Positions 1-64,000 of a stretch of DNA of 64,000 nt are shown piece by piece. The notes below the pieces were generated by a model, which searched no databases, was not told the DNA's origin, and saw only the letters and a program-made list of their open reading frames with translations. Origin of the DNA: Verrucomicrobiales bacterium (GTDB lineage: Bacteria; Verrucomicrobiota; Verrucomicrobiia; Verrucomicrobiales; DEV007); contig PAAG01000059.1 of assembly GCA_002698785.1 (NCBI GenBank), positions 496,001 to 560,000 of the forward strand. The letters are read 5' to 3'. Positions within the stretch are counted from its first letter, which is position 1, and every line of letters begins with the position of its first letter. A program made the position numbers and the translations under genes.

Positions 1-267
1 GAAGCTCATCTGGATCAGCACCGTTCGTGTCACTCCTGTCCCCTCCTGTTCGGCAAACAATTCTTCCGGAGTAAAAGAAGGAGGAGCCATCTCTTTCTCA
101 CTGAAGTTTTTGGAGAGTGGGTAAGCAGTTTTGTCAGGAGTCCAGACATGAACATGGGCATCGACCCACCCGTTATCGACCTTATCATCACCGATGGCCC
201 ACCCCATGGCGGAACTGATTCCTGCTACGGTCGTTCCGGCAAAATCCCTTCGAGTCCAACTTTTCAT
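1..267 (-). CDS. Tat-exported amidohydrolase, partial
   Basis: Only the first 89 codons are present; the gene continues beyond position 1. The N-terminus has a twin-arginine export signal (WTRRDF followed by a short hydrophobic stretch), then DAHVHVWTPD, the HxH metal-binding start of the amidohydrolase-2 TIM-barrel family (members act as lactonases, decarboxylases or hydrolases). The ATG at 267 overlaps the TGA of the upstream peptidase as ATGA, so the two are probably translationally coupled and work on related substrates. The exact substrate cannot be told from this fragment. Confidence 0.8.
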   Translation of the reverse strand, partial: MKSWTRRDFAGTTVAGISSAMGWAIGDDKVDNGWVDAHVHVWTPDKTAYPLSKNFSEKEMAPPSFTPEELFAEQEGTGVTRTVLIQMSF

Positions 268-1403
268 AGTCCGTAGTTCAACAGAAATCTTCGGTAGAAA
301 TCAAACGCCATCTCCACCTCATTCACGTCGACATACTCGACATCGGCGTGGGCCTGATCGATCGACCCGGGCCCGAAAATGACGCCCGGAATTCCAAATC
401 GAGATAGCTTTGTCACGTCACACCCAAAAGGAACGCCGCACGGTTCTGATTCGAGTTTCATTTCCGCGAGTACGGACATTCCCACCTGAACGACAGCTTC
501 AGAAACGGGTGTCTCCATGGCTTCATCCGCCAAATCAGGAGAGAGAACATCAACCGTTCCCTCGGGATATTTCGAAAATGACTTTCTGTAATCGCTCAAT
601 ATCTGAGTGACCGATTCTCCCGGCAAAAGCCTCCGATCCAGATGTATCGTACATCGGGAAGGAACGAAATTCACCTGCTCCCCACCTTCAATCATACTGA
701 TGCAGCAAGTCCCACTTCCTAACAGCAGATGACTATTCTCCTTCATCAATTCGTTCTGCTCTTCAAGTTCTCGGATCACTTCACTCATCCTGACAATCGC
801 GTTATCTCCGAGATGCGGCTTGGAACTGTGCGAGGCTTTCCCTCGTGTTTCTATCCTCCAGCGTAGAACACCTTTGTTTGCTCTGACCAGTCGTAGTTCT
901 GTAGGCTCCGCAACCACCGCCGCTCCAGGCAAAATTTCATTGCGCTTCAGCCATTCGATCAAGCCCAAGACGCCGCGGAAGGCATGTTCCTCGTCTACCA
1001 CCGCGGCAAAAATGATGTCTCTCGGAGGTTTCTCACCGGACAGGGCCACGTCTCGCACAGCGTGCATCATCGCTGCCAGCGCCGCCTTTGTATCACACGC
1101 CCCCCGACCGTAGAGTTTCCCATTCGAAACCAAGGGCTCGAAAGGCGGGATAGTCATTCCATCTACCGAGACGGTATCCATGTGAGCCTCGAACAACACC
1201 GGATCAGCGGAGGACACGCCCTGCACGTGAACGATTACATTGCTCCGCCCCGGAAGCACTTCGTCGATCTCAACGCTTATCCCCACGTCCCGAAAAAATC
1301 CGGAAATGTAGTCTGACACTTTTCGTTCCCCGGGCCCGTTCCACTCGGGGTTCACGCTGTTTATCGAAACCAGATCTGATAGTGTCGAAATCACCCCATC
1401 CAT
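264..1403 (-). CDS. M20 family metallopeptidase / amidase (ArgE/DapE/CPG2-like)
   Basis: A 379-residue cytoplasmic two-zinc amidase of the acetylornithine deacetylase / succinyl-diaminopimelate desuccinylase / carboxypeptidase G2 group, which hydrolyses N-acyl or peptide bonds. Visible metal and catalytic residues are H74 with D76 (AHMDTV), D104 (GACDTKA), the E138-E139 pair (VDEEHA), E166 (VAEPTE) and H352 near the end (DQAHAD). No signal peptide is seen. The length is normal for the family. The gene overlaps the downstream Tat amidohydrolase by 4 nt. No other arginine or lysine biosynthesis genes are nearby, so a catabolic amidase is at least as likely as a biosynthetic ArgE or DapE. Confidence 0.85.
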   Translation of the reverse strand: MDGVISTLSDLVSINSVNPEWNGPGERKVSDYISGFFRDVGISVEIDEVLPGRSNVIVHVQGVSSADPVLFEAHMDTVSVDGMTIPPFEPLVSNGKLYGRGACDTKAALAAMMHAVRDVALSGEKPPRDIIFAAVVDEEHAFRGVLGLIEWLKRNEILPGAAVVAEPTELRLVRANKGVLRWRIETRGKASHSSKPHLGDNAIVRMSEVIRELEEQNELMKENSHLLLGSGTCCISMIEGGEQVNFVPSRCTIHLDRRLLPGESVTQILSDYRKSFSKYPEGTVDVLSPDLADEAMETPVSEAVVQVGMSVLAEMKLESEPCGVPFGCDVTKLSRFGIPGVIFGPGSIDQAHADVEYVDVNEVEMAFDFYRRFLLNYGL

Positions 1404-1522
1404 CGCAAAAGAAATCTACCGAGCATCTTTGTCCTTTCCAAGAATCCTGACAACCCTCGATCTCTTGCCGCATTCGCGCATTGAGACGGTCCGAAAGAAT
1501 CGGTCAGACGTAACGCAGGCTG

Positions 1523-2905
1523 ATGGCTTCTGAGGTATTCACTCGCCGCGCTACGATAGCTGCACCGCACACAGAACTTCGCGATTGGCACTTCCGATCG
1601 GGAGCCTTTGCACGCTTGAACCCACCATGGGAGCCCGTGGAGCACCTGTCTGGAACTTCCACCATCGAAGAAGGCAAGGAATTTGAGTTTCGAGTCGGGA
1701 GACCGCCTCTTTCAATGCGATGGAGAGGCAGCTACCGAATTACTCCAGACGGATTTGAAGATTCACAACTCAAAGGCCCCTTCAAGACGTGGAAGCACAA
1801 TCACATTTTCAAGCCTGGTGATGGCGACTCCAGCACTCTTACCGATCATGTTCATTTTGATTATCCTTTTGGTCCTCTCGGCAAGCTCTTCGCAAAACCA
1901 TTCGTTGAGAGAAAGCTGGATAGGATGTTCCGCTATCGGCACGAGGTAACCAAAAAAGACCTCAGGAGCCGCAGCGAAAACCCTCCTCCGCAGGGTTTGC
2001 ATATTCTGGTCACCGGTGCGACCGGATTGATCGGCTCGGCACTCTGCCCTTACTTGACTACTCAGGGCCACACCGTGCACCGAGTCACCCGTTCTCCATC
2101 CTCACCAGATGACATCTGCTGGGGACCTGACAAGGGTTCGATCCAGTGGCCAGAACATCTCAACATTGATGCCGCCATCCATCTCGCAGGGGAAAACGTG
2201 AGCGACGGAAGGTGGTCCTCTGGAAAGATGTCTGCCATTGAGCAAAGCCGAATCCACTCTACAAGAACAATCGTGAGAGCAATGCTCGAACGAGAAAACC
2301 CTCCCAAGGTATTGGTAAGCGCGTCAGGCTCCAGCATCTATCCTCAGAAAGCTGGCCCATACACGGAAGACGGGCCTCTCGGGGATCACTTCCTCGCCGA
2401 CGTTTGTAAGAAGTGGGAAGCAGAGACTCTACCTCTAGAGAGTCGGGGAATCCGAGTTGTCATGCCACGCATCGGAGCCGTCGCCTCTTACCAGGGTGGG
2501 ATCGTGAGGAAGATGCTTCCCCTCATCCAATTTGGATTGGGGGCAATTGCAGGCAGGGGGGACAACCATCTCTCCTGGATCGCCATAGACGACGTGGTCG
2601 ACCTTCTTCACCGATTTGTGTATGACGAAAGCTACGAAGGCCCGATCAATCTCGTATCGCCCAACCCAATCACCCAGGCGGATTTCGTCCAAACACTGGC
2701 ACGGGTCGTAAACAGGAAAGCACAAATCACTGTCCCTGAGTCTATCATCAAAATCCTGTATCCGGTAATGGCTGAAGAAACGATCCTGGCCGAAAACGCT
2801 GTTTTGCCCCTGGCTCTGCAGAGAAGCAGCTATGCTTTTCGCTATCCCGACCTTGCCTCTGCTCTAACCCACATTCTCGGTCGCAAACCAATCGACGCAT
2901 CCTAG
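1523..2905 (+). CDS. TIGR01777-family NAD(P)-dependent epimerase with N-terminal SRPBCC domain
   Basis: A 460-residue fusion. Residues about 1-145 look like a START/SRPBCC ligand-binding domain (TIAAPHTELRDWHFR at the start, then a basic stretch ending RMFRYRHEVT). Residues 160-460 are an extended SDR of the TIGR01777 (YfcH/SDR39U1, formerly SulA-like) family, with the nucleotide-binding motif VTGATGLIGSAL at about 163-174 and the family motif IHLAGENV. The C-terminal DUF1731-like tail is present. The reaction is unknown for the family. It is followed after 9 nt by a flavin amine oxidase; epimerase and amine oxidase genes of these types often sit together in bacteria. The ATG at 1523 is the first start in frame. 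Confidence 0.85.
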   Translation: MASEVFTRRATIAAPHTELRDWHFRSGAFARLNPPWEPVEHLSGTSTIEEGKEFEFRVGRPPLSMRWRGSYRITPDGFEDSQLKGPFKTWKHNHIFKPGDGDSSTLTDHVHFDYPFGPLGKLFAKPFVERKLDRMFRYRHEVTKKDLRSRSENPPPQGLHILVTGATGLIGSALCPYLTTQGHTVHRVTRSPSSPDDICWGPDKGSIQWPEHLNIDAAIHLAGENVSDGRWSSGKMSAIEQSRIHSTRTIVRAMLERENPPKVLVSASGSSIYPQKAGPYTEDGPLGDHFLADVCKKWEAETLPLESRGIRVVMPRIGAVASYQGGIVRKMLPLIQFGLGAIAGRGDNHLSWIAIDDVVDLLHRFVYDESYEGPINLVSPNPITQADFVQTLARVVNRKAQITVPESIIKILYPVMAEETILAENAVLPLALQRSSYAFRYPDLASALTHILGRKPIDAS

Positions 2906-2914
2906 CATTCACCC

Positions 2915-4150
2915 ATGGATTTCGAATACGATACCATCGTCATAGGTGCCGGACTCTCTGGTTTATCCTGTGCCGTGCAACTCCACGAAAATGGACTTCG
3001 TGTTCTCGTAGTGGACGCCGCCGATGCCGTCGGCGGGAGAGTTCGAACCGACAGCCACGATGGATTTCTTATGGATCGAGGTTTTCAAGTTTTTACGGAC
3101 TCCTACACTACGGCATCAAAATTTCTCGATTTGGAATCCCTCCAGCTGAATAAGTTTTTACCCGGCGCACTTGTCTGGAAAGAAGGAGCAATGAGAGAGG
3201 TGATGGACGTTTTCCGCTCTCCTCTTTCGCTCTTCAAAACCGCTTTCGGACCAGTCGGAAACCTCCGGGACAAATGGCTGGTCGGAAAATTGAGAGCCCA
3301 CGTTCTTTCCATCGACGAATCAGAAATCTGGGATTCCGAAGATATTTCGACAAACCAGTTCCTGAAAGACTTCGGGTTCTCGAAAGAAATGATCGATGAC
3401 TTTTTCCGTGGTTTTTACGGAGGAATCTTTCTCGAACCCGAACTGGCAACATCTGCTCGGATGTTTCAATTCACTTTCCGCAAGTTCGCACAAGGCAACG
3501 CATGCCTTCCAGCCGAAGGAATGGAAGCAATACCGCGACAACTGGCAAGCCGACTCCCTGCCGACTGCATCCGACTTGGGACAAAAGCAGTCAGTATCGA
3601 GGAGAACTCGGTCGTATTCGAAAACAAGACCCTCACCGCCAAAAGCATTGTCTGCGCTGCAGACTCCAATACTGCCGCCCAATTGACAGGACAGCCGACA
3701 TCCAAGGAGTGGCGGCAAACCTCTTGCCTATACTTTTCCGCAGATCAGCCTCCCTTTTCAGAATCTCTCATTCTATTGAAAGGCGACAGAGCAGGAGTCA
3801 TCAACAGCGTTTGTGTTCCGTCCTCCATTTCGTCTTCCTATGCCCCTGCAGGAAAATGCCTGGTCTCTGTTTCAATCGTTGGGGATGCGGCAGCCCAAGC
3901 GAACCTGCAGGAAACAGCAGAGAAAGAACTTCTCGACTGGTTCGGCGATGCAGTCTCAACCTGGACCCACCTGAAAACGTACCGGATCCCCCACGCACTC
4001 CCCTCCGTTCGGCCGAGCGAGCGGTCAACCACCGCACTCAGCGGGAGCCTCTTCCTTTGCGGCGATCACACCACGAATCCCTCTATCGATGGCGCCATAC
4101 GATCCGGCTTAAGCGCAGCGACATCTATACTTTCAGCTCATGGAAAGTGA
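2915..4150 (+). CDS. FAD-dependent amine oxidase / phytoene desaturase-like oxidoreductase
   Basis: A 411-residue flavoprotein. The N-terminal Rossmann dinucleotide motif is VIGAGLSGLSCAVQL, then the acidic ribose-binding VVDAADAVGGRVRT, the hallmark of the NAD(P)-binding_8 / amino_oxidase superfamily (protoporphyrinogen oxidase, phytoene desaturase and polyamine oxidase relatives). The C-terminal FAD contact region LFLCGDHTTNPSIDGAIRSG is also conserved. No signal peptide is seen, so it is cytoplasmic or membrane-associated. It lies 9 nt behind the epimerase and overlaps the DUF3253 gene by 11 nt, suggesting a three-gene transcription unit. The substrate is not determinable from sequence. 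Confidence 0.85.
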   Translation: MDFEYDTIVIGAGLSGLSCAVQLHENGLRVLVVDAADAVGGRVRTDSHDGFLMDRGFQVFTDSYTTASKFLDLESLQLNKFLPGALVWKEGAMREVMDVFRSPLSLFKTAFGPVGNLRDKWLVGKLRAHVLSIDESEIWDSEDISTNQFLKDFGFSKEMIDDFFRGFYGGIFLEPELATSARMFQFTFRKFAQGNACLPAEGMEAIPRQLASRLPADCIRLGTKAVSIEENSVVFENKTLTAKSIVCAADSNTAAQLTGQPTSKEWRQTSCLYFSADQPPFSESLILLKGDRAGVINSVCVPSSISSSYAPAGKCLVSVSIVGDAAAQANLQETAEKELLDWFGDAVSTWTHLKTYRIPHALPSVRPSERSTTALSGSLFLCGDHTTNPSIDGAIRSGLSAATSILSAHGK

Positions 4151-4388
4151 CGAAGGGGAAAAGCTACGTGACGCGATTCTAGACCTTCTTAATAAGCGAG
4201 GAGAAGGGAAGAGCATCTGCCCCAGCGAGGCGGCCCGTCAGGCTTTTCCAGAGGGTTGGCGGTGCAGAATGGCAAAATGTCGAGAGATAGCACGCGATCT
4301 TGCCCGAGAGGGAAAAATTGAAATCTGCCAGTCAGGCGAACCGGTGGCACCTGACCAAACTCTTCGAGGTCCGATCCGACTTCGATAA
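4140..4388 (+). CDS. DUF3253 domain protein
   Basis: An 82-residue protein matching the DUF3253 pattern throughout: ICPSEAAR near residue 27, the W-R-M-AKCREIARDLA helix, then EGKIEICQSGEPV and the terminal GPIRLR. The family is a small winged-helix-like fold of unknown function, often encoded near oxidoreductases or photolyase-related genes. The start overlaps the end of the amine oxidase by 11 nt in another frame, which supports co-translation. It carries no membrane or export signal. Confidence 0.8.
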   Translation: MESDEGEKLRDAILDLLNKRGEGKSICPSEAARQAFPEGWRCRMAKCREIARDLAREGKIEICQSGEPVAPDQTLRGPIRLR

Positions 4389-4445
4389 AAATGATAAATT
4401 TTGATTTCGTTAACAAACCTCGAATAACGCCAACAATCTTTTTGT

Positions 4446-4477
4446 AATTTATAATAAATATCGTATTTTTATAAATT
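4446..4477 (+). promoter_or_regulatory. AT-rich inverted repeat abutting the prepilin start codon
   Basis: The arms AATTTATAA (4446-4454) and TTATAAATT (4469-4477) are perfect 9-base inverted repeats with a 14-base spacer, and the second arm ends directly at the ATG at 4478. No Shine-Dalgarno-like purine tract is visible before the ATG. The stretch could be promoter DNA, an operator or a weak RNA hairpin controlling translation; its AT-richness contrasts with the coding DNA around it. Confidence 0.5.
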
Positions 4478-6250
4478 ATGAATCACAAATCTCAGTCTGG
4501 CTTCTCGTTGGTCGAGGTATTGATTGCCATCGCAGTCTTGGGAGTGATCGCGGCAATCGCGATCATTTCGGTCGACGGAATGGTGACTTCCTCACGCGAA
4601 ACGAAGTTGAGTTCAGACGTTTCCTCCATCAATCGTGCGATCCTCGCATTCAAGGCAACTGGAGGAGATCTGTCTGGTGCAAATTCGGCCGACGAAGTCC
4701 TTTCCGCATTGAAAGCTACCGTCGCAAATGCTGAACAACTTCCTGGATTCAGTGGATCGAAGATCGACGAACGCCTTCTTCCTCGATACCAGACTTCGGA
4801 TGAGGCTGAGAAAGGGAACCTATGCGCCTATTGGGACGCAGATTCTCAGACTTTCCAAATTGGGTCTCCCGGCTCAGGCCAGGTCGGTATCTCCAAGTTT
4901 GTCCTCGACGCCGATGAAGGAGAAAAAGATCACGGGACTGTAGAGGTCACGAAACCGATGAAATATGCGGCCGAAGATAGCTGGATCTGGGACTACGAAG
5001 AGGTCGCCCCCACCAGCTCAGCAGGTCCGTCGTCTTTCGCCACGACTCCGGTTCCGAGCGGTAGCACGCCTCCGACGCCTGGTCCTGGCACCGGCACTCC
5101 GCCCCCAACGAGTTCCGGCGCCACTCTGGACCCACCGGTTTTCTCCATCCCGGCCGGCGGATATCCAATCAGTCAGTATAGCTTAACTCTTTCTCTTGCT
5201 GACCCAAACCCGGCAGGTGCCTCCGACATTTACTACTCCGTTGACTTCGGCAACTGGGCTCCCTACACGGGTCCTATCTCCGTCAGCCCGGACGCAACCA
5301 TCGCGGCACAGGCCGTCGCCGCTACCTCAGAATATTCGAGCAGTTCGCGGGTTGATCAGCAGTACATCGCCTTACCTGAGGACTTGCTGCCACCGACCAT
5401 CATCCCAAGTGTGACAACACTCGGGCTTTTTTCCGATACAGAGAGCTTGGTCACTATCGTTAATCCGAATTCTCCCGGCATATCCAGTCTTGAGTATCGA
5501 ATCGCGGGGGGGCCGTGGTTGCCCTACGATGTTCCGTTCTCGATCGCTCGCACGGATTATCCAGAGGGTTCGCTAATCCAAGCGAGGTCGGTTCCGACAG
5601 ATCAAAATTACATTGCCAGTACAACAACGCTTCGAACGATAGGAGTCGAAGCTATTTCGCTTACCGGTGACGGCAAAGGGACATTCTCGAATCCAATTGG
5701 AGGCAAGCACATGGCGACGAATTTAAGTTCGGGCGAATCCAATTCCTACTTCGAATGGGGCAGCATCACCTCGGGAGACAGTGGAAACACTGGCAATGGT
5801 CTCAGCAAAAGTTGGATGTCGTTTGACGCCAACCCAATTGGAGCAATTTTGCCTGGGACAGTCTTCGAGCTCGGTACGTTGTCGTACTACAACGGAGAGA
5901 TCTACACAGGTACAGGTGCTGACTCGGTAACATTGTCGATAGATCTTGGGTTTGACCTCAACGGAGTAGGATCAGGATCATCAGCAGATTTTTCTTTCAA
6001 CCTGATCAACACGCCAAACAATGCAAACGATGTTTGGAAAGACGCTGACTATGTTCAGCTCTCAAACTCATCGACAACTCAGAATATCAATTTCAATGGC
6101 ATCGAGTTTAAGCTTGAGCTTCAGTTTGGTTCAGCAACGGAAAATGGCCTTTCCTCATTCGATGAATTTCACGTGATCGAGAAACAGACAGCGAGTACAA
6201 AAGTCTTTGGTTCGCTAGTGCAAGTCGGCCCCCTGAATTTCAATCTGTAA
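4478..6250 (+). CDS. Long prepilin-like protein with chitobiase-like repeats and an anchor-type C-terminal domain
   Basis: A 590-residue protein with a type IV prepilin / type II secretion pseudopilin N-terminus: QSG|FSLVEVLIAIAV, with the prepilin peptidase site after G8, F9 at mature +1 and E13 at +5, followed by the hydrophobic helix. Residues about 30-170 resemble a pseudopilin globular part. A Pro/Thr/Gly-rich linker (about 175-215) leads to two beta-sandwich segments resembling chitobiase C-terminal-like repeats (about 219-303 and 304-392, with YYSVD and EYRIAGG cores). Residues about 393-590 resemble the choice-of-anchor K type secreted domain (FEWGS, ELGTLSYYNGEIY). Normal pseudopilins are 120-250 residues, so this is a surface-displayed fusion. 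No other pilus genes are adjacent. Confidence 0.75.
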   Translation: MNHKSQSGFSLVEVLIAIAVLGVIAAIAIISVDGMVTSSRETKLSSDVSSINRAILAFKATGGDLSGANSADEVLSALKATVANAEQLPGFSGSKIDERLLPRYQTSDEAEKGNLCAYWDADSQTFQIGSPGSGQVGISKFVLDADEGEKDHGTVEVTKPMKYAAEDSWIWDYEEVAPTSSAGPSSFATTPVPSGSTPPTPGPGTGTPPPTSSGATLDPPVFSIPAGGYPISQYSLTLSLADPNPAGASDIYYSVDFGNWAPYTGPISVSPDATIAAQAVAATSEYSSSSRVDQQYIALPEDLLPPTIIPSVTTLGLFSDTESLVTIVNPNSPGISSLEYRIAGGPWLPYDVPFSIARTDYPEGSLIQARSVPTDQNYIASTTTLRTIGVEAISLTGDGKGTFSNPIGGKHMATNLSSGESNSYFEWGSITSGDSGNTGNGLSKSWMSFDANPIGAILPGTVFELGTLSYYNGEIYTGTGADSVTLSIDLGFDLNGVGSGSSADFSFNLINTPNNANDVWKDADYVQLSNSSTTQNINFNGIEFKLELQFGSATENGLSSFDEFHVIEKQTASTKVFGSLVQVGPLNFNL

Positions 6251-6282
6251 TTCCCGGTTGTCTCATACTCAGGGAAAGCCAT

Positions 6283-6741
6283 TTGTATTGGGAAGCGCCG
6301 AGCGCTCCCGATATGCCTGAATACTGGAAACCCCACATCATCCGACTCACCGAATTTCCCGAAGCAAGGAAATCGAAAATCGATGCCTCCTTCTTTCCGC
6401 CAGTGCCAGAACAGAAACTGACGGAATGGGAGAAAAAAACAGGGTATTCGATTCCTGGCGAAATCCGCTCTTTCCTCGCTCAGTCTGATGGCCTGGAAGC
6501 CCAGGAAGGGGAACTCTGGCCAGTGCTCCCTTTCCAGAAATGGCATGTGATCGACGATCCCTGTGCTTCGTCGGTTCCGATGATCCGATTTGGCGAGTCA
6601 GGCAGACACGCATTTTTTCTATCCCTCGGCCACTCCCCCTCCATCTACAGAGAAGAGCTATTCGGACCTGGAGAGGAGTTCTTCGCATCCAGCTTTTCCT
6701 CCTATCTTGAAAAGATATTTCAGGGAAAAGCCGATAGCTGA
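6283..6741 (+). CDS. SMI1/KNR4 (SUKH) family protein
   Basis: A small soluble protein with the SUKH core: an amphipathic EKKTGYSIPGEIRSFLAQSDG stretch, then LPFQKWHV and FFLSLGHSPSIYRE. SUKH proteins include immunity proteins against polymorphic toxins, but many are solitary housekeeping proteins, and no toxin gene is next to it. A TTG at 6283 has an AGGGA tract 7 nt upstream. The first ATG is at 6313 and would place a small GC-rich hairpin (6290-6309) over its ribosome site, so the TTG start is preferred, giving 152 residues (142 from the ATG). Confidence 0.7.
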   Translation: MYWEAPSAPDMPEYWKPHIIRLTEFPEARKSKIDASFFPPVPEQKLTEWEKKTGYSIPGEIRSFLAQSDGLEAQEGELWPVLPFQKWHVIDDPCASSVPMIRFGESGRHAFFLSLGHSPSIYREELFGPGEEFFASSFSSYLEKIFQGKADS

Positions 6742-6794
6742 GCAGACAACTTCGTCCCAAATCGCGCGATCCGGGAAACTCGGCGAAAAAAGTT

Positions 6795-6810
6795 GCGCAA
6801 ACGTTTGTTT
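6795..6810 (+). promoter_or_regulatory. PurR/LacI-family-like operator
   Basis: The core CAAACGTTTG (6798-6807) is a perfect 10-base palindrome inside GCGCAAACGTTTGTTT, which agrees with the E. coli PurR consensus ACGCAAACGTTTGCGT at 13 of 16 positions. It ends 23 nt before the ATG of the ABC binding protein that starts the nucleoside/ribose operon. LacI-family regulators of nucleoside, ribose and purine genes bind such sites. No LacI-family gene is in the window, so the regulator would be encoded elsewhere. Confidence 0.6.
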
Positions 6811-6833
6811 TCAGGCATCGTCGCGGTCCAGAT

Positions 6834-7802
6834 ATGAAAAATCCCCGCTACTTTCTGACTTTTCTGGCAGCTGTCTTAGCGCTTCCTCTCTCCCTGTTTC
6901 TCACCTCCTGCAACGAGACAACTACTTCCGACAATTCTGATCCCGGCAAGCCAGAGGTTGCCTTGATCATGAAGTCTCTCGCCAACGAGTTTTTCGGAAC
7001 GATGGCAAACGGAGCAAAATCCTATCAGGCAGAACATTCTGACCAGTTCGACCTGATCGTAAACGGCATCCAGAACGAAACAGATCTCTCCCGTCAGGTA
7101 GCCTTGGTCGAGCAAATGGTAGCTCGCGGAGTGAGCGCAATTGTCATTGCCCCTGCCGATTCCAAAGCACTCGTGCCCGTACTTAAGCGTGCACAAGATC
7201 AAGGTATCGTTGTCGTAAATATCGACAACAAACTCGACGACGGTGTTCTCAAAGAAGCGGGCGCAACCATTCCATTTGTTGGACCGGACAACCGCGAAGG
7301 AGCCAAGGCCGTAGGTGACGCTCTCGCAAAAGAACTTAGCGAAGGAGCTAAAGTGGCCATTCTTGAAGGTGTCCCCACCGCGTTCAACGCACAACAGCGA
7401 CGCGCCGGTTTCGAAGATGCCATGAAAGCGGCCGGAGCCGAAGTCGTGACCGTCCAGAGCGCTCAGTGGGAAATGAGTAAAGCAAACTCCGTAACCTCAT
7501 CTATCCTCACTGCTCACCCCGAGCTGGAGGCCATTCTTGCCAGTAATGACAGCATGGCACTCGGTGCTGTGTCTGCTGTAAAAGCGGCTGGAAAAGAGGA
7601 CCAGGTGAAGATTGTAGGATTCGACAACATTTCTGCCGTCCAGGAATTGATCAAGTCTGGCCAGGTATTCGCCACCGCCGACCAACACGGAGATCAACTC
7701 GCGGTTTTTGGAATCGAGGCCGCACTGTCTGTCCTCAACGGTGAGGCGGCTCCAGAAGACAAAAAGACTCCTGTCGACCTTGTTACGGCTGACTCCATGT
7801 AA
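6834..7802 (+). CDS. Sugar (ribose-type) ABC transporter substrate-binding lipoprotein
   Basis: A 322-residue periplasmic binding protein of the RbsB/periplasmic-binding-protein-4 group. The lipobox LTSC puts the lipidated cysteine at C26. Family landmarks are the first strand VALIMKSLANEFF, QVALVEQMVARGVSAIVIAP, the hinge region FVGPDNREGAK and ILASNDSMALGAVSA. The ligand would be a pentose, a nucleoside or a similar sugar; the downstream nucleoside hydrolases suggest ribose or a nucleoside. It is the first gene of an operon running to 14014, with the permease 5 nt downstream and a PurR-like operator just upstream. Confidence 0.9.
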   Translation: MKNPRYFLTFLAAVLALPLSLFLTSCNETTTSDNSDPGKPEVALIMKSLANEFFGTMANGAKSYQAEHSDQFDLIVNGIQNETDLSRQVALVEQMVARGVSAIVIAPADSKALVPVLKRAQDQGIVVVNIDNKLDDGVLKEAGATIPFVGPDNREGAKAVGDALAKELSEGAKVAILEGVPTAFNAQQRRAGFEDAMKAAGAEVVTVQSAQWEMSKANSVTSSILTAHPELEAILASNDSMALGAVSAVKAAGKEDQVKIVGFDNISAVQELIKSGQVFATADQHGDQLAVFGIEAALSVLNGEAAPEDKKTPVDLVTADSM

Positions 7803-7807
7803 TCCGA

Positions 7808-8794
7808 ATGTCTTCGGACCCGACAACTCCTACGCGTAAGTTTCGCCTTCCCGCTCAAGCAACTGAGTCGCTTGGCCTTCTGGCAGTGCTAGCGGTTTTG
7901 ATTCTCGTATTCAGTATCGCCGGAAAGAACTTCTTTTCTTCAGCAACACTCAAACAGATTGCGAACGAGATTCCTGCTCTTGCCGTCATCTCCGTAGGAA
8001 TGACATTCGTGATCATCACAGCCGGTATCGATCTGTCTGTGGGCTCAGTGATGGCGTTTTCAGGAGCCATTCTCGGACTCGCCATGGCTGACTGGGAGTT
8101 CCCCCTGATTGCCGCCCTTCCCCTAGCCATATTCGCCGGTTTCCTCTGCGGAGCTGCGAATGGCTGGGTGTCCGTTCGATTTGCGGTACCCAGCTTCATT
8201 GTTACTCTCGGAATGTTGCAGATTGGTCGAGGCCTCGCCTATCTCTGCACCAATTCGCAGACAAAATACATTGGCTCCCCCATCGCCTGGCTCGGCACCG
8301 GTATTCCCGGAATCGGTTTGTCCTGGGCATTTGTCTTTGCGGTCCTGATTGTGATTCTTGGCCAAGTCATTCTCACAAGAACCGTATTCGGACGATATGT
8401 CCTCGTCGTCGGGGCGAACGAAGAAGCGGCCATCTATTCAGGCATCCGAACGAAGCCAGTGAAAATCGCCGTTTTCATGATCGCCGGAGCTTTGGCGGGA
8501 TTGGCATCGGCTTTTGAATCGTCCCGAATGGAGAATGTCGATCCGAATGCGGGAACAGGACTTGAACTCTCAGCCATCGCAGCCGTCGTCATCGGCGGCA
8601 CCAGTCTGATGGGCGGCAGAGGATCGGTGGTCGGCAGCTTTATCGGTGTCCTGATTATGGCCACACTGGGCGCCGGTCTCGCTCAGGTGGGAGCGTCCGA
8701 TCCTGTCAAACTCCTCATCACCGGACTCGTCATTGTTTTCGCCGTCATCATCGACGCCTGGAGAGCCGGAAAATTGAAACGATCCAAAAAATAA
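7808..8794 (+). CDS. Sugar ABC transporter permease (RbsC-type)
   Basis: A 328-residue integral membrane protein of the branched-chain/ribose permease family (BPD_transp_2) with about eight to ten hydrophobic segments. Signature stretches are MTFVIITAGIDLSVGSVMAFSG and ELSAIAAVVIGGTSLMGGRG, both typical of RbsC, XylH and AraH. It partners the lipoprotein 5 nt upstream. No ATP-binding subunit (RbsA/MglA-type, with Walker A and ABC signature) lies in the operon or elsewhere in the window, so the ATPase must come from another locus or be shared with a related transporter. The next gene begins 12 nt downstream. Confidence 0.92.
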   Translation: MSSDPTTPTRKFRLPAQATESLGLLAVLAVLILVFSIAGKNFFSSATLKQIANEIPALAVISVGMTFVIITAGIDLSVGSVMAFSGAILGLAMADWEFPLIAALPLAIFAGFLCGAANGWVSVRFAVPSFIVTLGMLQIGRGLAYLCTNSQTKYIGSPIAWLGTGIPGIGLSWAFVFAVLIVILGQVILTRTVFGRYVLVVGANEEAAIYSGIRTKPVKIAVFMIAGALAGLASAFESSRMENVDPNAGTGLELSAIAAVVIGGTSLMGGRGSVVGSFIGVLIMATLGAGLAQVGASDPVKLLITGLVIVFAVIIDAWRAGKLKRSKK

Positions 8795-8806
8795 AACACC
8801 CCCAAA

Positions 8807-9832
8807 ATGAAAACCCTCATAGTCACCCTGACACTACTTCTATCCGGTTTCGGATTTGTCCGTGCAGAGCCGGTAAAGATGATATTCGACACGGACATGG
8901 GCAACGACATCGATGATGCGATGGCCCTCGCCATGATCCATCAGTTGCAGCGCCGCGGTTTGGTCGACCTTCTCGCTGTAACCTCGACCAAAGACCATCC
9001 GCTTTCCGCAGCCTACATAGATGCATTGAATACCTACTACGGTTATCCCGACGTCCCCATCGGAGCCGTCCGTGATGGAGCAGCTCAGTCTGAAGGAAAA
9101 TACAACGGTCAGGCACTAAAGACTGACGAAGATGGTAATCTCCTCTATCCACATGACCTCAAATCTGGAGAAGATGCACCAGAGGCCGTCAGCCTGATCC
9201 GTAAGACTCTCGCTTCCGAGCCAGACAACTCGGTTATGCTTGTTCAGGTCGGTTTCTTTACCAACTTTGCTCGCCTTCTGGATTCCAAACCCGATGAGCA
9301 CTCAGATCTCGATGGCAAAGCACTCATCGCGAAAAAGGTGAAAGAACTCGTCATGATGGCGGGCGCTTTTCAGACCATCCGCTACAATACCAAGCACATC
9401 GAGTACAACGTAAAACTCGACATCCCATCCGCTCAACGAATCGCCGCAGAATGGCCCGGACCGGTCGTCTGGAGCGGATACGAAATTGGCATCGCCGCTG
9501 CCTATCCCTGGGAGAGCATTGTCGAAGACTACAACTATATCGATAAACACCTCATCAAAGAGAGTTATCTCGTTTACGTTCCAGAGCATCCTCACGATCG
9601 CCCGACCTGGGACCTCACTGCCGCCCTGTATGCGATCTTTCCCGACCGGGGATATTTTGATCTTTCACCGGTGGGCAATGTCCGTGTAGACGATGAGGGT
9701 CGCACTGATTTCTTCGAAGATAAGAAAAAGAACAGCGGAAACGATCGCTATCTCATTATGAATGAAGCCCAGACAGAGCGCGTCCGCGAAGCATTCGTCC
9801 AACTCTGCACCGAACGTCCCGCCACAAAATGA
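8807..9832 (+). CDS. Exported nucleoside hydrolase 1 (IunH family)
   Basis: A 341-residue inosine/uridine-preferring nucleoside hydrolase family protein that would split a ribonucleoside or related N-riboside into base and ribose. A Sec signal peptide (about residues 1-20, ending VRA) places it in the periplasm. The Ca2+-binding N-terminal motif FDTDMGNDIDDAMAL, the EYNVKLD motif with the conserved Asn, and the C-terminal Asp region PTWDLTAAL are intact. It overlaps the second hydrolase by ATGA. Periplasmic cleavage next to a ribose-type importer fits external nucleoside scavenging. Confidence 0.88.
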   Translation: MKTLIVTLTLLLSGFGFVRAEPVKMIFDTDMGNDIDDAMALAMIHQLQRRGLVDLLAVTSTKDHPLSAAYIDALNTYYGYPDVPIGAVRDGAAQSEGKYNGQALKTDEDGNLLYPHDLKSGEDAPEAVSLIRKTLASEPDNSVMLVQVGFFTNFARLLDSKPDEHSDLDGKALIAKKVKELVMMAGAFQTIRYNTKHIEYNVKLDIPSAQRIAAEWPGPVVWSGYEIGIAAAYPWESIVEDYNYIDKHLIKESYLVYVPEHPHDRPTWDLTAALYAIFPDRGYFDLSPVGNVRVDDEGRTDFFEDKKKNSGNDRYLIMNEAQTERVREAFVQLCTERPATK

Positions 9833-10803
9833 TCTCTAGAACGCTCCTTTCAGTCTTTGCCAGCCTTGCGCTGGTCACACTGGCAAGCGCTGAGCCGGTG
9901 AAATTAATCTTCGACACCGACATGGCGAATGATTGCGACGATGCGGGCGCACTCGCCGTGCTCAATGCTCTTGCCGATCTCGGTGAAGTCGACATCCTCG
10001 CAGTTGTCACCAACCGAAAAGATCCAGGCAACGCCTCCGCTGGTGCAGTGGATGCGATCAACACCTACTACGGACGCCCTGACATTCCGATCGGCACGGA
10101 CAAAGACGGCGCAAAGGTGAGAGGCTCTAAACCAAGCAGCTACACCAGCGCACTCATGGAGGACTTTCCGAACGACGCAAAGCCAGACGACGAAATGCCC
10201 GATGCCCTCAATGTGTACCGCGAAGTGTTACAGGCCCAACCGGACGGTGCTGTTGTCATCTGTAGCGTCGGAGCACTCAGTAATCTCGAAGACCTCGTGC
10301 GGGAAGAACTCGATTTGGTAAAAGCGAAAGTCAAAGAACTCTACATCATGGGCGGCGGATTCCCCCGAACCATTCGACCCGAGACCAATATCAAGCTAGA
10401 CCCGGCGGCTGCCGTCACCGTCACTAACGAATGGCCCACGCCTATCGTCTGGCAAGGTTATGAAGTCGGCGCAGCAATGTCCAACGGACCCGAGTTGCAA
10501 GAGGCACCGGAAGCCAATCCCGTCCGCCGCTCCTACGAACTTCGTCCCTTCCACGGCCACAAGTCAATCGACTATGGGAAACCCAATCACGACCTGGCCA
10601 CCGTACTATTAGCCGTTCGTGGCATTCAAGAAGATCTCTGGCGATCCTACAAAGATGGAAGGGCCGTAATCGACTCCGACGGAAATACTTTCTGGAGTCA
10701 GGATTGGCGAAAGAGTCACACCTACGTTCGTATCAAAGGCCACCCAAGGAATCTGCAAAAGGTGCTGGGGGATCTTCTCGTTGCTCCTCCTACGAAAAAG
10801 TGA
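9829..10803 (+). CDS. Exported nucleoside hydrolase 2 (IunH family)
   Basis: A 324-residue paralogue of the preceding gene with its own signal peptide (ending ASA). The metal motif is FDTDMANDCDDAGAL, followed by the ETNIKLD motif and HDLATVLLAV as the C-terminal Asp site. It differs from hydrolase 1 in its specificity loops and lacks the EYN tyrosine, so the pair probably covers different bases or substrates. The start overlaps the stop of hydrolase 1 (ATGA), and its own stop overlaps the ATG of the next sulfatase by one base, giving a coupled chain of four genes. Confidence 0.87.
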   Translation: MISRTLLSVFASLALVTLASAEPVKLIFDTDMANDCDDAGALAVLNALADLGEVDILAVVTNRKDPGNASAGAVDAINTYYGRPDIPIGTDKDGAKVRGSKPSSYTSALMEDFPNDAKPDDEMPDALNVYREVLQAQPDGAVVICSVGALSNLEDLVREELDLVKAKVKELYIMGGGFPRTIRPETNIKLDPAAAVTVTNEWPTPIVWQGYEVGAAMSNGPELQEAPEANPVRRSYELRPFHGHKSIDYGKPNHDLATVLLAVRGIQEDLWRSYKDGRAVIDSDGNTFWSQDWRKSHTYVRIKGHPRNLQKVLGDLLVAPPTKK

Positions 10804-12206
10804 TGAAGATCCGAGGGCTCATAGCGGGCGTTCTGTTGGCCCTCTTTTTCCCCGCTCAGGCAGAGCAGAAACCAAATTTTCTCATCATCGCTATTGATGA
10901 CCTGAATGATTATGTGGGCTGCCTGGGAGGTCACCCGGATACGAAAACTCCCAATATCGACAAACTCGCGAATCAGGGAATTCTCTTTACCAACGCTCAC
11001 TGCAATTCTCCGGTATGTAATTCCAGCCGCGCCTCGATCTGGACAGGACTTCGTCCCTCGACGACTGGCATCACCACTAATCACACTGGTTATTTTCGAG
11101 AAAATCCGGAGTACAAGAACCTGCATTGCTTACCTCAAACAATGCAGGCATCCGGATACTCCACCACTGCTTTTGGCAAAGTCTACCACCTCGGAGCGAA
11201 AATTGATGCATCCACGGATTGGCAACAGTTGAGAACCTACCGATACGGTCCCCTACTGAAAACTCATCTGAACTTTCACACCGGCGATCGGCTCACAGAC
11301 TGGGGTGTTCTTCCTTCGGGGGATCACCCCCGAATCGGAATGTTGCCCTCCGATCCGGAAGCCCCTAGTTTCGACGAAGATATCGCTCGAAGGACCATCG
11401 AATTCCTCGGAGATAGTCACAACGTCCCCTTCTTTCTCGGCTGCGGATTTTTCCGCCCTCACACTCCCCTCTATTCCCGAAAAAAGCACTACGATCGATT
11501 TCCCATTGAGGAGATATCTATTCCCGAAGTTCAGGAAGATGACATCGAAGACCTCCCTTACTTCAAAGCGAAACCGAGAAGAGAGCAAGACATCGAGGCA
11601 CCCGGACTTTGGAACCATCAATGGATCACTGAAAACGGAAAATGGAAAGATATCCTACAAGCCTACTTCGCTGCTATAGCATCAACGGACGATAAGGTCG
11701 GAGAGGTCATGGCAGCACTTCAACAAAGCGAGTTTTCCGAAAACACTTATGTGATTCTCTTTTCTGACCATGGATGGAATCTTGGCGAGAAAGAGCACTG
11801 GGGAAAAGCTGCCCTATGGGAGCAAACAACGCGTGTGCCTTTCATCATTTATGGCCCAGGAATCCCCGCGGGAATCCGATGCAGCAAACCGGTAGAACTT
11901 CTCAGCATCTACCCAACTGTGCTCGACTATGCGGGAATTGAGCAGCCTCACTCCCTCGAAGGAGTTTCTCTCCGTCCGCTTCTTGAAGACCCCGAGTCAG
12001 AATGGGATCATCCCGCCTTGACCACGTTCAGCGATCATCACGCCCTGCGAACAGAACGTTGGCGATACATTCGCTACGTCGACGGAAGCGAAGAACTCTA
12101 CGACCACGATACCGATCCCAACGAGTGGAGCAATCTTTCTCAAGAAAACCACCCAGAACTTCCAGTGTTGAGAAGACAATTGGAGGAGATCCTAACCAGA
12201 CCATGA
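10803..12206 (+). CDS. Secreted sulfatase, iduronate-2-sulfatase-like, with CNSSR active site
   Basis: A 467-residue sulfatase with a signal peptide (ending PAQA) that would hydrolyse a sulfate ester outside the cytoplasm. The metal ligands D32-D33 in AIDDLNDYVG and the FGTDLxx-like substrate half (FSDHGWNLGEKEHWGK) match the iduronate-2-sulfatase-like S1 group. The formylglycine cysteine is C72 in VCNSSRASIWTG; position 3 of the CxPxR motif is Ser instead of the usual Pro. The ATG at 10803 overlaps the previous stop (TGATG); an upstream in-frame extension lies wholly inside the hydrolase gene and is not used. The partner sulfatase overlaps its end by ATGA. Confidence 0.9.
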   Translation: MKIRGLIAGVLLALFFPAQAEQKPNFLIIAIDDLNDYVGCLGGHPDTKTPNIDKLANQGILFTNAHCNSPVCNSSRASIWTGLRPSTTGITTNHTGYFRENPEYKNLHCLPQTMQASGYSTTAFGKVYHLGAKIDASTDWQQLRTYRYGPLLKTHLNFHTGDRLTDWGVLPSGDHPRIGMLPSDPEAPSFDEDIARRTIEFLGDSHNVPFFLGCGFFRPHTPLYSRKKHYDRFPIEEISIPEVQEDDIEDLPYFKAKPRREQDIEAPGLWNHQWITENGKWKDILQAYFAAIASTDDKVGEVMAALQQSEFSENTYVILFSDHGWNLGEKEHWGKAALWEQTTRVPFIIYGPGIPAGIRCSKPVELLSIYPTVLDYAGIEQPHSLEGVSLRPLLEDPESEWDHPALTTFSDHHALRTERWRYIRYVDGSEELYDHDTDPNEWSNLSQENHPELPVLRRQLEEILTRP

Positions 12207-14014
12207 AACTCCCAGTCCTTTTCTTTCTGATTTTCATTTCGACCGCTCTAGCGGCAGCCAAACCAAACGTCATCGTCTTAATGACAGATGACCAGGGTTA
12301 TCCCGAACTCTCCGTTCACGGAAACCCGGTTCTCGAAACTCCCCATCTCGACCGTGTTCACAGCGAAAGCGTTCGCTTTACCGACTTCCATGTTGCGCCC
12401 ATGTGTACACCAACCCGAGGGCAACTGCTGACGGGAGTGGATGCAGCAAGAAACGGAGCGATCAACGTCAGCAGCGGTCGGACTCTTCTCCGTCCTGAAC
12501 TGCCAACCATGGCCGACATCTTCCAGGCCAACGGCTACTCCACGGGAATTTTCGGAAAATGGCACCTCGGGGACAATTACCCGTTCCGCCCTCAGGATCG
12601 CGGTTTTCAGGAAACCCTCTGGTTCCCGTCTTCTCACATCAACTCCGTTCCAGACGTTTGGGAAAACGACTACTTTGAAGACACCTACATGCGAAACGGT
12701 GAGCGAAAGCCATACAAGGGATACTGCACCGACGTCTTCTTTGAGGAGGCTTCTCAGTGGATCTCAGAAAAAGTGGAGTCTAACGAACCCTTCTTCGTCT
12801 ACCTGCCAACCAACGCTCCTCATTCCCCATATTGGGTTCCGAAGGAATACACCGATGCAATGACGGAAAAAGTCACTGAAGCGGAGAAGAAAGGCATCCT
12901 AAAAGAGCGCGCTCCCATCAAAAGAAACAATCTCATCAAGTATCTCGCGATGATCAAAAACATCGACGACAACGTCGGGAGACTCGACGAGAAACTCAAA
13001 GAGATCGGTGCATACGACGATACCATATTCGTATTCCTGACCGACAACGGGAGCACCCTAGCAGAGACATATTATCCCGCCGGAATGAGAGGCAAGAAAA
13101 CGCAACTCTGGGAAGGTGGTCACCGTGTCCCTTGTTTCATTCGCTGGCCGAATGGAAGTATCGGTGAACCTCGGAATGTGGGTGGACTTACCCAGGTGCA
13201 GGACCTTCTCCCCACTCTAAACACTCTCTGCGATCTCAAGACGGAAACCACTTTTGACGGATCCGACCTTTCCCCATCTTTGAAAAGCGAGACTCCCGTC
13301 GATCCTGAGCGAATGCTGGTGATCAATTACAGCCGCATGCCGATCGGATTCGAGTATCCCGCACCCGACTCCCCATCAATCATGACACGTGAGATGTCTG
13401 GTGTTCTCTGGAAGCGCTGGCGCTTACTTGAAGACCGTGAACTCTACGATCTGGAAAGCGACCCGCTACAGCAGAAGAATGTAATCACTGAAAACCCTGA
13501 CATCGCCACTAAAATGCGCAATCACCTCGATGAGTGGTGGAGCGAAGTGAAAGACATCGCGAACGAACCACAGCGAATCATAGTCGGAAACGAAGCAGAA
13601 AACCCCATGATGCTGACCGCATGCGAATGGCTCGACGTATTCATAGACCAGCAGAAGCAAGTCCGTCGCGCAGACCTGAAAAACGGCTGGTGGGAACTCG
13701 ACATTGAACAAGATGGAACCTACGAGTTCGAACTCCGGCGTTGGCCTCGCGAATCAGGCTTAGCGTTAACTGCGGGTTGTTCATCGACCCCAATCACAGA
13801 CGGCGAACTGGAGGAAGGTGTGGCGCTCGACATTGCGAGAGCAAGAATTCAGATCGGTAAGTTCCGCCAAATGAAGCCGGTGACTGACGGGGCTGAATCC
13901 GTCACTTTTACAGCCAAACTCTTCAAAGGCCACAAACGTCTCTACACTTGGTTTATCGATTCGAACAACCAGTCTGTCGTAGGAGCATACTATGTGTATG
14001 TCAGGAAGCTGTAA
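12203..14014 (+). CDS. Secreted arylsulfatase A-type sulfatase with C-terminal extension
   Basis: A 603-residue sulfatase with a signal peptide (ending ALAAA). Metal ligands are in MTDDQGY, and the formylglycine motif is canonical C68-T-P-T-R, followed by GKWHLGDNYPFRP, LTDNGST and RGKKTQLWEGG. Residues about 455-603 form an extra C-terminal beta-rich region after the usual sulfatase end, seen in some verrucomicrobial and planctomycete enzymes. The start at 12203 gives an ATGA overlap with the preceding sulfatase; a longer frame reaching back to 12002 lies entirely in that gene and lacks a signal peptide. It is the last gene of the 6834-14014 operon and converges on the next sulfatase. Confidence 0.9.
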   Translation: MKLPVLFFLIFISTALAAAKPNVIVLMTDDQGYPELSVHGNPVLETPHLDRVHSESVRFTDFHVAPMCTPTRGQLLTGVDAARNGAINVSSGRTLLRPELPTMADIFQANGYSTGIFGKWHLGDNYPFRPQDRGFQETLWFPSSHINSVPDVWENDYFEDTYMRNGERKPYKGYCTDVFFEEASQWISEKVESNEPFFVYLPTNAPHSPYWVPKEYTDAMTEKVTEAEKKGILKERAPIKRNNLIKYLAMIKNIDDNVGRLDEKLKEIGAYDDTIFVFLTDNGSTLAETYYPAGMRGKKTQLWEGGHRVPCFIRWPNGSIGEPRNVGGLTQVQDLLPTLNTLCDLKTETTFDGSDLSPSLKSETPVDPERMLVINYSRMPIGFEYPAPDSPSIMTREMSGVLWKRWRLLEDRELYDLESDPLQQKNVITENPDIATKMRNHLDEWWSEVKDIANEPQRIIVGNEAENPMMLTACEWLDVFIDQQKQVRRADLKNGWWELDIEQDGTYEFELRRWPRESGLALTAGCSSTPITDGELEEGVALDIARARIQIGKFRQMKPVTDGAESVTFTAKLFKGHKRLYTWFIDSNNQSVVGAYYVYVRKL

Positions 14015-14016
14015 CC

Positions 14017-15423
14017 TCAGCGTAAATCTGGACCTGCAATCGTCTTCATCTCCTCCGTGAGTCGTTCGACCAATCCCGGTTCCGCGCTGTAGAGATTTTC
14101 TGTTTCACCAAGGTCTGATGCCAGATTATACAATTGCCCATCGGGCTCTCCCTTTTCGAAGGTGTAATTGTCTGGTTTTGAAAAGCCGCCAGATCCGGGC
14201 CCGTCGATAAGTTTCCAATCTCCCGAACGAATCGTCATCAATCCTCGCCCCGACTTCATCACGATAGGTGGACGGAAAGATTCTCTCTCCCCTTTCAACG
14301 TGGACAAAAAGCTAAAGCTGTCCGGACCGGAGGTGTCTGGCAACTTTTCGCCAACGGCCTCAGCGAAAGTGGCGAAAAGATCAGTGAACGAAATTGTCTT
14401 CTTTGCTGTCTCCCCAGCTGTCACTGTGCTTGGCCACCGAACGATAAAAGGCATGCGGTGCCCTGCTTCCCAGGCGTCGGCCTTCATCCCACGCCATGGG
14501 CCACAGGAATCGTGCCCCAGGCGCTCATCGTCTTCATCATACCAAACAGGACCGTTGTCTGAGGTGAACACCACAAGCGTTTCGTCTGTCATCCCCGCTT
14601 TCTCCAAGGCTCTCAATACTTTTCCGATTTCATCATCTACCATCGTCACGAAATCGCCATAGAGCCCCGCTTCGCTTGTTCCACGAAACTCGTCACTTGG
14701 CAGCCATGGAGTGTGCGGGGACGGGTAGGCCAGGTAGAGCATGAGAGGCTTGTCAGTGTCTCGCTCTTCGATGACGCGAATCGCCTCTTCGGTAAAACGG
14801 GGAGTTACTTCCTCCAACTTCAAACTCGGAGCGATTCCCCCCTCCCTCCAGAACTCCCCCTGAATCGGTGACCACCCCTCAGTGGTGTTGGCATCGATAT
14901 GATCGGTGGGAAGTTCGATCGCCTTATTGTCACGAATATAGAAATAGGGAGGGATATCCGTGGAAGCCCGAATGCCTAAGAAGCTTTGAAAACCACAATC
15001 CACCGGCCCTCCGGGCAGCGGGTTTTCATAACCGTTCTCTTGAAATCCGAGGTGCCATTTTCCGACCATGGCTGTCTGATATCCATTGCGGGCAAACAAC
15101 TTCGCTATCGTATCCTCGTCTTCTCGAATCACGGGTTTCTCTGGCCAGACCTTTACATTCGTTCGAAATGGATAGGTCCCTGTCATCAACCCGTACCGGG
15201 AAAGATGGCACAACGGCCCAGGCGCGTGGGCATCAGTAAAACGCATACCATCAGCAGCCAGACCATCGATGTTTGGCGTTTCAATTTTCGATTCGGGATT
15301 GTAGCATCCGGGATCCCCGTAGCCCATGTCATCCACGAGGATGATGACTACGTTAGGGTTTTCCGCATACGCAATCGAAGAGCAAAAAAGAATGAAGGAG
15401 AAAATTGAAGCCCGAAAGTGCAT
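14017..15423 (-). CDS. Secreted sulfatase with unusual CHLSR active-site motif
   Basis: A 468-residue sulfatase with a signal peptide (ending AYA). Metal-binding ILVDDMGYGD, GKWHLGFQ, FTSDNGPVW and GMKADAWEAGHRMPF are all present. The presumed formylglycine cysteine C72 sits in PLCHLSRYGLMTG, so the residue two after Cys is Leu, departing from the CxPxR / CxAxR consensus read by formylglycine-generating enzyme. An AAGGAG tract lies just upstream of the ATG. The gene follows the delta-60 repeat gene by 62 nt on the same strand and may be co-transcribed with it; its 3' end faces the plus-strand operon with a 2-nt gap. Confidence 0.88.
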   Translation of the reverse strand: MHFRASIFSFILFCSSIAYAENPNVVIILVDDMGYGDPGCYNPESKIETPNIDGLAADGMRFTDAHAPGPLCHLSRYGLMTGTYPFRTNVKVWPEKPVIREDEDTIAKLFARNGYQTAMVGKWHLGFQENGYENPLPGGPVDCGFQSFLGIRASTDIPPYFYIRDNKAIELPTDHIDANTTEGWSPIQGEFWREGGIAPSLKLEEVTPRFTEEAIRVIEERDTDKPLMLYLAYPSPHTPWLPSDEFRGTSEAGLYGDFVTMVDDEIGKVLRALEKAGMTDETLVVFTSDNGPVWYDEDDERLGHDSCGPWRGMKADAWEAGHRMPFIVRWPSTVTAGETAKKTISFTDLFATFAEAVGEKLPDTSGPDSFSFLSTLKGERESFRPPIVMKSGRGLMTIRSGDWKLIDGPGSGGFSKPDNYTFEKGEPDGQLYNLASDLGETENLYSAEPGLVERLTEEMKTIAGPDLR

Positions 15424-15485
15424 AACTCCTTCATGCAGGAGGCACCCTCATTTGGCAACACGAAACCGAGCAACCTTTGGCTGGA

Positions 15486-18428
15486 TCAAAAGGCGGCCGG
15501 CAAGGGAGGTAGGACGATTTTCTTGAAAATAAAAATCGTCTTTCCACGATCTTTGATCACCCCGTTCGCTGTCGAGAACAAGGCTGGCCTGCTCACCTCT
15601 CTCACATTTCGATCCCGAAATGGTCGTGGGATCACTCGCACTAGAAAGTCCACAGATTGTCCCGGCGCAATCTCATCCGTCACATATTTCCCTCTACCAA
15701 CACGAGCCGTGATATTTTTTCGTCCTCCTGTTAGTGTCATATATTTGTATCGTGCATTTCGACTTTTCCGCTTTCCTTTCAAACGAAACGCCTCCGACGC
15801 ATTACCATCATTTTCTGCACGCAAAAAGAATCTCCCTGACCTCAGTTTCCGATCTCGGACCCTTTGCCCTCTTCCGCTGGAGTTGTAGACATTGTCTCCT
15901 TTCATTCTCCCCCTCTTCAATCCGACCAAAAGGTCAGGCCGAATGAACTGAACAAGGAATACCTGCTTGGAAAACTGAAAGGCGGATCCCCCACCGTAGT
16001 AGTTTCCGCTCCCGATGCGACGACCACTAGCCCGTAGCAAAACGCTCTCATCTTGTGGCAAATCCTGTTCGACCAGTTCCCAGTCCGCAGATCCACTCAC
16101 TCGGGTCGCAAATCCAAGGGAAGACCATGAAATCCCCCCATCAGTAGACAACTCAAACTCCACCAGATCACTGACAGGGCTGGCACCGCCCAGATTCAAC
16201 TGCACTGTTCGATTGGAATCAGTGAGTGAGATATTGCGAACCGCTCCTACGTTAGTGACCTGTGCGATGCGGCTTCTCGCTGTGCCACCGACGTTGGCAA
16301 ACTGCCCACCAAAAAGGACCTTTCCATCCGTCCGAACCGCAACACCTTGAACGATACCATCAGCATTCGGATCGAAGTCCACATCTGCCGCGCCCGTAGA
16401 ATCGACCTTGGCGATGTAGTTGCGCGCCTCACCTCCGGCTGTCGTAAAGTCACCACCTACGATGATGTTACCATCGGCCTGAAGAGCCAGCGAGTACACC
16501 GGCCCGTTAGCACTGGAAGAAAATGATCCATCCAGCGTTCCATCGGGGTCAAGCCTGCCTAACCGAGTTACAGAAGATCCGGCGAGAGTCGTAAAATTCC
16601 CACCTACTAGAATCTGCCCATCAGGCTGGATGCAAATGCAATGGACAGCTCCACCCGCTGTCCCAGGGTTAAAAGATGTGTCGAGCGATCCGTCGCTATT
16701 GAGACGCGCCAGCCCCGCACGAGCGACTTCACCCACAGAAGTGAACGCCCCACCGATCAGAATGCTTCCATCATCCTCCAATGCGATAGCAAAGACATCT
16801 CCCCCTTCAACGTTCGGATCAAAATTCGCATCCACTGTTCCCGAAGAATCAAACCGTGCCATGCGGTTTCGATCGGTCGGCCCATCTCCAACCTGCAAAA
16901 ATGCTCCGCCAGCCAGGATGTCTCCGTCCGCTTCGACTGCAACAGCATACACCGTATCGCTCACGTCAGGATCAAAGCCGTTGTCCAGAGTCCCAAGTGA
17001 AGAGAATCGAGCGAGTCGATTCCGAGCCGTCCCATCCAGATCCGTAAACGCACCGCCTACGATGACTCCGCCATTATTGTCCAACCCAAAGGCAAAGACC
17101 TCCGCATCTGCATTGGGATTGAAAAAAGTATCCACCTCTCCGGAAGGACTCAGCCTTGCCGCGCGATTTCGGGCCTCGCCACCGATCATGGTAAACGATC
17201 CACCGACGAGAATCTGACCATCTGCTTGGATAGCGAGAGAATAAACAGTGTCATCTGCTCCAGGATCGAAATTCTGCTCCAACGAACCATCCGCGGTGAA
17301 GCGGGCAACTCGATCCCTTGGAATATCCCCCGCACCCGCGGTCGTAAATGCCCCGGCCGCCAGAATTTTTCCGTCGGACTGTTCAAACACTGAAAGACAA
17401 TTCCCATTCAGATTCGGGTTAAAAGAAGTATCGACAACATCAGTCGAAAGAACCTTACCTAGTCTCCCGATCATCTGCCCTCCAAAGGTGGAAAACTCTC
17501 CAGCAATCAGAACACCTCCGTCCTGCTGAACGAAAATGTCCCTGACCACCCCGTTTGGGTCAGGCGCAAATCCCACGTCGACAGTACCGCTTGAGGAAAC
17601 TCGCGCCACATTGTCAATCGAAGCTCCACCAACACTCGCAAACGTTCCGCCAAAGAGAACACCCCCATCTGTCTCGACTGCTATTGTCCTGATCAACGAT
17701 CCTGCAACGTCAGGATCGAATCCAGTATCTGCCGTCCCATTCGCATTCAAACGAGCCAGAAGTTCAATTCCTCCCGAGCCGACGTCGCTGAAAGTGCCGC
17801 CGACGAGAATCTTGCCATCGGATTGCACTTCGATCGCATAGACAGTGTTGTCCGCATCAGGATCAAAAGTAGCATCGAGAGTGCCATCCGCATTCAATCG
17901 GGCGATTCGGCTGCGCGCTGTAAGATCCGCACTTACCGTCGAGAAAGTTCCGCCAATCAGAATCTGCCCATCATCTTCCAGCGCAAGAGCCAGAACAGAG
18001 CTACTCACATTCGGATCGAAAGCCATATCGACTGTCCCGTCTTCATTCAGCCTCGCGACCCGGTTACGCGGCTCGCCTCCCACATCAGTGAACGAGCCAG
18101 CGATGACAATTTTCCCATCCGGCTGGACCAACATCGCGGCAATCGCTCCCCCAGCTTGTGGGTCGAATGTGGTATCGAGAGAGCCGTCAGTGTTTAGCCG
18201 AGCAATTCGACCACGGTTCACTCCCTCAACTTGGGTAAAGGTACCGGCGATCAAAATTTGGCCCGAATCCAGTTCAATAACTATATCCACACTTCCGTTA
18301 TCGACCTCGGGAGCAAAGCCATCGACCGGGTCTCCAATTGCGCGCAGATCAGTGGCGACACCCAATAGTCCAAAGAAGGCAACCAGCAGAAAAATCGTTC
18401 GAATAGAGAAAAAATATAAAGATTTCAT
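15486..18428 (-). CDS. Secreted delta-60 repeat protein with Lys/Arg-rich C-terminal module
   Basis: A 980-residue secreted protein with a signal peptide (hydrophobic segment about 8-30). I count 14 delta-60 repeats (TIGR02608) between residues about 35 and 740, each with a core like PDGKIVIAGSFTDVGG followed by RVARLNEDGTVD and FDP; 50-55 residues per unit, probably beta-propeller blades. Residues about 745-829 look like a beta-sandwich (FELSTDGGISW). Residues 830-980 (DNA 15489-15941) form a basic module (GDNVYNSSGRG, RAENDGN, GGRKNITARVGRGKY) that recurs in the secreted protein at 61845-62900. Function unknown; probably adhesion or cell-surface binding. Confidence 0.88.
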   Translation of the reverse strand: MKSLYFFSIRTIFLLVAFFGLLGVATDLRAIGDPVDGFAPEVDNGSVDIVIELDSGQILIAGTFTQVEGVNRGRIARLNTDGSLDTTFDPQAGGAIAAMLVQPDGKIVIAGSFTDVGGEPRNRVARLNEDGTVDMAFDPNVSSSVLALALEDDGQILIGGTFSTVSADLTARSRIARLNADGTLDATFDPDADNTVYAIEVQSDGKILVGGTFSDVGSGGIELLARLNANGTADTGFDPDVAGSLIRTIAVETDGGVLFGGTFASVGGASIDNVARVSSSGTVDVGFAPDPNGVVRDIFVQQDGGVLIAGEFSTFGGQMIGRLGKVLSTDVVDTSFNPNLNGNCLSVFEQSDGKILAAGAFTTAGAGDIPRDRVARFTADGSLEQNFDPGADDTVYSLAIQADGQILVGGSFTMIGGEARNRAARLSPSGEVDTFFNPNADAEVFAFGLDNNGGVIVGGAFTDLDGTARNRLARFSSLGTLDNGFDPDVSDTVYAVAVEADGDILAGGAFLQVGDGPTDRNRMARFDSSGTVDANFDPNVEGGDVFAIALEDDGSILIGGAFTSVGEVARAGLARLNSDGSLDTSFNPGTAGGAVHCICIQPDGQILVGGNFTTLAGSSVTRLGRLDPDGTLDGSFSSSANGPVYSLALQADGNIIVGGDFTTAGGEARNYIAKVDSTGAADVDFDPNADGIVQGVAVRTDGKVLFGGQFANVGGTARSRIAQVTNVGAVRNISLTDSNRTVQLNLGGASPVSDLVEFELSTDGGISWSSLGFATRVSGSADWELVEQDLPQDESVLLRASGRRIGSGNYYGGGSAFQFSKQVFLVQFIRPDLLVGLKRGRMKGDNVYNSSGRGQRVRDRKLRSGRFFLRAENDGNASEAFRLKGKRKSRNARYKYMTLTGGRKNITARVGRGKYVTDEIAPGQSVDFLVRVIPRPFRDRNVREVSRPALFSTANGVIKDRGKTIFIFKKIVLPPLPAAF

Positions 18429-18565
18429 CGTAAGTGGGGGTGCCTACCATTGTCGCGACTCTCGAAAATGCGACGAATTTCCTTCACGTGCCCCTTTCTC
18501 ACCCGGCAAGAGAGACCTGATCCACACTTGCCGCAGACTCGTAACCTTTGAAAATGGACGGATAC

Positions 18566-18946
18566 ATGGACCAGAGTAACATCGTAAAAGCCTCAACTGC
18601 ACTTCGCGCTCGCTTGGAGCGTTTGAAGGAGGTGGTCAAAGATTTGCCGGAAGCAGTAAAACAGGATGCGCTCCCCAAAACGGAACGCATGGAAACCATG
18701 ATGTCGGCTCTTGAGCGTGACGTTGAAGAAATCAGTGACGACAAGGGCGCCGACCAGCTCACAACACGTGAACTCGCGAGCCAAGTAGAATTCGAACTTC
18801 AAAATCTCGAGGACGAGATCAAGGCCTTGAGCCTTGGCAACCCGACAACCGTCGACGCCGCGCTGGATGCATCGCTCCACGCAGTCGAGAAAGCGGGAAA
18901 TGCTCTGCGAAAGCTCACTGGCAAGGTGAAAACTATATCTCGCTAG
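18566..18946 (+). CDS. Small helical (coiled-coil-like) protein, unknown function
   Basis: About 126 residues, highly charged and predicted largely helical (heptad-like RLERLKEVVKDL, SALERDVEEIS, QVEFELQNLEDEIKAL), without Cys, signal peptide or membrane segment. The ATG at 18566 has a GGACGG tract at good distance; an ATG at 18554 and a TTG at 18548 in the same frame lack one. A strong intrinsic terminator follows at 18978-19013, so it is a separate unit from the GAF gene. I do not recognise the family. Confidence 0.7.
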   Translation: MDQSNIVKASTALRARLERLKEVVKDLPEAVKQDALPKTERMETMMSALERDVEEISDDKGADQLTTRELASQVEFELQNLEDEIKALSLGNPTTVDAALDASLHAVEKAGNALRKLTGKVKTISR

Positions 18947-18977
18947 CTAAGTCCGCGCGAAACAACCAAATCACGAG

Positions 18978-19013
18978 AAACCTGCGGAAAAAATCTGCAG
19001 GTTTTCTTTTTTT
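18978..19013 (+). terminator. Intrinsic terminator after the small helical gene
   Basis: The stem AAACCTGC (18978-18985) pairs with GCAGGTTT (18997-19004) across an 11-base A-rich loop and is followed by a run of eleven T with a single C. It lies 31 nt after the stop at 18946 and isolates that gene from the GAF/subtilase cluster. Confidence 0.85.
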
Positions 19014-19090
19014 GCAGAATCCTGGCAACTCCCGTATCTTTTCCCGCTGTAACTGGCGAGAAACGCAATACAAACCAAGGACCCTGCCCT

Positions 19091-19663
19091 GTGATTACCC
19101 CCGATCCCCTTCTTTCGGAACATGCCGCCTCGATCGAAAGATCCCTCGCTACTGCGGCATCAAAAATTGGGCCAACCGAATTCGGAGGTCTGATTGGAGA
19201 TCCGGGAATGTCCGTAATTCGTTCTGCCATGGACTGCTTAAAGGCGGACTCCATGTCGATCTGGCTTGCGAATAAAGACCAGACCCATCTCGTGGTCACC
19301 CACAGCGAGCCCGATAGGGACTTCATCGGTTACGAACAACCGATCACCGAGGGGCTCATCAGTCTTGCTTTTGCTTCCGAGCAGTGCCTTTGCGAGAATC
19401 AGGTATATTTGAATGCCGACCATTCCAAGAAGGCAGATCAGGCAATGAGCCAGATCACATGCGCCCTGATTGCGGCACCATTCTACATCGCCGGAAATCT
19501 GAGAGGGGTCATTAGCTGCGTGCAGTTGAAAGACTCGGTCGACGACCCGGATCCCCCAGGATTCACCGCGCGAAACATGAATCGAATACGCCGACTATCC
19601 ACCGTGATGGAACGGCTCGTTAACTATCGACTGCTAACGACTCTTCTCGATTTGGAAATATGA
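19091..19663 (+). CDS. GAF domain protein
   Basis: A 190-residue cytoplasmic protein starting with GTG. Residues about 35-185 have the GAF pattern: ADSMSIWLANKD, TEGLISLAFASEQCLCEN, ITCALIAAPFYIAGNLRGVISCVQL, and a final long helix. GAF domains bind cyclic nucleotides, tetrapyrroles or other small ligands. No enzyme domain is attached. Four cysteines (in DCLK, CLCE and ITCAL) could give metal or redox sensing, but this is conjecture. Its stop overlaps the ATG of the subtilase (ATGA at 19660-19663), so the two are made together and may act together. Confidence 0.8.
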   Translation: MITPDPLLSEHAASIERSLATAASKIGPTEFGGLIGDPGMSVIRSAMDCLKADSMSIWLANKDQTHLVVTHSEPDRDFIGYEQPITEGLISLAFASEQCLCENQVYLNADHSKKADQAMSQITCALIAAPFYIAGNLRGVISCVQLKDSVDDPDPPGFTARNMNRIRRLSTVMERLVNYRLLTTLLDLEI

Positions 19664-20454
19664 GCGAAGAGAGGTCTGCTGGTTGGCCCACCGTGGAAGA
19701 AGCACGAGAGGCCATGAAGGAGGGGAAAGGAGCCGGGATCAAGGTTGCCGTCATCGATTCCGGGGTAGACGCCACTCATCCCAGGCTGTCAAAGATGCGC
19801 CTCGTAGACTCTGTCGGGTTCGACGAGTCCGGAGGTTCGGTAAACGTCGTGGAAGGTGCAGGCACAGACAGTTATGGTCACGGCACAGCTGTAGCCGACA
19901 TCATTCACCGCCTGGCTCCCGAAGCTGAAATTGGCAGCTTTCGAGTCATCGATGCTCGAAGCCTTTCACGAACTCACCTCATTTGCGCCGGTGTCAACGA
20001 AGCGATCAAACGAGGATATCACGTTCTCAATTGCAGCTTTGGCTGCCGAGGACTCGCAAAATTCATCATGCCCTACAAAGACTGGGCAGATCGCGCCTGG
20101 TTACAGAACATACATGTTGTGGCCGCTTGCAGTAATACGGACAGCAGCGAAGCCGAATGGCCCGCTCATTTCGCTAACGTATTCGGAGTAGATCTCGCAG
20201 ATAGCGAAACAGACGATATTTACTTCAACCCCGATCATATGGTAAACTTCTCGGCACGTGGAGAAAACGTAGAAGTAGCCTGGATGGGCGGGGGTGTTCA
20301 GCTCCAAACCGGAACAAGTTTTGCTGCTCCGTTAATTTCTGCGCATATTTCCAGAATACTGTCCGTCTACCCAAACACCGCTCCCTCGATGATGCACACA
20401 ATACTCTCCAATCTCTCGGAACCCTGGCACCCAGGGCTGAGTCCGGATTGGTGA
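19660..20454 (+). CDS. Leaderless subtilisin-like (S8) serine protease
   Basis: A 264-residue S8 peptidase consisting only of the catalytic domain. The triad is D33 (VAVIDSGVDATHP), H74 (DSYGHGTAVAD) and S220 (QTGTSFAAP), with oxyanion Asn N159 (ACSNTDSS). There is no signal peptide and no I9 propeptide, unlike exported subtilases, so it should act in the cytoplasm, in the manner of intracellular subtilisins. It overlaps the GAF gene and is followed after 42 nt by a transpeptidase with a cytoplasmic N-terminal half, a possible substrate or partner. Confidence 0.87.
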   Translation: MSEERSAGWPTVEEAREAMKEGKGAGIKVAVIDSGVDATHPRLSKMRLVDSVGFDESGGSVNVVEGAGTDSYGHGTAVADIIHRLAPEAEIGSFRVIDARSLSRTHLICAGVNEAIKRGYHVLNCSFGCRGLAKFIMPYKDWADRAWLQNIHVVAACSNTDSSEAEWPAHFANVFGVDLADSETDDIYFNPDHMVNFSARGENVEVAWMGGGVQLQTGTSFAAPLISAHISRILSVYPNTAPSMMHTILSNLSEPWHPGLSPDW

Positions 20455-20496
20455 GTCTCGCTATGACTACAACAACCAAAACATACTGACTGACCC

Positions 20497-21738
20497 ATGA
20501 GTAGCCCAGCCAAGTTCCTAGGACCCGTAGACGAACTCCCAGCAGAAGGAATTGACCTTGAACCAGGAAAACAATCCGAAGTCGACTTCTGTGCGGCAAT
20601 GTTTTCCGACTCGAGTATCGGATTCGACGTCAACATCGATGGCGTAACTGTCGTTTCGAATCCTCACGAAGCTGAGGCATTCCAGCGGTTCGAAATCAAT
20701 GAAAACCGCAAAGAGGGCGAGCCATACGTTCGCTGGTCAGACGATGCCTTCGACATCCACATGCAGGGCCTCTTCCACGACAGGAATGCTTTCAACACAC
20801 TTTCTGATGCGTCCGAGCCAGAAGATTTCGTGCGCCGCTTTCTGGAGGTTCTCTCCTCTTCACTTGATGACCCGGCGATCGGTCACGACGGCCCGACCGT
20901 TCCTCTCATTCGCTGGCAACCCGGCGAAGACGGAAACTCCGCTCGCGTTCAGCTTCTGGGATTCCTTCTCGCTGAAGAAAACCAGTTCGAGCAACTCTGC
21001 AACGAACAGAATCACCAGTTCGGATTTATCTTTGAAGACGCAGAAGTCCAGGCCCATGGCCTTCGTGAAGCAGTGACAGCACTCGCACTTCTCGGCATCA
21101 CGTTAGGAGCAACCACTCAGGCAGAGGCAGGTCTATTCAAAAACCTGAAGAAGCAGCGTGAAGCTCGCGCCGAGAAGATTGCACAGATGCAAGCCGTCCA
21201 ACGGGCTCAGCAGGCCGCGATTCAGCAACAGGCACAGCAGGCTCGCAGCGGCTGGCGCGACGTGCACCAGGACGCCTATGTGAACCAGGCACTCCTCGAT
21301 GCAAACAAAGACGGTGAGAAGAAGATTGTCGTCGATATCGCCCGCCAGCGCGCCTACATGATCGTCGACGGCCAGATTGCGATCGACACGGCTGTATCCA
21401 CCGCTCGTGCGAACAAGCACACACCTCGCGGAACCTTCAAAATCACCGAGCGCATCGCACAGGGAAAAACCTCCACCATCTACGGTTGTGAGATGCCCTA
21501 CTGGCAGCGCCTCGATCAGTCTGCGATCGGCCTTCACATCGGCGACCTTCCCGGGTATCCCGCATCTGCAGGTTGCATTCGCCTTCCTTACAGCATTGCT
21601 CCGGTAATCTTTGCGAACTCCCACAGTGGCCTCGAAGTGAAGGTCGTGGATAACTGGGATCAGCAGGAACTGCATCAGGGCACGCAGCAGCAGGACATCC
21701 TCGTTGCACAGGTCGTGAAGCAGGATTCAAACTCCTGA
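20497..21738 (+). CDS. L,D-transpeptidase (YkuD) with large N-terminal cytoplasmic domain
   Basis: A 413-residue protein. Residues 1-190 are acidic, soluble and of no family I recognise. A single hydrophobic segment (about 191-208, REAVTALALLGITLGATTQAEAG) ends in a signal-peptidase-like AEA. A Gln/Ala-rich, probably helical spacer (about 213-255) leads to a YkuD domain (about 275-395) with catalytic H347 and the motif S357-A-G-C360-I-R. YkuD enzymes make 3-3 peptidoglycan crosslinks or attach proteins. The layout implies a cytoplasmic N-terminal half and a periplasmic enzyme. No start codon with a credible n-region precedes the internal segment, so the fusion appears real. Confidence 0.85.
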   Translation: MSSPAKFLGPVDELPAEGIDLEPGKQSEVDFCAAMFSDSSIGFDVNIDGVTVVSNPHEAEAFQRFEINENRKEGEPYVRWSDDAFDIHMQGLFHDRNAFNTLSDASEPEDFVRRFLEVLSSSLDDPAIGHDGPTVPLIRWQPGEDGNSARVQLLGFLLAEENQFEQLCNEQNHQFGFIFEDAEVQAHGLREAVTALALLGITLGATTQAEAGLFKNLKKQREARAEKIAQMQAVQRAQQAAIQQQAQQARSGWRDVHQDAYVNQALLDANKDGEKKIVVDIARQRAYMIVDGQIAIDTAVSTARANKHTPRGTFKITERIAQGKTSTIYGCEMPYWQRLDQSAIGLHIGDLPGYPASAGCIRLPYSIAPVIFANSHSGLEVKVVDNWDQQELHQGTQQQDILVAQVVKQDSNS

Positions 21739-21770
21739 TATACCAGGCACCAAGAATTTAGACGGGCATA

Positions 21771-23213
21771 GTGAGACAGACTTTCCATCTAGCTCTCGCT
21801 GTGCCCGCTTTCATTGGGCTGGCTGTCGCCGTTTTTCTGACGGTAAAATCGACAAAATCCGACGTCTCGGAAGAGCCTTTCTCAGTTCTGGCAGGAACGT
21901 CCTGGTCAGATATCTTCTCGAAGCTTCCGGCACAAATGCCGGGAAGTTACGATGACGGTGAAGAGATCGACGCCACGCGCGCAGATGACCTCTCCCCGGT
22001 TCAGGCGAAGAAATTCGCGATCAACAATGCATTCATATCCTCCTGCGCCCTACTGGTGTTTGCAGGGCTCATCGGAATTGCCCTGATGAGCATGGCGAAA
22101 TCGTCAGGCGAACCACTTGCATACCCAGCACTCAGAACCACCGCGATGGGAGGAATTGCCATCGTGACCTTTCTCCTTTGGGGATTCTACTTGGCTTTCC
22201 CGGGAGATTTCAATGGATTCGTCCCTTTTCCCACATTCTCACTTCCCGGCGGTATCGATTCCGTCGAATATGGAATGAGCGGCATGAGCGAGTGGACAGA
22301 TCTATTCTACATCGCCACCTATGCAGCCCTTTTCGGAGCACTTCTCGTAAGCTTTTGCAGTTCGGGCATGAAGGCAACTCCGGCTTTTCTCGTCGCCATA
22401 CCGATCACTACCTTCCTACTCCCTTTGGTGATCTCGTGGAAATGGGGTGCGGGCTGGATCGACCAACTGGCGAACAATTTTGATTTCGCGGGCGCAGCAC
22501 TCATCCATTGGCATCTCGGCTCGGTTGCCCTGCTTATCGGCGGAATTCTTTCCATGTTTCTGCGCCAACCGGAAAATTCTGCGCTACTGCAAAAACTCTC
22601 CTCAAAATCACCCACCCATCTTGCTCTCTACGGGTTAGGGATGCTTTTGTATTTTCTCGCAATACTGGGAATGAATGCGGGATCAGTGCTCGCTGCAACT
22701 CCCTCTCTGGTGGCCTGCGTAATTCAGGCAACGATCGCTGGGGCGGCGACCTCGACTGTCCTCGCCGTCGTCTGGTGGGCGGTATTCCATACTCGCAATA
22801 TCATCGAATTCATTGGTATCGGTCTCATGTCCGGCGCAGTCTCCGTTTCTTGCGCAGCCGACAGCATGAGTCTCTCCGATGCCATCGCTATGGGGGTTCT
22901 CTGCGGATTCATTGTCCCCGGAGTCGTGGTCGCAATGGATAAAGTAAAATGGCCAGATCCGCTTGCCGTAGGACCAGTTCACGGCATAGCCGGCGCTATC
23001 TCAGTTCTTGGTGCCGCCTTCGTCTCTATCGAGGACATGGCAGTAACGGCAATCGGACAAATCGTTCTCATCATTGCCACTCCGTTGCTTTCCTTGATGG
23101 CAGCGTTTTTCGTTTTGGTTATCGCCGGAACCTCGAAAAATCTCTTTGTTCGAGATCCCGATTCACAACCAAACCGAACAATACCTCCAAGCCTACCTCC
23201 TCGAGCTTCCTGA
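21771..23213 (+). CDS. Divergent ammonium transporter-like (Amt family) membrane protein
   Basis: A 480-residue protein starting with GTG, with about twelve hydrophobic segments. Amt hallmarks are recognisable but altered: DFAGAALIHWHLGS in place of the usual DFAGG-VVH (pore H168 equivalent retained), and DPLAVGPVHGIAGAISVLG carrying the H318 equivalent. The first helices are poorly conserved and are preceded by a signal-like segment and a soluble acidic stretch of about 60 residues. No GlnK/PII gene is adjacent. It lies 32 nt after the transpeptidase gene. It may transport ammonium or methylammonium, or sense them; its 3' end overlaps the opposite sulfatase by 21 nt. Confidence 0.75.
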   Translation: MRQTFHLALAVPAFIGLAVAVFLTVKSTKSDVSEEPFSVLAGTSWSDIFSKLPAQMPGSYDDGEEIDATRADDLSPVQAKKFAINNAFISSCALLVFAGLIGIALMSMAKSSGEPLAYPALRTTAMGGIAIVTFLLWGFYLAFPGDFNGFVPFPTFSLPGGIDSVEYGMSGMSEWTDLFYIATYAALFGALLVSFCSSGMKATPAFLVAIPITTFLLPLVISWKWGAGWIDQLANNFDFAGAALIHWHLGSVALLIGGILSMFLRQPENSALLQKLSSKSPTHLALYGLGMLLYFLAILGMNAGSVLAATPSLVACVIQATIAGAATSTVLAVVWWAVFHTRNIIEFIGIGLMSGAVSVSCAADSMSLSDAIAMGVLCGFIVPGVVVAMDKVKWPDPLAVGPVHGIAGAISVLGAAFVSIEDMAVTAIGQIVLIIATPLLSLMAAFFVLVIAGTSKNLFVRDPDSQPNRTIPPSLPPRAS

Positions 23214-24728
23214 TTCGATAATCTCAGCGAGGCGTCCCTTCATCTTCTCTGCGATCTCCGGGTGGCTCTCGATCAGGTTTTCCTCCTCACCGGGATCCTG
23301 GTCCAGGTTGAAAAGTTGAAACTGGGGAACGGGCGTGTTTTCCAACAACTTCTCTACGACCAGATTCCGGGTTTTTCCGGAATCATGACGCTGCAGTTTC
23401 CAGTTCCCGGAACGAAACCCGTAATTCCCTCCCTTACCATTGTCCTGTTGGACAAACTCTTCTCGCCCTTTCGCATTTTCTTTCCCAAGAAGAGCACCTG
23501 ACACATCCGCACTATCAAGTGCTGCATCAGCCGGAATTTCCGCTCCGGTAAGTGAAGCAAGACTCGAATAGAGATCGATCGTCGTGACCACCTCGTCCGA
23601 AACTGCCGGATCAATTGTGCCCTTCCAGGTCGCGATAAAAGGAGTCCGAGTTCCCCCTTCGTAAACGCTGTATTTCCCTCCTCGAAATGGACCCGCAGCG
23701 TGATGCTCCCCGACTTTCTCCAGAGCTCCATCAGCATACCCATCATCCATGACTGGACCGTTGTCCGAGCAGAACACAATCAGGGTGTTCTCCGAAAGTT
23801 CCAATCGATCAAGAGTCTTGGATAATTCCCCTACACACCAATCCAACTGGACAATCGAATCCGTCCGGTATCCGTGAGGCGTCGTGCCCTGAAACCTTTC
23901 GTGAGGCATCCGCGGCACATGACAATCGTGCGAAGCAAAGAAGAGGAAGAACGGCTCATCTTTGTTCTCTTCAATCCACTTCATCGACTGTTCAACCCAC
24001 TTATCGGCGAGATCTTCATCGCGAAAGCGTGCCTCTTCACCGCCAGTGTAAAACCCGATTCGACTAATACCATTGTGGATGGTCGCATTGTGACCGTGGG
24101 TCCAATCCATCTTCAATGTGTCGCGATGACTGATTCCAGTGGGATGATCCTCACTCGGCTTCTTCTTGCCGACCCATAGTGGATCATTCGGATCCAGATT
24201 GAGAACACGATGATCCTCCACATAAACCTGGGGCACTCGGTCATTAGTAGTAGGGAGAAGAAAACAATGATCGAAACCAATTTCCAGAGGGCCAGGCTTC
24301 AAATCGCCATTCCAATCAGGACCATCCTCGCCGCCAAGACCTAAGTGCCATTTGCCGATTACCGCTGTCTTATATCCGACCGATTGAAACATCGAAGCAA
24401 TGGTAGGAGTCCCGCCGGGAATGATTGCCGGGCTACTCGGAGGAGCGATTCCTGTTCCCTCTTTACGAAAGGCATAATTACCGGTCAGGAAAGAATATCG
24501 CGTGGGAGTACATGTCGAAGCCGAGCAATATCCACTCGTGAAACGAATCCCCTGCTCCGCGAGCTTATCGATGTTGGGAGTTTCATAGGTCGTCGCACCA
24601 TAACAGGAGACATCGCCATAGCCCAAGTCATCCGCCATGATGACAATCACATTCGGCTTTACTGGCTCTTCGGCCGAGAGTGGAGCCACGCCCAAGGCGA
24701 GAAGAAAGAAAAGGGGGATCTTTTTCAT
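23193..24728 (-). CDS. Secreted arylsulfatase
   Basis: A 511-residue sulfatase with a signal peptide (ending LSAE). Metal-binding MADDLGYGDVSCYG, the canonical formylglycine motif C73-T-P-T-R, GKWHLGLGGEDGPDW, FCSDNGPVMDDGY and GGKYSVYEGGTRTPF are all present, typical of planctomycete/verrucomicrobial N-acetylgalactosamine-6-sulfatase-like enzymes. It is the last gene of a minus-strand series beginning at 28865; the unknown secreted protein gene ends 38 nt upstream. A GGGAG tract lies just before the ATG. Confidence 0.92.
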   Translation of the reverse strand: MKKIPLFFLLALGVAPLSAEEPVKPNVIVIMADDLGYGDVSCYGATTYETPNIDKLAEQGIRFTSGYCSASTCTPTRYSFLTGNYAFRKEGTGIAPPSSPAIIPGGTPTIASMFQSVGYKTAVIGKWHLGLGGEDGPDWNGDLKPGPLEIGFDHCFLLPTTNDRVPQVYVEDHRVLNLDPNDPLWVGKKKPSEDHPTGISHRDTLKMDWTHGHNATIHNGISRIGFYTGGEEARFRDEDLADKWVEQSMKWIEENKDEPFFLFFASHDCHVPRMPHERFQGTTPHGYRTDSIVQLDWCVGELSKTLDRLELSENTLIVFCSDNGPVMDDGYADGALEKVGEHHAAGPFRGGKYSVYEGGTRTPFIATWKGTIDPAVSDEVVTTIDLYSSLASLTGAEIPADAALDSADVSGALLGKENAKGREEFVQQDNGKGGNYGFRSGNWKLQRHDSGKTRNLVVEKLLENTPVPQFQLFNLDQDPGEEENLIESHPEIAEKMKGRLAEIIESGSSRR

Positions 24729-24766
24729 ACTCCCGCAATTTTAGCGAGGAGTTGACCGGAGGCCAG

Positions 24767-25885
24767 TCACTTTCTTATGCCGAACATTTGGATCGCATCA
24801 GAATCCTTCATGCGGTAACCCGTTCCGAACGGGAGCGCCCCGGCTGCTCCTGATTGATAGATCCGATGGAGAAATGGCTGGTCGTATTCGCTGAACATGT
24901 CGATCGGACCGACATAGTTTCCGTAATATGTAACGTTGAAATAAGTCGAGAAAAATTCGGCTGGGATCCCCGAAGCATCCTGCAGGACGAATTTACAGTT
25001 CCCGACAAGAAAGTTTCGAACATTAGAAAAGCTATCCGTATGCATCAAAAACGATGCTGCTTTGAGGTAACCAACGCCATCTGGACGCTGTTCCAGAAAC
25101 TTCAGGAACGGACTTCCCGGCTTAAATCCGCTGTTCGAGAGATCTGTCTTAAAATAATAGAGATTCTGCGTTTCTGGAAAGCCAGCCATCCTCTCGTCTG
25201 CCCGCAACTGGAGCCAGATGCCGTCCGCTTCGTCTTTGGAACATTCCACTGTCCCACCTGATCCGTTGAGTTTCACATATCGTCCGTCCAGAACAGTGTG
25301 ATCGGTAAGAGCGGCAAAATAGAGCAATACCGGGTAAACCCCATCCACGCCCTGTTTTCCGAAGTCCTCTCTCATTTCTGTCGTAATGAAAAAGCTTCTG
25401 CGGGAAATACTGCGTAGCGTGTGTGTCAGGTGATTCAGGTAGGCGTCCAGTTCCAATTCCTGCATACCCAGAAAATCTGGCAACGATCCCAGCGGCTCCA
25501 GCCCAACGAGCACATACTCGTCAACACCCGGAAAAAAAGTAACTGCGTGAACAAAGTCCGGACCTCCGAAGGGATATTTGACCACCTTGGGCCGCGTCAG
25601 GTGCGGATGTATCTCTTTCCGCGCCCAACCTCGAATCTGATTGAGTCGTTTATCCTGCCAGTCCCGATTCAGAGCCACCGCTGCGTTGCTGTGCCGTATC
25701 ACAGAACGGGTCGACGATAGCCGCGACAACGGACTTGAGGGGCTCAAAGGCATTCCCGCCACAAAATGGGCAATATCGTCGAAGGAAACGGCTGGTGACT
25801 GTCCTCTGGCTCCTCGAATCGCGAAGGGGGACGAAAGAAGAACGGCAATTACAAGGGATACACGAACGGATAAATATAGACGCAT
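24767..25885 (-). CDS. Secreted protein of unknown function
   Basis: About 372 residues from the ATG at 25885, with a TTG four codons upstream as an alternative. A signal peptide covers about 1-30. The mature protein carries YPFGGPDFVHAVTFFPGVDEY and a GLEPLGSLPDF motif, with many aromatic residues and no recognised catalytic triad. Similar conserved secreted proteins occur in marine bacteria, but I cannot name the family. It lies between an EF-hand esterase and a sulfatase on the same strand, 38-53 nt from each, so it is probably part of the same extracellular degradation unit. Confidence 0.7.
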   Translation of the reverse strand: MRLYLSVRVSLVIAVLLSSPFAIRGARGQSPAVSFDDIAHFVAGMPLSPSSPLSRLSSTRSVIRHSNAAVALNRDWQDKRLNQIRGWARKEIHPHLTRPKVVKYPFGGPDFVHAVTFFPGVDEYVLVGLEPLGSLPDFLGMQELELDAYLNHLTHTLRSISRRSFFITTEMREDFGKQGVDGVYPVLLYFAALTDHTVLDGRYVKLNGSGGTVECSKDEADGIWLQLRADERMAGFPETQNLYYFKTDLSNSGFKPGSPFLKFLEQRPDGVGYLKAASFLMHTDSFSNVRNFLVGNCKFVLQDASGIPAEFFSTYFNVTYYGNYVGPIDMFSEYDQPFLHRIYQSGAAGALPFGTGYRMKDSDAIQMFGIRK

Positions 25886-25938
25886 CTCGTCTATCAATAC
25901 GATTCAGTCCGCCATTTTTTTCAACAAAATCCGCAAAC

Positions 25939-27060
25939 TTATTCCTTCTTCCCCAAAACCTCCTGAAAATACTCCACTGCCTGCTGCTGGTATTCCTGTG
26001 GAAAACGGCCGTGCCCGGCACCTTCGACAACCACCATTTCGACCGGCACTCCTGCTTCTTGCAAAGCATCACACAGCAGGTAGCTCTGCCCGATCGGCAC
26101 GGCAGGGTCCCGATCTCCATGCACGATCAGAAAAGGAGGATCGTCCTTTGAGATGTATTCGATTGGGTTCACCGGCTTTGCCAACTCCGGATTGTCCTGC
26201 AGATTCCCCCCGATTAACAAGCTCTCCGGAGAATCGGGGCGATCATGATCCATGCTCCCCTCGACATTCCTCTGCTCGTTCATTTTGAGGAGATCCGTTG
26301 GGCCATACCAGTCACATACCGCCTGGACTCGACTGGAAACGCCTGTCACTCCCAAATCTCCTTCGAGTGATTCCACATCCCCAGAGGTTCCCACGAGAGC
26401 AGACAGGTGTCCTCCCGCTGAGGATCCCCACACGCCAAAGCGATCCGGATCGATTCCGTATTCGTCAGCATTTTTTCTCAGCCACCGAATGGCAGCCTTA
26501 CAATCGTTGATCTGGGCAGGAAAAACCGCGTGGCCACTCAATCGATAGTTGATACTCGCCACTGCAAACCCTTCGGCAACTAATCCGCGATACTGGCCGC
26601 CCCCTTTATCACCGTTTTTCCAACCTCCCCCGTGAATCCATATCACGAGAGGAAGCACCTCTCCTGACTCTGGCAGGTAGAGATCCAGCTTATGTCGTTC
26701 ATGGCCACCTTCGACATACTCCAGGTCACGATGGACCGTTACGCCATCCATCTCCGCATTTCCTCGGCGGGGCTTATTCCCTCCCCCTCCCATTCTGCGC
26801 GAACGGAACGCGATATCTTCTTCCACCGTGAGAAAACCATCCCCGTCAGCATCGATTTGAGGAAACATCCTCTTCAACTGACTGGGAAACTCCTCTTCTG
26901 ACAATTTCCCATCGCCGTCTTTATCCTGTCGTTTGAAAAGGGCTTCCGTCTTGGATCGTATCACGGAGCTTTCTTCACTATGACCAACACCAAAAGAGCA
27001 GATCAACGCCAGAACCAAGCCCGCACGACAAAAAGGGGAATAAAAAGGGTATCGCATCAT
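25939..27060 (-). CDS. Secreted EF-hand alpha/beta-hydrolase (carbohydrate esterase-like)
   Basis: A 373-residue exported protein with a signal peptide to about residue 28, then two EF-hands (DKDGDGKLSEEE at 46-57 and DADGDGFLTVEE at 70-81), then an alpha/beta-hydrolase of the BD-FAE/hormone-sensitive-lipase-like esterase group. The oxyanion motif is HGGGW, the nucleophile S214 in WGSSAGGH, the acid in HGDRDPAVP and the base in GAGHGRF. This group deacetylates sugars or cleaves feruloyl esters. The Ca2+-binding pair suggests stabilisation or regulation by calcium. Two consecutive ATG codons make the start 27060 or 27057. Confidence 0.88.
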   Translation of the reverse strand: MMRYPFYSPFCRAGLVLALICSFGVGHSEESSVIRSKTEALFKRQDKDGDGKLSEEEFPSQLKRMFPQIDADGDGFLTVEEDIAFRSRRMGGGGNKPRRGNAEMDGVTVHRDLEYVEGGHERHKLDLYLPESGEVLPLVIWIHGGGWKNGDKGGGQYRGLVAEGFAVASINYRLSGHAVFPAQINDCKAAIRWLRKNADEYGIDPDRFGVWGSSAGGHLSALVGTSGDVESLEGDLGVTGVSSRVQAVCDWYGPTDLLKMNEQRNVEGSMDHDRPDSPESLLIGGNLQDNPELAKPVNPIEYISKDDPPFLIVHGDRDPAVPIGQSYLLCDALQEAGVPVEMVVVEGAGHGRFPQEYQQQAVEYFQEVLGKKE

Positions 27061-27134
27061 TTATTTCGAGTCCGTAATAGATAGACCCCGGCGGGGCCGA
27101 ATGGTTTCCCAGATCGAAAGAAAAATACGCTTCG

Positions 27135-28865
27135 TCACAATCTTGGTTTCTCAGGCTTAATCGGCTCTGCCCAGGCTTGCGCTCCAGTGAGCTTCACTTT
27201 TCGTCGAAACACCTTCGCTCCACAGGTTGCATAAAGACTGTTTCCATGAAGGCAGACATTTGATGGATGCCTCTCACCAATCGGAGTAGGCACGATCAAA
27301 TGCACCCGCCCGGGCTGGTCGCAAATCTGCACTCCCATCGCTGTCGCAACCAGAAGCCAGCCCTCGTCGCTCACACACATGCCATCTGCGTGGCTCCGCA
27401 CATCTACAGAGGAAGGAGGCAGATGAAGGTGAAAATAGGGCTGAACAAAGGCCAGTCCCCCGTCATCGGTTCGCTGCGCAGACCAGACAAAACGACCCGA
27501 ATAATCTGCCGCATAGACCAGAGACTGGTCGGTGCTCAAAACCACCCCGTTCACTCCCGAAAACTCATCACTCGCAATCTTCGCCTCGTTGCCCGGCACT
27601 ATCTTCCAGATTGCTTTCTTCCTAGGTTCGGAAAAGTAGACCGTCCCATCGTGAGCCACCACGACATCGTTCGGTTTCACGTTCTCCACATGAACCGTCA
27701 TTTCACCGGTTTCGATGTTCCACGAAATCAAACGCCCCGGCTCTCTCTGGGCGCCGTACAGAGTCTTTCCATCAGGAGCAAAAGCCAGCCCGTTTGACCC
27801 TCCCGTATTCTCCTGGAACAGCAATTTCTTTCCGTCCGAGGATATTTTCCAGATCTTGCTTTCTTCAAGATCGGTGAAGAACAGGTCTCCCTCCCTGTTT
27901 ACCACAGGCCCCTCGGTAAAAGAATGGCCTTCACTGACTAGTTCCCAGTCTTCATCGGATTCGAGAAACCGGTTCGCTTCGCTCTCTGACTTATCCGGGT
28001 GAACTCGTACGACAGGGTCTTCCTTCCATCCTTTCCAAAGCCACCGCATGGCATCCGGGAAAATCGCGTTTCCATGTTTCCGGTTGTGTGATCCGTCTCC
28101 CCACTCGTGATTCACCTCGTATCCGGCCCACTGAAACGAGGCGAGCATATCCTGATTCGCCACCCACCAACTGCCGCAGTATATGTTATTGTCGTTCCGC
28201 CCGTCCTGGAGAAAGACACGGAGCGGCTTCGGTTCAAATTTCCTCACCAAGACAGGCAGTTCGTTCCCTCCTCGCAAACCAACATAAGTTCCGACGGTGG
28301 TAAAAACCCGACGAAACTGATCCGGACGCTGCCACGCCACATTGAATGCTGCGATCCCGCCCGAACTAGATCCGCACAATCCTCGTAAATTAGGATCCTC
28401 TGTTATCGAATAATCCTTTAACGCATGCGGAATCATCTCCTCCAGTAAAAACGTCGCGTAGCGATCCTCCACAGCATCATACTCGAAAGAACGGTTGTAT
28501 CGTGCCAGAGCATTCTCACCTGCGGCTGGAACTACCCCTGGATTAATGAAGAGCCCAATTGTCACCGGCATATCTCCCCGATCAATCAAATTGTCGAACG
28601 CAACGGGAACCGATTTCAAATAACTCATTCCATCCTGAAACACCATGAGTGCTGCAGGTTCTCCTTCGACATATTGAGCAGGAACGTACACACCAAAGTC
28701 CCTCTCTGTTCCCGGAAATATCTCGCTGTCAGAAAAAGTCCCCCTGATGACAGTGCCTTCAGGAATGCCCTCTTTCTTTTTCATATCCGGATGAACCGGA
28801 TATTCCTCATCAGCAGAGGCATAAATGGAAATAGACAGAACCAGCAGTACGAGACATCGAATCAT
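27135..28865 (-). CDS. Exported esterase (enterochelin esterase-like) fused to SMP-30/gluconolactonase
   Basis: A 576-residue two-domain secreted protein. After a signal peptide (ending YAS), residues about 25-300 form an enterochelin-esterase/esterase-D-like alpha/beta-hydrolase with FQDG, nucleophile in GLCGSSSGGIAAF, and WGDGSHNRKHG carrying the catalytic His. Residues about 300-570 form an SMP-30/gluconolactonase/LRE propeller (GSNGLAFAPDGKTLYG, NDVVVAHDGTVYFSEP, GVNGVVLSTDQ). This pairing suggests coupled ester and lactone hydrolysis on a sugar acid. It leads a minus-strand group with the EF-hand esterase 74 nt downstream. Confidence 0.88.
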   Translation of the reverse strand: MIRCLVLLVLSISIYASADEEYPVHPDMKKKEGIPEGTVIRGTFSDSEIFPGTERDFGVYVPAQYVEGEPAALMVFQDGMSYLKSVPVAFDNLIDRGDMPVTIGLFINPGVVPAAGENALARYNRSFEYDAVEDRYATFLLEEMIPHALKDYSITEDPNLRGLCGSSSGGIAAFNVAWQRPDQFRRVFTTVGTYVGLRGGNELPVLVRKFEPKPLRVFLQDGRNDNNIYCGSWWVANQDMLASFQWAGYEVNHEWGDGSHNRKHGNAIFPDAMRWLWKGWKEDPVVRVHPDKSESEANRFLESDEDWELVSEGHSFTEGPVVNREGDLFFTDLEESKIWKISSDGKKLLFQENTGGSNGLAFAPDGKTLYGAQREPGRLISWNIETGEMTVHVENVKPNDVVVAHDGTVYFSEPRKKAIWKIVPGNEAKIASDEFSGVNGVVLSTDQSLVYAADYSGRFVWSAQRTDDGGLAFVQPYFHLHLPPSSVDVRSHADGMCVSDEGWLLVATAMGVQICDQPGRVHLIVPTPIGERHPSNVCLHGNSLYATCGAKVFRRKVKLTGAQAWAEPIKPEKPRL

Positions 28866-28930
28866 GGCTCGGACTGAAGATCAGCTTCCCTCGATTGGAA
28901 AGCTACGAAATGCGTCCCCTCAAACTGGGT

Positions 28931-29194
28931 TCACAGAAGCCAGATTATCGCCTTCACAATCGCAGCAATGATCCCGGCCACTCCGGCGATTACAGCAAAA
29001 GTGCTGGCGAAACCACCTCGCCTCGCAGGAGACAGGGCAATCAGAACGCCGGTCAACCCAAATACAATCGCGAGCAAAGCAAGAATAAACCCGAAAATTG
29101 CACCTGAGGTAAAACTGAAGATGGCGCAAATCACAGCCAGCACGGATGCGATACTAAAAGGCGCGGAGCTTTTGGTGTGTGTTGGATCTGTCAT
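28931..29194 (-). CDS. Small membrane protein (about two to three helices)
   Basis: An 87-residue protein with hydrophobic segments at about 15-35, 37-55 and 62-85, and the short loop SPARRGG. Family not recognised; similar to small DUF4190-like membrane proteins. The ATG at 29194 is used; a shorter overlapping frame on the same strand is a shadow. Confidence 0.6.
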   Translation of the reverse strand: MTDPTHTKSSAPFSIASVLAVICAIFSFTSGAIFGFILALLAIVFGLTGVLIALSPARRGGFASTFAVIAGVAGIIAAIVKAIIWLL

Positions 29195-29247
29195 GGAGCA
29201 GTGTTGCGTTTCCCAATGTTACGTCTCCCGACGAAATCTCGAGCAGC

Positions 29248-29667
29248 TCAGGATTCAAATACCCTCTCGATGGCAGCTAGATCGAAATCTCCCAGTTGAT
29301 ACAATAGCAATGAGTAATCCACGACGTTTCTCACCCAGACAAACCGCCCTTCCTCCAGACGCGCAGCAAAACTGAAAACAAAATCTACCTCCTTGCCGCT
29401 ATCCCGATGCTTTCCAGAAAAACGAACGTGCCCAGCGGCAGCATTTTCCTCTACCACAACATCCGCAATCTCCATTCGAATCTCGTCGAAAGCACTTCTC
29501 ACCGTCCGGTAGAATTCGACATACCGCTCCCGGTTCACTGGCATTGCTGAGACACCGAGAACCTCACAGTCTTCTGCCATCATCTCGTCGATAGCACCCT
29601 CGTCCAGTTGATTCCAAACCCGCTCGAACCAATCACGAATGGCCGCCAGGACTAGCTCTCTACTCAT
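29248..29667 (-). CDS. SnoaL-like / NTF2-fold protein
   Basis: A 139-residue cytoplasmic protein with the NTF2-like pattern of SnoaL/ester-cyclase relatives: RDWFERVWNQLDEGAIDEMMAEDCEV, a central YRTVRSAFDEIRMEIADVVVEENAAAGHVRFSG-type strand order and a final WVRNVVDY. Members bind small hydrophobic ligands or isomerise polyketides; no partner gene indicates the role here. It lies 32 nt downstream of kptA on the same strand. Confidence 0.75.
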   Translation of the reverse strand: MSRELVLAAIRDWFERVWNQLDEGAIDEMMAEDCEVLGVSAMPVNRERYVEFYRTVRSAFDEIRMEIADVVVEENAAAGHVRFSGKHRDSGKEVDFVFSFAARLEEGRFVWVRNVVDYSLLLYQLGDFDLAAIERVFES

Positions 29668-29699
29668 TCATCCAATCCAGCCTGACTTATCGACTCGAA

Positions 29700-30239
29700 T
29701 CAAGAGGTTTCCCTCAGAAATCTAGGCTCCACCGATTCAGTGAGCCAGACTCCATTCTCCGAAAGAAAAAAGAATTTCCCCTCGCGAAACATCTCTCCAG
29801 CAGCGACTTCCAAAACGACCGGCTTCCCATGTCTTCTCCCCACAATGGTGGCAGTGTCGACCGTGGCGGAAAGGTGAACATGCTGCCGGCTTTGGCTCGT
29901 CAATCCCTCCCTGAGTATGGCATCCAGAAACCGTGTCGCCGTTCCATGATACAGAACGTCTGGTGGCTCGACAGGCTCAAGCTTCAAATCGACCTCTACC
30001 GAATGCCCCTGGTTCGCTCGAATTCGCCCATCGCGAATCACAAACCTCTTCTTTTCACTCGCCTCCACGATCCGCTCGAGATCTTTCTTTGAAATCGATC
30101 TCCCCGCCTTCATACAGGCTACCAGGAGAACATCGACATCTACCCACCCTTCTGGATCGAGCGAAATGCCGACAGAATCGGGACGATGTCTAAGGATCAA
30201 GCTCAAGAATTTGCTTATTTGAATATCGTCCTTGTTCAT
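29700..30239 (-). CDS. kptA: RNA 2'-phosphotransferase (Tpt1/KptA)
   Basis: A 179-residue protein that removes an RNA 2'-phosphate by NAD+-dependent ADP-ribosyl transfer. All family motifs are present: SKFLSLILRHRP at the N-terminus, RANQGHSV around residue 74, VLYHGTATRFLDAIL, QHVHLSATVDTA and PVVLEVAAGEM. The length matches bacterial KptA. Bacteria lack the yeast-type tRNA splicing pathway, so the natural substrate is uncertain. Its ATG overlaps the stop of the preceding deiodinase-like lipoprotein gene (ATGA), an unexplained pairing. Confidence 0.93.
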   Translation of the reverse strand: MNKDDIQISKFLSLILRHRPDSVGISLDPEGWVDVDVLLVACMKAGRSISKKDLERIVEASEKKRFVIRDGRIRANQGHSVEVDLKLEPVEPPDVLYHGTATRFLDAILREGLTSQSRQHVHLSATVDTATIVGRRHGKPVVLEVAAGEMFREGKFFFLSENGVWLTESVEPRFLRETS

Positions 30240-31024
30240 TGCGGAAGTGACTCGAGGAACTCCTCAAGACTGATCTTCGCATACGGAACCGAGTTCAATG
30301 CCTTTTCGATCGGAATTGGCGGCGGAGTGTGCCAATTCTCTTTTGTCAGCTTGTAATACCACGGACCCTGACCTCCTGAATAAAGCACTCTCCCATCCCC
30401 TCCAATCACGTAAAGCCTGGCAGGCCATGCAGCCCAGAGAATCGCGGCCATATCATCCATCGAGTCCACGAGAAATCTCATCGGCAAATCTTTCTTTTTC
30501 CCGAACTCATCTGCCAGTTTGCATCGCCCCTCCAGCCCCTGTGGATCAGAAATCTCAGGAATCTTTACCTTGGCCATATCATATGCCAAAGCCGGCATAT
30601 ACCCTCCCTTTGGATGAGCTTCCCGCAGATATACAAAGTAGAAATCAGCAACATCACTGAACCTACTATATAAGTCCGCATACTCCTCGGTATACAAACT
30701 GGTTGTAGTGCAGCTCCAACTTCCAAAAACCAAAACAACAGGTTTCCCACCCAGCAGGGCACTGAGTTCCACCTCTTCGACAGTCTCAGGATCGAAAAAC
30801 CGAGTTTCCGGAGCCAAATCGCCAACTTTGGGGGCATTCACAAATCGCTCCAATATCACTCCAGCTGCATGCTGTTGGTCTTCCACGATTTCCCCGGAGA
30901 ACTCGTCCAGTTGCAGTTCCTGCTCAGGGAGCTCCACATGATTCCCTTTTTGGCAGGATACCAGGAAGATTCCCAGAGCGGCAAAAACGCCAAGGGCACA
31001 GCAGTGCGTTAGAAAGCGCGACAT
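30236..31024 (-). CDS. Iodothyronine deiodinase-like thioredoxin-fold lipoprotein
   Basis: About 262 residues from the ATG at 31024 (a TTG one codon upstream is also possible). The lipobox FLVSC places the lipidated cysteine at C24. The rest matches the T4-deiodinase family: VFGSWSCTTTS, where Cys stands at the selenocysteine position of animal enzymes, VADFYFVYLREAHPKGG, and ARLYVIGGDGRVLYSGGQGPW. Bacterial members are thioredoxin-fold redox proteins whose substrate is unknown; iodotyrosine or haloaromatic dehalogenation or peroxide reduction are possible. Likely anchored in the outer membrane or periplasm. Confidence 0.82.
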   Translation of the reverse strand: MSRFLTHCCALGVFAALGIFLVSCQKGNHVELPEQELQLDEFSGEIVEDQQHAAGVILERFVNAPKVGDLAPETRFFDPETVEEVELSALLGGKPVVLVFGSWSCTTTSLYTEEYADLYSRFSDVADFYFVYLREAHPKGGYMPALAYDMAKVKIPEISDPQGLEGRCKLADEFGKKKDLPMRFLVDSMDDMAAILWAAWPARLYVIGGDGRVLYSGGQGPWYYKLTKENWHTPPPIPIEKALNSVPYAKISLEEFLESLPQ

Positions 31025-31104
31025 CAATGGAGGAGGAGGAAGGGATTACTCTGTGGCAGAAGCCGGGAATCAGTTTCTACAAAAACTGATATACTTACCG
31101 ACTC

Positions 31105-31124
31105 GGGTCATGACTGTATGACCC
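31105..31124 (-). promoter_or_regulatory. Inverted repeat GGGTCAT-N6-ATGACCC upstream of the deiodinase/kptA unit
   Basis: Perfect 7-base arms (31105-31111 and 31118-31124) separated by six bases lie 81-100 nt upstream of the ATG at 31024, in the only gap that can hold its promoter. The geometry fits a dimeric repressor or activator site; the regulator is unknown. Confidence 0.45.
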
Positions 31125-31154
31125 CACCCCCTCTCAAAAGTTGCAAAAAACCTA

Positions 31155-33524
31155 TTATTCGTGTGATGAAGAGAACATTTCTCCATCACCCCGCCGCTTC
31201 TGGAACGGTGCGCTCTCGACTACTCCATAGAGAATCTGCCGAAGCGTAGCTCCATGAGTTTCTGCATCATCAACGATCTTATCGATAGTCGGCGCATCAA
31301 AATACTCAATTCCACGCCCGATCGCATACGTCAGCATCTTCTCAGTCAAAGCTCGGTGAAAATCACCATATCTCGACGTAGCCAGAACCCGACTTAGTTC
31401 CTTTGCATTCGTAAAATTCTCGCCAGTCATCAACTTCCCGGAAGCATCGATTGGATTTCCCTTTTCTTCATCTCTCCACGTTCCTATCTGGGTAAAGTTC
31501 TCAAGAGCCAGACCAATCGGGTCCATCCGGGCGTGGCATGAGGCACACATTTTCTCCTCGGCGTGCAGTTCGAGAAGTTTCCTCAAAGGCAGATTCTTGT
31601 TCGCACCCTTGGCTGAATCCTCCAGCGGCGGAACATCAGGAACAGCTGGTGGAGCTGGCGTCGCAAGGAAGTTCTCCAAAACAAACAAGCCACGCTTCAC
31701 AGGCGACGTCCGGGTTGGGTTCGAGGTCACGATATGAAAAGTTGCCTGGCTCAAAATTCCGCCACGCTTCGAATCTTTCGGCAAATCCACCTTACGCATC
31801 TGGCTCCCTTTCACCCCATCGATGTCATACCATTCGGCAAGAGGCTCATTCAGAAAGGTGTAATTGGCAGTCAAAAGCTCCGTTGCAGGCCTGTTCTCTC
31901 GGAGAACATAGGCAAAGAACTCCTCGCTTTCATAACGCATCGACTGCCGCAAACGTCCATTGAAAGTTCTCCGGGCTTCACCAAGATCCTTCTTACCCAA
32001 TGCCCTTCTCGCATCAATGTGGATCGTCTCAACGTCCCGCGCCTGGAGCCATTGCCCGACGAAATTCTTCACAAATCGATCAGACTTTTCGTCCTTCAGC
32101 ATTCGATCAATTTGCTGGCGCATATTCACCCGCAGTTTTCCTTCACCCGCAAGACGCATCAACTCCTCGTCAGGCAGCGAACTCCAGAGAAAATAGGACA
32201 ATCGCGAAGCAAGGGCATACTCATCGATCGGCACCGCCTTGTCCGGGTTGTTCGGCTCCGGCTGGATCTCTGCACGCATAAGAAATCGAGGGCTTACCAG
32301 CACTGCCTTAATCGCTTGGGCAATTCCGTGTTCAAAACGCTTTTCTGGCTGCTTGTCGACCATCCGAGCCAGAGCCACCAGTCTCGCCACCGTCTCATCG
32401 TCAACCGGGCGCCGGAAAGCCCGTGTCGCCACTCGGCGGAGAATCGTCTCCCTGTATGGATCACGCGCATCCTCATCCGCCGGAGGAGGGCCCTCCGAAA
32501 ACAGGTATCTCACATGCCAGGGATAGTCTTTGTGACTGCCATCGAGAGGCCCACGCATCCGGATTGCCTCCACATCGACCGCCAGTTTGTTCTCACCTTT
32601 CTGAGGCGGGTCGCCGGTCTCTGTAGCCACCCATATCTCCTGCTCGCGCCCCTTCTTGAGTTTGGACTTTGTCTTCAGCGTAATCTTCGAGGAATTATCC
32701 CAACCCAGTTTCCGTTCTGCGAGAACCTTGTCTCCCACCCCGATTTGCAGAGTCGCCGTCTGCGAAGTCGCCGCATCCGACCCCTTGATCTGGAACTCTA
32801 CTTTTAACTCGTACTCACCCTCGTAGCTGACCCACGGCTCGTACTTCATCTTGCGCGCGTGATCGAACGGCATCCAGTCCACTGACCAGTCACCACTGCG
32901 GTCATCTTTGAAAGCGCGCTTATCCAGCCACCATTCCACAATCTGGGGTCCATCGAGAGGAACCGCGTCTTCGACGACCTCTTCCGCCGCCTCCAGATAT
33001 TTCTCCATCAAGAGCGGGGAAATACTCAGCACATCACCAATGGTATCAAATCCGTAGCCTGTGTCATCCACGGGAAGTAAATCCTCAACCTTGATATCGA
33101 TGTTGAAAAGGTCCTTCACCGAATAGCGATACTCCTCACGATTCAGGCGCCGAATCGTCACACGGCCCGGGTCGGGATTCTCGCTATCGATCTCGAAAAC
33201 CTTGCTCTCGATAAAAGCGAGAACCTCCTGCCGCTCTTTACTGGAAAACTGCGGTTTGTCCGAAGGAGGCATCAGATTACTCCGGACATTTTTCCAGATC
33301 TCATACCAAACCTCAAAATTATCCAAGTGCTCCTCGACGGTCTTGAAATCGTCCATCGCAAAGTCCCCTTTATCCATACCATCACCATGGCAATCGTAAC
33401 AGAAGTCCATCAGCAGCGGCTCAACCTTGTCAAAAGCAGCCACAGCATCATTTGCACGCACAGCAGCACCACCCGCCACAAAGGCGAGGCTCAGAAGAAG
33501 AATTGGGAGAAATTGACGATTCAT
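31155..33524 (-). CDS. DUF1587/1595/1592/1588/1585 protein with planctomycete-type cytochrome c
   Basis: About 789 residues from the ATG at 33524, which gives a signal peptide ending VRA; an in-frame extension to 33593 would place residues before it. The first heme site is C42-Y-D-C-H46 followed by GDGMDKGDF, as in the PSCyt1-like domain. DUF1587 (RLNREEYRYSVKDLF), DUF1595, DUF1592 (DEYALASRLSYFLWSS), DUF1588 (RGGILSQATFHIVTSNPTRTSP) and DUF1585 follow, with a second CASCH at about residue 660. This architecture is typical of Planctomycetes and Verrucomicrobia and usually pairs with a DUF1552 protein, absent here. Probably a periplasmic redox or sugar-oxidising enzyme. Confidence 0.93.
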   Translation of the reverse strand: MNRQFLPILLLSLAFVAGGAAVRANDAVAAFDKVEPLLMDFCYDCHGDGMDKGDFAMDDFKTVEEHLDNFEVWYEIWKNVRSNLMPPSDKPQFSSKERQEVLAFIESKVFEIDSENPDPGRVTIRRLNREEYRYSVKDLFNIDIKVEDLLPVDDTGYGFDTIGDVLSISPLLMEKYLEAAEEVVEDAVPLDGPQIVEWWLDKRAFKDDRSGDWSVDWMPFDHARKMKYEPWVSYEGEYELKVEFQIKGSDAATSQTATLQIGVGDKVLAERKLGWDNSSKITLKTKSKLKKGREQEIWVATETGDPPQKGENKLAVDVEAIRMRGPLDGSHKDYPWHVRYLFSEGPPPADEDARDPYRETILRRVATRAFRRPVDDETVARLVALARMVDKQPEKRFEHGIAQAIKAVLVSPRFLMRAEIQPEPNNPDKAVPIDEYALASRLSYFLWSSLPDEELMRLAGEGKLRVNMRQQIDRMLKDEKSDRFVKNFVGQWLQARDVETIHIDARRALGKKDLGEARRTFNGRLRQSMRYESEEFFAYVLRENRPATELLTANYTFLNEPLAEWYDIDGVKGSQMRKVDLPKDSKRGGILSQATFHIVTSNPTRTSPVKRGLFVLENFLATPAPPAVPDVPPLEDSAKGANKNLPLRKLLELHAEEKMCASCHARMDPIGLALENFTQIGTWRDEEKGNPIDASGKLMTGENFTNAKELSRVLATSRYGDFHRALTEKMLTYAIGRGIEYFDAPTIDKIVDDAETHGATLRQILYGVVESAPFQKRRGDGEMFSSSHE

Positions 33525-33677
33525 CAGCAAATTGAGCCGAAACCAGCTCTGGAGGAATATACGCTCCGATACACCCTTGGACACCCCACGCAAGAACGTG
33601 TTGAAACAATGACCCGGACGTTTTTGCGCAATTCCGCAATATTTGAGCGGAAAATCCCCTGCAGCCCTGATCGCTCC

Positions 33678-35768
33678 CTATTTTAGAGGCCTCACCGACA
33701 CCGCCTTCAGCCTCCACTGCCCTGGCGTTTCCGTTCCGTAATGGGGGGCACTGCTCAGCAGCAACTGCTCGCCCTTTTTGACCACACCGATATCACTCAG
33801 CACACCGGATTGATCCTTTTCGTCGATATCCGCATCGACACAGTAAATCGCCAAAGGAGCGTCTTTTCCGACTTGGTAAAATCCTCCGCACTGCCCGTTC
33901 CCGGCGACGATGGCCACATGCTCGACGATCACATCCTGATCAAAAGTAATCGTCAACGTCTCACCTTCATCCACCTGCTTGAAACTCCCTCCAGTCACTC
34001 CCATACCGCGGCCATTAAAGTCAAAGCCCCCGGACGAAGCACGAATCTCCATTTTCACTTTCCCCAACATGCTCTCAAGAAGCCCCCCTTTTACCGAAAC
34101 CTCACTATCACTGGAGGCAAAATCCACGAACAAACTTTCCTCTGACGAAATATCCGCCAACCGATGCCCTCCGGCATTCCTGTGATGCTCCGCCACTTTC
34201 TTTAGGTGATCGACCAATTGCTCCAACTCAGGCTCACTGATTCGATTATTCTCCTCCTTCTGGTCGGATGAAAGGTCATACAACTCCATTGGAACAGCCG
34301 TCCCCATCCGCAGCAGACTGGCATCAAAAAACATCTTCCACTGTCCTTCGAAGATCTTTCCATCGACCTCCGGCGAATCCATTCTCAATGCCGATACAGC
34401 CGGGTCATCCTTTGCCTCTTTATGATCGTGGGCAAAAATCGGCGGACGTGTCAGGGTCTCTCCATCTCTCCAGGCAGGCAATACACTGATGCTGTCTTCG
34501 GCTCCCTTCTCTCCTTGGGTTCGATCAGGCAGATCTGATTTCAGAATCTCGGCAAACGTCGCAAACATGTCGGTGTGACACATCACTGTGGTATTACTCA
34601 CACCAGGGCCACTGGCATCACCGTCGCCGATTCCTGGCCCTGTCACGAGGAACGGCACGCGATGTCCCCCTTCGTATGTCGATCCTTTGTGGCTTCGAAA
34701 CGGCCCGGTGGCCACATCGCTGTTTTTCTCTGCCCCGTTGTCGCTGGTAAAGACAACGATCGTTGTTTCAATCAATTTCTTTCCCGGGTTCCGTGGGTCA
34801 TCATTCGCCTCAAGCCAATCGAGGAAACGCCCCAGGATCAAATCATTCTCGTAGATGAAATCGTGCCGCAGATCCATCAACTCCCCGGCCTTCGTCTTCG
34901 CCGCTCCGCGACTCGGCTTTCCATCGATATCTGTGTCGGGAGTGTAGGGACTGTGATTCGATACCGATGGATAATACAAAAAAAAGGGCTTCTCGGCGTT
35001 CTTCCCACCCTCCAGATGAGTCGACAGATACTCAATCGCGAAGTCAGAATGGCGACCACCTAACTCTGTCAGAAAATACGCATCGTCTCCCTTTCTCACG
35101 ATCTCCTTTCCATCACCCGTAGCTCCGATTGCAACTCGGTCGTGTATGTGCCCGGGCCCGACTGTCTGATTCGGTCCGTTCTTTGCCTTCTTCTTCTTTC
35201 CCTTACCGGCAGCATCCGGCCCGGATGTTCCGTGAGACCGCGACGTGAATCTCGCAAAATCAAAACCATGATCGACTGGGGTATCGAATAGCGGCTTTGT
35301 CAGGTCCGCATCATCCCAGCCTGACGCCGGTTTTCCATCGCTACGGGTGTATCTCAAGCCGACGTGCCATTTTCCGGTGATGGCCGTTCCATATCCCGCA
35401 TCCTGAAACAACGTGGCCAGAGTCGGCCTGTCCCGCTCAATCATCGGATCTCCCTGAGAGCCGAACAACACCCAATGCTTCAATCGATTCCTCCACGGAT
35501 ACCGCCCTGTCAGTAGTCCATACCGAGTAGGAGAACATCTCGACGACGGAGTATGGGCATCCGTAAATCGCACCCCCATCCTCGCGAGGCGTTCCATATT
35601 CGGCGTAGCCAACTGCACCTCATCTGCATTCCCAGTGAAATCCTGGTAGGCACTCGTGTCCCCCATCCCCATGTCATCCGCCATCATGAAAATCACGTTT
35701 GGGCGATCGATCGCATTACAGACAATCGAAAGGGCCAAAAAGGTCAGGAGACAAAAAGGGAGTTTCAT
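33678..35768 (-). CDS. Secreted sulfatase with C-terminal beta domain
   Basis: About 696 residues from the ATG at 35768 (a TTG sits one codon upstream). Signal peptide ending CNA; metal-binding MMADDMGMGDTSAY; canonical formylglycine motif C78-S-P-T-R (numbered from the ATG); GKWHVGLRY; FTSDNGAEKNS. A low-complexity Gly/Lys segment (GKGKKKKAK) lies in the middle. Residues about 545-696 form an extra domain with FDFNGRGMGVTGG and EHVAIVAGNGQCGG, reminiscent of a carbohydrate-binding beta-sandwich. It follows the methyltransferase and sulfatase genes on the same strand. Confidence 0.92.
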   Translation of the reverse strand: MKLPFCLLTFLALSIVCNAIDRPNVIFMMADDMGMGDTSAYQDFTGNADEVQLATPNMERLARMGVRFTDAHTPSSRCSPTRYGLLTGRYPWRNRLKHWVLFGSQGDPMIERDRPTLATLFQDAGYGTAITGKWHVGLRYTRSDGKPASGWDDADLTKPLFDTPVDHGFDFARFTSRSHGTSGPDAAGKGKKKKAKNGPNQTVGPGHIHDRVAIGATGDGKEIVRKGDDAYFLTELGGRHSDFAIEYLSTHLEGGKNAEKPFFLYYPSVSNHSPYTPDTDIDGKPSRGAAKTKAGELMDLRHDFIYENDLILGRFLDWLEANDDPRNPGKKLIETTIVVFTSDNGAEKNSDVATGPFRSHKGSTYEGGHRVPFLVTGPGIGDGDASGPGVSNTTVMCHTDMFATFAEILKSDLPDRTQGEKGAEDSISVLPAWRDGETLTRPPIFAHDHKEAKDDPAVSALRMDSPEVDGKIFEGQWKMFFDASLLRMGTAVPMELYDLSSDQKEENNRISEPELEQLVDHLKKVAEHHRNAGGHRLADISSEESLFVDFASSDSEVSVKGGLLESMLGKVKMEIRASSGGFDFNGRGMGVTGGSFKQVDEGETLTITFDQDVIVEHVAIVAGNGQCGGFYQVGKDAPLAIYCVDADIDEKDQSGVLSDIGVVKKGEQLLLSSAPHYGTETPGQWRLKAVSVRPLK

Positions 35769-35848
35769 CAATCGCTATCGAACCGAATATTCGATCTCGC
35801 GTCCATCAAAGAGGTTGGCGTAATCGGACAACTCTTTGTGATTTCCGG

Positions 35849-36547
35849 TCACGCTTCTGCCTTCCGAATCGCCAGCCATGACATCCTGTAGGTCAGATCG
35901 GGTGGAAGCCGCTCCATCGTAAGTTCTCGCTTCGCACACTGCTCCTCAACCCACTCGGTGCTGTGGTGAATGCACCCTACGGACATGGATTCATGACTGC
36001 TACCTACCCACGTATCGCCGTCATAGTCGGGATGTTCTTCGTTTGCCGGGAGGTATGTCGTCAGGAATACTGCACCTGGTTTCGCGTCGCGCACAAAGGA
36101 ATCAAGCGTGGCCTCAATGCCCCACTTGGCAGCGTGGGTCCAGATTGAATAGGCCAGGAAGAAATCGAATTTCTCCCCGAAGACCGAGGTATTGAAATCC
36201 GGATTGGTATCGAACTTCGGCACCTTCGCTGCGAGAACCTCTTCTTCCAGGATTCGCAATTTCCCGTTTTCCAACCTTCCCTCGTGCGGTTCGATTCCAA
36301 AATAGCAACCCGGGTTCAAAAAATGAATCAACCAGTATCCGGCACGCAACACACCGCAGCCGATATCCACCACCTTTGAGTCCGGCATCAATCCGGCTCG
36401 AAGCAGATAGATAAATTGCTCCCGTCCGCCGCATTCATAATGCTCGGGCTGGAATCCAATGAACTCCTCTTCGCTCAGCTTTCGGGCTTTGTCGTCCAAC
36501 GTCATATCGAAAATCTCACTCCTCGACCACTCCTGCTCTTCTCGCAT
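35849..36547 (-). CDS. Class I SAM-dependent methyltransferase
   Basis: About 232 residues. The SAM-binding motif I is VVDIGCGVLRAGYWLI, followed by the acidic FGIEPHEGRLENG; EFIGFQPEHYECGGREQF precedes it. No signal peptide is seen. The ATG at 36547 lies inside the end of the upstream sulfatase (32-nt overlap); an alternative ATG at 36505, 14 codons later, has GAGGAG 13 nt upstream and avoids the overlap. The substrate is unknown; related proteins occur near glycan biosynthesis genes. Confidence 0.82.
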   Translation of the reverse strand: MREEQEWSRSEIFDMTLDDKARKLSEEEFIGFQPEHYECGGREQFIYLLRAGLMPDSKVVDIGCGVLRAGYWLIHFLNPGCYFGIEPHEGRLENGKLRILEEEVLAAKVPKFDTNPDFNTSVFGEKFDFFLAYSIWTHAAKWGIEATLDSFVRDAKPGAVFLTTYLPANEEHPDYDGDTWVGSSHESMSVGCIHHSTEWVEEQCAKRELTMERLPPDLTYRMSWLAIRKAEA

Positions 36548-37904
36548 CCAAATTCATCTCTTCCTGAAACATCACAGCCATGCCTCGCAGTCGCTTGATC
36601 AGATCCTTCTTCCGAATGGGCTTCGTCTCACCTGGGTCGGACTCTAAATCATATATCGAAAGGCCGGGATTCAAATACATCTTGTAGCTCCCTGACCGAA
36701 CCGCCGAGAGAGCCCCCTGCGCCCCATGATAGAAGAAGGCATTGGTATATTCCTCTCTGTCAAAATAGGGCTCCCATTCGAGCCCCTGACTCCATCGCCG
36801 ACGAAGTGGAACCGCTGCATTCAAAGACAACTCCTCTTCCGGCGATGGCACTGCATTCACTTCCCCTGTCAGCAGAGGAAGAATATCCCTTCCATCAATT
36901 ACTGGATGGTCCTCTCCGATTTCAATGCCCGCAAAACTCGCGAGTGTAGGATACCAGTCCATCGCACTTACGATCTCGGAACACTCGTATCCTGACCGAA
37001 TCCCCAAGCCAGGTCCCCACGCAATCGCCGGGACTCGAATCCCACACTCCCACGTCGTCAGTTTTCGGCCCTGCATCGGCTGATCAGGGTTACGCCCCGG
37101 ACCTCTTCCATTGTCCGACGCGTAGATTACCACGGTATTTTTATCCAGCCCCAGTTCCCCTAACTTGTCCACCAATCGCCCCACGTGGAAATCCAGTTCC
37201 TGGATCGCGTCGCCATATTCTCCCCACTCGGATGTCCCCTGAAATTCTTCACTAACTCCCAGCGGATTGTGCAGCATCGTATGAGGCAGGTAGAGAAAGA
37301 ACGGCTCTTCTTTGTTCTTCTCGATAAACTGGATCGCCTCGTCAGTGTAGACTCGAGTCAGCTCTGCGGGATCGGCAGGACGCTTCACCACTTCCCCGTT
37401 TCTGATCAGGGGCACACCTTCCTCGCCGTAGTAGATAACCTCCACTGGATCGAGGTTCGAATACAATCCGAAGTGATAGTCGAAACCCTGCGCATCAGGA
37501 AGGAAGGGACCATCATCTCCGAGATGCCATTTCCCAATACAAGCTGTCGCATACCCATTGGCCTTGAACAGCTCTCCCATCGTAACCTCCTCCGGATGCA
37601 GTCCGCGTTTCGCATCTTCCCGTTGTACCCAGACCTCCATCCCGACACGACGCGGATAGCACCCTGTCAAAAGCCCCGCCCGTGACGGACTACAGATCGG
37701 CGAAGCGGCATAGTAATCCGTAAACCGAATCCCCTCTGTGGCGAGAGCATCAATGCGAGGAGTCTTCACCTCCGTCGCGCCGTAGCATCCAAGGTCGTAG
37801 TAGCCCTGATCATCGATGAAGATGACGATCACATTTGCCTTCTCGGCAGCGAAAGAACTCGCGGCCAGAAGATAGAGGGCGATTAAGAATAGGGGGCTTC
37901 GCAT
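36516..37904 (-). CDS. Secreted sulfatase (arylsulfatase A-like)
   Basis: A 462-residue sulfatase with a signal peptide ending FAAE. Metal-binding IFIDDQGYYDLGCYG, formylglycine motif C-S-P-S-R at about residue 72 (PICSPSRAGLLTGCYP), GKWHLGDDGPFLP, YASDNGRGPGRNP and GRKLTTWECGIRVP are conserved; typical of the uncharacterised S1 subfamilies of marine Planctomycetes and Verrucomicrobia. A 380-nt AT-rich intergenic region with an inverted repeat precedes it. Confidence 0.92.
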   Translation of the reverse strand: MRSPLFLIALYLLAASSFAAEKANVIVIFIDDQGYYDLGCYGATEVKTPRIDALATEGIRFTDYYAASPICSPSRAGLLTGCYPRRVGMEVWVQREDAKRGLHPEEVTMGELFKANGYATACIGKWHLGDDGPFLPDAQGFDYHFGLYSNLDPVEVIYYGEEGVPLIRNGEVVKRPADPAELTRVYTDEAIQFIEKNKEEPFFLYLPHTMLHNPLGVSEEFQGTSEWGEYGDAIQELDFHVGRLVDKLGELGLDKNTVVIYASDNGRGPGRNPDQPMQGRKLTTWECGIRVPAIAWGPGLGIRSGYECSEIVSAMDWYPTLASFAGIEIGEDHPVIDGRDILPLLTGEVNAVPSPEEELSLNAAVPLRRRWSQGLEWEPYFDREEYTNAFFYHGAQGALSAVRSGSYKMYLNPGLSIYDLESDPGETKPIRKKDLIKRLRGMAVMFQEEMNLDARRAGVVEE

Positions 37905-38284
37905 GCGTAAACACTCCGATTAGGTAGGTAAATTGCCCGAGAATTTTGGGATTTCTTTCCGGTTCCGGTTGGGCGATTTCGAAAATGATGGGAAAAGATG
38001 GGGTTTTGTTTTTGGCCAGTTTCAGGCAAATTGTGGGTCTTTTATTTATTTAAGTAATTGGTTTTGAGTATTTTGTGCATTTTTACCTCTCGGCTCATTT
38101 CCCATCATTTTGGGGCTTTTTCGATCATTTCGCCATTTTTCGGATGAGGAACCAATTGATGGCTACCGCAGCCTCAATCCTAACACAACCTCATATTTTT
38201 GTGAAGACCTAAACAGGAGGCTTCCCGGTATCCAGCGATAGTAAAAAACGAAGGGAGGCGGATGCGCGAAAATTTAGTTTTGAA
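37905..38284. other. Gene-free 380-nt stretch with a 14-base inverted repeat
   Basis: No credible reading frame. It holds the 3' end of the permease unit (38285) and the promoter of the minus-strand sulfatase (37904). It is markedly AT-rich with T-runs (around 38040-38060 and 38100-38140). Perfect inverted arms AAAATGATGGGAAA (37982-37995) and TTTCCCATCATTTT (38098-38111) enclose a 102-nt spacer. Related pieces (CGATCATTTCG, GCCATTTTTCGG) recur near the second arm. No clear promoter or terminator could be assigned. Confidence 0.6.
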
Positions 38285-39493
38285 TCACCCCTCTGCGGGA
38301 AGCCCAAAAAGAAATACCCCCGTACAGATCAAGCAGAGTACACCGAACAAAACGCCCTTCGCCGGAACCTTCTTTCCTTCTTTGTCCCCACGGAAAGCAA
38401 CGGTCGCAGCAACCAGGCACTGCAGTGCGTAGAACAAAGCGAATGCCCGCGAGGCCAGGGCGATCACCTCGTTTACATTTACCGACCACGTGATCGCCAC
38501 TGTCACGATCAGGATGAGGCCGTAAGCATACTTCTCGGGGAACTTCTGATTGGTGATGTCCTCAATCAAACCGCCTGCTCCAGCCGTATCAGCCACCGAA
38601 GCGCTGAACTGACTGCCCACCGCCGCAATCGTAAGCAGGAAAGGAAGTACGACTGCTACCTCTTTTGACAAGCCAAGGATCGCAGTGACGTCGGCGCCCA
38701 TATCTTTGTGGAACAGCACGGTAGCCAGTCCGACAAATACGAGATAGATCACACCCGAGATGATTTGCGATCGCCTCATGGTGCGAATTCTCAGTTCCGC
38801 CTCATGTTCGGCCCCGAGATATCGCGATGTCTCGAACCCCTGCACGACAATCAGCAGGCCCAACAACACCCTGACATCATTCCCACTGATACTCGAATCC
38901 ACATCCGGCATCGCCCAGTTCCCATTGACGGCCAATCCCACGTTGTGAACCACGAGGGATATCAGCAGGGCACCAATCATCCCGAGATTCAGCGCCACGG
39001 CGTATTCCTCGATCTTCTCCAGCGAAGAAAGCCCTTTCCATATTCCGACTACCCCGATCAGCAGAAGTAGTCCTGTGGTCAGCCAATCCGCAGCTATGGG
39101 ATTTGCTACACCAAATTGCTTCAAGGAAAACGCGGAGAGCAACTCAAGGTAATATGTAACGCTGATGAAGTAGGCCCCTGTCAGAACCACACGAGATACG
39201 AACGCGACGGTCTGCGAAGGGCCCTTATGATGCTCGATTGGCTCAAAATGCCGAATGTTAAATCGAATTGCAGAGCCTACGAAGAACGCCAGCACCAACA
39301 GGACAGCCATACAGAAGACGGCCCACTTTCCTACCAACCCGCCCAAAAGAGGCGCACTGATCAGAAAGCCACTCCCCATGATTGAGGCCAAGGGAGTCAC
39401 CGTCGCCTGCCAACTCTCTGACTTGGCGAGCTTCTTCGAAAAGGCGAGCCACCCGGCAATCGTTAGAGCAATGATGGGTATCAGGTAGTTCAT
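38285..39493 (-). CDS. APC-superfamily-like permease (11-12 helices)
   Basis: A 402-residue integral membrane protein with about eleven hydrophobic segments. The first unwound-helix-like motif ASIMGSGFLISAPLLGG resembles the first helix of LeuT-fold transporters, and GLLIVVQGFETSRYLGAEHEAE resembles helix 6 of amino acid/cation permeases. The family is distant from named APC subfamilies, so neither substrate nor ion is predictable. It is followed after 18 nt upstream by a methyltransferase gene on the same strand. Lipid, amino acid or nucleobase transport are all possible. Confidence 0.65.
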   Translation of the reverse strand: MNYLIPIIALTIAGWLAFSKKLAKSESWQATVTPLASIMGSGFLISAPLLGGLVGKWAVFCMAVLLVLAFFVGSAIRFNIRHFEPIEHHKGPSQTVAFVSRVVLTGAYFISVTYYLELLSAFSLKQFGVANPIAADWLTTGLLLLIGVVGIWKGLSSLEKIEEYAVALNLGMIGALLISLVVHNVGLAVNGNWAMPDVDSSISGNDVRVLLGLLIVVQGFETSRYLGAEHEAELRIRTMRRSQIISGVIYLVFVGLATVLFHKDMGADVTAILGLSKEVAVVLPFLLTIAAVGSQFSASVADTAGAGGLIEDITNQKFPEKYAYGLILIVTVAITWSVNVNEVIALASRAFALFYALQCLVAATVAFRGDKEGKKVPAKGVLFGVLCLICTGVFLFGLPAEG

Positions 39494-39510
39494 CCTCAGT
39501 TACCCTTACG

Positions 39511-40164
39511 CTACTCAGGCTTGGTCCCGACGACAATCGCAACGGGCATACTCCAGATTTCATCCTGCACTGAGTGAGTGATCTCCAGGCCTCCCTTTTC
39601 CAAGGTCGCTTCCACATTGATCGGATGGCAATCGACGATATGCGGAAAGTGCCGGTGCATCCAGACATAGGCTTTTTCCAATGGCGTGTCTTCTCCCTCG
39701 TTCTTAGGAGTTGCCATGGCGACAACACCGCAACGTCCGCCCGGTTTAAGAACACGTGAGATCTCGTTCACCACTTCGTCGATCACCACGTCCGGGAACA
39801 GCTCCAGCGTGAAGCTCAGAAAAACAGCATCAAAAGATTCATCCGCAAAATCAATGGGCGGCACCGTTCCGACACGTAGATCGATATTCCTTTTCAGTTC
39901 GAGACTTTCGAGGAGCTCGAGCGTCACTCGATGCATTCCTGTCGAAACATCCACTCCACACACTTCACCTTTTGGCCCGGTTGCACGCGCAAGCGCCACA
40001 AGGGCATGACCTGTTCCGTATCCAATTTCGAGAATTCTCTCCCCTGCCGTCACCATGAGCGCAGCCAGTCCTTTTTCACAGGCCTTGCGCTCGCTGGAGT
40101 GGGCAATCACATCGTAGGCGTTTGCAATACGATCGTAGAATTTCTCATTGGGGTCGAATTGCAT
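39511..40164 (-). CDS. UbiE/Methyltransf_11-type SAM methyltransferase
   Basis: About 217 residues from the ATG at 40164; a TTG at 40197 in frame would overlap the aldo/keto reductase gene by 8 nt. Motif I is ILEIGYGTGHALVALA, followed by GVDVSTGMH, DESFDAVFLSFTLELF and the LKPGGRCGVVAMA strand. These are the landmarks of the UbiE-like class I methyltransferases that act on quinones or other small molecules. It lies between the aldo/keto reductase and permease genes with short spacing, suggesting an operon. Confidence 0.85.
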   Translation of the reverse strand: MQFDPNEKFYDRIANAYDVIAHSSERKACEKGLAALMVTAGERILEIGYGTGHALVALARATGPKGEVCGVDVSTGMHRVTLELLESLELKRNIDLRVGTVPPIDFADESFDAVFLSFTLELFPDVVIDEVVNEISRVLKPGGRCGVVAMATPKNEGEDTPLEKAYVWMHRHFPHIVDCHPINVEATLEKGGLEITHSVQDEIWSMPVAIVVGTKPE

Positions 40165-40189
40165 AGCTAAGTTTTCTGGAGGTGGTAGA

Positions 40190-41179
40190 TCAGTCAAAGA
40201 TCGGATAGAAGGTATTGAAGGCTGCCTCGCCGAACTCCGCCGGGTCGTTGAAGCGACGATTTCGATTCAAAGCATCGATTCGACTCATCTCGTCCTCCGT
40301 TAGTTCAAAATTGTAGACGTCAAAATTTTCCTTCAGGTGTCCGGCGGTCTGAGTTTTCGGAATCGGAACCGTTCCTCTCTGGATTGCCCACCGGAGCGCC
40401 ACTTGGCCGATCGACTTATCTTTTTCAATCGCAATCGCCTTCATCTCTCCATCGTCAAAAAGAGACTCGCTCTCGCCCGCCATGTTCAGTGGAACGTAAG
40501 AACTTGCCCCGAATGGAGAAAATGCCGTCACCGCGATGTTCTCTCCTTTGCAATACCGTAGCAGGTTCTGCTGGGTCAGGTAAGGATGCATTTCGACCTG
40601 AAGCACCGATGGCTGGATACGAGCATAGGACTTCAGGTCCCGAATGCCTGATGTTGTAAAATTACAGATACCGATTCGCTTTACGAGCCCTGAATCGACG
40701 AGTCCCTCCATGGCTCCCCACGTGTCAGAAACGGGAATGCTCTCGTGTTTCATCGCGGGATTTTCTGCTTCAGGATCGAAAAACCAACCCGGCGGATAAC
40801 GTTCCTCAATTGGCACATACGCCAGCGTCACAGGGAAATGAATGAGATACAGGTCCAGTTCATCGAGTCCTAGGTCCGACAGCGTTTTTTCACAGGCAAG
40901 GCGCACATGGTCTGGGTGATGATAGGTGTTCCACAGCTTGGAGGTAATCCACAAATCGTCACGACTGCATGATCCCGAATCAATTGCATTCTTAATCCCC
41001 TGCCCTACCGCAACCTCGTTTCCGTAGTCACAGGCACAGTCAAAATGCCGGTATCCGATCGAAACGGCTTCCGGGATGAGAGTAGGAAGCACTTCATCGG
41101 GGATTTTCCACGTTCCAAGCCCAATCGATGGGAATTGACCGCCGTCACTGGTTTCGAAAGTTTTCAGGGAATCACTCAT
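40190..41179 (-). CDS. Aldo/keto reductase (AKR)
   Basis: A 329-residue NAD(P)H-dependent oxidoreductase of the aldose/aldehyde reductase type. The catalytic tetrad is D47 (RHFDCACDYGNE), Y52, K81 (WITSKLWN) and H114 (LYLIHFP). The C-terminal coenzyme motif PIPKTQTAGHLKENF is present; the canonical form is PKSxxxxRI-EN, and here Thr and His replace Ser and Arg. This indicates changed cofactor preference. It is cytoplasmic and heads the minus-strand unit reaching to 38285. Confidence 0.92.
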   Translation of the reverse strand: MSDSLKTFETSDGGQFPSIGLGTWKIPDEVLPTLIPEAVSIGYRHFDCACDYGNEVAVGQGIKNAIDSGSCSRDDLWITSKLWNTYHHPDHVRLACEKTLSDLGLDELDLYLIHFPVTLAYVPIEERYPPGWFFDPEAENPAMKHESIPVSDTWGAMEGLVDSGLVKRIGICNFTTSGIRDLKSYARIQPSVLQVEMHPYLTQQNLLRYCKGENIAVTAFSPFGASSYVPLNMAGESESLFDDGEMKAIAIEKDKSIGQVALRWAIQRGTVPIPKTQTAGHLKENFDVYNFELTEDEMSRIDALNRNRRFNDPAEFGEAAFNTFYPIFD

Positions 41180-41281
41180 ACTTCCCTAGCCATACAAAGC
41201 GTTCGTTGGTGAATCAAGAAAGTTGACGCCCGCCATTCCGGAGCCTTAGTCTGATGGCATCAATTCGAAATGCTGCAGTCC

Positions 41282-41581
41282 ATGAAAACTCTTGTCCTGA
41301 TCCTCTCGCTCACCCTTTCATTCGCTTCCCAGCTCTTGGCGAACCCACCGGCAGTAAACGGCTTTGAAGCAGCAAAGATTGCCCAGTCCGACTTGGAAGA
41401 GCGCGGCATCCAGAACAAGGTCTATATCGAGCAAATCATTCTCAAGAAAGAAGGTCTACTCAAGGATGAAACCTACTGGGAAATCATGTGGAACGATGAG
41501 TTTCCTGCACAGACCCCCGGCCGCAAGGAATATGGCCTGCGCGTATTTATGGATGGCTCCTACAAGCGAGCTGTGCGCTAG
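41282..41581 (+). CDS. Small secreted protein, unknown
   Basis: A 99-residue protein from the ATG at 41282 (another ATG four codons upstream at 41270). A signal peptide (ending LLA) is followed by about 80 residues with AAKIAQSDLEERGI, VYIEQIILKK and TYWEIMWNDEFP. The pattern resembles a single PepSY-like alpha/beta unit, but this is not secure. Its stop overlaps the opposite symporter frame by 4 nt. Confidence 0.65.
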   Translation: MKTLVLILSLTLSFASQLLANPPAVNGFEAAKIAQSDLEERGIQNKVYIEQIILKKEGLLKDETYWEIMWNDEFPAQTPGRKEYGLRVFMDGSYKRAVR

Positions 41582-43108
41582 CGCTCCCTTCCATCCCTCT
41601 TCCGCCCAATCAAAAAGCTGCCGACAACCGCAATCAGCAGGTTGATCGTCACGCCGTAGAGTCCGGGATTAAATCCGGAGTTCTTGATCCAGACCAATAG
41701 CCCATCTCCCTCTCCGCTGATCCAGAAGAACGAGAGTGAAAACACGAGCCCTACGGCCATTCCGAGAAACGTTGGACCTGCCCTCATTCCCTTCCAGTGA
41801 ATCCCGATCATGAATGCCGGGGCAAGCTGGATCAGCATGTCGAATTTCATCCCGAGTAGCTGGACCAGGGTGATTTCTCCCTCGCGAAAGTTTAGATAGA
41901 TTGTCAGGGTAGTAACCGCGACAACGAGGACTACTGAGAATATTTTTCCTACGGCAGTCAATTGCTCCTGCGATGCATTCCGCGCAAACCACGGTTGATA
42001 CAGGTCCCGGGTCAACATGCTGGAAATGGATAGCAAAGCAGAATCGCCCGTCGACATAATCGCTCCGAGGATCGCAGAAAAAATCACCACTACCAGAGCA
42101 GCGCCAAACCAACTGCTCTCTTGGATCTGGCTCAACATCACGGTCAGGGCAGTGTCAGTCTTCGCCCCTTCCAGTTGATCCGGCAGGTGAGCTGACACAG
42201 CCACTCCGACGAGTATTGCAACCAGCGTTGCTCCCAGTGGCATAAACGCCATCGCCGCCAGCCCGCGTCGCAGATCCCCACCCGGAGCGTGCTGCATACA
42301 CTCGTTGAATCGCTTGGGGATACAACGCTCCGGCAAAGCCAAAAAGGAGAATGAAGTTAATCCATTGTCGCAGCAGCTTTCCTTCTGGTGGAACGACTTT
42401 TTCTGGCGAGTGCTCGAATAGCAGCGCCGTGGTTTCGGCGGGCGATCCGAACTCGAAAAAGATCAAAACCAGCAACGTCAGGAACCCGATACCAAGCACC
42501 CCTCCCTGCAAAACGTCGGTCCAAGCTACCGCACGGAATCCGCCCAGCATCTCGTATAAAAGCATGATGCTCGCGAGCCCGATCACGCCAATCGCAAACG
42601 CTCGATCTGGATCGATCGAGGTCAAGCCTTCCACCGCCCGGCCCATCGCAGTGAGCTGGGCGAGAAAGAAATTCCCAAGAGCGGCGACCATGATCATTGT
42701 TGCCAGCAAATTCATTCCCCGATTACCAAACCGATGATCGAGATAGTCCGTTGGAGTGATGAATCCGTGCTTTTTTGCCAGTGAGTGGAGTTTGGGCGCA
42801 AAGATGAGATAGCTCACCACGATGGCGATCATGAACTGAACCGCAGTCAGCCAACTGAAACCGATCTGTGCCGATTTCCCGGTGAACCCAATGATGGTAT
42901 TACCGCTGTATTGAGTGGCGAATAGCGTCAGCCACAAAACCAGGAAACCGACTCCTTTTCCGCCAAGGTAGAAATCACGAAGCGATTTCTCCTTACTGGC
43001 CCTGCGGCCCATCCATCCGATGAAAATTAATCCACCAAGGTAAAAGAGAATGAATGCGATTCCCCCGAGGCCGAACGGAATCGCATCTGCGAGAAGAGGA
43101 AACCTCAT
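41578..43108 (-). pseudogene. Sodium:solute symporter (SSS family) interrupted by a frameshift
   Basis: Two overlapping frames together encode one SSS transporter of about 510 residues. The N-terminal part (43108 to about 42283) carries LGGKGVGFLVLWLTLFATQYSGNT-type core helices, TPTDYLDHRFGNRG and ALYPQAIQRVYAARSG. The C-terminal part (about 42275 to 41578) resumes at GGDLRRGLAAMAFMPLG. The change of frame falls in GGGTGGGG (minus strand, 42276-42283), where one extra base relative to the expected reading would restore RSGGDLRR. It may be a pseudogene, a sequencing or assembly error in a G-rich run, or a programmed +1 shift. The DUF3311 partner upstream is intact and overlaps its start (ATGA). 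Confidence 0.85.
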
Positions 43109-43335
43109 TCCTGCCCCTCCTCTTCACTGTCTTCCTCAGGCCAACGAAACAAAAAAAGCCACGCCGTGAAGCAGGAAATAAGAAACGAAATCCCGACGGT
43201 GACTACTGCCCAAAGCGGGAATCCTATCAGTATGCGAGTGTCCCCTTCTGGCCAGTACCAGGGGACCCCAAAGAGAAAGAGGATTAGATAAACAATCCAG
43301 ATCCACGGCCTGAGTAAGCGGTTCGACTCATTCAT
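43105..43335 (-). CDS. DUF3311-like small membrane protein, symporter partner
   Basis: A 76-residue protein with two hydrophobic helices (about 10-28 and 37-62) separated by VPWYWPEGDTRILIGFPLW, the pattern of DUF3311 proteins that occur directly upstream of SSS symporters and are thought to be small accessory subunits. The acidic tail is EEDSEEEGQE. The stop overlaps the ATG of the symporter as ATGA, typical of this gene pair. Confidence 0.78.
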   Translation of the reverse strand: MNESNRLLRPWIWIVYLILFLFGVPWYWPEGDTRILIGFPLWAVVTVGISFLISCFTAWLFLFRWPEEDSEEEGQE

Positions 43336-43388
43336 CCAAAGGGGTCATCCCAAATGGATACCCCCTTTGGCAAGAAGAAATGAGTACG

Positions 43389-44105
43389 TTAGTCACCGAG
43401 ACGTTCGTTTGTCTTCTGAGTGAGTTTGATGAAACGCTTGTGCAACTGCTCGCGCTCATGAGGATGCAGGTAGCCATCCCTCTTGTAATAGCACTCGAAA
43501 CGCTCGAGGTCGGAAGCATATTTCCGGATCACAGCAGCATCGTAGGGCTTCACATGTCCGCATTCACAGCCCCAGGCTAGCAACTCGCCGAGCCAGACCT
43601 GATACCCATTGATCACAGGTGTGCGAATGGAGTCGGGCACGTCATACAGAGCGAGAGCCCTTTCGTTGAGCTCGGTATTGAAATACTCCAGATTTTCGAG
43701 CACTTCCTCGTCGAAGCTCTCGTCCCGAAATCTCTTATGGGTCCACTCCTGAGAGCGATACAGGAGCTGACGATGGACAGAAAGCAAATCGCGCCCGTAT
43801 TCCTCAGAAATTCTCTCTTCGACAAGGGCTTGGACAATTCCCGAATAGTGAGCTGAAAAGGCTGCGGCAAGCGTAGGCGGAAGCCCTTCTCCACGCATTT
43901 CTCGTTCATAGAGCACCAGAGCCTCCTGGATCGCACTCAGCCGGGCGACCTGCTCGTCTCGAAAGATTGAGATGCTCTCCACCCGGCGAACCAGGTCGTT
44001 GAGGGTATTGCTGTTCGTGTATGCCACATCATGAAGAGAGGTAGCGCGAGAAGTTCCTGCCAGAAGGGAAACGGCGAAAACAAGACAGATGGTATTTCGA
44101 ATCAT
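43389..44105 (-). CDS. Secreted alpha-helical protein, unknown
   Basis: About 238 residues from the ATG at 44105, which begins a clean signal peptide (MIRNTICLVFAVSLLAG, ending RA); ATG 44132 and TTG 44144 are alternatives. The mature part is charged and helical with EALVLYEREMRGEGLPPTLA, YNTEL-like and WGCECGHVKPYD, the last holding the only CxC pair. It begins in the gap shared with the SYLF gene, which is divergently oriented, so the two may share a control region with the palindromes at 44142-44214. I do not recognise the family. Confidence 0.68.
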   Translation of the reverse strand: MIRNTICLVFAVSLLAGTSRATSLHDVAYTNSNTLNDLVRRVESISIFRDEQVARLSAIQEALVLYEREMRGEGLPPTLAAAFSAHYSGIVQALVEERISEEYGRDLLSVHRQLLYRSQEWTHKRFRDESFDEEVLENLEYFNTELNERALALYDVPDSIRTPVINGYQVWLGELLAWGCECGHVKPYDAAVIRKYASDLERFECYYKRDGYLHPHEREQLHKRFIKLTQKTNERLGD

Positions 44106-44141
44106 GAGCGTAGTTGGGTGGTTCTTCTCCATACTGCGACT

Positions 44142-44156
44142 CAATTATCATAATTG
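44142..44156. promoter_or_regulatory. 15-base palindrome CAATTAT-C-ATAATTG
   Basis: Perfect 7-base arms around a single base lie 37 nt upstream of the minus-strand ATG at 44105 and in the divergent gap with the SYLF gene. It is a plausible operator for a dimeric regulator; nothing identifies the protein. Confidence 0.4.
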
Positions 44157-44174
44157 CAATCATTTTTGTTGTTA

Positions 44175-44214
44175 CTTAAATTCGATTCATTTGATATAAG
44201 TATGAATATTTAAG
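44175..44214 (+). repeat. Bulged inverted repeat upstream of the SYLF gene
   Basis: CTTAAAT (44175-44181) plus ATTCAT (44185-44190) pair with ATGAAT (44202-44207) plus ATTTAAG (44208-44214), with a 3-base bulge TCG and an 11-base loop. This can form a 13-pair stem about 66 nt before the ATG at 44281. It may be an RNA hairpin or a DNA operator. Confidence 0.4.
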
Positions 44215-44280
44215 AAACACTGAGGAATTTCCATCTCATCCGTTTATAGTTTGGAAGACCCACTTCTCCCGTTTTACCTT

Positions 44281-44985
44281 ATGAAAACTCAACATTTTCC
44301 CTGCCTCCTCGCTCTCGCCCTTGCGCTCCTGATCACCGACTCTCACGCGGGGAACCCGTTCGCAAAGTCGCCGGAAAAACTCGATCTCCGCATTCGCCGT
44401 TCAGCCGAACGATTTGAAGCTTTGCAGGCAGAGCCGATGAAGCGAATTCCGGCACAACTCCTCTCTCGCGCTCGCGGCATCATCATCCTTCACAAGGTGA
44501 AAGCTGGCCTCGGTATCGGTGGTGAAGCTGGCAACGGCGTAGCGATGGTAAAAGACCCTCAATCCGGAGCCTGGAGCGCACCTGCCTTCATCAGCTCGGC
44601 AGAGGGGAGCTGGGGCCTCCAGATCGGCGCAAAGGAAGCCACAATCGTGATGCTTCTCATGAATGATGCCGGACTCAAGCCACTCATCGGAGGCTCGATG
44701 AATATCGGTGTCGACATCGAAGCCGCCGCCGGACCAAATGACGGGGGCGGAGAGATCGACACCACAACCCTTCAGTCCCCCATTCTTGTCTATTCAAATG
44801 CCGGAGGACTCTACGCAGGGGCTGCCTTTAAAGGTGGTGGCATTGTCCCGGCAAATAAGAACAATAACATTTACTACGGCCAGACGTTGAAACAGATCCT
44901 GTTCGACAGGTCGGCACGCCCAACTGCGAGTGGTATGGCTCTGATTCAAACGATCTTGAATCACTCAGGGCAAGGCCGTTACTGA
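44281..44985 (+). CDS. Exported YSC84/SYLF-domain lipid-binding protein
   Basis: A 234-residue protein from the ATG at 44281 (an in-frame ATG at 44251 precedes the signal peptide). After the signal peptide (ending SHAG) the SYLF domain runs to the end: IPAQLLSRARGIIILHKVKAGLGIGGEAGNGVAM-type start, GSWGLQIGAKEATIVMLLMND, GVDIEAAAGPN and SPILVYSNAGGLYAGAAFKGG. SYLF domains bind phosphoinositides or other phospholipids in eukaryotes; the bacterial role, probably envelope lipid binding, is unknown. It overlaps the opposite hydrolase by 21 nt. Confidence 0.9.
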   Translation: MKTQHFPCLLALALALLITDSHAGNPFAKSPEKLDLRIRRSAERFEALQAEPMKRIPAQLLSRARGIIILHKVKAGLGIGGEAGNGVAMVKDPQSGAWSAPAFISSAEGSWGLQIGAKEATIVMLLMNDAGLKPLIGGSMNIGVDIEAAAGPNDGGGEIDTTTLQSPILVYSNAGGLYAGAAFKGGGIVPANKNNNIYYGQTLKQILFDRSARPTASGMALIQTILNHSGQGRY

Positions 44986-45858
44986 GCCTCCCTCGAAAAA
45001 CCCTCGAAGCAACTGAGCCACTTCTTCCGGCTTCTCCTCCGGAAGGGAGTGGCCGCATTCATCAATCACCTCGAAACGCACCCCCGGGATTTTTTCCGCC
45101 AGCTTCTTACAAGAAGCCAGCGTCACTAGCCTGTCTTCACGTCCTGCCAGAATCATGGTCTTCGGTTTCAACGAAGAGAAATCGATTTCCTGGATCCTCC
45201 CGCTGCCCATTGCCCGGGCATATCCGAAGAGAGCTTCCCGAAATCCTTCTACCAGTATGTGCCGTCGATACCATTCCGCCACAGCGTCAGCTTCTGGGTG
45301 CTCTACGTGAAAGGCCATGCTTGTTGCCTTCCGAAACCTTTCTGGACTCGACAGCATCGCTCTTGCGGCTACATGGAGAGACTCTGCCGACAACCGGTTT
45401 CGCAGGTACCACGGAGGACGCTTTATTTCCCAGGCCGGGGCCATTAAGACAAGAGAGTCGATCAGCTCCGGGTTCGATAGAGCGACCGTAGCTGCAATGC
45501 CACTGCCATAAGAGTGTCCTACAAGGTGAAACGATTGACATCCCCTCTCCTTCGTCACTCTAACTATGACATCAGCCTGATGACGTAGCGAGTACTCCTC
45601 AGGATCCTCGGGCCGTTCCGTCAGCCCAAAACCATTCAGGTCGATCAGGATTATCCGATATTGTTTCTCAAGCAGAGGTAGCAGGTCCCGATAAAAAAAC
45701 GAGTCTGCAGCAAACCCGTGTAGAAGCACCACAGCGGGGCCCTCGCCCCTTACGGGTGCATAGACTCTTTGCCCCTCGATCTCGACGAAATCGTCTTCAG
45801 GTATTCCTGCGATGATTTCCTCGTAGGGAGTCAGCGGCACAAAGGACGGCCACTTCAT
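44965..45858 (-). CDS. Alpha/beta-hydrolase (AB_hydrolase_1)
   Basis: A 297-residue cytoplasmic hydrolase. The oxyanion strand is VVLLHGFAADSFFYRDLL, the nucleophile elbow GHSYGSGIA, the acid AGREDRLVT and the catalytic His in DECGHSLPEEKPEEV. This is the pattern of haloalkane dehalogenase/epoxide hydrolase/esterase-like enzymes. No signal peptide, no lid features that reveal the substrate. The DUF2214 gene ends 10 nt upstream and is probably co-transcribed. Confidence 0.88.
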   Translation of the reverse strand: MKWPSFVPLTPYEEIIAGIPEDDFVEIEGQRVYAPVRGEGPAVVLLHGFAADSFFYRDLLPLLEKQYRIILIDLNGFGLTERPEDPEEYSLRHQADVIVRVTKERGCQSFHLVGHSYGSGIAATVALSNPELIDSLVLMAPAWEIKRPPWYLRNRLSAESLHVAARAMLSSPERFRKATSMAFHVEHPEADAVAEWYRRHILVEGFREALFGYARAMGSGRIQEIDFSSLKPKTMILAGREDRLVTLASCKKLAEKIPGVRFEVIDECGHSLPEEKPEEVAQLLRGFFEGGSVTALP

Positions 45859-45868
45859 TGGCTACGCC

Positions 45869-46324
45869 TTATTCGACGATCGGATTACCTACACCGCGAG
45901 CCATCAGGACTGCGAGCAGCGGGATAATAAAGAGCAATAGCAATTCCATGCGAACAATCATGATCACTCCCTTGGAAACACCGATCTCATCGCCAGGATT
46001 CCCCTTCTTATTTTTGAAATAGAAGAGCGTGGGGAAAATGGACAAGATTCCCACAATCAAGAAAAGGGTCACCTTGGTGTGCAAGATCGGATTCTTCGAA
46101 TAAAAATCCGCCGGCTTCCCAAAATCAGCACCGAGCCATTGAATCAAACCAGTCGCGAACACGACCACCGCAGCGATCCCGTAAACCATATCCAACCGAT
46201 GCACCTTTAGCAGTTCACTACGGAGCATACTCTTCTTCAGCAGCATATGCTGGGTGAACACCACAGCGATCACCAGGAAGATGGAAATGAAATGGAGATA
46301 ACGTAAGAGAATGTCAGCGTTCAT
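45869..46324 (-). CDS. DUF2214 membrane protein
   Basis: A 151-residue protein with four hydrophobic helices. The DUF2214 landmarks are LRYLHFISIFLVI at the N-terminus, RLDMVYGIAAVVVFATGLIQW, the fY..NP..H-K motif FYSKNPILHTKVTLFL and SIFPTLFYFKN. The family is of unknown function and conserved His residues hint at heme or quinone binding. It precedes the alpha/beta-hydrolase by 10 nt. Confidence 0.82.
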   Translation of the reverse strand: MNADILLRYLHFISIFLVIAVVFTQHMLLKKSMLRSELLKVHRLDMVYGIAAVVVFATGLIQWLGADFGKPADFYSKNPILHTKVTLFLIVGILSIFPTLFYFKNKKGNPGDEIGVSKGVIMIVRMELLLLFIIPLLAVLMARGVGNPIVE

Positions 46325-46409
46325 TGGGGAAAGGATACGATTACACGTTGGATTTCAGACTCGTCTACCTTTTCGGCAGAAAGATCAAGACCCACCAGTC
46401 GAATTTCTC

Positions 46410-47231
46410 TCAATCCGTATCCTCATCAGAACCCTGGCCAATCTCAGCACAAATAGCCGCACCGAAGAAATACCCGGTTGAGAGATAGAAAATCCAGACA
46501 ATCGAAATCACCACCGAGCTCGCCACCCCGTATGCCGAAGCGATTGCGCTGTGCGAGATGTAGACCTGAAAGATCGCCCGTCCGATAAAGAAAGCGACAA
46601 TCAAAAACAGAGCAACAATACCGAGGGCTTTCCAGGTGGGGCGATGGAACGGCACCACACGCATGAAGCCCACTCCACCGAGCGCCAGAATGAGAGAATT
46701 ACCAATGCCCACGACACTCTGCATTCCAAACGGCAAGGCCTTAACAAACGGAGCAGCCAGCGAAGAGATTAGGTAAACGAGACAGATCAAAAGACCCGCG
46801 GTCACAGCAAAGGATAATGCGATAGCTCTCCCGATGAGGTTTTTGTGCAGAAGACTTCTTTCGTGATCGAGTTCTTCTGCAAACATCGCTCTGGTTCCAT
46901 AGACCAGGCGGACAAAAATCAAAGAGGCCGCCCAGAAAAGAACTGCGCCTGAAACTGCATTCGACCACCAGGGCCCATCGGCGAGAAATTTCACATGAAC
47001 GATCGATACCAGTGATTCGGCAGCGTCTTCAGGGACCATATCCGAAAGCCAGCGTATCGCAGCGGCTCTGGCTTCTTCTGGTCCCAGCATTTTCGATGAA
47101 ACGACGACACTGAAAACAAGCAAGGGAGCCATTGTAAAAACCGCATAAAACGAAACCGCAGCCGACTGCCCGGGTCCGTCGTGACGGAACCAGCGTTTGA
47201 AAACGCGAATCAGAAATGCGGCCAACCTCAT
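46410..47231 (-). CDS. YihY/BrkB family inner membrane protein
   Basis: A 273-residue membrane protein with six helices. It has the family pattern: DGPGQSAAVSFYAVFTMAPLL, VLFWAASLIFVRLVYGTRAMF, VGIGNSLILALGGVGFMRVVP and SAIASAYGVASSVVISIVWIFYLSTGYFFGA. BrkB/YihY proteins (formerly called ribonuclease BN) are of unknown function, with transport proposed. It stands alone between the DUF2214 gene and the nitrilase-like gene. Confidence 0.9.
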   Translation of the reverse strand: MRLAAFLIRVFKRWFRHDGPGQSAAVSFYAVFTMAPLLVFSVVVSSKMLGPEEARAAAIRWLSDMVPEDAAESLVSIVHVKFLADGPWWSNAVSGAVLFWAASLIFVRLVYGTRAMFAEELDHERSLLHKNLIGRAIALSFAVTAGLLICLVYLISSLAAPFVKALPFGMQSVVGIGNSLILALGGVGFMRVVPFHRPTWKALGIVALFLIVAFFIGRAIFQVYISHSAIASAYGVASSVVISIVWIFYLSTGYFFGAAICAEIGQGSDEDTD

Positions 47232-47348
47232 GCTCCAATGACTACGAGCGAAAGACGTTCCAAGTCTTTCTTCTCAAAAGATAGAAATGCCGTTACCGAA
47301 CGATAGCAACCAGCAGAAGGATAAATCTGTGTGACACAATCTCAGAAT

Positions 47349-48656
47349 CTATTCAGCCACACGAACGGGTGCTTCGCGCTTGATCCTCGATTGGAAATCT
47401 CCCAGTCCGTACCAGTAGGTTCTCTCATTCAAGTCCACCTCCTGAACTACCACGGTTCCCCACTCGTTGGCTGTCACCATCCTATCCCCTTCACGATCCC
47501 ACACTGCCGTCTTCATCCAGTCCTTCGTGTGATCGGTGTAGGTGGAAGTGACCAGATAGACCCCATTCTCTGCACAGCGAGCTGCTGCCAGCCGAGGGTT
47601 TCCACCCCAGATCGGAAGTGCAATTACCTCGGCACCATTCATCGCGAGATTTCGGGCCACTTCAGGAAAGAAGACATCATAGCAAATCATCATGCCGACC
47701 TTTCCGAACCTTGTATCAAAGACAGGATACTCCGATCCGGGAGCGATTCCCCGTTGTACCTCTTCACGTGGAAGCGTGACCTTTCTGTATTTCCCTACCA
47801 CTTGTCCACTCGGCCCTATCAAGACCGCTACATTGTAGACCAAGTGCCCAACTCTTTCCGGTAACCCCGCGACGATATAGCAGTCATGCTTCTTTGCGAG
47901 GGCTCCAAAAAACTCTGTTGTCGCTCCTGGAACCGGCTCAGCCACCTCTGCATAATCATGTGTTACTCCTTTGCAGGTGAGCAGCTCTGGCAGAACAATT
48001 AAGTCCGCGCCCTGTTTAGCGGCCTCTTCTATTTGTGGAATAAACAACTGACAGTTCTCAAGGACCGTCCGTCCATTTCCCGGAAGATTGTTGTGAACTG
48101 CTGCCAGTTTAACCTTTCGCGCTGGAAGCGGATCGGATTCTTGAAAGGAAACGTCCCTCCACTCCACCGAACCACCCGGCGCCCATCGAAAATGAAGCTG
48201 AACGGTCGCAGTCACGGCATCGTCCGGGACAAGATAGCGATCAGATACCTTCACCCACCCATCGCCCAGCTTCTCCTGGTCCCTGGGAAACTCAGGCCTG
48301 GCATATCCTTCTGATGTTCCAAAGTAAGCGGGATTCACCGGGTGAGGACTCAAAACGGCCTGTCCCTTCTCTCCAGCCCACTCGATGCGAACAGCACACG
48401 ATCGTCTTGGGTACTCGACATTCGTAGCTTTCCGTAATCCCGAGAACTCTACCCACGTTCCGCCTTTCACTTGAAACTCACGCTGCCAGTAACTGTTCTC
48501 CCCTTCTTCACCGGTAGACTTCAATTTCAGCGTTCCATCATTAAGGATCTCTCCTTCGATCCCAATCTCTTCACGAGGAGAAAGCAACTCCCACTCTTCC
48601 GCGAAAGCATACGCAGAAAACAGAACCAATAAGAAAACGATGCGGAGTGCCGTCAT
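47349..48656 (-). CDS. Exported carbon-nitrogen hydrolase (nitrilase superfamily) with N-terminal beta domain
   Basis: A 435-residue secreted protein. After a signal peptide (ending AFA) residues about 20-178 form a beta-sandwich of carbohydrate-binding appearance. The CN-hydrolase domain (about 180-435) has the catalytic triad E224 (LPELLT), K292 (YRKVTLP) and C325 (MICYDVFFPE). Nitrilase-superfamily enzymes are normally cytoplasmic; export together with a binding domain is characteristic of Planctomycetes, Verrucomicrobia and some gut Bacteroidetes, and suggests hydrolysis of an amide on an extracellular substrate. The MgtC-like gene ends 71 nt downstream on the same strand. Confidence 0.9.
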   Translation of the reverse strand: MTALRIVFLLVLFSAYAFAEEWELLSPREEIGIEGEILNDGTLKLKSTGEEGENSYWQREFQVKGGTWVEFSGLRKATNVEYPRRSCAVRIEWAGEKGQAVLSPHPVNPAYFGTSEGYARPEFPRDQEKLGDGWVKVSDRYLVPDDAVTATVQLHFRWAPGGSVEWRDVSFQESDPLPARKVKLAAVHNNLPGNGRTVLENCQLFIPQIEEAAKQGADLIVLPELLTCKGVTHDYAEVAEPVPGATTEFFGALAKKHDCYIVAGLPERVGHLVYNVAVLIGPSGQVVGKYRKVTLPREEVQRGIAPGSEYPVFDTRFGKVGMMICYDVFFPEVARNLAMNGAEVIALPIWGGNPRLAAARCAENGVYLVTSTYTDHTKDWMKTAVWDREGDRMVTANEWGTVVVQEVDLNERTYWYGLGDFQSRIKREAPVRVAE

Positions 48657-48727
48657 GTCTCAACGGTAACCAATCGCTCCAAGTTCGAGAAGTGGCATTC
48701 TTTTGAAATCGCGCCATATCCTCCTAC

Positions 48728-49999
48728 CTACCAAGGCCAGAGGAAAATAACTGCGATCCCCACCGCCAGTGCGATCCCGTAGTAGAGCGAAATGCGCTTC
48801 AGGAGGTGTTTCCCTCCAATCACAGCGATCATCCCGGCTTTGAACAATACGTTAGAGAGTGCAGCTACTAAAATAACCCGCCACCCCGTTTCCGGCTCGA
48901 GCGATCCGGAATGAATCAACTCTGCCGTCGAAAGAGTGATCGCGTCGATATCGGTCAGACCGGAAATGATGGATACGACGTAAAGGCCCGCCTGCCCGAA
49001 ATACTCTTTCGCTGCTGCCACGCCCAGAAGAATGAGAATATATAAAATGCCAAAGATGAGCGCAGGCTTGAGCTCGGCTGGGTTCTCTGGCGGATCGAGA
49101 TGCACCACTTCGTTGGATCTCTTTCGATACAAAATGAAGGAGAGAACGATAAAAGTAAGAAGAAACACAGCGACGGGTGGCCCGGTCGTCAGTAAGTCTT
49201 TTCGATTCACTGCCGCCATTTCCAAAATCATTCGAACAATGGAGACGGTCGAAGCAATCATTATGATCAATGCAGCCGCAGTCACCTGACTTGGCTCGCT
49301 CCTAGCCTGTCGAGAAGCCGATACTGTCGTCGCAGTGGAAGAGACCAGACCACCTAACAAACCGCTCAGCAGGGTCCCAGCACGGCTACCGACGACCTTG
49401 TAAATCAGGAAGCCAATCAGCCCGATCCCAACAATCAGCACGACCATCAACCACGCCTTGAAGGGATTGATCACATCGAACGGACCATAGGTCTCATTCG
49501 GTATCACCGGCAGGATCACCAGTGTGATCAAAACAAACTGCATGATTGCCCGGACATCTTCTGCCTCCAATCCTTTCACGAAACCGTGCATTGGCTTCTT
49601 GTAATACAAGAGCAAAGCTGTCACTCCCGAGAACAGAACAGCAAACGACTTGTCTGCTTCGGCGCCAGCCAGGTATGCCCCTATCACAAACACGAAAAGG
49701 GCAGCTATCTCTGTCGTAGTCCCGCCTCCATGCTTCTCTTTCTTGCGGCTGGCAATAAGGTTTCCGATCCCGAGAGCAGCACCAAGAAAGACAATCCCTG
49801 CTGCAAGTATCCCCGCTGAATATCGCTCCGTCAGGATACCGACAAAATATCCCGTCAAAGAAATCAGCGCGAAGGTCCGAATACCAGCCGGCGTCTCCTT
49901 TGCCCTCTCGCGCTGCAACCCGATCAATAGCCCAATCGCCAGAGCGAGCCCTGGACGGACATACATCTCGAGATCCACAGGCGTCGATTGAGCTTCCAC
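48728..49999 (-). CDS. MgtC/SapB N-terminal domain with DUF4010 membrane protein
   Basis: A 423-residue membrane protein with about twelve helices. The N-terminal MgtC/SapB module is GLALAIGLLIGLQRERAKE and GIRTFALISLTGYFVG. A DUF4010 region follows (LITLVILPVIPNETYGPFD, LLSGLLGGLVSSTATTVSASRQA, ISGLTDIDAITLSTAEL). It is a possible ion or small-solute transporter; DUF4010 proteins have been linked to Mg2+ or metabolite handling only indirectly. The start at 49999 is GTG; the next Met is 11 codons later at 49966. Confidence 0.85.
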   Translation of the reverse strand: MEAQSTPVDLEMYVRPGLALAIGLLIGLQRERAKETPAGIRTFALISLTGYFVGILTERYSAGILAAGIVFLGAALGIGNLIASRKKEKHGGGTTTEIAALFVFVIGAYLAGAEADKSFAVLFSGVTALLLYYKKPMHGFVKGLEAEDVRAIMQFVLITLVILPVIPNETYGPFDVINPFKAWLMVVLIVGIGLIGFLIYKVVGSRAGTLLSGLLGGLVSSTATTVSASRQARSEPSQVTAAALIIMIASTVSIVRMILEMAAVNRKDLLTTGPPVAVFLLTFIVLSFILYRKRSNEVVHLDPPENPAELKPALIFGILYILILLGVAAAKEYFGQAGLYVVSIISGLTDIDAITLSTAELIHSGSLEPETGWRVILVAALSNVLFKAGMIAVIGGKHLLKRISLYYGIALAVGIAVIFLWPW

Positions 50000-50006
50000 A
50001 AGTCGT

Positions 50007-51785
50007 TTACGTTGGGTTTTCGAAAATCACAGCTTCGTAGGCAGACAACTTGTCAGCAGGCCCATCGGAGGACCGCCATCGAAGCTCTCCTTCTCGAATC
50101 ATGTCAGGAAATTTCTGCTCTGTCTCGCTTAAATTGAAAACGCAATGTAGATCCTGCTTCTCTCCCCGAGTCAAAACCAGGACTGACATTTCATCGCCAT
50201 CATGATCAATCCAGATCGCCTTCTCCTCATAATGCCTTAGAGCGGGCAGCGACTTTCTGAGTTCAATCAAATCCCGATACAATTCACGCATTCTCGACGA
50301 AAGCCCCTCGCCCCACGACCAAGCGAGTTTGCTCTGCATAAAGGAGTCTTCAGCCTGCGGATCCGGAATTTCGCCTTTTAATCCGTAGTCTCTCTTTCGA
50401 CCTTTTCGAACTGCCGCAATCAGTCGCTCGTCACCGAACTCACAGAAAAAGAGAAAGGGATTCGTTTCCCCATATTCTTCCCCCATATACAGCATCGGCA
50501 CATAAGGAGAGAGTAATGTCAGGCAGGCACCTAGCCTTAGTTGAGGTTCATCGACTAAGGCAGCGAATCGTTCACCCCGTGCACGGTTTCCGATATGATC
50601 GTGGTTCTGAAGGGAAATCACAAAACGATCTCCGGGCTTGTCCCTCACCGGGCGCCCCCAGTTCTGGCCGTAGAATTCGCTGAACTGCCCGGCCAGATGG
50701 AAGGTGTCACGAAACACATTGGCGATCGCACCTTTCTCCCCGTAATCGACGTATTTCCCGTCTCGCTCCCCCGTCATCCAGGCGCTGACTGCATGGTGAA
50801 AATCCTCATTCCACTCAGCATCAAATCCATTCCCTCCCTTATCACGAGGCGTGACCATGACGTCGTCATTGAGGAGGCTTTCAGCGATCATGATGCAAGC
50901 TCCCCCTCGCGCAGCAGCGGCTTCGTCAGCAATCTCATTGAGATCTGCGAGGATATGTGTTGGTGACGAATCGACAATTGCGTGAACAGCATCGAGACGC
51001 AGCCCGTCGAGACGAAAATCGTGAATCCATTGCCAGACACAATCCATCACCCAGTGACGAACCGGCTGTGAATTGCTACCACCAAAATTAAAGCCTGCTC
51101 CCCAGGGTGTGTGGACCTTTCGATCAAAGTATGGTCCGAACTCATTCAGGTAGTTTCCTTCCGGTCCAAGGTGGTTAAAAACTACATCGAGAAAAACCGC
51201 GAGACCTTTGCCATGGGCTGCGTCAATAAAGCGCATGAATGCTTCCGGTCCTCCATAACTGCATTGTGTGGCAAAAGGCTGCACCCCGTCATACCCCCAG
51301 TTTCTCTCTCCGGGAAACTGGGCGACGGGCAACACTTCAAGTGCATTGACTCCGAGTTCGACTAGATCGTCGAGACGTTCGATCGCGGCATCGAAGGTGC
51401 CTTCGTCAGTGAAGGTTCCGATGTGCATTTCGTAAATGATCAAATCTCCACGCTCGATCTCTACACAGCCATTCTTCCACTCAAAATCCCCACAGAAGTA
51501 CAATTCGGATATCTCGTGCACTCCGGCCGGCTGATGCACGGTGCACGGGTCAGGGCGAGCCGGCCCACCATCGAGAGAATATCCATAGCGAAGCCCGGCC
51601 TCCGCCTCCAATTCGATGGTGAAAAATTCACCGTCCTCAGAGTTCATGGAAACTCTTTCGGCCCCCTCGCCAAGAATGAGGTCGACATGTTTGGCTCGAG
51701 GAGCCCACACTCGAAATGAAGTAAGCGGCCCCTTTCGAGACGGTCGGCAGGAGTCGAAGCTGAGAGCGGAAGTAGGAGATGGCAT
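50007..51785 (-). CDS. treZ: Malto-oligosyltrehalose trehalohydrolase (TreZ)
   Basis: A 592-residue GH13 cytoplasmic enzyme from the ATG at 51785 (TTG at 51797 upstream in frame). It releases trehalose from maltooligosyl trehalose. An N-terminal CBM48-like domain (VWAPRAKHVDL) precedes the barrel. YEMHIGTFTDEGTF marks the TreZ family; the nucleophile is D265 (FRLDGLRLDAVHAI), the acid/base E302 (MIAESL), and the NHDHIG motif near 385-400 supplies the transition-state Asp. The usual partner TreY (maltooligosyltrehalose synthase) is not in the window, nor are glgX or treS. Confidence 0.92.
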   Translation of the reverse strand: MPSPTSALSFDSCRPSRKGPLTSFRVWAPRAKHVDLILGEGAERVSMNSEDGEFFTIELEAEAGLRYGYSLDGGPARPDPCTVHQPAGVHEISELYFCGDFEWKNGCVEIERGDLIIYEMHIGTFTDEGTFDAAIERLDDLVELGVNALEVLPVAQFPGERNWGYDGVQPFATQCSYGGPEAFMRFIDAAHGKGLAVFLDVVFNHLGPEGNYLNEFGPYFDRKVHTPWGAGFNFGGSNSQPVRHWVMDCVWQWIHDFRLDGLRLDAVHAIVDSSPTHILADLNEIADEAAAARGGACIMIAESLLNDDVMVTPRDKGGNGFDAEWNEDFHHAVSAWMTGERDGKYVDYGEKGAIANVFRDTFHLAGQFSEFYGQNWGRPVRDKPGDRFVISLQNHDHIGNRARGERFAALVDEPQLRLGACLTLLSPYVPMLYMGEEYGETNPFLFFCEFGDERLIAAVRKGRKRDYGLKGEIPDPQAEDSFMQSKLAWSWGEGLSSRMRELYRDLIELRKSLPALRHYEEKAIWIDHDGDEMSVLVLTRGEKQDLHCVFNLSETEQKFPDMIREGELRWRSSDGPADKLSAYEAVIFENPT

Positions 51786-51860
51786 GAATAGTGGCAAGTT
51801 TCCGCGACTCTCGTTGAGGGCAAGGGAGAATGGTGTTGATTTAGAGAATTCCTTTCATCT

Positions 51861-52862
51861 ATGCCCCGAGAGTATCCAGAGGTTCCCTTTTCCGCTTCCC
51901 CCGTTGAGCGACGCTTGCGGTCGGCGGAGGAAGAGAACCCTACGGATTCTCCCTCCATGCTTCTCGAACTATTGGAGTGGCTTGAGGAAGGAGGGCGATG
52001 GTATGCCGGTTACTCCGATCTGGCAGGTCTGGCTGAAATTCTCCCCGACTTTGCCCTCCCTGTCGTGTATCAGCTGCATCGCTGCGATTTTTGTGCCTTC
52101 GCGAAGCGGGACGTGATTGGGCTCTCGGACTGCGTTAAGAACAAGCATGCGGTAAATCGACTCGTCATTTCACGCCAAGAAGGTTTGGAGGGTCAATGTC
52201 ATCTCGGCATCACCGACCTTGCCGAACCGCTCCTTCTCAACGGCGACGTGGTCGGGATTTTCTACCTGGGGTCGATCATTGACGCAGAGAACGAAGAAGC
52301 TTCGAAAGATCGCCTTCTTCGCTATTGCAACCGGCGAAAACTGGATGCGTCGGTATTTCTGGAACAATGGCGAAAACTTCCACGGATCGACACGAGGGAG
52401 ATCGAGAAAATGCGGTCCCGCCTGCAACTCGTCGCTCGGATCGCAACTCGACTCGCAGCCCCCGCCGAATCAGTTCCCGATCTGGTGAGCAAGAATTCCA
52501 CGCTCGCCGGAGTGATCTGGCAGAAACGCCGGAACCGCACTCCAACCACTCTGCAAAAGGCAATGGAATACGTGAACGGTCAATACAGAGAATCGCTCCG
52601 CCTCAACGACGTCGCCGATCACCTTGGAATCCGACCGGATTCACTGGGGTCACTATTCCGTAAATACACAGACGGAACGATGGCGGACTACCTCGCCTCG
52701 GTGCGAATCCGTCACGCATGTGAGCTTTTGAAATCCGGTCGATTTTCGGGAGGGGAAATTGCCCTCCTGGTAGGCTTTACGGATCAGTCTCAGTTCAGTA
52801 AAACGTTCAAGAAAGAGACGGGCCTCACTCCCACCGCCTACACGCGTAGGATGATGGCGTAG
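51861..52862 (+). CDS. AraC-family regulator with PocR-type sensor domain
   Basis: A 333-residue transcription factor. Residues about 40-180 have a PocR-like ligand-binding pattern with conserved cysteines (HRCDFCAFAK, LSDCVKNK, GQCHLGITDLAEPLLLNG, VVGIFYLGSI). Residues about 228-333 are an AraC helix-turn-helix pair (YVNGQYRESLRLNDVADHLG and LLVGFTDQSQFSKTFKKETG). PocR-type domains sense propanediol-like metabolites or sugars. It is divergent from treZ (75-nt gap) and 80 nt upstream of the sulfatase/propeller gene, so it probably controls that gene and possibly treZ. Confidence 0.87.
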   Translation: MPREYPEVPFSASPVERRLRSAEEENPTDSPSMLLELLEWLEEGGRWYAGYSDLAGLAEILPDFALPVVYQLHRCDFCAFAKRDVIGLSDCVKNKHAVNRLVISRQEGLEGQCHLGITDLAEPLLLNGDVVGIFYLGSIIDAENEEASKDRLLRYCNRRKLDASVFLEQWRKLPRIDTREIEKMRSRLQLVARIATRLAAPAESVPDLVSKNSTLAGVIWQKRRNRTPTTLQKAMEYVNGQYRESLRLNDVADHLGIRPDSLGSLFRKYTDGTMADYLASVRIRHACELLKSGRFSGGEIALLVGFTDQSQFSKTFKKETGLTPTAYTRRMMA

Positions 52863-52942
52863 ACGAGCCGCCCCGTCTGCAAACCAGAAGGCACCCCTTC
52901 TCCGCACAAGCAATCTGGAGTGTCTCGAATAAACTCCTGCCC

Positions 52943-55900
52943 ATGAATCCCCGACTATTTTTCACTTTTCTTGCGCCCTTGCTCTTGGCCCAGAGCCTCG
53001 TTGCCGACGAGCCTGCGCCCGATCACCCGAACATTCTTTTCATTTTCACCGACGACCAACGTTGGGATGCCATGGGATGCGCGGGCAATGATCTGATTCG
53101 AACTCCAAATCTCGATTCCATTGCAGCACGAGGAACTCGCTTTTCTAATGCCTTTGTCACTCTTTCAATCTGCTCCCCCAGCCGTGCTGCAGCTCTTACG
53201 GGGCGATACAACAGTGAGAATGGTGTCACGGTTGTGGGAAAGGGAACGCTGAATTCTGACGAGGTGACTTTTGCCCACCTACTAAAAAAGGCTGGCTACC
53301 AAACCGGCGTGACCGGCAAGTGGCATCTCGGAAATACGCCGGCAGATTGCGGATTTGATTTTTCGAGCACCTGCTACAGCAACGGAACCTGGTATGGCCG
53401 AGATTTTATCCGCGACGACGGAAGCAAAGTCGTCGCAGAGGGATTCGTCGATGACTTTGTCGCCGAGGAATCGATTCGCTTTCTGAATGAGGCCAGCGAG
53501 AAAGACGAGCCATTTGTCCTTTGGATGTGCACCCAGGTGCCGCACATGGACGATAACCACAGCTGGCCGCCTAGCGAAGAGTATCTTTCGAGCTACGAAG
53601 CTGCGAACATGCCTCTCGCCGAAACGTGGCAGGACGATCTACAGGGGAAACCGGAGTATCTGAAAGAGTCACGCTCACGCACCCAAGCTCTCTCCTATGG
53701 CTATAACAAGGCGGAAGCGATCCGGGAACACAACCGCGAATACTATGCTTCCGTCGAGCAAGTGGATGCCTCGATCGGGAAGGTGCTCGAAGAACTGGAA
53801 CGCCTTGAACTGAAAGACAACACCTGGATTTTCTTCATGGGAGACAATGGGTGGATGATGGGCGAGCACGGATTCACGAGCAAAGTGTTGGCCTATGAGG
53901 AGTCCATCCGAGTGCCCATGATTGTTGCGGGACCGCAAACTGAACCCGGTCTCGTCGAGGAACTTACGTTAGGTATTGACCTTACCGCCTCCATCCTTGA
54001 GGTGGCAGGGGTAGAGATCCCTGAAAACATGCACGGGCGCAGTGTGATCGGTCTGGTCAGCGGAAACGATGTGAATGACTGGAGAAATGATTTTCTCTAT
54101 GAAGCCCCATCTCCCCAGCTTGGTTCCCAGCCTCTCTGGGCTGTACGAAATGACCGCTGGAAATACATTGAGACGAAAACTTCAGAAGGATCATTCCAGG
54201 AACTTTATGATCTTGAGAACGATCCTCTCGAAACCACCAATCTCGCTCAAGACAAACCTGAAAAGGCGGATGCTCTTGCCGACCGGCTTAATCAGCTAAA
54301 GAAAGAAGTAGAAGAAAAATCCGCGCACTCCAGCACGTCAAAAGAGTATCCATCTATCAGCGGCATCTATCCCCACCTCTCCTTTTTCAATGACGAGGGA
54401 GAGTGCGGCACCGGAGCAGTCGTTCCGTGGGCCGATCGACTCTGGGCCGTGACTTATGCTCCTCATAAGCCGAAGGGCTCTTCGGATAAACTCTACGAAA
54501 TCACTCCAGATCTGGATATGACAGTTCGGGAGGAGTCGATCGGAGGCACGCCTGCGAACCGAATGATTCACACGGAATCTGATCAGCTCTTCATCGGACC
54601 CTATGCCATCGATAAAGAGCGGAATGTTAGAGCGATTCCGTATTCGGAGATGTTCGGCCGCCCGACTGCGAATGCACGTCACCTCACCGATCCGGCAAAC
54701 AAGATCTACTACACCTCGATGGAGGAAGCCCTTTACGAGGTTGATGTCCACTCGCTCGAAGTGACTCCTATCTTTTACGACGAAGCAGACAAAGGGAAGG
54801 AACCCAAGGCGGGTCTTCCCGGTTATCATGGAAAAGGATCTTACACCGGGCACGACCGCTTGGTCTATGCCAACAACGGCGAACACGGCCGCGAAGCGCA
54901 GCAGAATCCCTTCGTGGAATCGGGTGTGCTAGCGGAATGGTTCGGCGAGGGCGAGTATCAGGTTGTCCGCCGAAACCAGTTCACTGAGGTCACAGGTCCC
55001 GGAGGCATTTACGGAAACAGCGATCCTGACAAGGATCCCATCTGGTGTGTTGGCTGGGACGCTCGATCTCTCATCCTGATGGTCCTCGATGAAAGCGGAT
55101 GGAATCGCTATCGCCTTCCAAAGGCCAGCCACAGCTATGACGGCGCGCACGGATGGAATACGGAATGGCCCCGCATTCGTGAAATTGGAGAAGGTGACGA
55201 TCTCCTGATGACGATGCATGGAATGTTCTGGAAGTTTCCCAAGACTTTCACTCCGGGTCACTCGGCTGGCATTTCTCCCCGTTCGACGTATCTGAAAGTG
55301 ATCGGCGATTTCTGCCGTTGGAACGACAAAGTTGTCTTTGGTTGCGACGACACCGCCAACAAAGAATTTCTCAACAAGCGGAAAGCAAAAGGAGAGATCG
55401 CAGCTCCGCAATCACAGTCAAACCTGTGGTTCGTCGAGCAAGAACAGATCGATCACTTCGGACCTGTTATCGGGCGAGGTTCGGTGTGGCTTGATGAGGC
55501 GGTGAAGGCGGACGAACCTTCCGACGCTTTTCTCTTCTCTGGATTTGAAAAACGTGGCGTGCACCTCTCAGCAGACAGCCCCGCGACCTTCCGGTTTGAG
55601 ATCGATAAAAAAGGAAATGGAGAATGGACTGTGTTGGAAGAGGTAAACGTGGATGGCGATCTCTGGCATTCATTTGATGCATCCGCTTCCGGAGCATGGA
55701 TTCGAGTTTCCTCGTCGGCAGACCTGAACAAAGCGACGGCCCTGTTTGCTTTTGGAAACCAGGACAGGCGGGAAAGCTACCCGCAACCCGCCAAGTTTGC
55801 TGGACTTGCTTCCCCGGACGCAACGAATGTCACCGGTGGAGTCATTCGCCCTCGTGACAAGAACAAGCGCAATCTCCACTTTGCCGCGATCGATTCCGCA

Positions 55901-56692
55901 GGAGACGTTGGCTACTACGAAATGGATGCCGATTTGAAGCTACGCCATGTCGATAGCAACGGTGCCCAAAGTTGGCTCAAGAAACACGCTGCTATCCCCT
56001 CTCGTGAAGGCGTAATCGAGGTGGATGACGCTTCCGTGATTTACACCGACGACAAAGGTAACCGCTTCCGTCTGCCGAAAAACGATGCGTTCACTCTGCC
56101 CGGCCCCGTCGGATTCCCCCGCCTCTGCCGCGAGGTGGCTACGGAGCGCGACCTGTTCAACTGCCATGGGACGTTCTTCGAGCTTCCCGCTGAGAATGCT
56201 GGCGGATTCGGCAGGGTGCGTCCTGTCACCACCCACGGACGCCGCATTTCGGACTATTGCAGCTATCGAGGACTGTTCGTTGTCTCCGGTATTGAGGGAG
56301 ATGCCCCGACCGATAACGATCACATCATCCGTAGCGACGACGGCAAAACCGCCCTCTGGGTCGGCGCGATCGACGACATCTGGGAACTCGGAAAACCAGT
56401 CGGAAACGGCGGCCCATGGAAAGACACTCCTGTGGAAGATGGCACCATTTCCGATCCGTACCTGATGACCGGTTATGACAAGAAGACGCTGACTCTCGAA
56501 GCCGACTCCGCCATTTCAGTAAAGGTAGAGATCGACATTGATGGCACAGGGAATTGGAAGCAATGGAAGACTGTATATCTGTCGGCAGGAACTCCTCTTA
56601 CGGAAGTTTTCCCTGAGGAATTTCAGGCGTATTGGGTTCGATTTGTGAGCGAAGGGAGCGCAAAAGCGACAGCACAACTCGCTTACGAATAG
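52943..56692 (+). CDS. Sulfatase fused to a large propeller-like domain with an internal duplication
   Basis: A 1249-residue secreted protein. After a signal peptide (ending LVAD) residues 25-460 are a sulfatase: FTDDQRWDAMGC metal site, canonical C77-S-P-S-R, GKWHLGN, FMGDNGWMMGEHGF. From residue 469 begins a separate domain of about 780 residues starting YPSISGIYPHLSFFND, with GECGTGAVVPWADRLW and GTPANRMIH, a type otherwise known to me as a standalone secreted propeller protein. Two parts of it align with each other: residues about 751-938 and 1068-1249 (MHGMFWKFP versus CHGTFFELP; FGPVIGRG versus LGKPVGNG; SGFEKRGVHLSAD versus TGYDKKTLTLEAD). The fusion implies that desulfation and binding or cleavage of the same glycan go together. 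It is preceded by an AraC gene. Confidence 0.85.
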   Translation: MNPRLFFTFLAPLLLAQSLVADEPAPDHPNILFIFTDDQRWDAMGCAGNDLIRTPNLDSIAARGTRFSNAFVTLSICSPSRAAALTGRYNSENGVTVVGKGTLNSDEVTFAHLLKKAGYQTGVTGKWHLGNTPADCGFDFSSTCYSNGTWYGRDFIRDDGSKVVAEGFVDDFVAEESIRFLNEASEKDEPFVLWMCTQVPHMDDNHSWPPSEEYLSSYEAANMPLAETWQDDLQGKPEYLKESRSRTQALSYGYNKAEAIREHNREYYASVEQVDASIGKVLEELERLELKDNTWIFFMGDNGWMMGEHGFTSKVLAYEESIRVPMIVAGPQTEPGLVEELTLGIDLTASILEVAGVEIPENMHGRSVIGLVSGNDVNDWRNDFLYEAPSPQLGSQPLWAVRNDRWKYIETKTSEGSFQELYDLENDPLETTNLAQDKPEKADALADRLNQLKKEVEEKSAHSSTSKEYPSISGIYPHLSFFNDEGECGTGAVVPWADRLWAVTYAPHKPKGSSDKLYEITPDLDMTVREESIGGTPANRMIHTESDQLFIGPYAIDKERNVRAIPYSEMFGRPTANARHLTDPANKIYYTSMEEALYEVDVHSLEVTPIFYDEADKGKEPKAGLPGYHGKGSYTGHDRLVYANNGEHGREAQQNPFVESGVLAEWFGEGEYQVVRRNQFTEVTGPGGIYGNSDPDKDPIWCVGWDARSLILMVLDESGWNRYRLPKASHSYDGAHGWNTEWPRIREIGEGDDLLMTMHGMFWKFPKTFTPGHSAGISPRSTYLKVIGDFCRWNDKVVFGCDDTANKEFLNKRKAKGEIAAPQSQSNLWFVEQEQIDHFGPVIGRGSVWLDEAVKADEPSDAFLFSGFEKRGVHLSADSPATFRFEIDKKGNGEWTVLEEVNVDGDLWHSFDASASGAWIRVSSSADLNKATALFAFGNQDRRESYPQPAKFAGLASPDATNVTGGVIRPRDKNKRNLHFAAIDSAGDVGYYEMDADLKLRHVDSNGAQSWLKKHAAIPSREGVIEVDDASVIYTDDKGNRFRLPKNDAFTLPGPVGFPRLCREVATERDLFNCHGTFFELPAENAGGFGRVRPVTTHGRRISDYCSYRGLFVVSGIEGDAPTDNDHIIRSDDGKTALWVGAIDDIWELGKPVGNGGPWKDTPVEDGTISDPYLMTGYDKKTLTLEADSAISVKVEIDIDGTGNWKQWKTVYLSAGTPLTEVFPEEFQAYWVRFVSEGSAKATAQLAYE

Positions 56693-56741
56693 AAAGTTCC
56701 GAAATTTCCTGAAAATACTTCAGCTTAACCTGTAAGAATTA

Positions 56742-56789
56742 ACAGACAAGTCTGTCTATTAAAGGTGTAAATAACCCGTTTAATAGACA
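56742..56789 (+). promoter_or_regulatory. Competing inverted repeats overlapping the thioredoxin start codon
   Basis: TGTCTATTAAA (56753-56763) and TTTAATAGACA (56779-56789) are perfect 11-base arms around a 15-base loop; the last base is the A of the ATG at 56789. A second pair, ACAGAC (56742-56747) and GTCTGT (56750-56755), shares bases 56753-56755 with the first arm, so the two stems cannot form together. No Shine-Dalgarno tract precedes the ATG. This looks like a translational switch, or an operator overlapping the start. Confidence 0.55.
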
Positions 56790-57121
56790 TGAAATCAATC
56801 GAACTCACTTCAGACACTTTCGATCAGACTCTGGCAGACGCCAAGGTTCCGGTCCTCGTCGACTTCCATGCCACCTGGTGCGGCCCGTGCAAAATGCTCA
56901 GCCCCGTTGTAGAACAGGTGGCCACCGCTCGCGATGGCGAAGCCATTGTGGCGAAAGTGGACATCGATCAGGCAAAGGACATCGCCCACCGCTATCGGAT
57001 TACTTCGGTTCCCACCCTGATCGTTTTCAAGGATGGGCAGCCGGTAGTCGGTACTCGCGGTATGCAGACACGCTCGGCTATCGAGCAGATGATCGACCAG
57101 GCCACTGGAACAGCGGCCTAA
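56789..57121 (+). CDS. Thioredoxin
   Basis: A 110-residue cytoplasmic thioredoxin with the active site WCGPC at residues 30-34 (HATWCGPCKML), cis-Pro in ITSVPTLIVFKDGQ and the conserved KVDID strand. The length is normal and no signal peptide is seen, so it reduces cytoplasmic disulfides. The region before the start carries a strong inverted repeat overlapping the ATG. The flavin-nucleotide-binding gene follows after 36 nt on the same strand, suggesting a shared transcript. Confidence 0.93.
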   Translation: MKSIELTSDTFDQTLADAKVPVLVDFHATWCGPCKMLSPVVEQVATARDGEAIVAKVDIDQAKDIAHRYRITSVPTLIVFKDGQPVVGTRGMQTRSAIEQMIDQATGTAA

Positions 57122-57157
57122 TCAGTTCTAACTCCCCACCCTCCTCCTCGAAGCACC

Positions 57158-57730
57158 ATGGCCGCCCGCTATATGAAGACGGTGTTAACACCGTCGGTGC
57201 TCGAGGCGGAGACCCACTACTACGGGAGAACGTATCCAACCTTCGACAACGCGCCAGAAGTCGACGACCTTCGAACGGAGGAAAGAAATTTCATCGCACA
57301 GAGGGACAGTTTCTTTATGGCTACCGTCACCGAAGACGGTTGGCCCTACCTGCAACACCGGGGCGGCCCGAAAGGGTTTCTCCGAACCATCACCCCAAAC
57401 CGAATCGGATTCGCAGACTACGGCGGAAATCGCCAGATGATCAGCGTGGGAAGCATCGCCTCCAACGATCGAATTTCCCTCTTCCTGATCGATTATCCCC
57501 AGCGTCAGCGCTTGAAGATCCTCGGACATGCAAAGGTGCTCGACGCAAGAGAGCACCCTGAAATGAGCGAAATCATGGCACCCCCCGGTGGACACGGTTC
57601 TGTGCCTGAACGCTATTTCGTCATCGATGTGTTGTCCTACGACTGGAACTGCCCAAAATTCATCACTCCTCGTTACACCCTGGAAGAAATGAGGGACCTA
57701 ATCGAAGCGGACGCATCGATGCAATCTTGA
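57158..57730 (+). CDS. Pyridoxamine 5'-phosphate oxidase-like flavin-nucleotide-binding protein
   Basis: A 190-residue split-barrel FMN-binding protein. Landmarks are FIAQRDSFFMATVTEDGWPYLQHRGG, IGFADYGGNRQM and ERYFVIDVLSYDWNCPKFITPRYTL. This subgroup binds FMN or F420 and typically reduces small molecules; true PdxH residues for pyridoxamine phosphate binding are not obvious. The cysteine is in WNCP. It follows thioredoxin by 36 nt, consistent with a redox unit. Confidence 0.87.
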   Translation: MAARYMKTVLTPSVLEAETHYYGRTYPTFDNAPEVDDLRTEERNFIAQRDSFFMATVTEDGWPYLQHRGGPKGFLRTITPNRIGFADYGGNRQMISVGSIASNDRISLFLIDYPQRQRLKILGHAKVLDAREHPEMSEIMAPPGGHGSVPERYFVIDVLSYDWNCPKFITPRYTLEEMRDLIEADASMQS

Positions 57731-57776
57731 CTCTATCAGCAAAACCGATTCAATCGGGAAAAACGTAACTTCCCTT

Positions 57777-58649
57777 ATGAATCGTCGCCATTTCCTCCAA
57801 GTTTCATTTGCCTCTTCCCTCGCCATTCCCGCCTTCGCCCTTGAGGCGAACAATCCCTATCGAAAGAACATTGGGATTCAGCTCTACACACTCCGGAACG
57901 AGCTGAAAAAAGACCTGCCCGCGACTTTGTATTCCGTCGGAAAAGCAGGATACCAGCAAGTCGAGCCCTACGGTTTTCCCGATGACATGGCTCTTGAAAT
58001 GGTCAAGGTCGCGAAAGACGAGGGTATGGCAGTCAATTCTTCGCATTTCGCGTGGGAGTCCGTAACGAATCCCACCAAAGACGGTGTGCCGGAGTTCGAT
58101 TTGATTCTGGAAAAAGCGAAGGAAGCCGAGCTTTCTCATTTGGTTATCCCCTACCTGCACACGCATGAGAGAGGAACTGCTGACGACTACAAACGCACCG
58201 CGGACCTTTTCAATGCGGCTGCAGTAAAAGCCAATGAGACGGGGATTCAGCTATCCTATCACAACCATGCATTCGAGTTTGAACCGTTCGCAGACGACAG
58301 CACGGGATACGGGATTTTTATCGAACGTTTCGCTCCAGAGATGAAATTCGAGATGGATGTTTTCTGGGTAAAAGTCGGCGGTGCAGATCCTGTCGACATG
58401 CTGACGTTGATGAAAGGACGCGTTTCTCAATTGCACCTCAAAGACTTGGAAAAGGACTTTGCGATTCCACAATACGGAAGCATTCCACCGGAGTCATTTA
58501 AGGAACTCGGTAACGGTATGATCCCTATGGAACCAATTATCGAAGCCGCCGCTGTTGCGGAGGTAGACCACTGCCATGTCGAACAAGACCACTCTCCCGA
58601 TGCCATGAACAGCATCCGGGAAAGCATGGATTATTTGATCGCTTTGTAA
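57777..58649 (+). CDS. Tat-exported sugar phosphate isomerase/epimerase-like TIM barrel
   Basis: A 290-residue protein of the xylose isomerase-like TIM-barrel superfamily (AP_endonuc_2). The N-terminus MNRRHFLQVSFASSLAI is a twin-arginine signal (NRRHFL), giving periplasmic export. Family strands include IGIQLYTLRNEL, YQQVEPYGFP, YHNHAFEF and MDVFWVKVGG, with VSQLHLKD and the E/H/D metal ligands. Exported members are common in Verrucomicrobia and Planctomycetes and are thought to isomerise or oxidise sugars. The PVC dehydrogenase gene converges on it across 13 nt. Confidence 0.88.
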   Translation: MNRRHFLQVSFASSLAIPAFALEANNPYRKNIGIQLYTLRNELKKDLPATLYSVGKAGYQQVEPYGFPDDMALEMVKVAKDEGMAVNSSHFAWESVTNPTKDGVPEFDLILEKAKEAELSHLVIPYLHTHERGTADDYKRTADLFNAAAVKANETGIQLSYHNHAFEFEPFADDSTGYGIFIERFAPEMKFEMDVFWVKVGGADPVDMLTLMKGRVSQLHLKDLEKDFAIPQYGSIPPESFKELGNGMIPMEPIIEAAAVAEVDHCHVEQDHSPDAMNSIRESMDYLIAL

Positions 58650-58662
58650 GCAAAACGCGCAA

Positions 58663-61600
58663 TCACTGCCCAGGCAAGGCAACCTGGGTAGGATGCATGA
58701 GGTAGGCGATAAGGTCGCGGACTTGATCCTCGGTGAATGCCAAGAGTAGCCCTTCCGGCATCATGGAAAGGGGTGAGACGTCACGCTTTTCAACCTCGCT
58801 CTTTTCCACACGCGTCTCTTCGGCTGCTTGTCGCAAAGTCAGGGTTTTTTCGTTCTCTTCGGAGACAACACCAGTCAAAACACGCCCGTCCTTCAACGTC
58901 AGCATTGTCATCCGGAAATCTGCACTGACGACTCCGCTCGGATCGAAGATATTTTCGAGGAGATAGCCCAGATCTGTTCGATTTGATCCCGTGAGGTCTG
59001 GGCCGATCTTTCCCCCTTCTCCATACATCACGTGACAGGAGCCGCAGATTCCAGAATAGAGCATCCGCCCCTGGCTGAGGTCAGCCTGCGAAAGGGTTTC
59101 GCGGGAAAGCTTACCCGTCCACTCTTCGATTAATTTCCGCTTGTCCTCACTCGACTCGCGCAATTCGCCCCATGACTCTGCGAGCTTGTCGCTGAGGTTT
59201 TCTTTTTCGAAAGAACGAATCTGTCTCGCCTGGAATGCACTCAGATCTGTCCTTGGGATTCTGCCCGCTTTCATTTCCTCCAGCATTGCCTGAGCCCACT
59301 CCGGGCGAGAAACTAACACCTCCATAACGGAACTTTTGTCTGCCTGAGAAAACCGACGGTATTGACTGGCGAGAGCTTTGCCTAGTTTCGGATCATCAAA
59401 CAAAGCGAGTCCTTTTACCGCGACCGCGTTCACCTGCCGGTCACCGAGAAGTGATTCACAGATCTTTCTCAAGTCATCAGGTCGCGCATCGATCAAAGTT
59501 TCGATGGCCGCCTTCCGCTGTGCCGGATCACCCTGCGCATCGAGTGCTACTTTTTTGATTTCATCGAGCGCACGCCCATCACCGAAAAGCACGCTCAAAT
59601 CTCGCGTTAGTTTCGTGAGTTCCTCGTTTTCAGAAGATCCCATCGCAGCCATCAGCGAATCCCAGCTTTGTGGTTTTGGAGCTTTCCGCCACCCTTGTAG
59701 TCCTTCGCTTACTCCTGATAAAATGGCCGATTGCATCGAAGCATCCAACGTGGACGAGAAAGTGATCAAAGCATCCAACGGCTCGGGTTCCTCTTCAATT
59801 TGCATTGAGAGTGCACGCGCAGTCCAGCGAAGCGTGTCCGGCCAAGTGCTGTTCTCCGCAATTCTCACAAGAGCCATGGGATCTTGCTCTGCGAGGGGAC
59901 AAATTCCATACCAGACCATGGAAGGCAAATTGTGGTCACCAGCATCTTCAGCACGTGCGACCAAGGCGCTTGCCAGCGCTTCTCGCTGATCTAATTCGAG
60001 ACGTTGTAATGTCGAAGCAAGAGCAAGCCTGACGAGGCCAGACTCATCTTTCTCGGCCATAAAGTTGAATTGGCTCAGAACATCTTCGTCCAGTGGTTCA
60101 TGATCCTGTTTGGGACGAGCCCCTAAGACGGTATCGATAGCCAGATCATCTGTGATCAATCGGATCGCCCAAGATCGAACGTGTTCGTCATCATCCGCAC
60201 AAAAATCGATCCAATCGGAACGTTTCGCCCCAAGAGCATGCAGTGCCCACATTGATCTCAGCCGAAGTGTTGTCTCCTGCCCTGACATGGCAACCTCACG
60301 TAGATTCTCCGCGGTTAGTTCTCCCACTTTGGAAAGCAGGCCTTCATCTTCCCATGGCACGGGATACCTTGGTTGTCCGGAAAGCGTTTCGCCAAGTTCC
60401 TTAGTCCAGGAGTAGCCAGGCTTTTCCACCTTTCCGTAGCTGATGCGATAAATCCGCCCACTTGTTCGGTGGACGCCCGTGTGCTCGTGGCACTCTCCGG
60501 TATCACTCCAATCGAGAACAAAAACCGATCCATCTGCAGCCTGACGGATATCGATTCCACGAAACCATTTGTCCTTTGTGAAGAACACGTCTGGTTCATG
60601 ACGTGCGACATAACCACTACCCTCTCGATCGAGGCGTTCCCTGTTCGCACGAAATCCGTGCATATTCAGCGTATACAGCCGGTCACGAAACTCTTCGGGC
60701 CATTTGTCGCCTTGATAGACCATCATCCCAACGTGGGCATGGCCACCGCCAAACTCATTCGCGGCCCCATCTCGTGACTCACTCCATTTCCCCGATGTGT
60801 CGAAATGCCAATGATCAGCGTGCATATCGAGACGGTCGAACACGTATGGATTCGGATCGGCGCCGAAGCTTTCTTTAAAATGCGCTCCAGTAATCCCATG
60901 CCAGAGATGCCCATTAACCGTGTTGATGAAAAATAGTTCCCCGTTTTTGTCCCAACCATGCCCCCAGGGATTCGTCGTTCCATGAGCGATTCCCTCGAAG
61001 ACTTTTCTTTCGGGATGGTAACGCCAGATTCCTCCCTCGATTGGGATTCGATCTTCCACAGGTGTACCGGGAAGCCCCACCTTTCCCGGGCACGAATGTC
61101 CACACCTTCCGTAGAGCCAACCATCCGGCCCCCAGCGGAGGCCGTTGGCGAAATTATGATAGTTGCTTTCGGCAACAGTAAATCCGTCTAACACTACCTC
61201 CGGACTACCGTCAGGCACATCGTCTCCATCTCGATCTGGAATGAAAAGCAACTGTGGAGGGCACATTAACCAGACACCACCTTTTCCCACTTCGACGCTG
61301 GTCAGCATCTGAACGTCTTCAGTGAAGACTGTGCGCTTGTCGGCTTTCCCATCCCAGTCCTCATCTTCCAATATGAGGACACGGTCCTTCAATCCCAACT
61401 CAAACCGCGTTTGTCTCTCCGCGTAGGTGTAGTTTTCAGCCACCCACATCCTTCCTTTCCAGTCCCAGGCCATTGCGATGGGATTCCTCACCTCTGGCTC
61501 AGAGGCAAAAAGCGTCACGGAAAATCCCTCTGGAAGATCCCACATTTCCAAAGCCTCTTGGGCAGTTGGAGGCTCTGCGGTCGCGTCAGGTTCGCTATTA

Positions 61601-61674
61601 TAAACTTCCGGAAATTCGGAAGCTACAGCGGCATTCAGAAGCAAAAAGGAAATCAATACAAACCGGGGGTGCAT
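58663..61674 (-). CDS. PVC-type membrane-bound dehydrogenase/HEAT-repeat protein with C-terminal heme
   Basis: About 1003 residues from the ATG at 61674, which begins a signal peptide (ending AVAS); an in-frame extension to 61734 lacks export features. The N-terminal propeller is the Pirellula/Verrucomicrobium type (TIGR02604-like): LPEGFSVTLFASEPEVRNPIAMAW-type start, DGKADKRTVFTEDVQ, NGLRWGPDGWLYGRCG. A HEAT-like helical middle follows, and a cytochrome domain (TIGR02603-like) with CGSCH at about residue 877 and KIGPDLTGSN. It probably oxidises a sugar in the periplasm and passes electrons through the heme. These genes are hallmarks of the PVC superphylum and are not known from most other bacteria. 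Confidence 0.92.
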   Translation of the reverse strand: MHPRFVLISFLLLNAAVASEFPEVYNSEPDATAEPPTAQEALEMWDLPEGFSVTLFASEPEVRNPIAMAWDWKGRMWVAENYTYAERQTRFELGLKDRVLILEDEDWDGKADKRTVFTEDVQMLTSVEVGKGGVWLMCPPQLLFIPDRDGDDVPDGSPEVVLDGFTVAESNYHNFANGLRWGPDGWLYGRCGHSCPGKVGLPGTPVEDRIPIEGGIWRYHPERKVFEGIAHGTTNPWGHGWDKNGELFFINTVNGHLWHGITGAHFKESFGADPNPYVFDRLDMHADHWHFDTSGKWSESRDGAANEFGGGHAHVGMMVYQGDKWPEEFRDRLYTLNMHGFRANRERLDREGSGYVARHEPDVFFTKDKWFRGIDIRQAADGSVFVLDWSDTGECHEHTGVHRTSGRIYRISYGKVEKPGYSWTKELGETLSGQPRYPVPWEDEGLLSKVGELTAENLREVAMSGQETTLRLRSMWALHALGAKRSDWIDFCADDDEHVRSWAIRLITDDLAIDTVLGARPKQDHEPLDEDVLSQFNFMAEKDESGLVRLALASTLQRLELDQREALASALVARAEDAGDHNLPSMVWYGICPLAEQDPMALVRIAENSTWPDTLRWTARALSMQIEEEPEPLDALITFSSTLDASMQSAILSGVSEGLQGWRKAPKPQSWDSLMAAMGSSENEELTKLTRDLSVLFGDGRALDEIKKVALDAQGDPAQRKAAIETLIDARPDDLRKICESLLGDRQVNAVAVKGLALFDDPKLGKALASQYRRFSQADKSSVMEVLVSRPEWAQAMLEEMKAGRIPRTDLSAFQARQIRSFEKENLSDKLAESWGELRESSEDKRKLIEEWTGKLSRETLSQADLSQGRMLYSGICGSCHVMYGEGGKIGPDLTGSNRTDLGYLLENIFDPSGVVSADFRMTMLTLKDGRVLTGVVSEENEKTLTLRQAAEETRVEKSEVEKRDVSPLSMMPEGLLLAFTEDQVRDLIAYLMHPTQVALPGQ

Positions 61675-61844
61675 AGCGAAGGAGTAAAGCAGATCCGCCG
61701 CCCTAGGGACAAGGACCTTCTCCCTATCCGTCACCGCTCTGCATCAAAAAACAACTCACGCACAGAGGCCGGTTTTTCTTAACGCTGGCGATACCTCACG
61801 GCCTGTTCGAACAAGTCGTTCAGAGAACGCCTCTTTTCGGGCGT

Positions 61845-62900
61845 TTACTTCTTTTTCTTCTGCTTCAACTCGCAGGTCACGCAATCCGATAATGCAACGT
61901 CGCGAGTGGAAGGGGAACCACAAAACCGGAGACGAATCTTCCGCCGTTTCTCCTTCAGAGACTTCACTTTCATCTTGAATCCGCGAGCATCCTGATTGTC
62001 TAGAATAAACCGATACCGCCCAGTTGCTGCAGCAGCTGTCACATTACCACCAGCCACACGGTCTCTCAATTTTACGTCTGCTTCTCGCTTGTTATATTTG
62101 AGTTTCAGGTAGCAGTAGTCGACCTGAGAACCATCATTCTGGAGAGCAGGATAGAAAACGACACCTCTTCGCTTTGCTTTGAGCGACGCAGTGTCTTTCG
62201 GACTCCTTCCTTTTCCATATCGATTCTCCCCCTTGCCGGTTGTTATCCCACTTATCCGGGAAACGACTGCATCAATCCTTGAACCGGGCTCGCTGGAAGT
62301 AAGACGTCCTTGTATCTGTAGACCTGCAATGGTGGAAGAAATCACCAGCATTTCACCCGAAGCATCGGCAGCGGCAAAAAACCGGATAAAATCCTCGTCT
62401 TCCGTTCCCGGCAAAACCGTTGCAGCGCTCCCTGGATTCGGCAAATCCTTCGTTTGCCCAGCCACAATCACTTCGTCGGACGGCTCGCCCGTTCCGTCGC
62501 GATCCGAATAAACCACTACCTCATACACTTGCCCGGGCAGCAGTCCGGTCACGGTGAGAAACAAAAGCGCATCCGTATCTACTCCGGTCCAGGACTCGTC
62601 TTGTACTCCGTTCCCATTTATCGCAGTTTCCCGGCTGTCGATCTCCGCTCCCGATAAACTGCCCGAAATAGTCACGCTGGTATCTGCGCCAACACTATCT
62701 ACGAGAGCGAGGGGCTCCTCCGAATCGAAATCCATGACTCCATAGCGATTCCACACTCCGCTTCCAAGAAATCCATCCCCGTCTCCACCCTTTCCGGTAG
62801 GCGTCGTGTCGGTAAAGTTTACACTTACCAAACCCGCCAAGGCTGGAGAGACCAGTATGCTCGATACGGCGAGCAAGGTAATAGCGAAAGAGCGTTTCAT
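61845..62900 (-). CDS. Secreted protein with Lys/Arg-rich C-terminal module shared with the delta-60 protein
   Basis: About 351 residues from the ATG at 62900 (GTG one codon upstream). A signal peptide (ending ALAG) is followed by a beta-rich, Asp/Gly-rich domain (about 25-200) resembling PEP-CTERM-type extracellular proteins but with no PEP-CTERM tail. Residues about 211-351 (61848-62273) align with residues 830-980 of the delta-60 protein: GENRYGKGR, LQNDGSQ, GGNVTAAAATGRY. The tail is extremely basic (ELKQKKKK) and carries the only CxxC (CVTC). Possibly a cell-surface or polyanion-binding protein. Confidence 0.75.
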   Translation of the reverse strand: MKRSFAITLLAVSSILVSPALAGLVSVNFTDTTPTGKGGDGDGFLGSGVWNRYGVMDFDSEEPLALVDSVGADTSVTISGSLSGAEIDSRETAINGNGVQDESWTGVDTDALLFLTVTGLLPGQVYEVVVYSDRDGTGEPSDEVIVAGQTKDLPNPGSAATVLPGTEDEDFIRFFAAADASGEMLVISSTIAGLQIQGRLTSSEPGSRIDAVVSRISGITTGKGENRYGKGRSPKDTASLKAKRRGVVFYPALQNDGSQVDYCYLKLKYNKREADVKLRDRVAGGNVTAAAATGRYRFILDNQDARGFKMKVKSLKEKRRKIRLRFCGSPSTRDVALSDCVTCELKQKKKK

Positions 62901-62975
62901 CACAGGAGTAGGGAAAGGCTCGGAGGGTATCCCCTTTGCTGCATACCGTCAAGAGACCGTGCAGGTCGATTGTAC

Positions 62976-64000
62976 CTACTTCTTTGCCCCGGCGTATTTC
63001 TTCATCGCTGCCGTGCGAAATGCATTCTGCGCTTCCTTCCCATTTCCAGGAAACGCTGCATGTTGCACGAGCCAGATCGTGATGATTCCTTTATCAACAT
63101 GAGCGGTCGTATTAGTTCCGTAGGCGCCCGCATGTCCGAACGAGTTCTCTGTCACTTTGAATCCGAGGCCATACTCATTCTTCACTTCGTCGGGCGTCTG
63201 CTTTCGGGTGAGTTCCTCTATCGCATTTTCGGAGAGGTAACGCTTTCCTTTCCATTCGCCCGCATTCAGAAGCATGCGATAAAAGAGCGAAACGTCCTTG
63301 GCTGTTGAGAAAAGCCCTCCTGCCGGCATCGGGAAACGTTTCACCCGATCACTCAGTGGATAATGAAGCTGCACGATCTCCGTCGGCTCTAGCCCTTTCA
63401 TCTCCGGCCCTGCTTTGTACGAAGTTGCGATTCTTTTCACTTGTTCCTCAGTCGGCCAGAATGTCGTATCGACCATTCCGAGAGGACCGAACAATCGCTC
63501 CTGCAAGAAGTCCTCATACGATATTCCGGAAACCACTTCGAGAATTCTTGCCGCCGTATTGATCCCCGCGTTGCTATAGCGATATCCGGTCGAAGGTTCA
63601 TACTCCAAGGGAGTCATAGCATAGCTGCGAACGCGCGCTTCCAACGCATACAAATCCAAGGTCGGCTTTTCCATCGCGGAACTGAAAGGCAAACCACTGG
63701 TGTGAGACAAAACCTCTCGAACGGTAATGGGATGAGACGGCTTTGTCAGGACAGTTTGATCGTCTGTCTTCACAGAAACCAGCATCTGATCGGCAAACTC
63801 CGGAAGGTACTTCTCAACCGAGTCATCAAGACTCACTTTGCCTTCGTCGACTAACATCATGAAGGCAGCAGCTGTGATCGGCTTGGATTGTGAAGCGATC
63901 CAGAACATGGAATCCTCCGTCATCTCTTTTCCGCTCTCGATGTTCGCCCACCCCACCGTCTCTGTTGTGAGAATTTCGTTTTTGTCAGCGACCATCATCA
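62976..64000 (-). CDS. Class C beta-lactamase-type serine hydrolase, 5' end cut by window
   Basis: The reading frame covers 341 residues and remains open at position 64000, so the signal peptide and first residues are probably missing. The family is beta-lactamase class C / penicillin-binding protein transpeptidase-like: S-x-x-K in ASQSKPITAA, Y-x-N in YSNAGIN, and GHAGAYGTN at the KTG-equivalent position, which is changed to HAG, as in esterases such as EstB and D-aminopeptidases. A hydrolytic esterase or amidase is more likely than a true beta-lactamase. Confidence 0.85.
   Translation of the reverse strand, partial: MMVADKNEILTTETVGWANIESGKEMTEDSMFWIASQSKPITAAAFMMLVDEGKVSLDDSVEKYLPEFADQMLVSVKTDDQTVLTKPSHPITVREVLSHTSGLPFSSAMEKPTLDLYALEARVRSYAMTPLEYEPSTGYRYSNAGINTAARILEVVSGISYEDFLQERLFGPLGMVDTTFWPTEEQVKRIATSYKAGPEMKGLEPTEIVQLHYPLSDRVKRFPMPAGGLFSTAKDVSLFYRMLLNAGEWKGKRYLSENAIEELTRKQTPDEVKNEYGLGFKVTENSFGHAGAYGTNTTAHVDKGIITIWLVQHAAFPGNGKEAQNAFRTAAMKKYAGAKK

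Follow-up and report, generated by a model that had tools for sequence, protein, structure and literature searches.

Three genes on the forward strand of the window (the whole stretch of 64,000 nucleotides analysed here, from a Verrucomicrobiales bacterium) encode a GAF-domain protein, a subtilase, and the precursor of an L,D-transpeptidase (Ldt; Table 1). The start of the subtilase gene overlaps the stop of the GAF gene in the sequence ATGA (19660-19663), and 42 bp separate the subtilase from the Ldt gene. A preliminary description of this DNA had read the three genes in the same way, coupled by the same overlap, and had placed the protease, which has neither signal peptide nor propeptide, in the cytoplasm; positions, overlap, and, on the basis of the sequence, the nature of the protease were confirmed.

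Table 1. Positions in the window of the three genes and of the features assigned to their products (arrows mark predicted cuts).
Feature	Positions	Strand	Remarks
GAF-domain protein, 190 aa	19091..19663	+	GTG start; putative sensor or partner of the protease
S8 subtilase, 264 aa	19660..20454	+	leaderless, propeptide-less
Catalytic Asp33 of the subtilase	19756..19758	+	invariant in alignments
Catalytic His74 of the subtilase	19879..19881	+	from alignments
Glu166 of the subtilase E-W-P motif	20155..20157	+	counterpart of Gly166 in the S1 pocket of subtilisin BPN'; basic P1 predicted
Catalytic Ser220 of the subtilase	20317..20319	+	from alignments
Ldt precursor, 413 aa	20497..21738	+	proposed client; YkuD match
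Ldt N-terminal domain, residues 1-172	20497..21012	+	mixed alpha/beta; without a Pfam family or a significant match to a PDB fold
Site E183-V-Q-A-H187↓G188	21043..21060	+	predicted subtilase recognition and cleavage site; from conservation and the mini-derived matrix
Buried signal peptide G188-A211	21058..21129	+	predicted signal peptidase I cut A211↓G212; from hydropathy, pattern, and alignment
YkuD catalytic domain, residues 275-373	21319..21615	+	H347 at 21535, C360 at 21574

The subtilase scored 85.5 bits against the Pfam S8 profile (PF00082; cut-off 21.8; E 5e-24) and contains D33, H74, N159, and S220, so that profile and D/H/S triad both assign it to this family. Because the match fills residues 24-250 of 264, neither a signal peptide nor a propeptide could be accommodated; by its sequence, the protein is a bare S8 catalytic domain and a putative cytoplasmic protease. 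When a profile of 16 members was compared with subtilisins from the PDB, the E-W-P of the family aligned with V-G-Y-P of subtilisin BPN', which puts Glu at S1 position 166. Of 98 distinct family members (including the best 80 of 314 relatives), 95 have this Glu. Gly takes its place in the other three (group D; L050, L069, and L070), which have a FIST-like gene alongside and no known client. An acidic residue at position 166 favors basic P1 residues, as known from subtilisin engineering, where G166D in BPN' contributes to a preference for P1 Arg, and from the kexin/furin-type subtilases, in which an acidic S1 pocket selects basic P1 (the latter enzymes belong to the eukaryotic secretory pathway, have a propeptide and a P domain, and cut multibasic sites). 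The Glu of the present family therefore predicts a basic P1 residue. Long ORFs at L052 and L068 looked like fusions of GAF protein and subtilase; the two domains were found to sit in different frames.

The window's GAF protein reached 20.3 bits with GAF_2, which is below the Pfam cut-off of 28.6 (GAF families PF13185/PF01590), and an aligned orthologue at L058 exceeded that cut-off with 37.7 bits. All 22 aligned GAF proteins share Cys101. Judged by sequence, the chances are about even that this protein acts as sensor or activity switch of the subtilase. The Ldt matched YkuD (PF03734) with 49.7 bits (cut-off 23.4; E 7e-13), and H347, C360, and R362 are invariant in 18 of 18 aligned sequences, which places it in the YkuD family. 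P0004 (18566-18946) was considered as a fourth member of the cassette and discarded, with a tblastn match in just 4 of 16 compared group-A loci (L039, L042, L045, and L046). An Amt-like gene downstream of the trio was present, among 40 loci of the order, at L039 only.

Conservation of the trio and its wider gene neighborhood

The N-terminal domain of the Ldt was detected in 26 of 141 sampled genomes of the order, all of which carry the subtilase (E ≤ 1e-45). Its gene directly follows that of the subtilase in 23 of the 26 and lies elsewhere in G024, G108 (two copies), and G121. The subtilase query by itself matched 108 of the 141 genomes at E ≤ 0.001 and 51 at E ≤ 1e-45; the latter cut, which defines a strong subtilase, was chosen after a gap between 7e-48 and 1e-33 had been seen. 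Within the genus of the window, 15 genomes have an orthologous subtilase (64-72% identical, or the window's own) and the same 15 have the N-terminal domain, whereas the remaining 7 have neither. Conservation of the trio, which the preliminary description had listed among its checks for Verrucomicrobiota as a whole, holds in the order and in the genus. In a phylum-wide sample of 387 genomes, the N-terminal domain (E ≤ 1e-8) occurred in 2, each of which has the subtilase, and the protein query (E ≤ 1e-38) matched 6. The trio recurs in three families of the order amid differing flanking genes; in a family other than the window's (L058, L059, and L067), it adjoins different genes than in the genus of the window, and its linkage is therefore not merely an inherited neighborhood. 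Conservation of the trio is far above chance, and GAF protein, subtilase, and Ldt almost certainly constitute a functional unit.

The surroundings of the subtilase were compared over 98 distinct loci (40 stretches of the order sample and the best 80 of 314 relatives, duplicates removed). A GAF gene lies within 3 kb of the subtilase in 96 of these 98 (best 80 of 314 relatives included). The third gene, over the same 98 with the same 80 of 314, is an Ldt with the N-terminal domain in 27, an ECF-like sigma factor in 27, a ∼300-residue one-span protein (Bp) in 21, and none of these in 23. A protein of ∼73 residues (mini) often follows the ECF sigma gene; in this set, again with the best 80 of 314, it was missing from all 27 Ldt loci but present at all 21 Bp loci, at 26 of the 27 sigma loci, and at 8 of the 23 remaining ones. 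At L199, L200, L203, L205, and L206, mini adjoins the sigma gene on the same strand and the GAF-subtilase pair lies on the other. By eye only, the second half of mini resembles small anti-sigma helices.

Mini is encoded in 41 of the 141 genomes of the order. Either mini or the Ldt N-terminal domain was found in 50 of 51 genomes with a strong subtilase (the exception is G103) versus 1 of 90 others (G092), a contrast for which the Fisher value is descriptive only, as relatedness was ignored. G092 has mini, and its contig ends inside the following GAF gene; the subtilase is therefore probably missing from the assembly. For pairs without a neighboring mini, the protein was present elsewhere in 6 of 10 genomes searched, also with the site described below. 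A search for clients in G103, G483, G485, and G487 found none. In the sigma loci, mini may be a regulated client.

A short site common to unrelated proteins

In the Ldt, the N-terminal domain is followed by a linker with the site E/D-V/I/A-x-A/G-H/R-G, of which E183 and G188 were invariant in 18 of 18 sequences of the first alignment. All of 66 distinct mini proteins, which are unrelated to the Ldts, carry the site between an N-terminal stretch and the rest of the protein, composed of E/D (62 of 66), V (58 of 66), any residue, G (62 of 66), and R/H (65 of 66). When the ∼400 windows of each Ldt were scored with a matrix built from these 66 mini sites only, the linker site came first in 30 of 35 proteins and second in the remaining 5. 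The site is also present in Ldts that lie away from any GAF-subtilase pair (HEAEGRG in L191, SEVEGRG in L192, ADVEGRG in L193, PDVEGHG in L194), and in those that do not adjoin a pair (L191-L194 and L232), a hydrophobic segment still comes after it. Short zinc-ribbon-like ORFs beside the Ldt contain EVxGR shortly before their first CxxC (two in L144/L231 and three in L232).

The score of the window's own site was reached by 30 of 265 unrelated ORFs of 350-480 aa, by 63 of 700 shuffled Ldts, by 3 of 96 GAF proteins, and by 0 of 27 sigma proteins. Because the site is short and not rare in controls, the argument rests on its fixed position, its conservation, and its spread over unrelated proteins. 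Val at P4, Gly or Ala at P2, and Arg or His at P1 suit general subtilase subsites. It is judged quite probable that the subtilase cuts at H187↓G188. The preliminary description had proposed a system for the control of an Ldt, in which a ligand bound by the GAF protein would gate the protease. The predicted cut site, the acidic S1 residue that matches it, and the proposed unmasking of an internal signal peptide go beyond that description. Its three-gene unit, its cytoplasmic protease, and the Ldt as a plausible client stood, but a system for the Ldt only did not, given that the same pair is also found beside site-bearing mini and zinc-ribbon-like proteins and beside ECF sigma genes.

Two further candidates were rejected. 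Bp does not qualify as a site-bearing client, as 0 of 22 sequences reached a score of 7.2 with the site matrix. By eye, Bp contains a looser element, L-[AS]-[AG]-[RK], after the membrane segment. Autocleavage of the subtilases was dropped, too: 21 of 98 reached the threshold of the matrix, mostly through the catalytic D-x-x-G-H-G block and otherwise through other internal stretches.

Architecture of the Ldt precursor

The first 190 residues of the Ldt had been taken as cytoplasmic in the preliminary description; that part remains a plausible client, with the correction that AlphaFold2 predicts a folded domain of about residues 1-170 and a disordered linker (171-257; pLDDT < 50). Modeled alone with AlphaFold2, the N-terminal domain reached a pLDDT of 80.7. 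In Pfam, the window's member matched nothing, and 24 members together gave a single stray match (E 0.033). The best PDB sequence match had an E of 0.06, the best Foldseek hit was Hsp33 (E 0.13; probability 0.10), and VIA gave a best Z of 2.3; with no recognized fold, no relative is claimed for this domain. The stretch predicted with low confidence (171-257) contains both the site and the candidate signal peptide.

Directly after the site, the precursor continues with GLREAVTALALLGITLGATTQAEA↓G, in which an n-region (GLRE), a hydrophobic core, and AEA↓G can be discerned. Judged purely by hydropathy and pattern, residues 188-211 combine the n-region charge, hydrophobic core, and A-x-A of a Sec signal peptide. 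The 13-residue mean hydropathy is 2.08, and by its sequence the segment looks like a signal peptide with an A-x-A site and not obviously like a stable membrane anchor. In 16 of the 17 YkuD proteins of the genome, the hydrophobic segment is near the N-terminus; it is internal only in the window's Ldt (by hydropathy and eye). The paralogue L228 (G000:C44) is 49% identical over residues 207-392 of the window's Ldt (E 2e-65), and its conventional N-terminal signal peptide ends in VEA↓GLF, aligned with AEA↓GLF of the latter. Ordinary secreted YkuD Ldts such as L228 comprise the same mature enzyme, but with an N-terminal signal peptide and with neither the N-terminal domain nor the site. Of 35 Ldts, 34 have A-x-A after the site (L192 is the exception), and Lys or Arg occurs within 5 residues after the site in 33 of 35 (2 of 35 are without). 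The distance from P1' to the second Ala of A-x-A is 24 residues in 25 of 35.

Proposed mechanism, alternatives, and related systems

From the gene set, its conservation, the site, the signal peptide, and the S1 residue, all read from sequence, we infer that the cut occurs, that export needs it, and that the GAF protein controls it. GAF protein and subtilase would together be a cytoplasmic, sequence-specific processing protease of Verrucomicrobiota, the clients of which carry [E/D]-[V/I/A]-x-[G/A]-[R/H]. The Ldt would be made with its folded 170-residue domain and the linker; upon cleavage after His187 by the subtilase, the domain would fall away, and residues 188-211 would then be an ordinary N-terminal Sec signal peptide. 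The enzyme would be exported, trimmed by signal peptidase I, and able to crosslink peptidoglycan, with the GAF protein presumably sensing or switching protease activity. The probability that the cut after His187 removes the N-terminal domain, unmasks the signal peptide, and gates the export of the Ldt is put at roughly 0.6, as far as the sequences allow a judgment.

Cytoplasmic N-terminal domains before signal anchors are common, and segment 188-211 is hydrophobic enough to go in as a signal anchor uncut. The Ldt might thus be a bitopic (type II) membrane protein, or be exported unaided, with the subtilase only trimming or shedding the cytoplasmic domain as regulation or turnover. This is rather unlikely because the segment is short, has a conserved A-x-A, and aligns with the cleavable signal peptide of L228, and because the site lies directly before the n-region, where a cut would yield a signal peptide of normal length. 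The spacing between the site and the end of A-x-A corresponds to that same length and would be needless if the cut inactivated the Ldt precursor, that is, if the protease destroyed it or stranded it in the cytoplasm and so lowered crosslinking. Many cytoplasmic proteases do lower the level of their clients, but such a role is here considered highly improbable.

Another possibility is that the pair belongs at heart to a RiPP-like pathway with mini as the precursor, the Ldt having merely borrowed the site. A score of 85 bits with the QhpE model, a PqqD-related hint in Bp (E 0.0099), and one pair (L147) beside a PapB-like radical SAM gene would fit; among the loci looked at, with neighbors partly family-searched, L147 was the only one where a radical SAM gene was noticed, and mini is without a Cys-rich or repeated core, which makes this origin very unlikely. 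E-V-x-G/A-R/H could also serve for docking of the GAF-subtilase pair or of a different partner, with cleavage elsewhere or not at all. Binding would conserve a short element, too, and P5 Glu/Asp and P1 are conserved to about the same degree. However, the aliphatic P4, small P2, and basic P1 fit the subsites of a subtilase with Glu166, and the register is that of ElxP, which, according to the available text of the report, cuts right after position -1 (PMC10885120); docking is therefore regarded as quite unlikely.

Proteolytic unmasking of the Ldt may be one instance of a dispersed regulon, a tentative reading to which we give somewhat less than even odds. In such a regulon, GAF-controlled subtilases would read the tag [D/E]-V-x-[G/A]-[R/H] before varied cargo: the cut in the Ldt would unmask a cryptic Sec signal peptide and license export, that in the sigma-linked mini would switch transcription, and that in the zinc-ribbon proteins would free a small metal-binding domain. 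If so, bacteria could keep an enzyme destined for export in the cytoplasm by means of a removable domain and let it go when a signal arrives, and export would thus be under post-translational control before the Sec step. A testable sequence rule for recognizing the clients of an undescribed protease family would follow, and Verrucomicrobiota might have a new route by which ECF sigma factors and the crosslinking of peptidoglycan are controlled.

To our knowledge, no system has been described in which Sec export is gated through the exposure of an internal signal peptide by a cytoplasmic protease. Literature searches (with subscription journals mostly outside their scope) found no paper on signal peptides unmasked by a protease or on a unit of GAF protein, subtilase, and Ldt. 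As far as searched, the GAF partner, an Ldt client with a buried signal peptide, and a site common to unrelated proteins are undescribed. By curated cut-offs, the window's subtilase is not a QhpE (85.4 bits with NF049966; cut-off 165), a mycosin of type VII secretion (92.2 bits with TIGR03921; cut-off 278.75; the window's protein has no signal peptide), or a PatA/PatG cyanobactin protease (28.5 bits with TIGR03895; cut-off 421). Mycosins and PatA/PatG are likewise S8 proteases dedicated to particular clients, but to different ones.

By analogy, the GAF-subtilase pair may nevertheless work like QhpE and ElxP. QhpE is described, in the text available, as a subtilisin-like protease that is encoded with its client and cuts off an N-terminal leader in the cytoplasm before translocation to the periplasm (PMC7876137). 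Unlike in the system of the window, that leader has 28 residues, export is by an ABC transporter, and the text available mentions no GAF protein (PMC7876137); neither QhpC nor the radical SAM protein QhpD was recognized among the cassette genes and their immediate neighbors. ElxP of the epilancin 15x pathway is, in the accessible part of its report, a cytoplasmic LanP-type S8 leader peptidase with the recognition motif (D/E-5)(L/V-4)XX(Q-1) (PMC10885120). The cytoplasmic location, the S8 fold family, and the register of P5 Asp/Glu and P4 Val match those proposed here for the window's subtilase, which itself has no leader. In contrast to ElxP, for which that same part of the report gives a P1 Gln and a lantibiotic precursor as client and mentions no GAF partner, the clients proposed here have Arg or His at P1. 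Moreover, they are whole enzymes and regulators, whereas those of QhpE and ElxP are modified peptides.

Possible further clients and the GAF protein

The form EVxGR of the predicted subtilase cleavage site, common to the L,D-transpeptidases (Ldts) and the ∼73-residue mini proteins, is also present in each zinc-ribbon-like ORF of two compared loci (L232 and L144), a little upstream of CPHCG, CAWCG or CPWCG. These ORFs are possibly a further client family. In the GAF proteins, Cys101 and Asn103 (Q-x-x-C-E-N) were invariant in all 22 aligned sequences and may form a redox or ligand site.

Features discussed, with coordinates
Feature	Location	Description
Zinc-ribbon-like ORFs	L232:460-1412; L144:2403-3083	short, 76-129 aa; adjoin divergent Ldt
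GAF protein	window 19091-19663	
Bp and relatives	L101:5897-6775	N-domain, one membrane span, conserved helical C-terminus
Radical SAM locus	L147:4399-7843	GAF-subtilase pair, then radical SAM/SPASM enzyme and 68-aa peptide
Coiled-coil-like protein	window 18566-18946	small; upstream of GAF
Ammonium-transporter-like gene	window 21771-23213	divergent; additional N-terminal stretch
Sulfatase-like proteins	window 12002-15423; 23193-24728	three, either side of cassette; recognized by eye

Neighbors of related subtilases

The N-domain of Bp weakly matched a PqqD-related model (TIGR04248, E 0.0099), and all 21 Bp loci also carry a mini protein. At L147, the enzyme following the pair is PapB-like (E 8e-33), a gene order hinting at a link between the GAF-subtilase pair and RiPP maturation. 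No client is known for the group D subtilases (L050, L069 and L070), which have Gly at the S1 position, adjoin a FIST-like protein and come from the same genus as the window; GAF was seen at L050 and L069.

Genes around the cassette

The coiled-coil-like protein, without a Pfam match above cut-off, recurs in four compared loci (L039, L042, L045 and L046). The ammonium-transporter-like gene scored 97 bits against a cut-off of 343 and, among the compared loci, was found only in the window and L039. The sulfatase-like family (cluster c1) was seen again near related loci.

Follow-up and report, generated by a model that had tools for sequence, protein, structure and literature searches.

Among described systems, P36 of Formosa agariphila (GH78|S1_25, PDB 6hr5) is a hybrid enzyme of ulvan degradation that carries an S1 sulfatase and a second carbohydrate-active domain in one chain, and both of its domains act in consecutive steps (PMC8511951). 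The partner of the P36 sulfatase is an α-L-rhamnosidase of a known family, GH78. A second point of reference is provided by the propeller enzymes of GH145, PL42, PL24, and PL25 (the BNR_4 superfamily), which are seven-bladed, measure ∼410 to 520 residues in their solved forms, and have one face that bears conserved charged and aromatic residues; the hydrolase site of GH145 is located on the posterior face of the propeller (PMC8377490).

We analyzed a 64,000-nucleotide stretch of DNA from a Verrucomicrobiales bacterium (contig PAAG01000059.1, positions 496,001 to 560,000 of the forward strand; hereafter the window), which encodes an S1 sulfatase joined to a large C-terminal module. The architecture is that of a P36-like sulfatase-CAZyme hybrid, with the glycan activity of the second domain being putative, but the partner in the window is an undescribed combination of a propeller and jelly rolls rather than a member of a known family. 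On balance, and with modest confidence, we favor the reading that the fusion is a secreted bifunctional glycan-processing enzyme whose C-terminal module belongs to a hitherto undescribed family of propellers.

Organization of the fusion gene and properties of its sulfatase half

A single frame without internal stops (52943–56692, + strand) encodes a protein of 1249 residues that comprises, in order, a signal peptide, an S1 sulfatase, and a 781-residue module (residues 469–1249). The predicted signal peptide (residues ∼1–21, MNPRLFFTFLAPLLLAQSLVA, 52943–53005, +) was read from the sequence, with the inferred cleavage site preceding the residues DE. The S1 (FGly) sulfatase domain spans residues 29 to 453 (53027–54301, +), as delimited by Pfam matches, motif positions, and PDB relatives, and is followed by a linker of residues ∼454 to 470 (about EVEEKSAHSSTSKEYPS, 54302–54352, +) that corresponds to the gap between the end of the Pfam domain and the start of module homology. 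There is practically no chance that this arrangement is an assembly or annotation artifact: the stop-free frame lies within a contig of 810 kb, and its architecture is shared by an independent 290-kb contig from a member of the Verrucomicrobiia (JAUICH010000007.1, locus L046), where the sulfatase and the module are 70% and 66% identical, respectively, to those of the window. Because the architecture recurs, the assembly error that had been raised as a possible objection to the fusion is ruled out.

The preliminary description of this locus recognized an intact sulfatase with a CSPSR motif, and profile matches bear this out. PF00884 matches residues 29 to 357 (E 2e-56) and SGSH_C matches residues 307 to 453 (E 9e-28). 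The motifs FTDDQR at 35 (TDD at 36–38), CSPSR at 77–81, GKWH at 125, and GDNG at 300 supply the key residues C77, D37/D38, D301/N302, and K126/H128; thus, the catalytic and metal-site motifs are in place, and the N-terminal half combines the C-x-P-x-R sequence and the metal-binding Asp/Asn residues of S1 enzymes within a sulfatase domain. The same genome encodes a member of the FGE-sulfatase family (C35:55301–56329, E 5e-75) as a candidate maturase, and no match to a radical SAM (rSAM) maturase was found above the cut-off in the genome. According to the family profile, the closest solved sulfatases are 7p24 and 5g2v (E ∼1e-82), which we take to be the S1_11 sulfatases BT3177 and BT4656, along with the P36 sulfatase, which aligned over its whole length (E 1e-81). 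BT3177 and BT4656 are nearest by profile yet are single-domain proteins, and their GlcNAc-6-sulfate specificity should not be assumed for the window sulfatase.

An AraC-type regulator with a PocR sensory domain (Pfam PocR and HTH_18 matches; 51861–52862, +) is encoded 80 bp upstream of the fusion. One could speculate that the PocR domain points to propanediol or another deoxy-sugar product.

A search detected ∼135 sulfatases in the genome. Their fusions, which were taken from the sulfatase search table and read one by one, include a 1309-residue sulfatase-GH2 protein (L151:322–4248, G000:C2:600865–602070), a 1026-residue sulfatase-GH43 protein (L152:271–3348, G000:C2:641109–643654) that neighbors a 1182-residue GH127-sulfatase protein (L152:3294–6839), a 755-residue sulfatase with a BNR_2 propeller (L153:2–2266), and two pairings of a sulfatase with a 3-keto-disaccharide hydrolase, one in each order (L155:591–3176 and L157:3308–5491). 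Such partners indicate that glycan-active domains are usual companions of sulfatases in this organism. Elsewhere in the window, four further sulfatases are encoded at about 10.9 to 24.7 kb, two more sulfatase genes lie close together (33678–37904, −) beside a PSD/PSCyt cytochrome gene (31155–33593), and a putative esterase is fused to an SMP-30/gluconolactonase-like propeller (27138–28865, −).

Structure and conservation of the C-terminal module

Residues 469 to 1249 gave no match in Pfam, NCBIfam, PHROGs, or the PDB sequences when searched either as a single sequence or as a 72-sequence profile, and we found no description of the module in the openly available literature. A significant match to a Pfam propeller was present in 0 of 59 family members; the weak Pfam matches among these members were one to CBM_35_2 and two to F5_F8_type_C. 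Homology to a non-carbohydrate family was looked for as evidence against a carbohydrate role and was not found.

The AlphaFold2 (AF2) model of the module had a mean pLDDT of 95 and a pTM of 0.94. Its first part (module residues 1–370; 54347–55456, +) is modeled as a beta-propeller of seven four-stranded blades, as was also indicated by a fold search, which returned many seven-bladed propellers tied at Z ∼18 over ∼275 residues with no family ahead. Virginiamycin B lyase (2z2o) was among the best of these matches that are enzymes (Z 18.0, 271 residues, 3.9 Å, 12% identity) but was tied with unrelated WD40 propellers, so it represents a general fold match only. When module residues 371 to 781 were folded alone, the pLDDT was 96 and the model displayed two jelly rolls around a shorter propeller-like part. 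These comprise a CBM-like jelly-roll beta-sandwich (module residues 375–470; 55469–55756, +; AF2 and fold search), the second, shorter propeller-like part (module residues 471–685; 55757–56401, +; AF2 strands and internal repeat), and a second jelly-roll beta-sandwich (module residues 686–781; 56402–56689, +; AF2, internal repeat, and fold search). The earlier characterization of the entire module as propeller-like therefore holds for module residues ∼1 to 370 and needs amendment for the remaining ∼410. An internal repeat relates module residues 244–469 to 564–780 (28.6% identity, E 3e-18), with 564–685 repeating 244–370. The best fold match of the jelly rolls was prophage YomS (6i5o, Z 11.4), and CBM29 and CBM6 were matched at Z ∼7. 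Foldseek gave a weak match to the surface glycan-binding protein 7kwb, and a search of viral predicted structures returned just generic low-TM matches.

Conservation is concentrated in the propeller, for which the mean identity is 68% versus 44 to 48% for the jelly rolls, and it is strongest on the DA/BC face. When the blade strands were assigned from the AF2 model, the anterior (DA/BC) loops averaged 72% identity compared to 51% for the posterior (AB/CD) loops (p 6e-5, a value that is indicative since neighboring residues are not independent). Polar positions with at least 97% conservation numbered 23 in the anterior loops versus 1 in the posterior loops. Invariant charged residues and histidines of the propeller are (module numbering) H40, R72, H75, R105, H161, K163, D265, E273, R276, and H291. 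In the modeled structure, this pattern suggests that the canonical, anterior face of the propeller houses an active site or binding site, unlike the posterior hydrolase site of GH145.

The preliminary description had proposed GH145 and PL42 as families worth comparing, and a distant membership of the module in the GH145/PL42/PL24/PL25 superfamily would account for the shared seven-bladed fold and for the conserved His, Arg, and Tyr residues at or close to this face, such as also occur in PL24, PL25, and PL42 on the anterior side. A BNR_4 profile built here, which recovers the GH145, PL42, PL25, and PL24 structures, nevertheless aligned to the module with an hhalign probability of 1% (E 0.05) over just 24 columns. 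The module is also far larger than the solved enzymes and differs from them by its two jelly rolls and partial repeat. These four families were outside the 50 matches listed in the fold search, which is uninformative either way. The profile comparison and the 0 of 59 members that have a significant Pfam propeller match make such kinship very improbable, and for GH145 the anterior location of the conserved residues also differs from that of the hydrolase site. The suggested link to GH145 and PL42 is therefore not supported. PL22 oligogalacturonate lyase (Pectate_lyase22) was also rejected as a parent of the module (hhalign probability 0.7%), and the SGL/Vgb-like protein of the window gave no signal as a relative.

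Distribution of the module

Among 387 genomes sampled from the phylum to which the window belongs, 72 contain the module. A species-genome collection yielded 416 candidate stretches that encode a relative, of which the best 80 were retained; these derive from Verrucomicrobiota, Planctomycetota, and Bacteroidota. The free-standing form is the rule, with nearly all related ORFs encoding ∼790 to 880 residues and no sulfatase. The nearest module, at locus L031 (77% identity), follows directly upon a signal peptide. Judged from these sequences, the module is normally a stand-alone, apparently secreted protein that is common in Verrucomicrobiota, Planctomycetota, and Bacteroidota, in agreement with the earlier view that it is usually seen alone. 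An example from Spirosoma oryzicola is encoded after SusC/SusD genes with no sulfatase, and its product is annotated merely as hypothetical.

Several members depart from the typical form. A short version of ∼465 to 485 residues, found in six genomes (G078, G128, G163, G039, G045, and G131), matches at both ends and is missing the middle (about residues 340–660). Two members have other fusion partners, namely a GH2 enzyme (L116:1211–5524) and a protein whose match to M14 peptidase is weak and below threshold (L117:1990–5109). The long open frames at L006/L118 and L111 seem to owe their length to read-through from upstream and not to additional domains, and a small N-terminal domain is possible at L063.

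Sulfatase and module as neighboring genes

Sulfatases orthologous to that of the window (44–49% identity) directly adjoin the module gene in seven loci of Bacteroidota, five from Cyclobacterium and one each from Flammeovirgaceae and a Prolixibacteraceae MAG. SusC and/or SusD genes are present in five of the seven, and FAD oxidoreductases of PF12831 occur in several. Across 26 genomes picked for carrying the module, which contain up to ∼180 sulfatase candidates each, an ortholog (E ≤ 1e-75) was identified in eight, with one copy per genome that was fused to or adjoined the module every time. This repeated pairing provides good support for functional coupling of the sulfatase and the module, and the arrangement of adjoining genes, mostly within SusC/SusD loci, indicates that both very probably serve one glycan.

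When approached from the sulfatase side, the ortholog is rare, occurring in 4 of 374 genomes of the phylum of the window and in 2 of 395 genomes of the other phylum, counts that include the center genomes. Of the four independent genomes that bear it, three have the module elsewhere (G053, G214, and G128, the last having the short form only, apart from the sulfatase), and one has none. The latter, a member of Bacteroidota (G646), possesses a SusC-SusD-sulfatase-FAD-oxidoreductase locus in which SusC and SusD were read from position and sequence. Together with the many module-bearing genomes that are devoid of the sulfatase, this locus demonstrates that neither part strictly needs the other. 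The link between sulfatase and module is strong, though not obligatory.

Over all loci, the neighbors of module genes include SusC/SusD (also in the absence of a sulfatase), the sulfatase, FAD oxidoreductases, and once GH20. This setting, along with the fusion of other sulfatases of the genome to GH2, GH127, and GH43, accords with the glycan-related role initially envisaged for the module. In one SusC/SusD locus with a module, the PF12831 FAD oxidoreductase is itself fused to a GH20 hexosaminidase (L092:10755–14375). In seven loci of Cyclobacterium, the gene that immediately follows the module encodes a conserved protein of ∼367 residues with no Pfam match (L078:8412–9512 and homologues).

The frequent position of the module gene directly after SusD bears on whether the module is an enzyme, as surface glycan-binding proteins often are encoded there. 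The module could be a non-catalytic glycan-binding protein in which the propeller and the CBM-like jelly rolls serve to retain the polymer and all chemistry is left to the sulfatase, and both the resemblance of the jelly rolls to CBM29/CBM6 and the Foldseek match to 7kwb are in keeping with such a function. Against it, the most conserved part is the propeller with its many invariant charged residues and histidines, not the jelly rolls, and conservation of this strength over three phyla would more often be seen in an active site than in a binding platform. We regard the purely binding role as rather unlikely.

Recurrence and history of the fusion

The second fusion, at L046, also has an AraC/PocR regulator homologue upstream (2798–3772, 54% identity to that of the window), and no other locus examined has one at that identity level. 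L031 shares a GH13 gene upstream with the window (62% identity), and the orthologous sulfatase is absent from its genome. A tree of the modules placed the sequence of the window as sister to that of L031 with 99% support, and a clade of both fused modules, as expected from a single exclusive origin of the two fusions, was rejected (AU p 0.0005). Since the fused modules are not sisters, either the fused state arose or disappeared on more than one occasion or the module portion was exchanged. The shared regulator suggests that the two fusions derive from a common cassette, and the data are compatible with histories in which the fusion was gained or lost or in which conversion replaced the module.

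The tree implies that the fused state is evolutionarily unstable, as might be anticipated if genes that were once adjacent for other reasons had simply lost an intervening stop and the two parts acted on different substrates. Most module-bearing genomes being without the sulfatase fits that scenario as well. Such an incidental fusion is, however, difficult to reconcile with the repeated placement of the same sulfatase type beside the module in distant Bacteroidota, mostly in SusC/SusD loci, or with the retention of the fusion at 66 to 70% identity in L046 next to the same type of regulator, and we consider it improbable.

Proposed function and significance

For the favored bifunctional enzyme, we infer propeller catalysis, a sequence of steps, and a type of substrate as follows. 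The N-terminal S1 sulfatase would strip a sulfate ester from a sulfated glycan, either a polysaccharide or an oligosaccharide, on which the C-terminal module would act as well. The anterior pocket of the propeller would most likely cleave or otherwise modify the chain, as a glycosidase or a lyase, and the two jelly rolls would help to hold it. The fusion would thereby keep two consecutive steps together, as in the ulvan hybrid. Weighing against this proposal, the propeller residues are only candidate catalytic residues, the module has no characterized homologue, and the conserved face might serve in binding instead. More tentatively, and with less than even confidence, we suggest that the propeller is the founding type of a new polysaccharide-cleaving family, widespread in Verrucomicrobiota, Planctomycetota, and Bacteroidota, that acts on a sulfated glycan along with a dedicated sulfatase and, in several loci of Bacteroidota, a PF12831 FAD oxidoreductase.

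Although it belongs to no Pfam, NCBIfam, or PHROGs family and lacks a close structural relative, the module was detected in roughly one in five of the genomes sampled from the phylum and also in Bacteroidota, where its gene often lies near SusC/SusD. Its fusion to a sulfatase and the repeated pairing of the two as neighbors offer a direct, testable clue to its role. Once found, the sulfate ester preferred by the sulfatase should point to the substrate of the module, given that both would act on one glycan. A catalytic module would mean a further family of propeller enzymes for the breakdown of sulfated polysaccharides in a group that is very rich in sulfatases.
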